Program-made: the position numbers and the translations under genes
IMG/VR virus record: IMGVR_UViG_3300031565_003627
Coordinates: 1 to 30,023 of that record
DNA: 30,023 bases
Direction: 5' to 3' (one strand)
Origin: a virus
Part shown: positions 1 through 30,023 of the stretch, piece after piece
Layout: each line of letters begins with the position of its first letter
Numbering within the stretch: position 1 is the stretch's first letter
The notes under the pieces: model-generated
Seen by the model: the letters and a program-made list of their open reading frames with translations, nothing else
What the model was told of the DNA's origin: nothing
The model's database searches: none

Positions 1-18
1 GCTGGGAAGGATAGCACG

Positions 19-34
19 GTTATACCTGTATAAC
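19..34. promoter_or_regulatory. Operator-like 16-bp inverted repeat near the left edge
   Basis: The sequence is GTTATAC-CT-GTATAAC, two perfect 7-bp arms separated by 2 bp. It sits in an AT-richer gap beyond the end of the leftward operon. Such a site is typical of a dimeric repressor operator, and the TATAAC arm could also serve as a -10 element. An eight-G run follows at 45-52. The gene it would control lies outside the window, so its role is inferred from form only. Apart from this, bases 1-71 hold nothing I recognise. Confidence 0.4.
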
Positions 35-71
35 TTTTAAGCATGGGGGGGGTGTAAACCGTTGAAAACAC

Positions 72-236
72 TCACTTTCTTCTTTTCAGCAGGCGCCGAA
101 TCCAAGAAAAACAGTTACCCCTCAGTCGAGCCAAAAACGAGACCATAACCGAGACCCACCCGAGCGCTCCAAAAAGTGATGAGCGAACAGAGCTCGATAT
201 AGCCTTTCCTCTCGCGATGCGCTCCGCCCTCCGCAT
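72..236 (-). CDS. Possible small basic membrane protein (54 aa), doubtful
   Basis: The reading frame starts at an ATG 53 nt after the preceding stop and encodes 54 residues. It has a hydrophobic middle (LFGALGWVSVMVSFLARL) and a strongly basic tail ending KRRK, so it could be a single-span membrane peptide. The start has no well-placed ribosome site; a GGAG lies too far upstream. A competing frame, 115-270 on the same strand, encodes 51 residues and also has a hydrophobic C-terminal half. I cannot decide between them, or whether either is translated. About 70 bp of the gap 237-288 hold nothing else clear. Confidence 0.22.
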   Translation of the reverse strand: MRRAERIARGKAISSSVRSSLFGALGWVSVMVSFLARLRGNCFSWIRRLLKRRK

Positions 237-288
237 CGCCCCGCGTTGCTCCTGCGTCGGCGTGACCCATCGTGTCGTCTTGGTCGGC

Positions 289-474
289 TCAGCCCTCACG
301 GAGCCTCCTCGGCTGCCCTGCCTTGCGATCCACCACCTCGGCAGCACGTCGCTCTCGGAGCTCTGCTGCTGCCTGCTCCAGCGCATGGAGCAGCGCTTGC
401 GTCGCCTCCCATCCGATCGGCCTGTGCGACGCCACGCAGCGCCTTGCCAGCCCCACTGCTTCACGGAGATCCAT
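289..474 (-). CDS. Hypothetical protein (61 aa)
   Basis: This small, mostly helical protein begins MDLREAVGLARRC and is rich in Ala, Arg and Glu, with no membrane segment or known motif. I chose the ATG at 474 because a strong GAGGAGG ribosome site lies 5 nt upstream. A longer frame running to 714 on the same strand has low-complexity Arg/Ser-rich composition and lies over the neighbouring gene, so it is rejected. The start overlaps the end of the 92-aa gene upstream by 14 nt, so it is probably co-translated as part of the leftward replication operon. The function is unknown. Confidence 0.55.
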   Translation of the reverse strand: MDLREAVGLARRCVASHRPIGWEATQALLHALEQAAAELRERRAAEVVDRKAGQPRRLREG

Positions 475-739
475 CAGTCCTCCTCGCGTCGCTGGCTCGC
501 GCGTCGGGCGATTCTGGCCCGTGCCGCGAGTAGACGCGCTCGACGATGCCGACGAAGCGCAGCACGCGCAGCGGCCTCCCCTTGGCCATGGTGGCCTCGA
601 CGACGCGCAGCGGCCTGTCTGGGCTTTGCTGGTGGATGCGCTCGAGCATCCCGAGCGGCGCCTTCTCCGAGCGACTAGCAGTCGCCAGAGCGTGCCAATC
701 GCATGTCTTTGCATCGTATTCCTCGGTCCTGTAGTACAT
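461..739 (-). CDS. Hypothetical protein (92 aa) behind the helicase gene
   Basis: I do not recognise this 92-residue protein. It begins MYYRTEEYDAKT and has a central stretch, PLRVVEATMAKGRPLRVLRFVGIVERVY, that looks like two beta strands joined by a basic loop. The C-terminus is polar and charged. No catalytic motif, membrane segment or Cys cluster is visible. Its ATG overlaps the helicase stop as TGATG, which implies translational coupling and placement in the replication operon. By position it could be a small replication accessory protein, but this is inference only. Confidence 0.6.
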   Translation of the reverse strand: MYYRTEEYDAKTCDWHALATASRSEKAPLGMLERIHQQSPDRPLRVVEATMAKGRPLRVLRFVGIVERVYSRHGPESPDARASDARRTDGSP

Positions 740-2055
740 CAGCGCTCCTCCAGAAAGCGGTTTGGTGGCCCGTCGAAGTAGAACGGGATGGACGCCTCGT
801 TGCCCATGCGATTCTTGCAGATCACGACTTGAGCCTCGCCGGCTCTGGCGTGCTTGTCATGCCGCTGGGCGATGTACATGCCGAGCATGAGCTCTGCGTC
901 CTCTTCGATCTTCCCGCACTCGCGGATGTCCGCCATGATCGGGCGCGTGTCAGCCCGCTTGGTGCAGTCGCGGTTTAACTGGCAACAGTTGACCAACGAG
1001 ACCTCGGCCTCCTTGGCCCAGTTGGCGAATGCGAGGCTCGAGCGGCCCATGGCGCTGCCCTCCTTCTCCTGCTTCCGCTGTGCGTGGTCCAGGAGGTTGA
1101 AGTGGTCGACGACGACGAGCCTCAGCTTGAAGCCTCTCCGCGCGAGGTCTCTGCGAGCACGCTGCGCCCTGACGCACACCTGCTGCGCCGTGAGTCCAGG
1201 CTGACAGTCGAGCATGATGGGCAGCTCGCGGGCCGCATGGGCAGCGTCCTGGATGGCCGCGTGCTGCTCGAGTGGAGGCGTGACTCCGGTGAGTAGGTCT
1301 CGGATGCAGGCCCGTCCCATGCACCCGAAGATGCGCGTCCAGACCTTGTGCGAGGGCATCTCGCCCGACCAGATGAAGACGCCGAAGCCGCGCTGGGCGA
1401 CGCGCCTGGCGATCTGGTACGCGAAGGCTGACTTGCCGTTGGCTGGCCGGCCCATGCAGATCGTCATGCCGCGTGGCAGGCCGCCCGTCTCCGCGTCGAG
1501 GCGAGGAAAGCCCGTCTGCAGCCCGAGCACGGTGGCGTCTCCCAGCCGGGCCTGCTCGATGAAGCGCAGCGCACCGTGGACGCCTTGATCGGCCGACTCG
1601 AGCATGCCGGCTGCACCCGCCTCTGCGACCCCACGGATCTCGCCCTCGGCCTGGCACACGAAGGCGTCGACGTCTTCCGGCACGGCCGCGGCCCGCTCGG
1701 CGATGCTCTCGCACGTCGCCATGAGCCGGCGCAGCGTCGCCCTGTCGCGGACGATGGTGGCGTACCTGCGGATGTTGTGGGTCGATCCGCAGGTGGCGTC
1801 GAGGAGCTTGAGCAGCTCGGCCCTGGCGTCTCCGATGAGGCCGCTGCGCTCGAGCTCGGCTGCGAGCAGCGGGATGTCGAGCGCTGCGTGCTGGTGCCAG
1901 ACGGCCTGCTGGGCCTCGTGGGTCTTGCGGTGGGCGGCGAGGTAGAAGTCGCTGGGCCGCAGCATCTCGGCCAGCGTGTCGAGGCAGGTAGGGTCGACGA
2001 GTGGGGCTGCGAGCAGCTCGACCTCGGCGTCTCGGGACCAGGGTGGGTTAGGCAT
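739..2055 (-). CDS. dnaB-like: Replicative DNA helicase, DnaB family
   Basis: This 438-aa protein has the two-part layout of phage DnaB helicases. The N-terminal all-helical domain spans about residues 5-110. The RecA-like ATPase domain, from about 170, carries Walker A GRPANGKSA (202-210), SGEMP with a probable catalytic Glu at 232, Walker B VVVDHFNLL (314-322), a C-terminal QLNRD segment and an ICKNRMG segment of the arginine-finger type. The expected role is to unwind the phage replication fork in the cytoplasm, loaded by an initiator such as the product of the 340-aa gene at 3067-4089. The length is normal for the family. The ATG overlaps the previous gene by 8 nt and the stop overlaps the next ATG, so it is embedded in a coupled operon. 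The family call is secure; the loading partner is inferred. Confidence 0.93.
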   Translation of the reverse strand: MPNPPWSRDAEVELLAAPLVDPTCLDTLAEMLRPSDFYLAAHRKTHEAQQAVWHQHAALDIPLLAAELERSGLIGDARAELLKLLDATCGSTHNIRRYATIVRDRATLRRLMATCESIAERAAAVPEDVDAFVCQAEGEIRGVAEAGAAGMLESADQGVHGALRFIEQARLGDATVLGLQTGFPRLDAETGGLPRGMTICMGRPANGKSAFAYQIARRVAQRGFGVFIWSGEMPSHKVWTRIFGCMGRACIRDLLTGVTPPLEQHAAIQDAAHAARELPIMLDCQPGLTAQQVCVRAQRARRDLARRGFKLRLVVVDHFNLLDHAQRKQEKEGSAMGRSSLAFANWAKEAEVSLVNCCQLNRDCTKRADTRPIMADIRECGKIEEDAELMLGMYIAQRHDKHARAGEAQVVICKNRMGNEASIPFYFDGPPNRFLEER

Positions 2056-2224
2056 CGTCGTCCTCCCCCTCGACCTCGAGCGCCCGCATCAACTCCTCGA
2101 GCGCTCCGACCCCTTCTCCGAGCAGCCCGATCAACTCGAACAGCTGCTCTACTGCCTCGCGCCTCATGCCTCGACTGGAGAGCTCGTAGACGCGCTGGAT
2201 CTGCTCCCTGATTCCATCAGCCAC
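2048..2224 (-). CDS. Hypothetical protein (58 aa), GTG start
   Basis: This short helical protein begins (V)ADGIREQIQRVYELSS and ends in an acidic tail, EVEGEDDDA. It resembles many small phage proteins of unknown role. The GTG at 2224 is chosen because AGGGGG lies just upstream and because it overlaps the preceding stop in the octamer GTGGCTGA. The same octamer and the following codons occur at the start of the PP-loop gene. A longer frame starting at 2344 would lie inside that gene and has no support. Function is unknown; the position between PP-loop and helicase genes is the only clue. Confidence 0.6.
   Translation of the reverse strand: MADGIREQIQRVYELSSRGMRREAVEQLFELIGLLGEGVGALEELMRALEVEGEDDDA
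2198..2224 (-). repeat. Duplicated start-codon region, copy 2 (copy 1 at 3048-3074)
   Basis: The first 27 nt of the 58-aa gene and of the PP-loop gene match at 22 of 27 positions. Both read GTGGCTGAT, then a few variable bases, then GAGCAGATC. Both encode (V)AD-x-x-REQI and both start within the stop of the gene before. This suggests that a gene-junction segment was copied during assembly of the operon. Confidence 0.6.
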
Positions 2225-3074
2225 ATAGCCCCCTAACGCAGGCGCTTCCTGCGAGCTCGTCGAACATCTCGAACTGGAGACCGCCATGCCCGGTACGAGC
2301 CCATCCCATGACGTCGTCAATCGGCATCGCGTTTCGCTGCCCAATGAGACTCTTTGGGCCGCGGCCCTGAAAAAACGCGCGTGGCCATGCGAGTGGCTCG
2401 CCGTGTTTCTCGAGGTGTCGCGCGTTCGCTGCGGCCGTCACCTCGACCTCGAGCTGCCTGATTAGATCAACGCGCTCTGGCGGCAGCATCCTAACCTCCG
2501 CTTTCCGTGCGTTGATGCACGGCCAACAACCGACGCGCGACGCCCCTGCGGAATACAGCTGATTGAGCGGTACCCCATGGCGGCGGTGGGCATCCATCAC
2601 GTCCTGCTCAGACCAGTCGACCAGCGGCTGCCAGACGGTGCCCCATTCGGCCGAGTCGTCTACCCACTCCTTCGCGCTAGCCCTCTCGCGGGACTCGTCA
2701 CGCCTGATCCCAGTGACGTTGACGGGATCGTCGAACGTCGCGAGGTAGCGCTGGATCGGGACCGCCTTGAGCTGCTCAGTGCAGAATCTCCCGCGCCTCC
2801 AAGGGAAGGCGGACTTCACTCGGATCAGGCTCTCCATGCACGTCGCGCCGCGGTAGTCGCAGCGCACGGTGGTGATGGGACCGAAGCGCGGCTCGAGCAC
2901 GTCTGCGATGTAAGCGTACGTCTCGGGCGCCTCCCAGCCGGTGTCGGCAAAGACGCATGAGAAACGGACGCCTAGATCCGTCAGGTGCAAAGCCGTCGCT
3001 GTCGAGTCTTTTCCGCCCGAGACGGATACGACGACAGGCCTTGACCCGATCTGCTCCCGGACATGATCAGCCAC
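2217..3074 (-). CDS. PAPS reductase family PP-loop protein with possible Fe-S cysteines
   Basis: The protein has 285 residues. The PP-loop SGGKDST is at 19-25, followed by the FADTGWEAPETYAYI segment usual in the family and the conserved GIRRDESRERA (122-132). Three cysteines are well placed to hold a metal or Fe-S cluster: RFCTEQLK (C98) and GCWPC (C183, C186). Family members adenylate a substrate and move sulfur; relatives include CysH, DndC-type DNA phosphorothioation enzymes and many phage proteins of unproven role. A housekeeping CysH role seems unlikely inside a replication operon. Sulfur-based nucleic-acid modification is possible but is inference. The GTG at 3074 follows a GAGGTGGCAG ribosome site and overlaps the upstream stop by 8 nt. 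Confidence 0.85.
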   Translation of the reverse strand: MADHVREQIGSRPVVVSVSGGKDSTATALHLTDLGVRFSCVFADTGWEAPETYAYIADVLEPRFGPITTVRCDYRGATCMESLIRVKSAFPWRRGRFCTEQLKAVPIQRYLATFDDPVNVTGIRRDESRERASAKEWVDDSAEWGTVWQPLVDWSEQDVMDAHRRHGVPLNQLYSAGASRVGCWPCINARKAEVRMLPPERVDLIRQLEVEVTAAANARHLEKHGEPLAWPRAFFQGRGPKSLIGQRNAMPIDDVMGWARTGHGGLQFEMFDELAGSACVRGLCG

Positions 3075-4089
3075 CTGCCACCTCCCTCATCACCTGCGCC
3101 GCGAATGGCACCCGATGTCCCTTGTCGGCAAGCCACTGCTCGAGGCGTCTCGTCGGGTCCCGAGGCCAGTGGTCGGGGCCGCCCTCTCGGTCGACCGATG
3201 GCCAGAAGCCACGGCTAGCTGCCACGACGGCCTGCGGGTTGCGCTCCTGGAGCAGCCGCAGCTTGCTCTCGAAGGCCACCATGCCGCTGTCCCCGCCTCT
3301 GCCGAAGAAACCGGGGCTGTGCAGCCCGGTGCCCATGGGTGTCGCCGTGATGCGCCTGACGAGCTCGTCCACGAGCCCCTGCGCTGTGTCCCCGAGGGGC
3401 GGCAGGGTGTCGTCAATGGGCAGCCCTGGTGAGACTCTCTCCAGAGAGTCCGGCTGCTGCCGTGGTGGTGCGGGTGGAGCTGGGTGCGTGGGTGGGGCTG
3501 GTGGTGGTTGCTTTGGGGCTGGCGGTGGCAAGATCGGGCGGAAGTCGTCGCCGGGTCCGGATCTGTGCTCTGAGGCTCCATGTATAGGAGCGCGCGCGGG
3601 TGTGCTCGCGTCTAGCCCCCGTAGGGGGCTCTCTAGCTCTAGCTCTAGCTCTAGCTCTCCGCGCACGCGCGTTTGGCTAGCCTGTCCCGCCGCGGGCGGC
3701 TCCGCACCGCCCTGTCCTGCCCTGTCCTGCCCTGGCAAGCCCTGCACTGCCATGGCGCGCCCTGGCTGGTACGTGGAATCCTTCCGCTTGCGGGTGTCCG
3801 GGCAGTGGACGTCGTAGTGGAGGATCTCGTAGCAGCGGATCCCGTCCGTGGACGTGAAGGTGCGAATCAGTCCAGCGCCATCGAGTTCCACAACCGATGC
3901 CTGGGCGTCGTCTTGCGGGATGTCGATATCGCGCGTCAGGGTGCGCTTGCCGGCTGGCCCACGGCCCCATCGGTCGCAGGTGGCGTACAGGCGGCACAGC
4001 ACCGTCGAGGCGCGGTATGAGAGGTCAAGGTACCTGTCGTCGTCCATGAGGTTGGACGGCATGTGAAACCACGGCTTGCGGGCGGCCAT
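3067..4089 (-). CDS. Phage replication initiator/organiser-like protein with repetitive linker
   Basis: Of the 340 residues, about 1-110 look like a winged-helix domain of the phage replisome-organiser type (WFHMPSNLMDDDRYLDLSYRAS at the start). Residues about 115-230 form a disordered linker with a Gln/Gly-rich part, an ELELELELE stretch and a long Pro-rich part. The C-terminus (GLVDELVRRITATP onward, ending PTRRLEQWLADKGHRV) is a separate helical domain. This order, DNA-binding domain, linker and helicase-contact domain, is typical of phage initiators that recruit DnaB, and a DnaB gene lies 1 kb downstream. Sequence identity to a named family is weak to my eye, so the call rests on architecture and context. 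The ATG overlaps the preceding stop as TGATG. Confidence 0.6.
   Translation of the reverse strand: MAARKPWFHMPSNLMDDDRYLDLSYRASTVLCRLYATCDRWGRGPAGKRTLTRDIDIPQDDAQASVVELDGAGLIRTFTSTDGIRCYEILHYDVHCPDTRKRKDSTYQPGRAMAVQGLPGQDRAGQGGAEPPAAGQASQTRVRGELELELELESPLRGLDASTPARAPIHGASEHRSGPGDDFRPILPPPAPKQPPPAPPTHPAPPAPPRQQPDSLERVSPGLPIDDTLPPLGDTAQGLVDELVRRITATPMGTGLHSPGFFGRGGDSGMVAFESKLRLLQERNPQAVVAASRGFWPSVDREGGPDHWPRDPTRRLEQWLADKGHRVPFAAQVMREVAGG
3631..3658 (-). repeat. CTCTAG hexamer array in the initiator linker
   Basis: There are four full tandem CTCTAG units plus CTCT. On the coding strand they encode alternating Glu-Leu. CTAG is normally avoided in many bacterial genomes, so four copies in a row stand out. 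A perfect 7-bp inverted repeat, AGCCCCC-GTA-GGGGGCT (3614-3630), lies directly beside it. Two 10-bp CCTGTCCTGC-type units occur near 3712-3731. Slipped-strand expansion is the likely source; use as a replication origin is speculative. Confidence 0.7.
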
Positions 4090-4652
4090 CAGTCACACCT
4101 CCCGCCCACGGTGAAGCGCCGCATGTCAGCACGCGCCCACAGCCATCCACCCATGCCGTCTCGGCCCCTGTCGTCCGGCCTGTGTTTGCCTCCTGGCCAC
4201 GTCGGGCGGTGCTCTCCGATGTCCGTAAGCCTGTCAAGGCTGGAGCAGAGCGTCTGCGCGGCACCCGTCGTCAAGCGTGACTCGCGCGCTGGGTCGACCG
4301 GACCACACTCCTCGTGCACGACAATCCAGACGGGTTTGCCGGTGATGCCCTGGACCGCCGCGTATTCGTCGATGAGTGCCATGTCGATCCCGTGCTCCCA
4401 GCGCTGCAGGATCCGGTACCAACCCGGCTCAGACTTGCCCTTGATCTCCACCCAGCAGACGCGCTTGCCCATGCAGAGCACGTCGGGCATCACCTTTTGG
4501 CCGCAAGCAGCAAGCAGCACCGGGGCCGCAGTCACGACGCCACCAGCGGCGAAGGTCGGAATCACAGCATGTCCACCAGCCACCAGGCGCTCGACAATGC
4601 GGCGCTCGACCATCTGCCCATACGCAAGGCCGTTGGCGAAGTCTCGCTTCAT
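4089..4652 (-). CDS. PD-(D/E)XK nuclease-like protein
   Basis: In this 187-aa protein, residues 57-71 carry the hallmark of the PD-(D/E)XK fold: Asp57 in MPDVL, then an 11-residue strand-turn segment, then Glu69-Ile-Lys71 in WVEIKGKS. A helix with Gln83 (YRILQRWEHG) follows, as in Holliday-junction resolvase-like and VRR-type nucleases. The expected activity is Mg-dependent DNA cleavage, but the substrate is unknown. The C-terminal third (from about 125) is polar and unrecognised. The ATG overlaps the stop of the ParB-methyltransferase gene as ATGA, and the stop overlaps the next ATG. Location between modification and replication genes fits a role in DNA processing. Confidence 0.7.
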   Translation of the reverse strand: MKRDFANGLAYGQMVERRIVERLVAGGHAVIPTFAAGGVVTAAPVLLAACGQKVMPDVLCMGKRVCWVEIKGKSEPGWYRILQRWEHGIDMALIDEYAAVQGITGKPVWIVVHEECGPVDPARESRLTTGAAQTLCSSLDRLTDIGEHRPTWPGGKHRPDDRGRDGMGGWLWARADMRRFTVGGRCD

Positions 4653-5812
4653 ACGGTGACCCCCATGTCTGGGCTCACGATGGCGCCAAGATGCTGGCAG
4701 TGCTTCCTGAAGGCCTCGACGTTGCTCCCGAGGTACACCAGCACGTTTCCATGGGTGGGCGCGGCCTTCTCGACGTCGGGCGCGTAGAAGCGAATCCGGC
4801 TGTAGCAGAAGCAGATCGCATGGCCCCAGAAGGGGTGAAACCAGGACCGATCGGTGACGGCGTTGACGAGCAGAATGGCCTCGGCGACGTTTCCGGCTCC
4901 GTACTCGTCGAGCAGCTTGGCGCTCCATCGGCCTTGGTTGCTCTGGCCTTCATCCCGGCCGTACGGAGGATTGAGCCACACTCGGCCGTGCCACGGCTGC
5001 GAGAGGCCATCATCCTCGATGGTGTAGTAGCTGCCGGCCATCACGACCTCGTTGGCGAGCTCGCAGGACGCCGGGTCGAGATCGAAGCCACCCAGCACCT
5101 GGCGGGCAGCGTCGACGATGTGATCCGGCGTGTACCACTCATTGGAGGCCGACGATTGCAGCGCGGCAGGCGTGCCGCCGCGCGGCCTATCCTCCCCCGG
5201 CTGCCCCAACTGCTCGCCCTTCTTCTCGCAGGCCTCGTCGTTGCGCTCATCCCAACTGTCGCCGTCGTCATCGGGCTCGGGCTCGGGCTCGGGCTGCTCC
5301 TTCTGCCGTGCCTTGCCGATGTTGGAGGTGTCCATGGTCGAGACGGTGCCGTGCTTGGTGGTGTAGGTGCGCTCACTGGGCACCGTGCCCAGTGAGTCTC
5401 TCACCTGGTCAACAAAGCGGCGGCTGACGCAAGCCCGCCGACCGATCTCCCTGTTGCTCCACCGCGCCCACTCCTCATCCCCGAGAAGCACCATCACCGC
5501 CCGTCGCTTGTCCTCGTTGGTGCGCCTGAGCCCGTGGGCGGAGTTGGCGCCCACGGCGAAGAGCACGGCGTCTCTGCGCGTGCCCTGGCGCACGTCCACG
5601 TTGACCACTCCGATCTGCGCCTGCTCGGCAGCGGCGACGCGGTGGAAGCCGTCGGCCAGCCAGTACTCCGCCCCGTCGTGGAAGGCCGTGACGGGCGGGA
5701 AGGCGGAGCCGGCCAGCATGGCCTCGGTGTACTCTGCGATCACCACCTGATCCATGCAGGCGCGCGGCTGCGTCCCGCCGTCACGACGGATGTCGTCGGT
5801 CGCAAGCTCCAT
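4649..5812 (-). CDS. ParB-like domain fused to Dam-type N6-adenine methyltransferase
   Basis: The protein has 387 residues. About 1-80 form a ParB/sulfiredoxin-type domain with TQPRACMDQ and the signature-like LADGFHRVAAAE (residues about 52-63). About 115-140 (SNREIGRRACVSRRFVDQV) look like a helix-turn-helix. Residues about 170-215 are an acidic Glu-Pro/Asp-rich linker. About 223-387 match phage Dam-type methyltransferases: SNEWYTPDHIVDAA, FDLDPAS, and the catalytic NPPYG (281-285). It should methylate adenine using SAM, and the ParB/HTH half may direct it to sites or bind its own gene. The start is the ATG at 5812, just after the XRE stop; a TTG at 5818 is the alternative. A 25-bp palindrome lies in the region between the HTH and the linker. 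Confidence 0.85.
   Translation of the reverse strand: MELATDDIRRDGGTQPRACMDQVVIAEYTEAMLAGSAFPPVTAFHDGAEYWLADGFHRVAAAEQAQIGVVNVDVRQGTRRDAVLFAVGANSAHGLRRTNEDKRRAVMVLLGDEEWARWSNREIGRRACVSRRFVDQVRDSLGTVPSERTYTTKHGTVSTMDTSNIGKARQKEQPEPEPEPDDDGDSWDERNDEACEKKGEQLGQPGEDRPRGGTPAALQSSASNEWYTPDHIVDAARQVLGGFDLDPASCELANEVVMAGSYYTIEDDGLSQPWHGRVWLNPPYGRDEGQSNQGRWSAKLLDEYGAGNVAEAILLVNAVTDRSWFHPFWGHAICFCYSRIRFYAPDVEKAAPTHGNVLVYLGSNVEAFRKHCQHLGAIVSPDMGVTV
5372..5396. repeat. 25-bp palindrome inside the ParB-methyltransferase gene
   Basis: Arms CTCACTGGGCAC and GTGCCCAGTGAG are exact reverse complements around a single central C. The site is in frame and encodes part of the segment DSLGTVPSE after the HTH. A 12-bp perfect arm pair in coding sequence is far longer than expected by chance. 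It could be a parS-like or operator site for the encoded ParB/HTH half, or a strong RNA hairpin. The palindrome is seen directly; its function is inferred. Confidence 0.8.
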
Positions 5813-5814
5813 CG

Positions 5815-6093
5815 TCAAAACCCCGGCGGCGGCTCAAGCGTGAAGGGCGACGCGAGCAGATCATCGACGGTGCAGAGCAGCACCTCCGCGATGGCCGCGA
5901 GAGTGATGACGCTCGGCAGGCTTGGCCCCGTCTCCCATCTGCTGATCTGCGTGTCGAAGACGTTGCTTCCGATGACATCTGAAGTCCGCTCCGCCAAAAG
6001 TGCCTGCGACATGCGCAGCTGCCCTCGACGGATCCGGATGTTGCGCCCAAGCGCAGCCCGCACGTCCGTCGCCGTTTGTGTTGTGGCTTCCAT
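5815..6093 (-). CDS. XRE (Cro/CI-type) HTH repressor-like protein
   Basis: This 92-aa protein consists mostly of one HTH_3-type domain: LGRNIRIRRGQLRMSQALLAERT, then DTQISRWETGPSLPSVITLAAIAEVL, ending with a short Pro-rich tail. There is no C-terminal protease or dimerisation domain of the LexA/CI type, so RecA-driven cleavage is unlikely. It should bind DNA as a dimer, most plausibly the inverted repeat 28 bp upstream. I prefer the ATG at 6093, which has AGGA 8 nt upstream; an ATG at 6102 would add three residues but falls within the proposed -10. It is the first gene of the leftward operon and diverges from the rightward operon, the usual place for a phage switch repressor. Confidence 0.85.
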   Translation of the reverse strand: MEATTQTATDVRAALGRNIRIRRGQLRMSQALLAERTSDVIGSNVFDTQISRWETGPSLPSVITLAAIAEVLLCTVDDLLASPFTLEPPPGF

Positions 6094-6100
6094 GGGACGC

Positions 6101-6130
6101 ATCCTGCCCGATGCAGACGGGGCGTGTCAA
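6101..6130 (-). promoter_or_regulatory. Putative leftward promoter for the XRE gene
   Basis: On the minus strand, TTGACA (6130-6125) is followed after 18 bp by CAGGAT (6106-6101), a poor -10 matching 3 of 6 consensus bases. Transcription would start close to the ATG at 6093, giving an almost leaderless message, as is known for lambda cI from its maintenance promoter. The -35 is the left arm of the inverted repeat. The -35 is strong; the -10 is uncertain. Confidence 0.4.
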
Positions 6131-6159
6131 CGCTTTCGTCAGGAAATTGTTGACACGCC
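6121..6159. promoter_or_regulatory. Operator-like inverted repeat with 11-bp arms
   Basis: GGCGTGTCAAC (6121-6131) and GTTGACACGCC (6149-6159) are exact reverse complements separated by 17 bp. Each arm contains TTGACA reading outward, so the same repeat supplies -35 elements in both directions. Lying between the XRE gene and the divergent operon, it is the best candidate operator of that repressor. Confidence 0.75.
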
Positions 6160-6178
6160 AATCGCCCCCTGCCAACAT
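6150..6178 (+). promoter_or_regulatory. Putative rightward promoter of the recombination/accessory operon
   Basis: TTGACA (6150-6155) is followed after 17 bp by CAACAT (6173-6178), which matches 3 of 6 -10 consensus bases. The predicted start is near 6185, giving a short leader with GGAGGAG (6193-6199) before the ATG at 6204. A perfect -35 with a weak -10 is consistent with a regulated promoter. It mirrors the leftward promoter. Confidence 0.5.
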
Positions 6179-6203
6179 GCCAGCACACCCACGGAGGAGC
6201 GAC

Positions 6204-6491
6204 ATGGGCGACAACGAGATCCCAATCATCCTCTGCTGCGGGGCAAACGGCCGCGCGGTGGTCTTCGGCTACGTAGACGAGTTGCCCGTCAATGGCGAGC
6301 CGGTCACCATGTACCGTGCCCGCATGGTGATCTACTGGGCCGGGGCTCGCGGCCTCTTCGGTGTCGCTGCCGACGGCCCCGAGACCGGCAGCCGGCTGTC
6401 GCCGGTCGTGAAGATGGTCACGGAGACCGTCTGGCAGGAGTGGATGGATGTCACCGCTGAGGCTGCGGAGAGGATCAATGCCTGGGAGTAG
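6204..6491 (+). CDS. DUF6948-like small phage protein (95 aa)
   Basis: It begins MGDNEIPIILCCGANGRAVV. The core, GYVDELPVNGEPVTMYRARM then VIYWAGARGLFGVAADGP, resembles the small phage proteins I remember as DUF6948. Those share an alternating beta pattern, a run of the YW-(S/A)-x-x-x-G-x-x-G-L/V-A type and a C-terminal (V)TPEAAER-like helix, here VTAEAAERINAWE. The function of that family is unknown. The ATG is set by a strong GGAGGAG site 4 nt upstream; an upstream in-frame extension to 6000 would cross the promoter and the XRE gene and is rejected. It is the first gene of the rightward operon, so probably early expressed under XRE control. Confidence 0.75.
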   Translation: MGDNEIPIILCCGANGRAVVFGYVDELPVNGEPVTMYRARMVIYWAGARGLFGVAADGPETGSRLSPVVKMVTETVWQEWMDVTAEAAERINAWE

Positions 6492-6831
6492 CGGCTACGG
6501 CTACGGCGACGGCTTCGGCTCCGGCTTCGGCTACGGCGACGGCTTCGGCTCCGGCTTCGGCTACGGCGACGGCTTCGGCGACGGCTACGGCTACGGCGAC
6601 GGCTTCGGCGACGGCTTCGGCTACGGCGACGGAGAAGCCACGACCACGGCGGGCAAATATGTCGTCGCGATTCACCGACCATACGGCGTGATATCAGCCG
6701 GGTGCCAAGCAGGCACGCTCTCGTGGTGGCGTGAGCGCTGGGAGGAGATCGCGCGAGACGAGGGCGTCTCGATGGACGAGGCGCGGACAGCTTTGCAGGC
6801 GGTCGAGGCCGCCATGGGAGGAGCGACATGA
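6478..6831 (+). CDS. Gly-X dipeptide repeat protein (117 aa)
   Basis: Residues 6-52 are a strict run of 23 Gly-X dipeptides in which X is only Tyr, Phe, Asp or Ser (7, 7, 7 and 2 times). A short Thr-rich hinge follows, then a globular domain of about 55 residues, KYVVAIHRPYGVISAGCQAG followed by TLSWWRERWEEIARDEGVS. The N-terminal part should be disordered, and aromatic-Gly sequences of this kind can self-associate. The C-terminal domain looks real, with mixed strand and helix, but I cannot name it. The ATG has GGAGAGG upstream and overlaps the previous gene by 14 nt; the stop overlaps the next ATG. Function unknown. Confidence 0.7.
   Translation: MPGSSGYGYGDGFGSGFGYGDGFGSGFGYGDGFGDGYGYGDGFGDGFGYGDGEATTTAGKYVVAIHRPYGVISAGCQAGTLSWWRERWEEIARDEGVSMDEARTALQAVEAAMGGAT
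6493..6633 (+). repeat. GGC-NNC hexamer repeat array (141 bp)
   Basis: Every odd codon is GGC and every even codon is TAC, TTC, GAC or TCC, so codon choice is uniform at DNA level. Longer 30-bp units are repeated, for example the Y-D-F-S-F block occurs twice at the start. This indicates growth by slippage or unequal crossing-over and predicts length variation between related phages. Confidence 0.85.
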
Positions 6832-7172
6832 GCAACATCCAGCAGTGGTACCGGGCCATGGGATTCGATCGCAGCGCCAAGGCCACCATCATCGAGGACA
6901 TGATGGCGGAGCGCCTCGACGCGGAGCGCGGAAACGCGCGCCACAGGGAGATCCGAAACCGGCTCGCCGATGCCGAGGTCCAGCTCTCCGAGACGATGCG
7001 CGAGCTCAGGCAGCTCCGCCGGCGGGAGGACTACCTGACGGCCACCGAGCGACAGCTCCGCGGGATCATCGAGGAGCTGTCCTCGCAGTGCCGCGGTGCC
7101 AAGGACATCGACACGCAGGCGATGGCGCAGCGGCACCGGGAGCGGCTGGCGGACGTGCTGGGGGGCGAGTGA
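6828..7172 (+). CDS. Hypothetical coiled-coil protein (114 aa)
   Basis: The protein is almost entirely helical and highly charged. Residues about 20-90 (AERLDAERGNARHREIRNRL, then heptad-like LRQLRRREDYLTATERQLR) suggest a coiled coil. No enzymatic motif, membrane segment or Cys pair is seen. Its ATG overlaps the previous stop as ATGA and its stop overlaps the start of the exonuclease gene, so it is produced with the recombination pair. It could be a structural partner of one of these proteins, but that is inference from position. Confidence 0.65.
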   Translation: MSNIQQWYRAMGFDRSAKATIIEDMMAERLDAERGNARHREIRNRLADAEVQLSETMRELRQLRRREDYLTATERQLRGIIEELSSQCRGAKDIDTQAMAQRHRERLADVLGGE

Positions 7173-8200
7173 TGACTGACATGCTCTGCGACGCCCACAA
7201 GCTCACCAACGACGTCAACCTCCAGTCCACCAACCCGGCCCGCTGGCATGAGCTGCGGCGCGGCGGCATCGGCGGAAGCGACGTCCCCAAGCTCTGCGGG
7301 GCCTACGGTGACGACCCGCCCGAGTGGGGCACGCCGCTGGCCGTCTATCGCTCCAAGACCGAGCCAGTCGAGGAGCGCCGCGAGCTCGACAACGTGGCGG
7401 CGGCGATCGGCACCGCGATGGAGGATCTCCTCGCCCGCCTCTACGAGCAGACGACGGGATTGGTGACGATCAAAGCGCCGATGTGCTGCGACCCTGCCCG
7501 GCCGTGGAGGCGGGCCTCGGTCGACCGGCTCGTCTACGAGGAGGCAGCGGACTTGTCGAAGAGCCGGCCCGTCGCCGTGCTCGAGTTGAAGCGCCCGACG
7601 GCGTGGAATCAGACGTGGAAGGGCGACGACGCGCCGGCCTACGCCCGCATGCAGGGCCAGTGGTACGCGAGCATCCTGGGGCTGCCACGGGTCGACATCT
7701 TCGCCCTCGTCAGCGACACGACGCCGAGGCTCTTTACGTACCCGGCCGACCCGGAGCTGGCCGAGCTGCTCACCGCGGAGTGCGAGACCTTCTGGACGCA
7801 GCACGTCATCGCAAAGGAGCCGCCCCTGCCGGTGGCGTCCGAGCGTCGCGCGTGGCTCGGTGATCGGTACCCGGAGATCACCGCGCCGATGGCCTCGGCG
7901 ACGATGTACCAGGAGGCCCTCGCGGAGTCGCTCCAGCTGCTCGGGCGGCGGCAGAAGCTGCTCGACACGCGCAAGGCCGAGGTCACCGACGAGCTGCTCC
8001 AGAGCCTGCGGGGAGGCGAGGGCGTGAAAGGCGCCGGCTGGAGCTTCACCTGGCGCGAGTCGGACGGCAGGGTGGCATGGAAGGCCCTGGCCGAGACGCT
8101 GCTGCCACAGGTCGACGACGAGCAGCAGGCCTTCCTGCTGCGGCAATTCACCGGGCGGCCGTCGCGGTCGCCGAGATACAACCCGAAGAGGAGCAAGTGA
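7172..8200 (+). CDS. YqaJ-type alkaline exonuclease (recombination)
   Basis: The 342 residues fit the lambda-exonuclease/YqaJ branch of the PD-(D/E)XK fold. Visible motifs are WHELRRGGIGGSDVPKLCG (25-43), GTAMEDLLARLYE (80-92) with Glu84, ASVDRLV with Asp118, VLELK (Glu138, Lys140) and a QGQWY helix (161-165). The expected reaction is 5'-to-3' degradation of one strand of double-stranded ends, leaving single strands for the annealase encoded next. The C-terminal third (from about 235) is an extra helical region before a basic tail ending NPKRSK. The ATG at 7172 overlaps the upstream stop; a longer frame back to 6731 runs through the preceding gene and is rejected. Confidence 0.9.
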   Translation: MTDMLCDAHKLTNDVNLQSTNPARWHELRRGGIGGSDVPKLCGAYGDDPPEWGTPLAVYRSKTEPVEERRELDNVAAAIGTAMEDLLARLYEQTTGLVTIKAPMCCDPARPWRRASVDRLVYEEAADLSKSRPVAVLELKRPTAWNQTWKGDDAPAYARMQGQWYASILGLPRVDIFALVSDTTPRLFTYPADPELAELLTAECETFWTQHVIAKEPPLPVASERRAWLGDRYPEITAPMASATMYQEALAESLQLLGRRQKLLDTRKAEVTDELLQSLRGGEGVKGAGWSFTWRESDGRVAWKALAETLLPQVDDEQQAFLLRQFTGRPSRSPRYNPKRSK

Positions 8201-8997
8201 TGACAACCGAAATGCCCCCCGACTGGGGCGAGACAGACAAGCCACAGCAGCAGCAGCACCCTGCTCCGGCAAGGCAGCCACGCAGCACCTTGGCTCTACT
8301 CGCTGACGCCTACCTCGCCGGGGCCGGCGTCGACGTCCTGGCTGGCCTCGTGCCAGCTGGAGTCGAGCAGGCCATGGTGGCCAACGCCTTCCTGGCGACC
8401 GTCGCGGCCAACCCTGACCTGATGACGTGCACGTACCAGAGCCTCGAGCAGTGCCTGCGGGACTGCGCGCGGATGGGGCTGCTGCCGGGGCCGGCCGGCC
8501 ATATCTACCTCATCCCGAGGTCCGGGAAGGCCCAGGCCCAGGTCGGCTACCAGGGCCTCATCGCGCTGATGAAGCGCAGCGCCGGCGTGGTCCGCGTCGA
8601 GACGGGGGCGATCCATGAGCATGATGTCTTCGTCGCGCGGCGCGGAAGCAACCCGGAATTCGCCCACGAGCCCAACTGGAAGGGCGACCGCGGGGAGGCT
8701 GTCAGCTGGTACGCCGTGGCGTACTTTGCGGACGGCGGCCCGCCCCAATTCGAGGTGATGACACGCGACGAGATCGAAGCCATCCGCGACGCACATGGCA
8801 ACAAGCGGCTCTGGGCGGCGCACTTCGAGGAGAAGGCGCGCATCACCGTCGTCCGCAGGCTCGCCAAGTGGATCGGCCAGGACGACGCCCTGGGCCACGC
8901 CTTCCGCATGATGGACGCCGGGGAGGCTCCCGCGGCGCAGACTCAACCCACCGGCCGCCGGGACGCGATCCGCGCCCGCTTGGAGTCCAGGCCATGA
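8200..8997 (+). CDS. recT-like: RecT-family single-strand annealing protein
   Basis: This 265-aa protein carries the RecT core: SLEQCLRDCARMGLLPGPAG, then HIYLIPRSGKAQAQVGYQGL, IALMKRSAGVVRVETGAIH and a later VMTRDEIEAIRDAHGN segment. The N-terminal 35 residues are Gln/Pro-rich and probably disordered. RecT proteins coat single-stranded DNA and anneal complementary strands. With the adjacent exonuclease this forms a two-component system like RecET or lambda Red. The ATG overlaps the exonuclease stop in TGATG. Length and motif order are normal for the family. Confidence 0.93.
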   Translation: MTTEMPPDWGETDKPQQQQHPAPARQPRSTLALLADAYLAGAGVDVLAGLVPAGVEQAMVANAFLATVAANPDLMTCTYQSLEQCLRDCARMGLLPGPAGHIYLIPRSGKAQAQVGYQGLIALMKRSAGVVRVETGAIHEHDVFVARRGSNPEFAHEPNWKGDRGEAVSWYAVAYFADGGPPQFEVMTRDEIEAIRDAHGNKRLWAAHFEEKARITVVRRLAKWIGQDDALGHAFRMMDAGEAPAAQTQPTGRRDAIRARLESRP

Positions 8998-9602
8998 GCG
9001 ACTACCAAGAGATCACCAGCCTCATCGAGTCCGCTCTCATGCACCCAGAGAAGGGCGATGTCGTGGTGGAGCTCGCGCAGCGGATGCGCCAGCTCCCGCA
9101 ACTACGCCGTGTCCTCGACGCTGCCCGCAACGAGTACGAGCAGCTCGTGAGCGGAATCGACACATGCTTCCGCGAGCTGCTCGGCGAGCCCCGGCATGAC
9201 GAGCCTGCCAGCCCGGCCCCCGAGCGGATGACGCTGGCCGAGGCCAGGGCATGGCTCCGCAGCTCGAGCTACCCGGTGCCCATCGGCCGCGGCTCACTCG
9301 AGCGCTGCGATGCGATGATCGCGCTGATCACCAGCGGCGGCGAGCTCGACTTCGACGCCTTCGAGCCGCTCGACTGGAGCGACGCACAGAAGGCCCCAGA
9401 ATCGCCCCAGGACGCATCGGAGCCTCCGGGTGACACCGAGGGTGCCGCGGACGCCTCCGAGCCCGCAGAATCGAATCAGGACTCCCAGTGCGTGATTCCT
9501 GAGCCGGTCGGAGTCGAGGAGCAGCCCCTGCTCGTGATCCCGGTGACCACCTGCCCCGAGTGCGCGCAGCCCGTCGAGCGCTGCGACTGCGTGCCTTACT
9601 GA
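8994..9602 (+). CDS. Hypothetical protein with C-terminal Cys cluster (202 aa)
   Basis: The N-terminal half (MSDYQEITSLIESALMHPEK onward to about residue 130) is helical. Residues about 130-180 form an acidic, Pro/Ser/Glu-rich disordered region. The end reads CPECAQPVERCDC (C187, C190, C197, C199) and probably binds zinc. I do not recognise the family. The ATG overlaps the RecT stop as ATGA and the stop overlaps the resolvase ATG, so it is part of the recombination set. An acidic tail followed by a zinc knuckle would suit a protein-protein adaptor, but there is no direct evidence. Confidence 0.65.
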   Translation: MSDYQEITSLIESALMHPEKGDVVVELAQRMRQLPQLRRVLDAARNEYEQLVSGIDTCFRELLGEPRHDEPASPAPERMTLAEARAWLRSSSYPVPIGRGSLERCDAMIALITSGGELDFDAFEPLDWSDAQKAPESPQDASEPPGDTEGAADASEPAESNQDSQCVIPEPVGVEEQPLLVIPVTTCPECAQPVERCDCVPY

Positions 9603-10132
9603 TGGCTACCATCCTAGCCATAGACCCCGGATTCCGCCGTACCGGATGGGTCGTCGTCGACGTGCATGGCGACGGCATCATCCCGGTGGAGTGCGGCCTC
9701 ATCGAGACGCAGAAGGCCACCGGCAAGGTCCTGGTCGCCGTCGACGACTGGGAGTGCTGCCGCATCATCACCCGCGAGCTCATCGCCGTCGCGTGCATCC
9801 ACGAGGCCAGGTGCATCGTGGTCGAGGCGCCGGCCGGGAGCAAGAGCAGCCGGGCCGCGAAGTGCATGGCTTTGGCCTTCGCCTGCTGCGCGGCTGTGGC
9901 GGAGGTGTACGAGCGCCCGGCCGTGCTGGTGAGCGCCGACCGCGCGAAGAAGGCGGCCACCGGGCGCAGGAACGCCTCGAAAGACGACGTGGCCGCAGCG
10001 GTGGCGCACCTCCTGCCGCCGGACTGGGGCGACCCGTGGCCGCGCAGCAAGCGGGAGCACATCACGGACGCCGCGGCGCTCGTGCTCGGTGCGTGGGAGT
10101 CGGACGTGGTGCGGATGGTGAGGGCGCTGTGA
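9602..10132 (+). CDS. RuvC-like Holliday junction resolvase
   Basis: This 176-aa protein of the RNase H fold shows the four acidic/His positions of RuvC-type enzymes: Asp8 in ILAIDPGFRRTGW, Glu75 in CIVVEAPAGSK, and His153/Asp156 in REHITDAAAL near the C-terminus. A basic helix precedes the last motif. RuvC resolves four-way junctions by paired nicks; phage versions trim branched replication and recombination products before packaging. It lies directly after the exonuclease/RecT pair, which supports this. The start ATG overlaps the previous stop by 1 nt (TGATG). Confidence 0.88.
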   Translation: MATILAIDPGFRRTGWVVVDVHGDGIIPVECGLIETQKATGKVLVAVDDWECCRIITRELIAVACIHEARCIVVEAPAGSKSSRAAKCMALAFACCAAVAEVYERPAVLVSADRAKKAATGRRNASKDDVAAAVAHLLPPDWGDPWPRSKREHITDAAALVLGAWESDVVRMVRAL

Positions 10133-10203
10133 TGGACGCGGTGCTGGAGGACATGGCGGAGCGCGTCAGGCGCCTGGGGGGGGGGCGGGATGAGCTGCTG
10201 TAG
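10132..10203 (+). CDS. 23-aa ORF ending just after a ten-G tract
   Basis: It encodes MDAVLEDMAERVRRLGGGRD plus three residues. The ATG overlaps the resolvase stop as TGATG, as at other junctions of this operon, so translation starts here are expected. The G tract at 10176-10185 encodes the GGG. If one G is lost, or a ribosome moves +1, the frame continues without a stop into the Cys-rich ORF that begins at 10190 and gives a single 61-aa protein. The true gene may therefore be 10132-10318 with a homopolymer sequencing error, a phase-variable tract or a frameshift. Confidence 0.5.
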   Translation: MDAVLEDMAERVRRLGGGRDELL

Positions 10204-10318
10204 CTGCGTATGGCTCGAGGCCGATGGGTGGTGGTGTCGCCTCTGGGAGTGCGCCGCGCTGACCCGCGGGGAGCGGTGCGCACGATGGTCCAGGCGTGAA
10301 AACGAAGGCGATGGATGA
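10190..10318 (+). CDS. Cys/Trp-rich small protein (42 aa, or C-terminal part of a 61-aa protein)
   Basis: It reads MSCCSCVWLEADGWWCRLWE, followed by CAALTRGERCARW and a charged end. Six cysteines and five tryptophans in 42 residues suggest a small metal-binding fold or a redox peptide. It fills an otherwise empty gap between the 23-aa ORF and the methyltransferase gene, and its stop overlaps that gene's ATG. It has no good ribosome site of its own: the upstream bases are the G tract. This favours production as a fusion with the 23-aa ORF. The family is unrecognised. Confidence 0.5.
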   Translation: MSCCSCVWLEADGWWCRLWECAALTRGERCARWSRRENEGDG

Positions 10319-11499
10319 TGGAGCTGGGGCGCCACGTACTCCACTGCGGGGACTGCCTGGAAGTCATGGCGACGCTGGAACCTGAGAGCGTGGACGCGGT
10401 GGTCACGGACCCGCCATACGGCCTCGGGTTCATGGGCAAGGCTTGGGATGCCCTGCCACCTGGGCGGGAGTGGGCGGAAGCCTGTCTTCGGGTGCTGAAG
10501 CCTGGCGGCCACCTGGTAGCCTTCGGGGGGCAGCGCACGATCCACCGCCTGACCTGCGCGCTGGAAGATGGTGGCTGGGAGATTCGAGACCAACTCCAGT
10601 GGCTCCAGTGGCAGGGGTTTCCGAAGTCGCTGGACGTGTCGAAGGCGATCGACGCTGCGGCGGGGGCGAAGCGCCGGGTGGTGGGCTACAAGGCCGGCAC
10701 CATGGCGCACCCTGACACGGGGCGCACCGACATGCCGGGCAAGGCGGTGGGCGTGAAGCAGACCGGGTGCGCGGTGCCAGTCACCGCCCCCGCCACCGCC
10801 GAAGCCCGCCAGTGGTCCGGGTGGGGAACAGCGCTGAAGCCATGCTCCGAGCCTGCGGTGCTGGCCAGGAAGCCAATGGACGGGACGGTGGCGGCCAACG
10901 TGCTGAGGTGGGGGACAGGTGGGATCAACGTGGACGGATGCCGATACCGCCCCGGTGACATGGCCTGGCCAGGGCCGCAGAACACGGACCCGGGGACGCG
11001 GTGCAATCGGCGGGACGCTGCGGGACGCTGCCAGGGACACGGCAACGCGGGGCTGAGTACGTCTGGGCAAACCTTCCACGGACCGGAGTCCGCGCCTGCC
11101 GGGTGGTTCCCTTCCAACGTGTACGCCTGCCCGAAGGCCAGCACCGCGGAACGCGAGGCGGGATGCGAAGGTCTGCGCCAGGTGACACCAGGCGAGGTTA
11201 CGGGTCGCAAACCAGGAAGCGCCGGTCTCGACAACCCGAGAGCAGGTATGACAGGATCTCGGTCTCGAGGCAACATGCACCCGACCGTGAAGCCACTGCG
11301 GCTGATGCGCTGGCTGGTCCGCCTGGTCACGCCACCGGGCGGGTTGGTTTTGGAGCCGTTCGCGGGGTCTGGCACCACGCTGCTCGCGTGCGAGGCGGAG
11401 CGCGTCCGCTGCCTGGCCATCGAGCGGGAGCCAGACTACTGCGAGATTATCCGGGCACGCTGGCTGGCTTCGACTCGCCAGCGCGGGCTGGAACTGTGA
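10315..11499 (+). CDS. DNA methyltransferase (N6-adenine or N4-cytosine), beta-class order
   Basis: The protein has 394 residues. Catalytic motif DPPYGL is at 32-37, within SVDAVVTDPPYG. The SAM-binding motif LEPFAGSGTTLLACE is at 346-360, preceded by HPTVKPLRLMRWLVRL. Motif IV before motif I is the beta-class order. DPPY is commoner in adenine-N6 enzymes, but N4-cytosine enzymes cannot be excluded. The long middle (about 105-320) is the target-recognition region and is rich in Gly and Cys. No restriction endonuclease is adjacent, so this is probably an orphan phage enzyme protecting against host restriction or modifying late DNA. Two ATG codons in tandem open the gene; the first overlaps the previous stop. 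Confidence 0.9.
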   Translation: MMELGRHVLHCGDCLEVMATLEPESVDAVVTDPPYGLGFMGKAWDALPPGREWAEACLRVLKPGGHLVAFGGQRTIHRLTCALEDGGWEIRDQLQWLQWQGFPKSLDVSKAIDAAAGAKRRVVGYKAGTMAHPDTGRTDMPGKAVGVKQTGCAVPVTAPATAEARQWSGWGTALKPCSEPAVLARKPMDGTVAANVLRWGTGGINVDGCRYRPGDMAWPGPQNTDPGTRCNRRDAAGRCQGHGNAGLSTSGQTFHGPESAPAGWFPSNVYACPKASTAEREAGCEGLRQVTPGEVTGRKPGSAGLDNPRAGMTGSRSRGNMHPTVKPLRLMRWLVRLVTPPGGLVLEPFAGSGTTLLACEAERVRCLAIEREPDYCEIIRARWLASTRQRGLEL

Positions 11500-11531
11500 C
11501 CACATCAAAGCCGAATGGGCAGGAGATCCTG

Positions 11532-11729
11532 ATGAACAGCTGGACATGCCAAGAGCCCCACTGCGACGGCGACATCGTCTGCGCCCAGGTCGACGTGACA
11601 GACGGCCAGTATGAGTGCGGCCATCACATCTGGCTGTGGCGAGGCTACTGCAATCGGTGCGCAGTAGTGCGCAGGCTCCCAGTGCTGCGATGTCCGCAGT
11701 GCTGCGGGCTCCGACCGGAGGGTGAGTGA
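11532..11729 (+). CDS. Zinc-ribbon-like small protein (65 aa)
   Basis: Nine cysteines and two adjacent histidines are spread over 65 residues: CQEPHC (6, 11), C17, ECGHH (29-32), YCNRC (40, 43) and CPQCC (54, 57, 58). This spacing suggests two zinc sites. The ATG at 11532 is preceded by AGGAGA with good spacing; a GTG at 11497 is a less likely alternative. Its stop overlaps the next ATG. No named family is recognised; a nucleic-acid or protein contact role is plausible for such ribbons. Confidence 0.6.
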   Translation: MNSWTCQEPHCDGDIVCAQVDVTDGQYECGHHIWLWRGYCNRCAVVRRLPVLRCPQCCGLRPEGE

Positions 11730-11932
11730 TGATGACGAGGGTAGAGCTTGCGATGCTGCTCGAAGCAAGCGAGCACCAGAATGCCGACCTGCGTGTCAGG
11801 CTCGTGCGATACCTCGAGGCCCTGCGCGATGCGCTGGCGGTGATGGACGCCTATGCCGGCCATGCCGGGTCGAGGGTGGACGGGGAGCGCATCCAGGCGC
11901 TCCGGCAGCTCGCGTGGGGTGACACGCCATGA
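11729..11932 (+). CDS. Hypothetical helical protein (67 aa)
   Basis: It begins MMTRVELAMLLEASEHQNAD and is predicted helical throughout, with a regular Leu/Ala spacing that fits a short coiled coil. Tandem ATG codons start it; the first overlaps the preceding TGA. It resembles the two genes that follow in size and helical character. No motif is visible and the function is unknown. Confidence 0.55.
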   Translation: MMTRVELAMLLEASEHQNADLRVRLVRYLEALRDALAVMDAYAGHAGSRVDGERIQALRQLAWGDTP

Positions 11933-12144
11933 TGAGCAGGGATGCACGGAGCACGGCGGATGCAGTGTTGCGCAGGCTCGGAGAAGTCAAGGCCGAGGCT
12001 GCCGCGCTCCGGCTGGAGCGAGACCACCTGCGGACGCTGCTACGGCAGGCGATGGTGGAGCTCGGCGTGGCCGTGAGGCATGGGATCTACGACCAGGGAG
12101 TGTACGAGGCGCTGGTAGCAGCGCTCGGAGAAGATCATGGGTGA
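11929..12144 (+). CDS. Hypothetical helical protein (71 aa)
   Basis: A charged helix (AVLRRLGEVKAEAAALRLER then DHLRTLLRQAMVELG) spans residues about 12-50, with heptad-like Leu spacing and a polar end, YEALVAALGEDHG. The pattern RLERDHLRTLLRQA is similar to RAERDELRAALAEA in the next gene, so the two may be diverged copies of one helical unit. The ATG overlaps the previous stop as ATGA. Function unknown. Confidence 0.55.
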   Translation: MMSRDARSTADAVLRRLGEVKAEAAALRLERDHLRTLLRQAMVELGVAVRHGIYDQGVYEALVAALGEDHG

Positions 12145-12358
12145 TGACGATGTGATGGCGCTGCGGGCTGAGCGCGACGAGCTGCGTGCCGCTCTCGCCG
12201 AGGCCCTGAGCCTGATGGCAGACCACGATGTATGGAACTGCATGGGCTGCGGGGCGGACCTGGAGCGCGGCGACCCGTGCGATGCGACTTGCCGCGTGCG
12301 GGCGATGCGAGAGCTGGCGGGGGTTCAGCACGGGGGCGTGGAAGGAGAGCTGAAATGA
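12137..12358 (+). CDS. Small coiled-coil plus Cys4 protein (73 aa)
   Basis: Residues 1-28 form a helix (VMALRAERDELRAALAEALS), followed by a Cys4 site: C35, C38, C48 and C52 in NCMGCGADLERGDPCDATC. A helix closes the protein. Helix plus zinc ribbon is common in small phage proteins of unknown function. The ATG has GGAGAAG upstream and overlaps the previous gene by 8 nt; the stop overlaps the next ATG. Confidence 0.6.
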   Translation: MGDDDVMALRAERDELRAALAEALSLMADHDVWNCMGCGADLERGDPCDATCRVRAMRELAGVQHGGVEGELK

Positions 12359-12639
12359 GCATGGAAGACTGGAGGATTGAGAAATACTGGGACGATTGGT
12401 TCGGGCTCAAGCACAAGGTCCGACCGGGCTACTACGGGATCCCGGAGGGCACGCGCGAACAGTGGGCAGGGTTGATCGCGGCGGTCAGAAAGGGAGAGAA
12501 CTACTACAGCAAGCGCCTCGGGTTTGAGGATGGCGCAGTCTTGAGCCCAAGAAACTCCGACGGAGGCCCAGGCAGTCTCTTTGAGATTGACGATCCTGAT
12601 GCGTTTGCAGATTGGGTCGAGTGGGAGGTGCAGCGATGA
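12355..12639 (+). CDS. Hypothetical acidic protein (94 aa)
   Basis: It begins MSMEDWRIEKYWDDWFGLKH and contains GYYGIPEGTREQWAGLIAAV, then a C-terminal acidic segment, FEIDDPDAFADWVEWEV. The composition is rich in Trp, Tyr and Asp with few Ala compared with its neighbours, and codon choice includes more AT-ending codons (for example the run near 12530-12600). This may mark a separately acquired gene. The ATG overlaps the preceding stop as ATGA. No family recognised. Confidence 0.6.
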   Translation: MSMEDWRIEKYWDDWFGLKHKVRPGYYGIPEGTREQWAGLIAAVRKGENYYSKRLGFEDGAVLSPRNSDGGPGSLFEIDDPDAFADWVEWEVQR

Positions 12640-13022
12640 TCCCAGACTGGGCCTGGATCCTCATCCTCATCCTCCCCGCCGGCTGGCTGCGCCTCGTCGG
12701 GCACGAGCTCTCACACGCCGTCGCGTGCGTCGTGACCGGCGGGACCGTCGACTGGGCACGGCTCCGGCTGTGGCCTGGTCGGATCGACGGCCGATGGTAC
12801 TGGGGCTGGTGCTACCGCGCCGGCGGCGATGACCTCTGGATCGGGATCGCCCCGGCAGGCAAGGCGACGGCCCTGACGGTGTGCTGGCTCGTGCCGGCGG
12901 CGCTGTGGTGGGACCCGCTCTACGTCCTCGCCGCGTGGGAGCTCACCGACGTCCTGTGGTGGTGGGCGGGCTGGCTCTGGAGGCCCGACTCGGACGGTGG
13001 GCGGGTGCGTCGGCTTCTCTGA
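12636..13022 (+). CDS. Small membrane protein with HExxH motif (putative M50-like metalloprotease)
   Basis: This 128-aa protein is dominated by hydrophobic segments: about 7-20 (ILILILPAGWLRL), about 68-100 (apolar, Trp-rich) and about 100-115. The motif HELSHAV (His23, Glu24, His27) sits at the edge of the first segment and is followed by VVTGG, as in membrane metalloproteases of the M50/site-2 type. A possible third ligand is Asp105 in WELTDVL. It is much shorter than bacterial M50 enzymes and the classic LDG motif is not seen, so activity is uncertain. If active it would cut proteins in or near the inner membrane. The ATG overlaps the previous stop; it is the last gene before a new promoter. 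Confidence 0.6.
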   Translation: MIPDWAWILILILPAGWLRLVGHELSHAVACVVTGGTVDWARLRLWPGRIDGRWYWGWCYRAGGDDLWIGIAPAGKATALTVCWLVPAALWWDPLYVLAAWELTDVLWWWAGWLWRPDSDGGRVRRLL

Positions 13023-13026
13023 CTTT

Positions 13027-13047
13027 TTTTGTCGAATCGCGACAAAA
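13027..13047. promoter_or_regulatory. Inverted repeat with 8-bp arms upstream of the HNH promoter
   Basis: TTTTGTCG and CGACAAAA are exact reverse complements around a 5-bp centre, ending 4 bp before the -35 element. The position suits an operator or activator site. The T run lies before the stem rather than after it, so it does not look like a rho-independent terminator for the upstream gene. Confidence 0.5.
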
Positions 13048-13051
13048 CACG

Positions 13052-13080
13052 TTGACCTCTCTCCCTGGCGTGTGTACTAT
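13052..13080 (+). promoter_or_regulatory. Sigma70-like promoter for the HNH-HTH trio
   Basis: TTGACC (13052-13057), a 17-bp spacer and TACTAT (13075-13080) match consensus at 5 of 6 and 4 of 6 positions. Start of transcription is expected near 13087, with AAGGGAG before the ATG at 13108. The -10 overlaps GGCGTGTGTAC (13067-13077), which matches the arm of the XRE operator at 9 of 11 positions, so the same repressor might also act here. Confidence 0.65.
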
Positions 13081-13107
13081 TCCAACAGACGCTAAGGGAG
13101 ATACGAC

Positions 13108-13449
13108 ATGAGCAGCAGTTGGATTAGACAGGACAAGCGCAACGCAATCTACCTCCGGGACGGTTGCGCGTGCGTCTTCTGCGGGGCCGCGATGGACGAC
13201 CCCGGCACCGTCCTGACGCTGGACCACCTGCAAGCGCGCAACCTGGGCGGCAGCAACGAGGCGACGAACCTCGTGACGGCCTGCCTGAGCTGCAACAGCT
13301 CGAAGCAGGACCTCCCGATGCGTGACTGGTACCGCGCCCTCGCCGACCGCGGCGTGGACGTGAGCGAGCTCCCGAAGAAAATCCGGCGCCACACCCGCCG
13401 GGCCATCAACCTGAAAGCAGCCCGCCAGCTCATCGCGGCGCGGGCGTAG
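13108..13449 (+). CDS. HNH endonuclease
   Basis: This 113-aa protein has a compact zinc-HNH layout: CVFC (22-25), LTLDHLQARNLGG with His40, NLVTACLSCNSSK with Asn54, C59, C62 and Asn63. The last position of the triad is Asn rather than His, as in many HNN-type phage enzymes. The N-terminal segment WIRQDKRNAIYLRDG and the basic C-terminus (KKIRRHTRRAINLKAARQL) are usual for the family. HNH proteins nick or cut DNA; phage roles include packaging, homing and counter-defence. Here it is not beside a terminase in view. It is led by its own promoter rather than only by read-through. Confidence 0.88.
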   Translation: MSSSWIRQDKRNAIYLRDGCACVFCGAAMDDPGTVLTLDHLQARNLGGSNEATNLVTACLSCNSSKQDLPMRDWYRALADRGVDVSELPKKIRRHTRRAINLKAARQLIAARA

Positions 13450-13457
13450 GAGACATC

Positions 13458-14042
13458 ATGAGCACTGCATCCAATCTCGAGACCATCGCGACGGCCCTTG
13501 GCTGGGCCGACTACCAGACCACCGGGAGCCTGGATGTGGGCCCCAGTGACACGCTCCAGATCAGTGACGGCAACTACTGGTACCTTGTTGACGAGTACTG
13601 GGCCTGGGCCTGGGCCTCGGATTACGAGGCCAACAAGGACGGGCGGCCATATGATGACTTCTGCCGGGCTGTTGATCATATCGACCCGATGAGCTTGGGC
13701 TCGATCCGCGCGGACCGTAAGAGGTGGGCAGGGCTCTGCGGGGTTGGAGGCGACATCTACGCTCGCGTCACAGCACCAGACGCCGACAAGATCAACTCCG
13801 CGGCGACCTTCCTCGGCGCCACCAAGGCGAGCCACGATCACCACGTATGGCGGGACTACGAGACCAAGAGGTGGCTAGCCGCCGACCTCGATGAGCTCGA
13901 AGAGCTTGCGGACGAGCTCGATGCAGCTGATGACCTGGAGTCCGTATACGCTGCGTGGGTCGCAGACCGCGCAGATCTGGAGATCGTCGGGGACGACCAC
14001 GAGCAACTCGTCGAGGCGATCAAGGCGGCGAAAGAACTGTGA
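13458..14042 (+). CDS. Hypothetical acidic protein (194 aa)
   Basis: I do not recognise this protein. It begins MSTASNLETIATALGWADYQ. Residues about 40-60 are aromatic (YWYLVDEYWAWAWASDYEAN), encoded partly by a GGGCCT repeat. The C-terminal third is a strongly acidic helix (LDELEELADELDAADDLESV). Its overall charge is clearly negative. Such acidic small proteins include DNA mimics, but no specific match is seen. AGGAG lies 5 nt before the ATG. It is sandwiched between an HNH and an HTH gene on the same transcript. Confidence 0.65.
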   Translation: MSTASNLETIATALGWADYQTTGSLDVGPSDTLQISDGNYWYLVDEYWAWAWASDYEANKDGRPYDDFCRAVDHIDPMSLGSIRADRKRWAGLCGVGGDIYARVTAPDADKINSAATFLGATKASHDHHVWRDYETKRWLAADLDELEELADELDAADDLESVYAAWVADRADLEIVGDDHEQLVEAIKAAKEL

Positions 14043-14377
14043 AAATCCCACGAGCAGACGAGCTGGCGATAACCTGGGGCGTGGCTGTAGACACCATCTA
14101 CAGCCGCACGAGCGGTAGAGCCCACGTCACCGCGCTCGACCTCGACGACCTGGCCAGGCGTCATCGGCTCGACCGCGGCGAGATCGTCGAGCACTTCGCC
14201 GCCAGACGCCGGCGCTACCTCGAGCGCATCGGGGAGCCATCGCCACCGGCAGAGCCGGACGTCACCGACAGCGATCGGGAGGCGATGCGACGGGTAGCAG
14301 CTCGCGTCGCCGAGCGGGCGGCAGCCGAGATCAATGCCGGCCGGCTAGTCGACAGCGAGGACGACGACGGCGGTTAG
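14039..14377 (+). CDS. XRE-like HTH protein (112 aa), GTG start
   Basis: Residues about 5-55 read like a Cro/CI-type HTH: PRADELAITWGVAVDTIYSR, TSGRAHVTALDLDDLARRHR, LDRGEIVEHFAARR. The order helix, turn, recognition helix and then a helix with an SGR start is close to that family. A long charged helix and an acidic tail (SEDDDGG) follow. The GTG at 14039 overlaps the upstream stop as GTGA; there is no good Shine-Dalgarno, so translation may be coupled. Upstream in-frame codons run into the previous gene and are rejected. It ends the rightward operon and its 3' end overlaps the convergent lysis gene by 33 bp. It may regulate its own promoter or the late genes. Confidence 0.65.
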   Translation: MKIPRADELAITWGVAVDTIYSRTSGRAHVTALDLDDLARRHRLDRGEIVEHFAARRRRYLERIGEPSPPAEPDVTDSDREAMRRVAARVAERAAAEINAGRLVDSEDDDGG

Positions 14378-14737
14378 CGCACCGGCCGCGACGATGCCGA
14401 GGGCGATCACAAACGCCGGCTCCTGCCACCATGACACCTGGGCAGGGGCCGGCGTCGTCGCGTCTGCGAGCAGCTGCGCCAGCCGGGCTGCCCGGAAGCG
14501 CTCGTCCTGCTCATCAGCCCGTGCTGCAGCCATCTCCGCCTCGTGCTGGTCACGCATGACCGTTGCCTCCGCCTCGCAGGCGCGCAGCCGCTCGTGCTCC
14601 ACGAGTGCCCTGCGGACCTCGTCCTGGTCGAGACACAGGGACGTGCTCGGGCACGGAGCGGGTGGAGCGGGACTGCTCGCATAGCCCGTGCCCGAGCACA
14701 GTAGGAGCATGAGCAGGAGCAGGGACAACCTACTCAT
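14345..14737 (-). CDS. Spanin-like envelope protein (signal sequence and C-terminal membrane anchor)
   Basis: The 130 residues start MSRLSLLLLMLLLCSGTGYA, a clear export signal with Cys14 in LLLC. This is not a canonical lipobox because the residue before Cys is Leu. A helical, charged periplasmic stretch follows (about 40-95), then a C-terminal membrane segment WWQEPAFVIALGIVAAGALT. N-terminal lipid or signal plus C-terminal membrane anchor is the layout of unimolecular spanins, which fuse inner and outer membranes at lysis. Alternatively it is the outer-membrane partner of the protein encoded just upstream. It overlaps that gene by 8 nt. It is the last gene of the late operon. Confidence 0.55.
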   Translation of the reverse strand: MSRLSLLLLMLLLCSGTGYASSPAPPAPCPSTSLCLDQDEVRRALVEHERLRACEAEATVMRDQHEAEMAAARADEQDERFRAARLAQLLADATTPAPAQVSWWQEPAFVIALGIVAAGALTAVVVLAVD

Positions 14738-15098
14738 GCGCTCCGTCGCCGAAGGCCGCCGCCCAGAGATCTGCCAGTCGCTCCGAGCTCGCCTTGTCGA
14801 TCTCGTCCTCGGCCTCCTCGGCCTGCTGCCGGATCTCCTGGAGGCGCGCGGCGGACTTGGCACGCTCAGCCTCGAGCCGTACCGCGGTGGCCCGGTGGCG
14901 CTCCGCAGCGGTGCGCTCGATCTCAGCAAGGCGGTTGGCGATCCTGGCCTGCTCCTCGGCCACAGCCCGCGCCTCCTCGGCCCGCTTGCGGCGCCTGCGC
15001 TCGTAGCCGTAGATCGGGATGAGCACGGAGAGGATGACGCCAAGGGCCGCCGCGATCCATTTCCAGGCCCGCCCGAGCCATGCCGAGACGCTACCCAC
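14730..15098 (-). CDS. i-spanin-like (Rz-like) coiled-coil membrane protein
   Basis: The protein has 122 residues with one N-terminal membrane segment (WKWIAAALGVILSVLIPIYG, about 10-28), then a basic patch ERRRRKRAEEA and a long Glu/Ala/Arg coiled coil to about residue 105. An anchored coiled coil next to endolysin and holin genes is the typical picture of an inner-membrane spanin. The basic patch right after the segment is unusual for the N-in topology of Rz, so orientation is uncertain. The GTG at 15098 overlaps the preceding stop; no ATG is available in frame and a TTG at 15125 is the alternative. Confidence 0.6.
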   Translation of the reverse strand: MGSVSAWLGRAWKWIAAALGVILSVLIPIYGYERRRRKRAEEARAVAEEQARIANRLAEIERTAAERHRATAVRLEAERAKSAARLQEIRQQAEEAEDEIDKASSERLADLWAAAFGDGAHE

Positions 15099-15435
15099 GC
15101 GGCATCCCGGGGAGCATGTCGGCAAGCCTGCCGAGGCGCTGCCCGATGAGCCGCACGATGCTCGAGGCCAGCACGCCTCCTGCCGCCCCTACCCCAGCGC
15201 CATAGCAGGCGTCCCACGAGACAGCACCGAGGACGAGACCTACGGAGGCGCCGATCGCGATGGATAAGAAGACGAGCAGCGGAGCCCACCACATCCGCTC
15301 CGTCGCGGCCTTGGTGTCGGTGCCAGGGCTCCGCAGCTTGTACCGCGACAGCCACGCGCGCTTGATGGCCTCGGTGATGCCCCACGCGAGGACCGCCGGC
15401 ACGATGACGCAGAGGGCGATGGCGAGCTCGATCAT
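15091..15435 (-). CDS. Holin-like membrane protein (114 aa)
   Basis: It has three apolar stretches: about 3-18 (ELAIALCVIVPAVLAWG), about 48-65 (WAPLLVFLSIAIGASVGLVL) and about 72-92 (YGAGVGAAGGVLASSIVRL), with charged ends. Small size, two or three spans and location between endolysin and spanin genes fit a holin, which forms inner-membrane lesions at the time of lysis. Holins are too diverse for a sequence-based family call. The ATG overlaps the upstream stop as ATGA. Confidence 0.6.
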   Translation of the reverse strand: MIELAIALCVIVPAVLAWGITEAIKRAWLSRYKLRSPGTDTKAATERMWWAPLLVFLSIAIGASVGLVLGAVSWDACYGAGVGAAGGVLASSIVRLIGQRLGRLADMLPGMPRG

Positions 15436-15680
15436 AGCGCTGCGATCCTGTCCTTGTGGCGCTCTGCGCACACGCGCTGGATTCCGCCCAGTGCCACGTC
15501 GAGGCTCCCGATGCGCTCGCCCTGCCTGTCCTGGCTGGCGGTGATCCTGTCGACGTCTCGGCGGAGCTCCCCGAGCTCGGACTTCAGCGCCGCCAGGCTG
15601 GACGACACCTTGACCGACGCACCGACAGCAGAGCCGACGATCGCCAAGAGGAGCCCAGCGAATTGAAGCCAGTCCATCAT
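15432..15680 (-). CDS. Small one-span membrane protein with coiled coil (holin or antiholin candidate)
   Basis: This 82-aa protein begins MMDWLQFAGLLLAIVGSAVG, a single membrane segment, followed by a helix with heptad spacing (LAALKSELGELRRDVDRITA then SQDRQGERIGSLDVALGG). Its layout is like small phage proteins often annotated as holin-associated or haemolysin XhlA-like. Tandem ATGs begin it; the first overlaps the endolysin stop in TGATG. It may work with the 114-aa holin-like protein encoded next. Role inferred from position and topology. Confidence 0.55.
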   Translation of the reverse strand: MMDWLQFAGLLLAIVGSAVGASVKVSSSLAALKSELGELRRDVDRITASQDRQGERIGSLDVALGGIQRVCAERHKDRIAAL

Positions 15681-16414
15681 CACACCACCTCCGCCCGCTG
15701 CCGCACCAGCAGGTTGCGATCTATGTTTCCATTGCCTCCGCGATACCACGGCACCGACCCGTGCCCCGTCCACTGCCAGATCCTCGGCTCCCACCATGAC
15801 CCATCGGACAGCGCCACGGCATCGGGGCGACGGGTGGGGACGTCGGTGCGCTCCGGGCCGACCTTGACGTAGGACGCCAGCCACAGGTCGAATAGCGCGA
15901 GCTCGGGATTGCCGAGGTAGCGATAGCGCACGTAGCTCCGGCCCGTGTAGATCCCGCACCGCTCGCCGAGCTCGTCCTGCACGCGCGCGATGAAGGCCCG
16001 CGTCCAGAGCATCACCTCGGACGGCCGGAACTGGCGCCGGAAGGCCTTCCCGCGCTCCCTGCCTTCCTTCGTCTTGCCGAAGCTTTGCCACTCCATGTCA
16101 AGCCACAGGCGCGGGCCGAGCTCGTCTGGCCAGATCGTGCCGAGGATGCCGGCGCGCTCGACGGCCGCGCAGAAGACGTCGGCCTGCTCGACGGGCCGCC
16201 ACGTCCGCAGTCCTCGGCGGAGCGGCGTGGCGAAGTGGTAGGCGCCCGTCGGCAGCAGGGCCTCGAGCGCCTTCCTGGCATGTGCGATGCCCTTCTTCGA
16301 GGCGCTCTCGCCCTGCGACAACTTGCATATCACGAAGCCGTCGCCCGCGGCGTGGGCGCCGGAGTAGTCCGCGCCCGCCAGGCTCTGCCAGCCGCTGACG
16401 TCGACTCCGCGCAC
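15680..16414 (-). CDS. Endolysin, GH25 lysozyme (muramidase)
   Basis: The 244 residues form a complete GH25 barrel: N-terminal GVDVSGWQ with Asp5, GFVICKLSQG, GAYHFATP, the catalytic pair region LWLDMEWQ (Asp106, Glu108), CGIYTGRSYV, LWLASYV, and the closing RIWQWTG and NIDRNLLV with Asp232. It cuts the MurNAc-GlcNAc bond of peptidoglycan. There is no signal peptide or cell-wall-binding domain, so release should depend on the holin, and the single-domain form fits a Gram-negative host. The GTG at 16414 follows GGAG and lies 3 nt after the fibre gene stop. It opens the lysis cassette. Confidence 0.93.
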   Translation of the reverse strand: MRGVDVSGWQSLAGADYSGAHAAGDGFVICKLSQGESASKKGIAHARKALEALLPTGAYHFATPLRRGLRTWRPVEQADVFCAAVERAGILGTIWPDELGPRLWLDMEWQSFGKTKEGRERGKAFRRQFRPSEVMLWTRAFIARVQDELGERCGIYTGRSYVRYRYLGNPELALFDLWLASYVKVGPERTDVPTRRPDAVALSDGSWWEPRIWQWTGHGSVPWYRGGNGNIDRNLLVRQRAEVV

Positions 16415-16417
16415 AGC

Positions 16418-17293
16418 CTACTCCGTGGTGCCGTAGGTTCCGAAGACCACCAGCCGGCCGGCCGTGATGGCCTCGACACCGACCTCGAGGTTGAGCCGCC
16501 GCCTGCTTGTCGTCTTGGTCGTGGCCGCCGCTGCGGTTCCGTCGCAGAGCGTGTCGAGCAGCCCCGCCGCGTCCCACGGGTTGCTCAAGTCCGAGATCGC
16601 GATGGCTGCCACGATGCCCGTGGTGTCGTCTGCCGTGACGCCGAGGCCCACCGTGGCCGCGTCACCAGTCGGGCTCTCGAGCGTGGTGAGGACCTCGGCC
16701 TTGGCGCTCACCACGTAGGCGTTGTCCGGCAGCTCCGGGCCGAATGGGTTGGATCCGACGGCGCCACCGTGCGTCGCGAAGTCGTAGGTCGCGCGGAAGT
16801 TTCCGCTCGTAGCGAAGTCGACGGATCCCGACACGTCGTAGACGACGCCCCACTTGGCGGCGCCCGTGCTCTTGTCGAAGCAGGCGTAGGCCGTCGCATC
16901 CGTCACTCGGATGGAGCCGTTGAACCAGCCCTTCGTCTGGTCGTCGGTCGCACCGGGGACGCCAGCGATGGCCACGACGTAGGTGGTGCGCAACCAGACG
17001 GCGGCTCCGGCTGCAGCGCTGGTACACAGCCACTGCGACCCGTCGAGCGTGTTGGCGACAACATCACCGAAGGCGTAGCCTGCGTCCACGTCCTGGGCGA
17101 CCCCGGGCTGCGCACCGAGGGTCTTGAGCGTCCGCGTGTGCCAGGCGGTGGTGCCGTTGATGTTCTGGAAGACGTCCGAGCCGTCGGCCATGAACGCAAT
17201 GGCGCCGATGTCCCCCATGATGATCCCGTTGGGGTCGGCGTCGACGATGAGGAAATCCAGGTCCCCGAAGGGCTCGCGGTGGACGATGGCCAT
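16418..17293 (-). CDS. Tail-fibre-like protein, family A head module (291 aa)
   Basis: The first about 55 residues (MAIVHREPFGDLDFLIVDAD, then a DGS-x-x-x-x-N-I-N-G-T-T-A-W block) are shared with the genes at 17312, 18455 and, more loosely, 20030. The remainder is unique: a beta-rich region, and from about 190 a segment (AEVLTTLESPTGDAATVGLG) of the kind found in phage tail surface proteins. The shared head probably attaches to the tail tip, with the variable end contacting host or partner. AGGAG precedes the ATG. It lies last among the fibre genes, just before the endolysin. Confidence 0.65.
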   Translation of the reverse strand: MAIVHREPFGDLDFLIVDADPNGIIMGDIGAIAFMADGSDVFQNINGTTAWHTRTLKTLGAQPGVAQDVDAGYAFGDVVANTLDGSQWLCTSAAAGAAVWLRTTYVVAIAGVPGATDDQTKGWFNGSIRVTDATAYACFDKSTGAAKWGVVYDVSGSVDFATSGNFRATYDFATHGGAVGSNPFGPELPDNAYVVSAKAEVLTTLESPTGDAATVGLGVTADDTTGIVAAIAISDLSNPWDAAGLLDTLCDGTAAAATTKTTSRRRLNLEVGVEAITAGRLVVFGTYGTTE

Positions 17294-17311
17294 GGGATGC
17301 TCCTATGCGTG

Positions 17312-18445
17312 TCAGCCGATCCGCAGGACCGACAGGTTTCTCTTCGTGATGCGGACGTTGTTTCCGCCGACTGACCGGAAGCGGCCCTCGATGGCCTGGC
17401 CAGCCGAAAGGCCGGTGACCCTGCAGTGTGTACCGATGCTCCCGATGTCACCGATGTTCGAGATCTTGCGCGGGCATTCAGAATCCGCGACCACGACCGA
17501 GTTCGCATAGATCGCCGTCTCGAGCGTCTCGAGCGCGGCCGTGACGTTGCCGGTGACAGTGAACCAGACGAGATAGTCGCCAGCACCAGGCGTGATCGTC
17601 ATGCCAGTCACGAGGACGTGCGTGGCGCTCGTGGTGTCCGCGTTGCTGGAGCCAGCCACGGATGCTGAGTAGGCATCCGGGATGGCATCGATCTTGGTTT
17701 TGTCCGCCCCCGTCATCAGGCCGGCGTTGCCGCCCGCGACAGCGACAGGACGAGCCAGGCGAGCCAGACCGAAACAGCAGCCCAGCTCGAAGTCACGCGG
17801 CTCGTGCTCGAGCGAGGAGAGCTGCGGCTGAAACACAAGGTGAACGCCGGTCAGCGCGAGGGTCGGGATCGGATCATCCTCGAAGCTACCCTGCAGAAAC
17901 CGCAGTGTGTAGGGTCCGGTGGTGTCGCGCGCCGGGGTGGTGATGACGCAGAACGCGCCGGTCGGCAGTGTCGGGGCAAGGTCCCCCTGCACGATAGACA
18001 GCGTGGCCGCCGCTATGATCATCCCGGCGTAGGCCACGTCGTCGTCGTAGGTCTCTGGAGTCGGCCTTCCCGCCACGGTGTTCCAGCATCCCCGCTGGCC
18101 GTCCACTGCCACCTCGAGCATCACCGGGATTCCCTCGACGTCCTCGTGCCCTGCGACCCCGGGCGTGGTGGTGAAGTCGAAGCCCGGGTCCGCCGTGACG
18201 TCTAGCGTGGTGCCACCAGCAAAGACAAACGGTCCCTGCGAACCGCCCGAGACCTTGATGCCGACCGCCAGCCCGCGCACATCCTGCCGCGACCATGCCG
18301 TGGCGCCGTCAATGTTCCGGTAGCTCGCGGTCCCATCGTCCATGTACGCCACCGCGCCGACGAGCGCGCTGGTAGCTCCGCTCGGGTCCGCGTCGACGAT
18401 GAGGATCTCGGTGTCGCCGAGGGGCTGCCTGTGGATCACTGCCAT
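17312..18445 (-). CDS. Tail-fibre-like protein, family A head module (377 aa)
   Basis: The head reads MAVIHRQPLGDTEILIVDAD and continues with DDGT-x-x-x-x-N-I-D-G-A-T-A-W, nearly the same as the 516-aa paralogue. The middle (about 60-230) is beta-rich and unique. At about 243-252 LMTGADKTKIDAI matches a motif seen in many phage tail fibres (LMSAADKTKLDGI-type), followed by a C-terminal beta domain of about 125 residues likely to trimerise and bind receptor. Ribosome site AGGAG is present. Part of the late operon. Confidence 0.7.
   Translation of the reverse strand: MAVIHRQPLGDTEILIVDADPSGATSALVGAVAYMDDGTASYRNIDGATAWSRQDVRGLAVGIKVSGGSQGPFVFAGGTTLDVTADPGFDFTTTPGVAGHEDVEGIPVMLEVAVDGQRGCWNTVAGRPTPETYDDDVAYAGMIIAAATLSIVQGDLAPTLPTGAFCVITTPARDTTGPYTLRFLQGSFEDDPIPTLALTGVHLVFQPQLSSLEHEPRDFELGCCFGLARLARPVAVAGGNAGLMTGADKTKIDAIPDAYSASVAGSSNADTTSATHVLVTGMTITPGAGDYLVWFTVTGNVTAALETLETAIYANSVVVADSECPRKISNIGDIGSIGTHCRVTGLSAGQAIEGRFRSVGGNNVRITKRNLSVLRIG
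18378..18426 (-). repeat. 49-bp exact direct repeat, copy 1 (copy 2 at 19938-19986)
   Basis: The segment encodes the core of the shared head module (around PLGDTEILIVDADPSG). It is identical at DNA level to 19938-19986, at an offset of 1560 bp. Protein conservation alone would not preserve every third base, so a recent duplication or gene conversion is indicated. Confidence 0.9.
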
Positions 18446-18454
18446 CGTGAGCTC

Positions 18455-20005
18455 CTAGTCGAGTGGTACCCAGTCGTAATAGAGCATCGTGCCGTAGTAG
18501 TCGAGGAGGCCGACGCCGGCGCCGTCCGCGATGACCTGCATCTCGACGCCGATCATGTCGCCCGCAGCCACGAAGGCCGGCGCGGCGAGCGTGACGGTGG
18601 CGGTGTGCCAGCGGATGCCACCGGCGCCGTTGTCGACGCCGCGCTTTACTGCGGTGTTGTGGCTGGCGTCGTACTCGCCGTCGACAAGCCCAGCGATCGC
18701 AGCCTTCGCGGGCATGCCGGCGCCGTCAGCCGGCACCGAGCGGGTGTAGACCACGGCCCGCGCGTCCCCGACTGGCCCAGTCGTGATCTTGTAGACGCTC
18801 TTGTAGCCGGTGATCTTGACGCCGCGCGAGGCCGTCCCGCGCGTCATGAGCGGGGCCTCGGTGTACCAGTCGCTGCCGGTGACCGAGCCGGTGCGGCGCA
18901 CAGCAAAGTTATTGCCCGAGCCGTTGACAGTGTTCCACACCCCGCCAGACTTCTCCCCGCCCATGAAGCTGACCCACAGCTGGCCGTCGGTGAGCGTCTG
19001 CGCGGGCACGGCGTCGTCGCCTAGCGGGGAGTGCGTCGCAGCGTGCGGGTCCGCCAATGCCAGCGTAGCACCTCCGAGCAGCGATCCACCGAAGCGGCCC
19101 AGCGTGCCATGGTCGGCCCGGAAGGAGGACGCCGGGCCAGAGAAGTCGCCGGAAATCGAGCAGCTCGACAGGTAGCGTGTGCCGGCCGCAGTGACCGTGA
19201 TCGCGGTGAAGCTCGAATCCGTCTCATCGTCGATCTTTGCGACGGTGACGGCAGCCCCAAAGCGATTATGGGCTCCTCTGTACATGGTCGCCGTCGGCGC
19301 GTTGACCGCCCCGGACGTCTCGGACTGCTCGAGGAAAAGCCGCGCCGTGGCTGTCTGTCCACTGAGATCGATCGCGCTGGCAGCCCCCATACCCACGACT
19401 GCGGCCGACTCGATGTAGAGATCCTGCTGCTTGCCTGCGCCCACGTCGGAAAGCACGACGGCGCCGGAAATGAGCCAGTTGGCGACGTCGAAGCGGCTCT
19501 GGATTCTGAGCTGCGTGGACGCCCCTGCCGCCGCTGCCGCCGGATCTGCGATGCGCGAGATCGATCGGGGAGACGTCGGGATCACGCCAAGCGTCACGGA
19601 CCCATCGGCTACCAGGTGCCAGGCGCCTCCGTCCGTCTGCGGGATCGTGACCGCCTCATCATAGGTACCGCGCTTGACGAAGACGACGCGGTCCGCCGCG
19701 CTGCCACTCGCCGCGGCCGCAGCGGCAATGTCGGTGATGGCCGCCTGAATCGTGGTGTAAGGATTGGCCGCGCTGCCGTTTGGGGCCGAGTCGGTGTTGC
19801 TCGAGTCGACGTACCGCTCGAGGCCGAGAGCCTCCCGGCTATCGACCCTTGCCCACGCCGTCGCGCCATCGGTATTGCGCCAGGTCTCGCGGCCGTCTTC
19901 GGAGTAGGCGGACGATCCGATGATGCCGGTGACGGCCCCGCTCGGGTCCGCGTCGACGATGAGGATCTCGGTGTCGCCGAGGGGCTCGCGGTGTTTCACT
20001 GCCAT
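18455..20005 (-). CDS. Tail spike/fibre-like protein with beta-helix signature (516 aa)
   Basis: After the family A head (MAVKHREPLGDTEILIVDAD), residues about 75-135 read GSAANPYTTIQAAITDIAAA and later VVFVKRGTYDEAVTIPQTDG. This is the entry pattern of pectate-lyase-type right-handed beta helices found in tail spikes. The beta-rich run continues to about residue 290. The C-terminal about 200 residues (from DGQLWVSFMGGEKSGGVWNT) look like a separate jelly-roll-like cap. A host polysaccharide-degrading or -binding role is plausible; catalytic residues cannot be assigned. CAGGAGG lies upstream of the ATG. It is the largest of the five fibre-like genes. Confidence 0.7.
   Translation of the reverse strand: MAVKHREPLGDTEILIVDADPSGAVTGIIGSSAYSEDGRETWRNTDGATAWARVDSREALGLERYVDSSNTDSAPNGSAANPYTTIQAAITDIAAAAAASGSAADRVVFVKRGTYDEAVTIPQTDGGAWHLVADGSVTLGVIPTSPRSISRIADPAAAAAGASTQLRIQSRFDVANWLISGAVVLSDVGAGKQQDLYIESAAVVGMGAASAIDLSGQTATARLFLEQSETSGAVNAPTATMYRGAHNRFGAAVTVAKIDDETDSSFTAITVTAAGTRYLSSCSISGDFSGPASSFRADHGTLGRFGGSLLGGATLALADPHAATHSPLGDDAVPAQTLTDGQLWVSFMGGEKSGGVWNTVNGSGNNFAVRRTGSVTGSDWYTEAPLMTRGTASRGVKITGYKSVYKITTGPVGDARAVVYTRSVPADGAGMPAKAAIAGLVDGEYDASHNTAVKRGVDNGAGGIRWHTATVTLAAPAFVAAGDMIGVEMQVIADGAGVGLLDYYGTMLYYDWVPLD
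19938..19986 (-). repeat. 49-bp exact direct repeat, copy 2
   Basis: Identical to 18378-18426. It covers the same part of the head module in the 516-aa fibre gene, starting about 20 nt after its ATG. Homologous exchange between the two copies would delete or fuse the intervening gene, a ready route to fibre swapping. Confidence 0.9.
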
Positions 20006-20029
20006 CGGATCGCCCTCCTGATGCTACTA

Positions 20030-20518
20030 CTAGGTCAGCGCCACGCCGTTGTTGCCCACGACGCGCCAGACCAGCGCTCCGCCGACCTGCGTGCCGATGA
20101 GCTGGAGCGTGTCGCCTGCGTTGCCGAAGGTCAGCGTGACCGAGCCCAGCACGTCGACGGCCGCGGCCGCCGTGACCACGATGTCGCCCACGTACACGTC
20201 GCAGACGAGGGTCAGCTGCTGGCCCGCGAAGGCCGGGATCGCGAGGGTGCGCGTCTCGGCTCCGGCCGACGTCATGAAGCACGCGCCGGACTGCACGACC
20301 GGGATCGCCAGGCCGTTGCCCGGATCGGCGATGTCGTCGAAGGTCGAGCTGCGGCTCCAGTTGGTGTCGCCGGCACCGACCTTGTGGTAGATGGCGTTGC
20401 CCAGATGGATGCACAGGTCACCAGTGGTGCCGGCGAGGCCGGCACCAGCAGTGGGGTCCGCGTCGACGATGGCGAGGCGGTTGCTGCCGCCGAGTGGTTG
20501 TTGGTCTACGATGGCCAT
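20030..20518 (-). CDS. Chimeric small tail-fibre-like protein (162 aa)
   Basis: The N-terminal about 55 residues (MAIVDQQPLGGSNRLAIVDA and on) are a diverged family A head. From about residue 58 to the end (IADPGNGLAIPV, then AGAETRTLAIP, CDVYVGDIVV, IGTQVGGALVWRVVGN, ending ALT) it matches the C-terminal about 100 residues of the 227-aa gene upstream. It is therefore a hybrid of the two module families. The C-terminal module is beta-rich, with no enzymatic motif. AGGAG is upstream of the ATG. A short structural protein of the tail tip is the likely role. Confidence 0.65.
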   Translation of the reverse strand: MAIVDQQPLGGSNRLAIVDADPTAGAGLAGTTGDLCIHLGNAIYHKVGAGDTNWSRSSTFDDIADPGNGLAIPVVQSGACFMTSAGAETRTLAIPAFAGQQLTLVCDVYVGDIVVTAAAAVDVLGSVTLTFGNAGDTLQLIGTQVGGALVWRVVGNNGVALT

Positions 20519-20535
20519 TACTCATGCTCCTCGGC

Positions 20536-20582
20536 CGCGTCTCGCGGCCACTGACAGTGATCCGCGACTCACTCGAGACGCG
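20536..20582 (-). other. Nested inverted repeats between two paralogous tail genes
   Basis: CGCGTCTCG (20536-20544) pairs with CGAGACGCG (20574-20582), and the loop contains a second perfect palindrome, CACTG-A-CAGTG (20549-20559). The element fills the gap between the stop at 20584 and the next ATG at 20518. There is no T run, so it is not a standard terminator. It could stabilise or process late mRNA, or mark a recombination junction. Confidence 0.6.
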
Positions 20583-20583
20583 A

Positions 20584-21267
20584 CTAGGTGAGCGCGCAGC
20601 CGGAGTTGCCGGCGACGCGCCACGCGAGGGTGCCGCCGACCGTCATGCCGACGAGCTCGATCCAGTCCCCGGCCTGCTCCATCGTGATGATGGTGGAGCC
20701 AGGGATCGTGTCGACCGCAGAGGCCACGGTGATGACGCAGTCGCCCACGTACGTGTCGCAGTAGAGCTGGATGCGCTGGCACCGTATCACCGGGATGGCC
20801 AGCGTGCGCGTCTCAGCACCAGCCGTGACGATGGCGCAGCTCCCGCTCGCGGTGACCGGGATCGCCAGGCCGTCGCCGGGGTCCGCGATGTCGACCAGGC
20901 CGCCCGCGACGGAGGTGATCGCGGACTCGGAGAAGACGAGCGCCGTGGTGTCGGGGACGATGGCGCCGGCCGTGTCGAGCTGGTAGACCTTGCCCGCGCC
21001 CGCGGTGCCGGACTGCACCGGGATCAGCATCCCGTGCCAGAAGTGCTCGGCGAGCCTGCAGTCCATGCGGCGATGGAAGGCTGCCGGGCCGATGGTGACG
21101 ATGCCGTTGTCCGCGCCTGCCGCCTGCGCCGTGAGCAGCACGTCGTCTCCGACGACACACGCCACGCCGTCAATGGTCTGCGCGCCCGCGCTCGCCAGGT
21201 TGGCCGTGGCCACGACCTTGACAGGCTGCTTCCAGAACCCTCGAGAATCGTTGAATCTTGCCGCCAT
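20584..21267 (-). CDS. Tail-fibre-like protein with phage TQTIDGV motif (227 aa)
   Basis: Residues about 15-115 (VKVVATANLASAGAQTIDGV, VVGDDVLLTAQAAGADNGIV, then VQSGTAGAGKVYQL and DTTALVFSE) match a domain widespread in phage tail fibres, of the VRVATTANI-x-L-x-GTQTIDGV, DRVLVKDQT-x-x-x-x-NGIY type. Residues about 124-227 form the beta module shared with the 162-aa gene downstream. It lacks the family A head. AAAGGAG precedes the ATG, and a likely promoter lies upstream, so it may start its own transcript of the fibre and lysis genes. Confidence 0.75.
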   Translation of the reverse strand: MAARFNDSRGFWKQPVKVVATANLASAGAQTIDGVACVVGDDVLLTAQAAGADNGIVTIGPAAFHRRMDCRLAEHFWHGMLIPVQSGTAGAGKVYQLDTAGAIVPDTTALVFSESAITSVAGGLVDIADPGDGLAIPVTASGSCAIVTAGAETRTLAIPVIRCQRIQLYCDTYVGDCVITVASAVDTIPGSTIITMEQAGDWIELVGMTVGGTLAWRVAGNSGCALT

Positions 21268-21301
21268 GCTGCTGCTCCTTTCGGTGTCCGCTGCCGTTTC
21301 A

Positions 21302-21331
21302 AGTATAGGCGCCCTGGAATTCCAGAATCAA
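21302..21331 (-). promoter_or_regulatory. Putative internal late promoter before the fibre/lysis genes
   Basis: On the minus strand, TTGATT (21331-21326), an 18-bp spacer and TATACT (21307-21302, 5 of 6 matches) precede the 227-aa fibre gene by about 35 nt. A small hairpin, CCGTG-AAT-CACGG (21332-21344), lies immediately before the -35. This 70-bp gap is the longest in the late operon. A separate promoter would allow fibres and lysis proteins to be expressed apart from the tail tube genes. Confidence 0.6.
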
Positions 21332-21338
21332 CCGTGAA

Positions 21339-22847
21339 TCACGGAAGGCTGCTGAGATCGCCAACGCGCAACGTCCGCCCGCCCCAGCCCTGGAAGTATC
21401 GGCCCTCCATCGTCTCCCATGCCGGCTCGCGGTCTTGGGTGAGCTCGATGATGCGGTCGACTGCCGCCGCCGGCGCCGCGTCCCATTTCGTCACCGTGCC
21501 CCAGTCGACGATGGAGGCGTGATTGGGCGGGTAGACGAAGCTGCCGCCGATGCTCGATGCCACGACGATCCGGTCAGCCGCTGCGGCTCCGCTCGAGGCC
21601 GAGTACATCTCCCCGGGTAGCGGGGTGCCAGCTCCGGCCCCCACCGTCCGGCTCATCGTCATCCCCTGCGTCATGCCGTAGCAGGCCGGGGCGACGCGCT
21701 GCCCGTAGGCCCAGAGCGTACCGCCCGTCCCCGCGATGGCAGGGTTGAAGTTGAGCCCGGTCACCGCGTATGGGCCGGTGCAGGCCGCCAGCCCCAGCTG
21801 GTCGATCGCCACGAGGTACTCCCGCAGCGGGGGCGGGGCGACGCCGGCCACGATGTCCGACGCGCTCCCGATCGTCGGCGTCCACTCGACCACGACGTAG
21901 CGCGGGTCAATGCGGCCGCTCGGAGCGACGGCGAGAGCGTAGATGATCTCCGGCGCCTTGGGGTCGAGCTTGAGAATGCGCGTCTGGTCTGTGTCGTCAG
22001 CCTGGAAGACAACGGGCGCGTGCTCGCTGCCCACCTGGCCTACCATGATCCGGCCGGTCCCGGCTCCGGCGTCAGCTGCTCGACAGTAGACGGTCACGTC
22101 GGTGTCGACCGAGACGGGACAGTGATAGGCCGCCAGCCCGATCCGCAGAACGTTGCTTTGCCCGGTGGAGGTGAAGCCGTAGGCGCCCAGCGCCGGGTTC
22201 TGCACGAAACTCCACAAGCACTGCCTGCGGTCCGCCTGGACGACGCGGAAATTCTCGGCGGCGCGGATGAAATACTCGGTGTGAATCGGCGCGTCCGCGG
22301 TGCCCACCTGGAGCGCCGCGTCGTCGTAGGCGATGAATCCGCTGGCCTTCGCTCCGCTGCTGATGCCGACTCGCTTCGCGGGCCAGATGCCGACGCTTTG
22401 CAGCTGGAGGTTGCCGGGGCCGGCCGAAAGCGTGATGCGGAGGAAGCGCGTCGTCGTCAGCAGGGCGAAGCTATGCGGGTCCCATGTGGTGGCCAATCCT
22501 GCCAGCGCGCCGGACGCCAGCGGGTACGCGCCCACCGCAACCCATGGCCCGCCGCCGGCGATGGCCTGCTCGATGTTGACGGTGCAGGTGCCGCCGGCGC
22601 TCGAGTGGATCCCGAGCATCGCATCGTAGGTGGTGGCGTCCGCGCTTGCGTAGGCGGGGACGATGATCTGCTGCGTGGGGGCGATGGTCATGACCGGGCA
22701 GCAGTTGACGAGGGCGGGTGAGTGCGTCGCGTAGTGCCAGTTGCAGCGCCTGAGCAGCGTGTGCAGCGGCTCGGGATCAGCGGGGATGTGGCCGAGCAGC
22801 TCGTTTGCGCTGACGAGCTCGAGGTCCGCAGGTATCGTTATCGCCAC
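21339..22847 (-). CDS. Minor tail / tail-tip protein (502 aa), GTG start
   Basis: It begins (V)AITIPADLELVSANELLGH, and the GTG at 22847 overlaps the stop of the 882-aa gene. Much of the sequence is beta-rich and of mixed composition, with segments such as TYDAMLGIHSSAGGTCTVNI and YGFTSTGQSNVLRIGLAAYH typical of phage tail surface proteins. The C-terminal about 150 residues are Gly/Thr-rich. No enzymatic motif is seen. Placement after the large tail-tip gene and before the fibres suggests it links the tip to the fibres, or is itself an adhesin. A longer frame to 23504 has Arg/Gly low-complexity sequence over the upstream gene and is rejected. Confidence 0.6.
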   Translation of the reverse strand: MAITIPADLELVSANELLGHIPADPEPLHTLLRRCNWHYATHSPALVNCCPVMTIAPTQQIIVPAYASADATTYDAMLGIHSSAGGTCTVNIEQAIAGGGPWVAVGAYPLASGALAGLATTWDPHSFALLTTTRFLRITLSAGPGNLQLQSVGIWPAKRVGISSGAKASGFIAYDDAALQVGTADAPIHTEYFIRAAENFRVVQADRRQCLWSFVQNPALGAYGFTSTGQSNVLRIGLAAYHCPVSVDTDVTVYCRAADAGAGTGRIMVGQVGSEHAPVVFQADDTDQTRILKLDPKAPEIIYALAVAPSGRIDPRYVVVEWTPTIGSASDIVAGVAPPPLREYLVAIDQLGLAACTGPYAVTGLNFNPAIAGTGGTLWAYGQRVAPACYGMTQGMTMSRTVGAGAGTPLPGEMYSASSGAAAADRIVVASSIGGSFVYPPNHASIVDWGTVTKWDAAPAAAVDRIIELTQDREPAWETMEGRYFQGWGGRTLRVGDLSSLP

Positions 22848-25486
22848 GAGGCCCCCGGCGTGTCGGTGTGCAGGTGGCGCGCCTGGGCAGCGTTGCAGCT
22901 GCCTCGGATCGGGATCGTCAGGTACCACTCGGCCGTGAGCACGGGAGCCCCGACGATGGCAGCCACGGTGAGCTCGGTGAGGCCGCCCACGAGGTCCACC
23001 GCCGAGATCGTGTAGCCATCGGTGGTGGCGTCGTCCGCGCTCGGCAGGTAGGCCACGAGCGCGAAGGGAGAGGCCGAGGCGAGGAAGGCGCCCATCAGAT
23101 CGTAGTAGGCGCCCGGCACCCGGATCAGCACAGGTACAGCAGCGGTGCCGGTCCACGAGATCACCGGGGCAGACGGGGCGAGCGCGTACTGTGTGTAGGT
23201 CCCGGCGATGGCGATGGTCAGCGTCTGCGCGTAGTCGCGCAGCTTGACCTGGCGTCCGATGACGCGGGCCGGGCCGGTGTAGCCAGACTCCCCGGTGGCA
23301 GGGTCCCAGAGCAAGAAGTGATCGCTGTCGATCTGGATTGCGTCGCCGACCTCGACGTGCGCACCGCTGGCGTGCTGGAGCCACGGCACCACGTCGATCT
23401 CGAAGACTCGGACGCCCTTGGCATCCTCGAAGCGGCTCGCGGCCCATGCTCCCGCTGGCAAGCGAAGGTCCGCGTGCGGGATGCCTCGGACTGTCTGCGA
23501 CCATTTCTGTGGCCCGACGCTGTGGAGTAGCACCGTGTCGTTGATCAGGATGGTGCCGTCGTCCCTGCCGGCGACCTCCTTGAGTTTGAGCTCGATGATG
23601 TTGGGCGATCGGGGCCGCGCCAGCTCGCGGACCGGGTTGCTGCCGCCTCCCGAAATGAGCAGGTCCGCGTCCGTGATGGTGAGCTCGGCGAGGCCCGTGT
23701 CAGCTAGGCTCGTCTGCACCACGGCGAGGTCGACGCTCGAACCGTCCGTGGCCTGCCTCGACACGATGCAGCGATCCGAGAGCGCGATGAGCCCGCCCCA
23801 GACGTCAGCGAAGCTCACGGCGTCGTCGACAAGAAACTCCTGCGAGGTGAGCGCCACGCTCCATGCGCCGTCCAACTCCGAGTCGAAGCTATCGCTGTCC
23901 ACTGCGTCGAGGTCGTAGCCGGTCTCGCGGCTCCCGGTGTCGTAGGTCGGATCATTGTCGCCGCGGCCGCTCGAGTAGAGCATCACGCGCATCAGATCGC
24001 GCGGTACGCCGGGGCCGACCTTGGATGCGAAGGTCACGTCGAAGTCGTCTACCGACCCCTCCATGGCGTCGGCCACAAACTGCGCGAGATCGGCCTGGTT
24101 GGGCGCGAGGTAGAGCTCAATCTCCCCACCCTGGCCCGCGACCTGCTGCAGCGACTCGTACTCGAAGGCAAGCTCATTGTCTCCGAGCTTGCAGACGATC
24201 CACCCTGTCGCCGGGAGCAACGAGAAGTCGCCATCATCGAGCGTGACGAGCAGCGAGCCGATGGATGCGTCCGCCGTGCAGCGGAAGTTGGTTTTGATCC
24301 ATCCGACGTCGGGCGTCTGGTAGGCCGGCTGCTGCGTCGCGATCCCCGTCGAGTAGAAGCCGTGGACCTGCTGCCACGAACTCGTGAGGTTGGAGACCGG
24401 GATCACGCTGCCAGTCGAGACGCTGCAGCTCCCGACGTACCAGAGCTCCCATTCCGCGCTGATGCTCTTGGGGCCGGCGAGGTAGCCGTCGACCCGCGAC
24501 CACTTCGCGCCCGTCTTGACGTAGGTCGACTCCGTCGGCCCGATGAGCGCCGTCACCGTCGCCCACTCCTGCTCAATGAGCGTGCGCGCCTCGGACAGTC
24601 GGATCACCGTGCCGGGCGCCAAAGCCTGGAATGGGAGCAGGTCGAACTCGGTGGTGGCCGGAACGCCCGTCGGCACGTCGAACTGGATCCAAAGCTTGAT
24701 TGCCCAGTCGGGATCTACGGTGACCTCGGGGTCCGCAACGAGCTGCCAGCGCCCGGTGCCCGAGGCCTTGGCGCCGACCTGCTCCGTGAGGCGCCGCTCC
24801 TGCGACCGGCAGGAGAGCGTCCAGCCGTCGCGGTGCCCGGTAGGGTCCGTCTGGACGTGGCCGCGCCAGACCATCGCCGCGCCGTCGAGCAGGTCGGCCC
24901 CCTGCACCACGCCGTATGGGTCGACAGGCACCGCCCAGAGCTCGACGATGCGGCCCCGCCAGAAGAGCGGCGCGTCCGTCACCCACGTCGCGATGCTGCT
25001 GTTGACGTCCCAGTCGTAAGCTCTCCAATCGCCGTTGGGGCTGCCCCTGGTGAGCCCGTCGAAGCTCGTGGCGCCGGCCTTGAAGGCGTAGCCGATGCTC
25101 TCCCGGCCGATGTAGACGACGCCGCTGGCAGGCCAGCCGGACGAATCCACGACGGCCATCGTGCCAGCGGCCGAGTATGCGAGCGTCGACGTGAGCGACG
25201 TGATGAGGGCTGGGCGCCGGAAGTAGGCCTTCGTGACGGCGTTGCGTTGGATGTGGAAAGTCATGTCGTAGGACTTGCCGACGCCCGTGCGATCGTCGAC
25301 CTGCGCGCCGAGCTTCGCCGAGTCGTCGACCACGAGCGACGGGTCGGCCGTGTAGCCTACCGGGTCCACCGCCCCCGTGTCCCGCTCGACGAAGATGCTC
25401 GGCATCCCCTCGACACGCAGCGCGTAGAGGATCTGCCAGCCGTATGGCAGCCCGCCCGTCACCGCTGCCCAGTTGGCCGTCGTCAT
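22838..25486 (-). CDS. Large tail-tip / hub-like protein (882 aa)
   Basis: The gene starts at the ATG (MTTANWAAVTGGLPYGWQIL) that overlaps the preceding stop as ATGA. The N-terminal about 250 residues include GRESIGYAFKAGATSFDGLT and an RGHV segment reminiscent of tail-hub proteins that carry short beta repeats. The middle (about 370-650) has lectin-like or jelly-roll stretches (WELWYVGSCS) and an Asp/Ser-rich portion. Near the C-terminus, HVEVGDAIQIDSDHFLLWDP is the kind of segment found in hub proteins facing the tail tube. Its size and position after the tape measure fit the central tail-tip protein. No peptidoglycan-cutting domain is recognised. Confidence 0.6.
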   Translation of the reverse strand: MTTANWAAVTGGLPYGWQILYALRVEGMPSIFVERDTGAVDPVGYTADPSLVVDDSAKLGAQVDDRTGVGKSYDMTFHIQRNAVTKAYFRRPALITSLTSTLAYSAAGTMAVVDSSGWPASGVVYIGRESIGYAFKAGATSFDGLTRGSPNGDWRAYDWDVNSSIATWVTDAPLFWRGRIVELWAVPVDPYGVVQGADLLDGAAMVWRGHVQTDPTGHRDGWTLSCRSQERRLTEQVGAKASGTGRWQLVADPEVTVDPDWAIKLWIQFDVPTGVPATTEFDLLPFQALAPGTVIRLSEARTLIEQEWATVTALIGPTESTYVKTGAKWSRVDGYLAGPKSISAEWELWYVGSCSVSTGSVIPVSNLTSSWQQVHGFYSTGIATQQPAYQTPDVGWIKTNFRCTADASIGSLLVTLDDGDFSLLPATGWIVCKLGDNELAFEYESLQQVAGQGGEIELYLAPNQADLAQFVADAMEGSVDDFDVTFASKVGPGVPRDLMRVMLYSSGRGDNDPTYDTGSRETGYDLDAVDSDSFDSELDGAWSVALTSQEFLVDDAVSFADVWGGLIALSDRCIVSRQATDGSSVDLAVVQTSLADTGLAELTITDADLLISGGGSNPVRELARPRSPNIIELKLKEVAGRDDGTILINDTVLLHSVGPQKWSQTVRGIPHADLRLPAGAWAASRFEDAKGVRVFEIDVVPWLQHASGAHVEVGDAIQIDSDHFLLWDPATGESGYTGPARVIGRQVKLRDYAQTLTIAIAGTYTQYALAPSAPVISWTGTAAVPVLIRVPGAYYDLMGAFLASASPFALVAYLPSADDATTDGYTISAVDLVGGLTELTVAAIVGAPVLTAEWYLTIPIRGSCNAAQARHLHTDTPGASWR

Positions 25487-26166
25487 GGGGCCACCGACCC
25501 TACCAGCGACACGATGGTATCGGAGTCCGAGCTGCCGAGCCGCTGCGTCTCGATGAGCTCGTACGGGTAGACGTCGAGCGCCCCGCTGAGGTTGGCGGCC
25601 GAGTAGAGCCCGGCCACGTAGCCGCACGGGTAGGCGATGAGTCGCGACACGAAGAGCGGACCGTCGAGGAGATCATCGGCCTGCGTCGACCGCATGAGCA
25701 CGGAGATCCGTGTCAGGTACGTCCGGTAGTGGACGCGCGACGACACGCGGCCCCAGCGATAGCGCCTGGTGTCCGTCTCCTCGGCGGCCCACGGCGGCTC
25801 GTAGTCGACGTTGACCGGATTGGCGATGGCCCGCGGCGTCAGGTCGCTGCGGTAGATCGCCGCCCCCGTCAGCACGGCGACCGAGAAGCCGAGCGCCGCT
25901 GGCAGGCTCCCTTGGAGATCGATCTCGCATGGCACCGAGCACGCCAGGATCACCTGCTGGCTCGACGCCCATGAGAAGACGTAGACGCCGGCCAGCCCCG
26001 CCTCGGCCGTCGCAGCGCCCGCCCAGTACGTCAGCGCGTCCGACACCGTCATGTCGCTGGGAAGCGTGAACGTGAACCACGGGACGCCCTCGCGCACCCG
26101 GATCGTGCGGAGCGATGGAAGGTCCGAGTAGAGGTAGCTCTCGATCTGCGGAGGCGCTATGGGCAT
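25483..26166 (-). CDS. Minor tail protein (227 aa)
   Basis: It begins MPIAPPQIESYLYSDLPSLR. Mixed alpha/beta sequence with VPWFTFTLPSDMTVSDALTY and a central AIANPVNVDYEPPWAAEETD; no named family is apparent. The ATG overlaps the previous gene by 10 nt and the stop overlaps the next ATG, so it is made in step with the tail-tip genes. By order (tape measure, 219 aa, 227 aa, 882 aa) it occupies a distal-tail position, where Dit-like and adaptor proteins are found. The specific role is inferred. Confidence 0.55.
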   Translation of the reverse strand: MPIAPPQIESYLYSDLPSLRTIRVREGVPWFTFTLPSDMTVSDALTYWAGAATAEAGLAGVYVFSWASSQQVILACSVPCEIDLQGSLPAALGFSVAVLTGAAIYRSDLTPRAIANPVNVDYEPPWAAEETDTRRYRWGRVSSRVHYRTYLTRISVLMRSTQADDLLDGPLFVSRLIAYPCGYVAGLYSAANLSGALDVYPYELIETQRLGSSDSDTIVSLVGSVAP

Positions 26167-26816
26167 GAGACCGCCTCCATCGTCACGCGGTAGATCGGCA
26201 TCTGCGCCCTCGACCTGTCGACGCGGCCGAGGCAGACGGAGACCCACTCCTGCGTTGCGTGGCGCCACACCTGCGCGGTGCGAGGATCGCTGGACGCTGC
26301 CAGGGCCTCCCCTAGCGCGGCGGCCTGGGCCTCATCGCAGAGCGCCTCGACCGATGGCATGCGGAGCGAGTAGGCCTGGCTGTCGACCACGAAGGCCCCG
26401 GCCCTCGAGAAGCCGCCCGGCCCCACCACGCGCGGCGTCCAGTCCCCGACGTCGGTGACGCAGTCCACCGTGCTCGGGATGCCGGTGACGGTGTAGATGC
26501 TCAGCAGGCCCTGCTGCACCACCGGCCAGTCGAGGAGCGCGCGGAGCTCCGCGTCGGCATTGTACGTCGAGCCGACGGTGGCCCGGAGCGTCAGCCCTAG
26601 CCACGGGCGCCGGTCCTCTCGGATCGAAATGGTGTAGCTGATGCCACCGAACCACGGGCGGCCCGCGTCGTTGATCCACGCCTCGAGCTCGTCGCTGGCC
26701 TCGAGCGCGGTCATGACGTCCACCGACGGAACCCACGTCGCGTTGCCGAATCCGGTCACGACCTGGAGCGACGCCGAGGCCCAGCCCGCGACGGAAATGG
26801 CCAGGCCCTTGCTCAC
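26157..26816 (-). CDS. Distal tail-like protein (219 aa), GTG start
   Basis: The sequence MSKGLAISVAGWASASLQVV, with internal EAWINDAGRPWFGGISYTIS and STYNADAELRALLDWPVVQQ, is unrecognised. It is beta-rich and has the size of distal-tail proteins that close the tail tube directly after the tape measure. The GTG overlaps the tape-measure stop as GTGA, and the stop overlaps the next gene by 10 nt. Cys residues at the centre and near the end could form a metal site, without a clear motif. Role by gene order only. Confidence 0.5.
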   Translation of the reverse strand: MSKGLAISVAGWASASLQVVTGFGNATWVPSVDVMTALEASDELEAWINDAGRPWFGGISYTISIREDRRPWLGLTLRATVGSTYNADAELRALLDWPVVQQGLLSIYTVTGIPSTVDCVTDVGDWTPRVVGPGGFSRAGAFVVDSQAYSLRMPSVEALCDEAQAAALGEALAASSDPRTAQVWRHATQEWVSVCLGRVDRSRAQMPIYRVTMEAVSCP

Positions 26817-29554
26817 GCCGCCTTCCCGTCGAAGCCGGTCCCGGCGTTGCTCCGGCTGATGACGTCGAGCTGCGTCGCGACCTCCTGCGGCGTGCCGCCG
26901 ATGACAGCAGCCGGGGAGTTGATGTTGATGACGGTGCGAGCCCCACGATCCGCCCCGCCTGGTGGAGCCTGCGCAGTGGTGCGCCGCATGCCCGCGGATG
27001 CACCGCCCCCCGATGACGCTTTCTTGCCGGCCGAGCTGTCACCGGCCGCGGCGAAGTAGAGCGCCGCCGCGATGGCGTGCATGGCTCCGCCCGCGTAGTC
27101 CTCGAGCGCGAAAGACGCGGCCGATGCTGCCGTCTCGATGAGGCCCATGATGATGGCTTGGGCCTGCTGGTCAGAAATGACGGCAGCCGTCAGCCTGGCC
27201 GACACCGAAACCGCGGAGTTGATCGCGGCCGCCTGCGCCTTCGACCCCTTCTCAAAGGCCCCGGACAAGAGCGCCACCGTATCCGCGATCTCCTGGCCGC
27301 TCTCCCCGACCGCCCCGGCCATGCGGCCGAAGGCCGCTAGCGCCTCGTCCTGCGATGCTGCTGCGCGCTGGGCGGCGTCCGCGATCATGTCGTAGGCCGC
27401 GGCGATGGCGGCTGCATTCTCGTCCGCCTCAGCGCCGAGGTTGAGTTTCTGCTCCTCCTCGCCGCTCACGTACCCAGCGCCGGCCGCATCGGAGATAGCG
27501 CCGCGCTTCCGCTCGCCTTCCGTCGGACCGAGCCCGAGGGCCTCGCGCGCTGCCGTGCGGGCTGCGACGGCCTGGTCCAGTTCTTTCTCGCCGATCTCGA
27601 AGAGGCGCTCCTCGCGCCGGACGCTCTCCTCCTGGATGCGCGACATCTCGTAGAAGAGCGTCAAGCGCTCCTGCGCGATGCGATTGAAGAAAACCTCGGA
27701 ATCAATGCGCTTTTTCGCCCGCTCCTCGGCCAGCGCCTCGAGCCGGAGCGCTGAGTCTAGGTGCGCCAGCCGCTTCCGATCCTCGTCCGTCAGCTCGCCC
27801 TTGAGCCGCAGCTGCAGCTCGAGGAGCTTGCTCTCGTCCTCGGTGCCTAGCGTCTCGGCGCGCTTGCGACGGCCGCCTCCGCCTCCGCCGCTGCGTGGCT
27901 TCATCGCCTTGGCGGACTCAACAATCATCTGGCCGTTGAGCAGCCCCAACAGCTCGCGGTTGAGATCCACGAGCCGTTTGGCGTCCGCCACGTTATCGCG
28001 GCTCAGCTTCGCCTTCTCGGCCTCGATGACCTTAATTCGGACTTGAAGGTCCGAAATACCAGCAAGGTGTCGAAGGGACAGCTCCTGCGCGTCGATCTGC
28101 AGCAGCTGCACGTCGAGCGCCTCCGTGGCAGCATCGGCAGCGCGCTCCTCGAATCGAATCCGGTAGGCGACGTCCTGGGTCGCGGCCTCGGCCACCGTCG
28201 CGAGCTCCTCGCGGATGTCGAGCTGCTCTTTCAAGAGCTGGCTGTAGGCGCGCTCCATCTCCGACACGACGTTGATGCCGCGCATCACGCGCGCGGCTTT
28301 CTCCTCATCGGTGCGGTTGAGGACCGCGAGCAACTTGCGCTGCCGCTCGAGCGACTCGACGACGGCGTCCTCTTGCGCCTTGCGCACCGCGGCGCCGGCC
28401 CGGCTCTTCTCGCCCTCGGTGGCCGTCCTGTGGAGCGACGCTGCGAAGGCATCCATCGCCGCTGCGCTTCGCGTTGTCTGCGCCTCCAACGAGAAGAGAT
28501 CCGCCGTGCTCGCGTTGACGATCGCGTTGAGGTTTTCCGCGAAGGTCGTGCCACCGAAGACCGCCTCGCCAAGCGCCTTGACCGCGAGGAGCGCTGGCCC
28601 TGCTGCGATCTCTAGGTAGCTGCCATAGGCTGACGCCAGGGTCTCGATGGGGCCCGCGGCCCGTAGCGTCTCGCCTGTCGTCTGCTGCAGCGCCCGTTCC
28701 ATCGCGTTGAGCTGCGTCTCGACGATGCCCAGCTCCTCGAGCGCTCCGACTGCGACGCGGGAAAAGCCGGCCTTGAACTGGTCGCCAAAGTTTTCCCAGG
28801 CGTTGCCCAGCCTCTGCACCGACGCGGTCTGCGAGTTGAGGAGGTCGACGTTGACGTTGGACGCTTCGAGCTTCTCGAGGGCCACGGCCATGAGCCCGGC
28901 CTTTTTTTCCGCTGCCGTAAGCTCGCTCGAGAACTTGCCCGTCGTTTCCGTTGCCCGCGCCGTCGCCTCTGATAGCCGGATCTGCAGGCCGAGGTTGTCG
29001 AGGATCTGAGGCGACTCGCGCGCAAGCCCGGTGGTGAGCGACTGGGTCAGGAATCCGACGTCCTGCCCGGTGCGCAGCGCTGTCTTCGCGACGGCCTCTA
29101 GCGCACGATCGATCTCGTCGAGCGGGATGCCAAAGCTCTTGAACATCGCGGCCGACTTCACGATCTCCTTGTCCGAGATCATCCCCGCGCTGCTCTTGCG
29201 GACCTTGTCCATGGTGGCGCCGAGCCCCGCCACGTCCTTCTCGAGAATTCGCATCTGGTCGCTGAGCATGGCGCCGCTCTTGACCCACTCGCCCACCGAT
29301 GAGAAGGCGTCGGTCACCGTGCGCACGCCAGCGGCCACCAGGCCGAGCTTGCCGAGCGCGGCCCCAGCCGCCGTCTTGAAGCCCGCGAAGCTCTGCGACC
29401 CGGCGGACATCGCCCGCGCGATCGCGCTACCGGACCGCGTGGCCGACGCCTCGAGTTGCTTCAGGTCGGTCCCGGCCGCCTTGATGGTGGCGCTCGCCTT
29501 GTTGTCGCCGGTCAGCGTGATCCTGATGCTGACCTGTCCACTCGTCAGCGCCAT
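26813..29554 (-). CDS. Tail tape measure protein (913 aa)
   Basis: The long, mostly helical protein has features of tape measures. The beginning, MALTSGQVSIRITLTGDNKA then SATIKAAGTDLKQLEASATR, is a typical tape-measure N-terminus. Ala-rich hydrophobic helices occur at about 55-75 and near the C-terminus (SAASFALEDYAGGAMHAIAA). Long charged coiled coils fill about 370-720. The length would set a tail of roughly 130 nm by the usual rule of about 0.15 nm per residue (an estimate from known phages). There is no recognised lytic domain. TAGGCGG lies before the ATG, and the two tail-assembly ORFs lie directly upstream, as expected. Confidence 0.9.
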   Translation of the reverse strand: MALTSGQVSIRITLTGDNKASATIKAAGTDLKQLEASATRSGSAIARAMSAGSQSFAGFKTAAGAALGKLGLVAAGVRTVTDAFSSVGEWVKSGAMLSDQMRILEKDVAGLGATMDKVRKSSAGMISDKEIVKSAAMFKSFGIPLDEIDRALEAVAKTALRTGQDVGFLTQSLTTGLARESPQILDNLGLQIRLSEATARATETTGKFSSELTAAEKKAGLMAVALEKLEASNVNVDLLNSQTASVQRLGNAWENFGDQFKAGFSRVAVGALEELGIVETQLNAMERALQQTTGETLRAAGPIETLASAYGSYLEIAAGPALLAVKALGEAVFGGTTFAENLNAIVNASTADLFSLEAQTTRSAAAMDAFAASLHRTATEGEKSRAGAAVRKAQEDAVVESLERQRKLLAVLNRTDEEKAARVMRGINVVSEMERAYSQLLKEQLDIREELATVAEAATQDVAYRIRFEERAADAATEALDVQLLQIDAQELSLRHLAGISDLQVRIKVIEAEKAKLSRDNVADAKRLVDLNRELLGLLNGQMIVESAKAMKPRSGGGGGGRRKRAETLGTEDESKLLELQLRLKGELTDEDRKRLAHLDSALRLEALAEERAKKRIDSEVFFNRIAQERLTLFYEMSRIQEESVRREERLFEIGEKELDQAVAARTAAREALGLGPTEGERKRGAISDAAGAGYVSGEEEQKLNLGAEADENAAAIAAAYDMIADAAQRAAASQDEALAAFGRMAGAVGESGQEIADTVALLSGAFEKGSKAQAAAINSAVSVSARLTAAVISDQQAQAIIMGLIETAASAASFALEDYAGGAMHAIAAALYFAAAGDSSAGKKASSGGGASAGMRRTTAQAPPGGADRGARTVININSPAAVIGGTPQEVATQLDVISRSNAGTGFDGKAA

Positions 29555-29564
29555 GACGTACCGC

Positions 29565-29957
29565 CTAGCCGGGGTTGAGCTTGCGACCCTTGCGCTCCGA
29601 CTCCTCGCGCATGTGCTGGTCCATGGCCGGGACGAGCGCCTCGAGCGCGTCGACTACCCATGCCGCGTACCGATGCGGCCAGCCCGCCAGCTGGCTCGCG
29701 TGGCGCGAGTTGTAGAGGCCCACGATGTACTGCCACCATGGCTCGCGCACGAGCCGGTTGGGGCACCGCGGCCAGTAATCGTACCCGCCGGGGGCGGCCA
29801 GGAAGTCGGTCCGCTCGCAGGCCGAGCACGGGGAGCAGGTCAGATGGTACAGCCCCGACAGCCGCGTCTGGTCGACCTCCCACGCGGCAAGCTGTCTCCA
29901 TCGGTTCTGCCTCCAGTCGCGGATGCCATCATCCGTCAGCGAGTCGCTCGTAGGCTC
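29565..29957 (-). CDS. Downstream tail-assembly ORF, no standard start codon (frameshift candidate)
   Basis: The frame is open from the right edge of the window to the TAG at 29565 and contains a coherent protein: GIRDWRQNRWRQLAAWEVDQ, a CSPCSAC zinc-like cluster, YDYWPRCPNRLVREPWWQYI and a helical end. There is no ATG, and the only GTG (29750) would delete the conserved-looking first half. It lies directly before the tape measure, where many long-tailed phages make a G/GT pair by ribosomal frameshift. I take 29957 as the first codon after a proposed +1 shift. A CTG at 29939 is the alternative start. Fold and exact boundary are uncertain; that the frame is coding is likely. Confidence 0.65.
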   Translation of the reverse strand, partial: EPTSDSLTDDGIRDWRQNRWRQLAAWEVDQTRLSGLYHLTCSPCSACERTDFLAAPGGYDYWPRCPNRLVREPWWQYIVGLYNSRHASQLAGWPHRYAAWVVDALEALVPAMDQHMREESERKGRKLNPG

Positions 29958-30023
29958 GAAAGTAACGCCCCTGGCTCTCCTGCGGATCCTCGCCGCTGCT
30001 GATGGCCAGGATGAAGCGCCCGA
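29929..30023 (-). CDS. C-terminus of an upstream tail-assembly protein (partial)
   Basis: Only the last 30 codons are in the window (GRFILAISSGEDPQESQGRY, then FRAYERLADG and TGA). High GC at third positions in most codons supports it as a real coding frame. It overlaps the downstream tail-assembly ORF over the whole visible length, in a different frame (+1 relative to it). By position it would be the shorter chaperone of a G/GT-type pair for tape-measure folding. The 5' part is beyond the window, so family identity cannot be judged. Confidence 0.6.
   Translation of the reverse strand, partial: GRFILAISSGEDPQESQGRYFRAYERLADG
29958..29964 (-). promoter_or_regulatory. Candidate +1 frameshift site TTT-CGA
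   Basis: In the upstream frame the codons are TAC TTT CGA GCC. A phenylalanine tRNA on TTT can re-pair one base on as TTC, its better match, while the usually slow CGA waits. This moves ribosomes into the downstream tail-assembly frame. The layout is like the UUU-CGU +1 site of influenza PA-X. The sequence is seen; the activity is inferred. Confidence 0.4.

Follow-up and report, generated by a model that had tools for sequence, protein, structure and literature searches.

The tail module at the right end of the virus record IMGVR_UViG_3300031565_003627 probably encodes a tail assembly chaperone pair of the gpG/gpGT type that is made by +1 slippage at UUU_CGA. Judged from the sequence, this is the best explanation of an overlap between two reading frames, here called frame A and frame B, directly ahead of the tape measure gene. 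The record consists of a single contig of 30,023 bases, which we refer to as the window; its G+C content is 62-71% in each 1-kb interval, and the tail module occupies its right end on the minus strand. The frames themselves, a switch of coding from one to the other and the lack of an ordinary start are direct observations, as are the homology and synteny with one relative and the -1 arrangements in other relatives. The initial annotation had described a tail-assembly overlap likely using a +1 shift at TTT_CGA, and the direction (+1 or -2), the site and the chaperone role that it gave stand as the best-supported reading, short of proof. The features discussed below are the following.

29929..30023, minus strand: 3' end of the upstream gene in frame A, G-like, 30 codons and the stop codon TGA at 29931-29929, recognized from its translation and coding-like codon usage; the 5' part is beyond the contig end
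29956..29961, minus strand: putative +1 shift site TTT_CGA, in frame A, with TTT at 29961-29959 and CGA at 29958-29956
29966..29988, minus strand: Shine-Dalgarno-like AGGAG and AGGGG, possible stimulators, with duplex energies of -7.4 and -5.7 kcal/mol
29565..29960, minus strand: frame-B extension, a T-like domain from TTC at 29960 to TAG at 29567-29565, recognized from the frames, codon usage and lack of an ordinary start
29655..29786, minus strand: block homologous to the pre-tape-measure ORF of the closest relative (GYDYWPRCPNR...LAGWPHRYAAWV), tblastn 33% identity over 45 aa
26813..29554, minus strand: tape measure protein, 913 aa, resembling annotated Porphyromonas phage tape measures and that of the closest relative

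Two reading frames ahead of the tape measure gene

Frame A, with codons starting at 30021, 30018 and so on, reads GRFILAISSGEDPQESQGRYFRAYERLADG and then stops at the TGA. Frame B, with codons starting at 30023, 30020 and so on, is +1 (equally -2) relative to frame A and is open from the contig edge at 30023 to its TAG, so that, as originally claimed, it is open throughout its overlap with the upstream gene. It ends at 29565 and the tape measure starts at 29554, which places frame B directly upstream of the tape measure. No ATG, GTG or TTG occurs in frame B from the contig edge until the GTG at 29750, in agreement with the earlier statement that the body of this ORF has no such start ahead of it; CTG codons are found at 29939, 29861, 29852, 29843 and 29801. 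When TTTC is read as a single phenylalanine, frames A and B are joined with no stop, and the suggestion that TTT-CGA at 29961-29956 permits a +1 move into the right frame was thus correct. At this G+C content the bare openness of frame B and its missing start over the 22-codon overlap are weak evidence; both are present in 37% of the +1-frame 22-codon stretches inside the phage's own genes.

Searches of PHROGs, Pfam and NCBIfam gave no match to the frame-B extension, and the 30 visible codons of frame A have no detectable similarity to other G genes, the remainder of that gene being beyond the contig end. Because such families are very divergent, a family match of the extension is not a defining requirement for a chaperone. 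Its absence lowers only the claim of membership in gpG/gpGT, and that membership is unproven. The N-terminal region of the tape measure also resembles a hypothetical protein of a Rhodobacteraceae phage, and the genes that follow the tape measure in the tail module have no confidently named families in protein family searches.

Coding switches from frame A to frame B inside the overlap

A codon model was built from 14 of the window's ORFs. In it, the 21 codons that precede TTT_CGA score 0.61 bits per codon in frame A (real genes, 0.54) and -0.56 bits per codon in frame B (non-coding frames, -0.57). After TTT_CGA, frame B is coding-like at 0.47 bits per codon over 130 codons, and treating it as coding as far as the contig edge carries a penalty of about 25 bits. 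Both frames are coding, and the switch between them is inside the overlap. The best A to B switch point is at about 29979-29934, with the likelihood varying by only a few bits across that range. The codon-usage optimum is a few codons downstream of TTT_CGA and the site itself is 2.5 bits below it, so TTT_CGA is compatible with codon usage and is not singled out by it.

The main rival explanation is that an error of one base, made in assembly or sequencing close to the contig end, puts the frames in +1 register, and that the true phage either shifts by -1 at an ordinary site or has one fused gene. The contig ends only about 65 nt beyond the junction, and -1 is the direction in the relatives that we examined, both of which would fit an error, but the codon usage of frame A is coding-like right up to TTT_CGA, a plausible +1 site falls within the switch zone, and the overlap has no homopolymer longer than 4 bases, and on balance we consider an error unlikely.

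A single near relative with the same gene order

The only near relative that we found is a 25-kb virus contig, IMGVR_UViG_3300030451_006112 (L006). Its tape measure is 48% identical to that of the window over 164 aa, and a downstream tail protein matches over 302 aa (E 7e-20). Directly before the L006 tape measure there is a homologue of the frame-B body, so that both contigs have the T-like domain first, the tape measure next and then the downstream tail protein. Frame B and the L006 ORF align with a Smith-Waterman score of 69, compared with 27.6 (sd 4.7) for shuffled sequences, and 0/5000 shuffles reach 69. The body of frame B, first described as conserved-looking, is therefore conserved, on the evidence of this one relative. 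Given that the homologous block (29786-29655) begins upstream of GTG 29750, a start there would cut the domain, and ordinary initiation cannot make it. With a homologue at the same position in L006 and no ordinary start in the window, normal initiation is excluded, and since the coding switch also brackets TTT_CGA, the +1/-2 reading is best supported.

Another way to express frame B would be as a separate gene with a non-standard start, for example CTG 29861 or CTG 29939. CTG 29861 precedes the conserved block and has GGGAGG upstream (-10.5 kcal/mol), but this is about 12-14 nt away and frame B has coding-like codon usage upstream of that CTG, and CTG 29939 is without a usable Shine-Dalgarno sequence. 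Elsewhere in the window, the starts that we considered use ATG or GTG, and most have a well-spaced Shine-Dalgarno sequence. In L006, a TTG (2960) that follows the G stop and precedes the conserved block makes independent initiation of T possible in that phage, which lends this alternative some plausibility, whereas most relatives have shift sites. We regard a separate gene as improbable.

In L006, T is in the -1 frame relative to G, in contrast to +1 in the window, and the T-like ORF is open throughout the G gene (L006:2525-3253). The L006 G/T pair has no canonical slippery heptamer, only an AAAAA run (GGA_AAA_ATC), and its codon usage favors a switch nearer the G stop. Comparing homologues for retention of TTT-CGA came down to one homologue, with T in the other (-1) frame. 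We propose tentatively, as something close to an even possibility, that the direction of frameshifting has flipped within one homologous T-domain family, with -1 in L006 and +1 at UUU_CGA in the window. Structure prediction of frame B with L006 had a mean pLDDT of 47 and was set aside.

The candidate shift site

At TTT_CGA, the P-site TTT can re-pair to TTC in the +1 frame with CGA waiting in the A site, which is the arrangement looked for in programmed +1 shifting, and +1 shifts in bacteria are said to be especially likely at UUU_Ynn (PMC5009743). Across the 30-codon overlap, full re-pairing at +1 is available to TTT and to no other frame-A codon. TTT is 27 nt from the frame-A stop, and the mean site-to-stop distance in annotated phage cases is given as 26 nt in the PRFect study (PMC10274946). 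Within the phage's own genes, TTT_Y is present in 1.4% of 13-codon stretches and 3.0% of 30-codon stretches, and TTT_CGN does not occur in about 6,470 codons. A fully re-pairing homotriplet of any kind is found in 21-42% of comparable stretches of these genes, so TTT_CGA alone is suggestive and is not proof. GAG, the A-site codon after the shift, is used 45 times per 1000 and is five times commoner than CGA, the codon waiting before it (8.9 per 1000); for forward shifts, PRFect requires the post-shift codon to be commoner than the pre-shift one (PMC10274946). CGA is not especially rare in the codon usage of the phage, and its slowness in the host is an assumption.

Of the two Shine-Dalgarno-like stretches upstream of the site, AGGGG is separated from TTT by 6 nt, which differs from the arrangement in prfB, where the spacing between the Shine-Dalgarno-like stretch and the shift site is 3 nt. 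No stimulatory RNA structure stands out downstream of TTT_CGA (z 0.58 and 0.34). Fusion by a -2 shift, which is documented for gpGT of phage Mu (PMC5009743; PMC3498833) and would reach the identical frame as pointed out in the initial annotation, is very improbable here because no frame-A codon in the 30-codon overlap re-pairs fully two bases back, the best being AGC at 29976, which moves to AGA and mismatches at the third base.

Proposed mechanism

With +1 slippage at UUU_CGA, the overlap would serve as the G/GT junction in a pair of tail assembly chaperones. Most ribosomes would read frame A to the TGA at 29931-29929 and make a short, G-like chaperone. A minority, held up at CGA with Phe-tRNA on UUU, would slip one base forward. 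The tRNA would then pair with UUC, the next codon read would be GAG, and translation would proceed in frame B as far as 29565. The GT-like product would then be the chaperone extended by about 130 residues, with the junction ...GRYF-EPTSDS.... If lambda is a guide, the short form may coat the tape measure and the extension may recruit tail tube subunits. We infer that the shift occurs, the exact codon at which it does so, its efficiency and the chaperone function.

Relation to known frameshifted chaperones and shift motifs

The gpG/gpGT tail assembly chaperones of lambda and other long-tailed phages were reportedly described by Xu, Hendrix and Duda in 2004. Long-tailed phages need frameshifted chaperone pairs to assemble their tails. 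As in the window, the lambda-type arrangement has a start-less ORF immediately before the tape measure that overlaps the 3' end of the upstream gene and can be reached only by frameshifting (PMC5009743). The usual shift there is -1, whereas the frame in the window is +1/-2, and we found no sequence similarity between known T domains and the extension in the window. Tail chaperone shifts of -1, -2 and +1 have all been reported already, and in the haloarchaeal virus HSTV-2 a +1 shift is called "very likely" at the tail chaperone gene pair (PMC5009743). The actinophage training set of PRFect has 350 forward and 2,368 backward positive sites (PMC10274946). In HSTV-2 and the forward actinophage cases, as in the window, a forward shift is proposed at the tail chaperone pair; the phages are unrelated and the likeness is in shift direction.

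The motif itself is known from elsewhere. The influenza A PA-X site is UUU_CGU, and Phe-tRNA pairs better with UUC (PMC3498833); the +1 motif of amalgaviruses is UUU_CGN (PMC9559581). Both have UUU_C at the P site and an arginine CGN codon in the A site, as does the window. These are eukaryotic viruses and the genes are different, so only the shift motif is alike. If the flip in direction is true, a phage tail chaperone would be using this motif, and selection would appear to keep the product ratio and not the shift mechanism. A forward case beside a homologous backward one would provide a natural test of which trait is conserved, the slip direction and site or the product ratio only. We consider the window to be of moderate interest because its nearest relative apparently reaches a homologous domain by shifting the other way. 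It also shows a route to assigning a start-less, family-less ORF before a tape measure, which annotation pipelines miss.

Frameshift direction in more distant relatives

No close relatives of the frame-B body were found in viral contigs, genome contigs, phages or plasmids, and when the tape measure and two tail genes downstream were searched one at a time, no relatives turned up in viral contigs. A tape-measure profile (A1) detected 80 virus loci, L006 included; narrower profiles recovered only L006 again, or nothing in genomes. In 19 representative G/T pairs before related tape measures, which include the Rhodobacteraceae phage LS06, the T ORF was scored as -1 in 17, one of which (L083) is a doubtful pair. 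This is consistent with the earlier statement that frameshifted G/GT pairs at this position are established and shift mostly by -1. Most of the 17 have heptamers such as A_AAA_AAC, C_CCT_TTT, T_TTT_TTA, A_AAA_AAG or similar, and a few (L006, L031, L083) have no canonical heptamer; the pre-tape-measure pair at L031:2520-3190 is thus another -1 pair that has no canonical X_XXY_YYZ heptamer. Two automatic +1 calls were rejected. For L032 the frame had been mis-picked, and the locus carries an ORF in the -1 frame that belongs to the family seen in its neighbors; for L061 the call was not real and the gene arrangement differs.

The T ORFs of L007, L076, L031, L077 and L081 have no sequence similarity to frame B, and that of L009 is marginal (13/1000 shuffles). 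A resemblance of frame B to the T ORF of LS06, seen by eye as a pattern of cysteines and aromatic residues, was no better than shuffles and was dropped. Given the lack of detectable similarity to frame B, the T domains of these relatives speak for architecture and not for descent. We also noted that in Rhodobacteraceae phage LS06-2018-MD06 (OP947162) the G-like gene (L002:3715-4652) is annotated as 'ribonucleotide reductase', and that the annotation misses the frameshifted T ORF, which has an AAAAAAA site, or breaks it up into small hypothetical, unnamed genes.

Other genes in the window

Genes for a RecE-like exonuclease, a RecT-like annealing protein and a DNA methyltransferase are found at 6731-11499 on the plus strand, opposite to the tail module. 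A minus-strand ORF of 739 aa at 9328-11547 runs antisense to the methyltransferase gene; it matches no family and is probably an artefact of high G+C. At 18455-20005, a 516-aa protein weakly matches a tail-protein family (phrog_4577, E 5e-5) and, more weakly still, pectinesterase.
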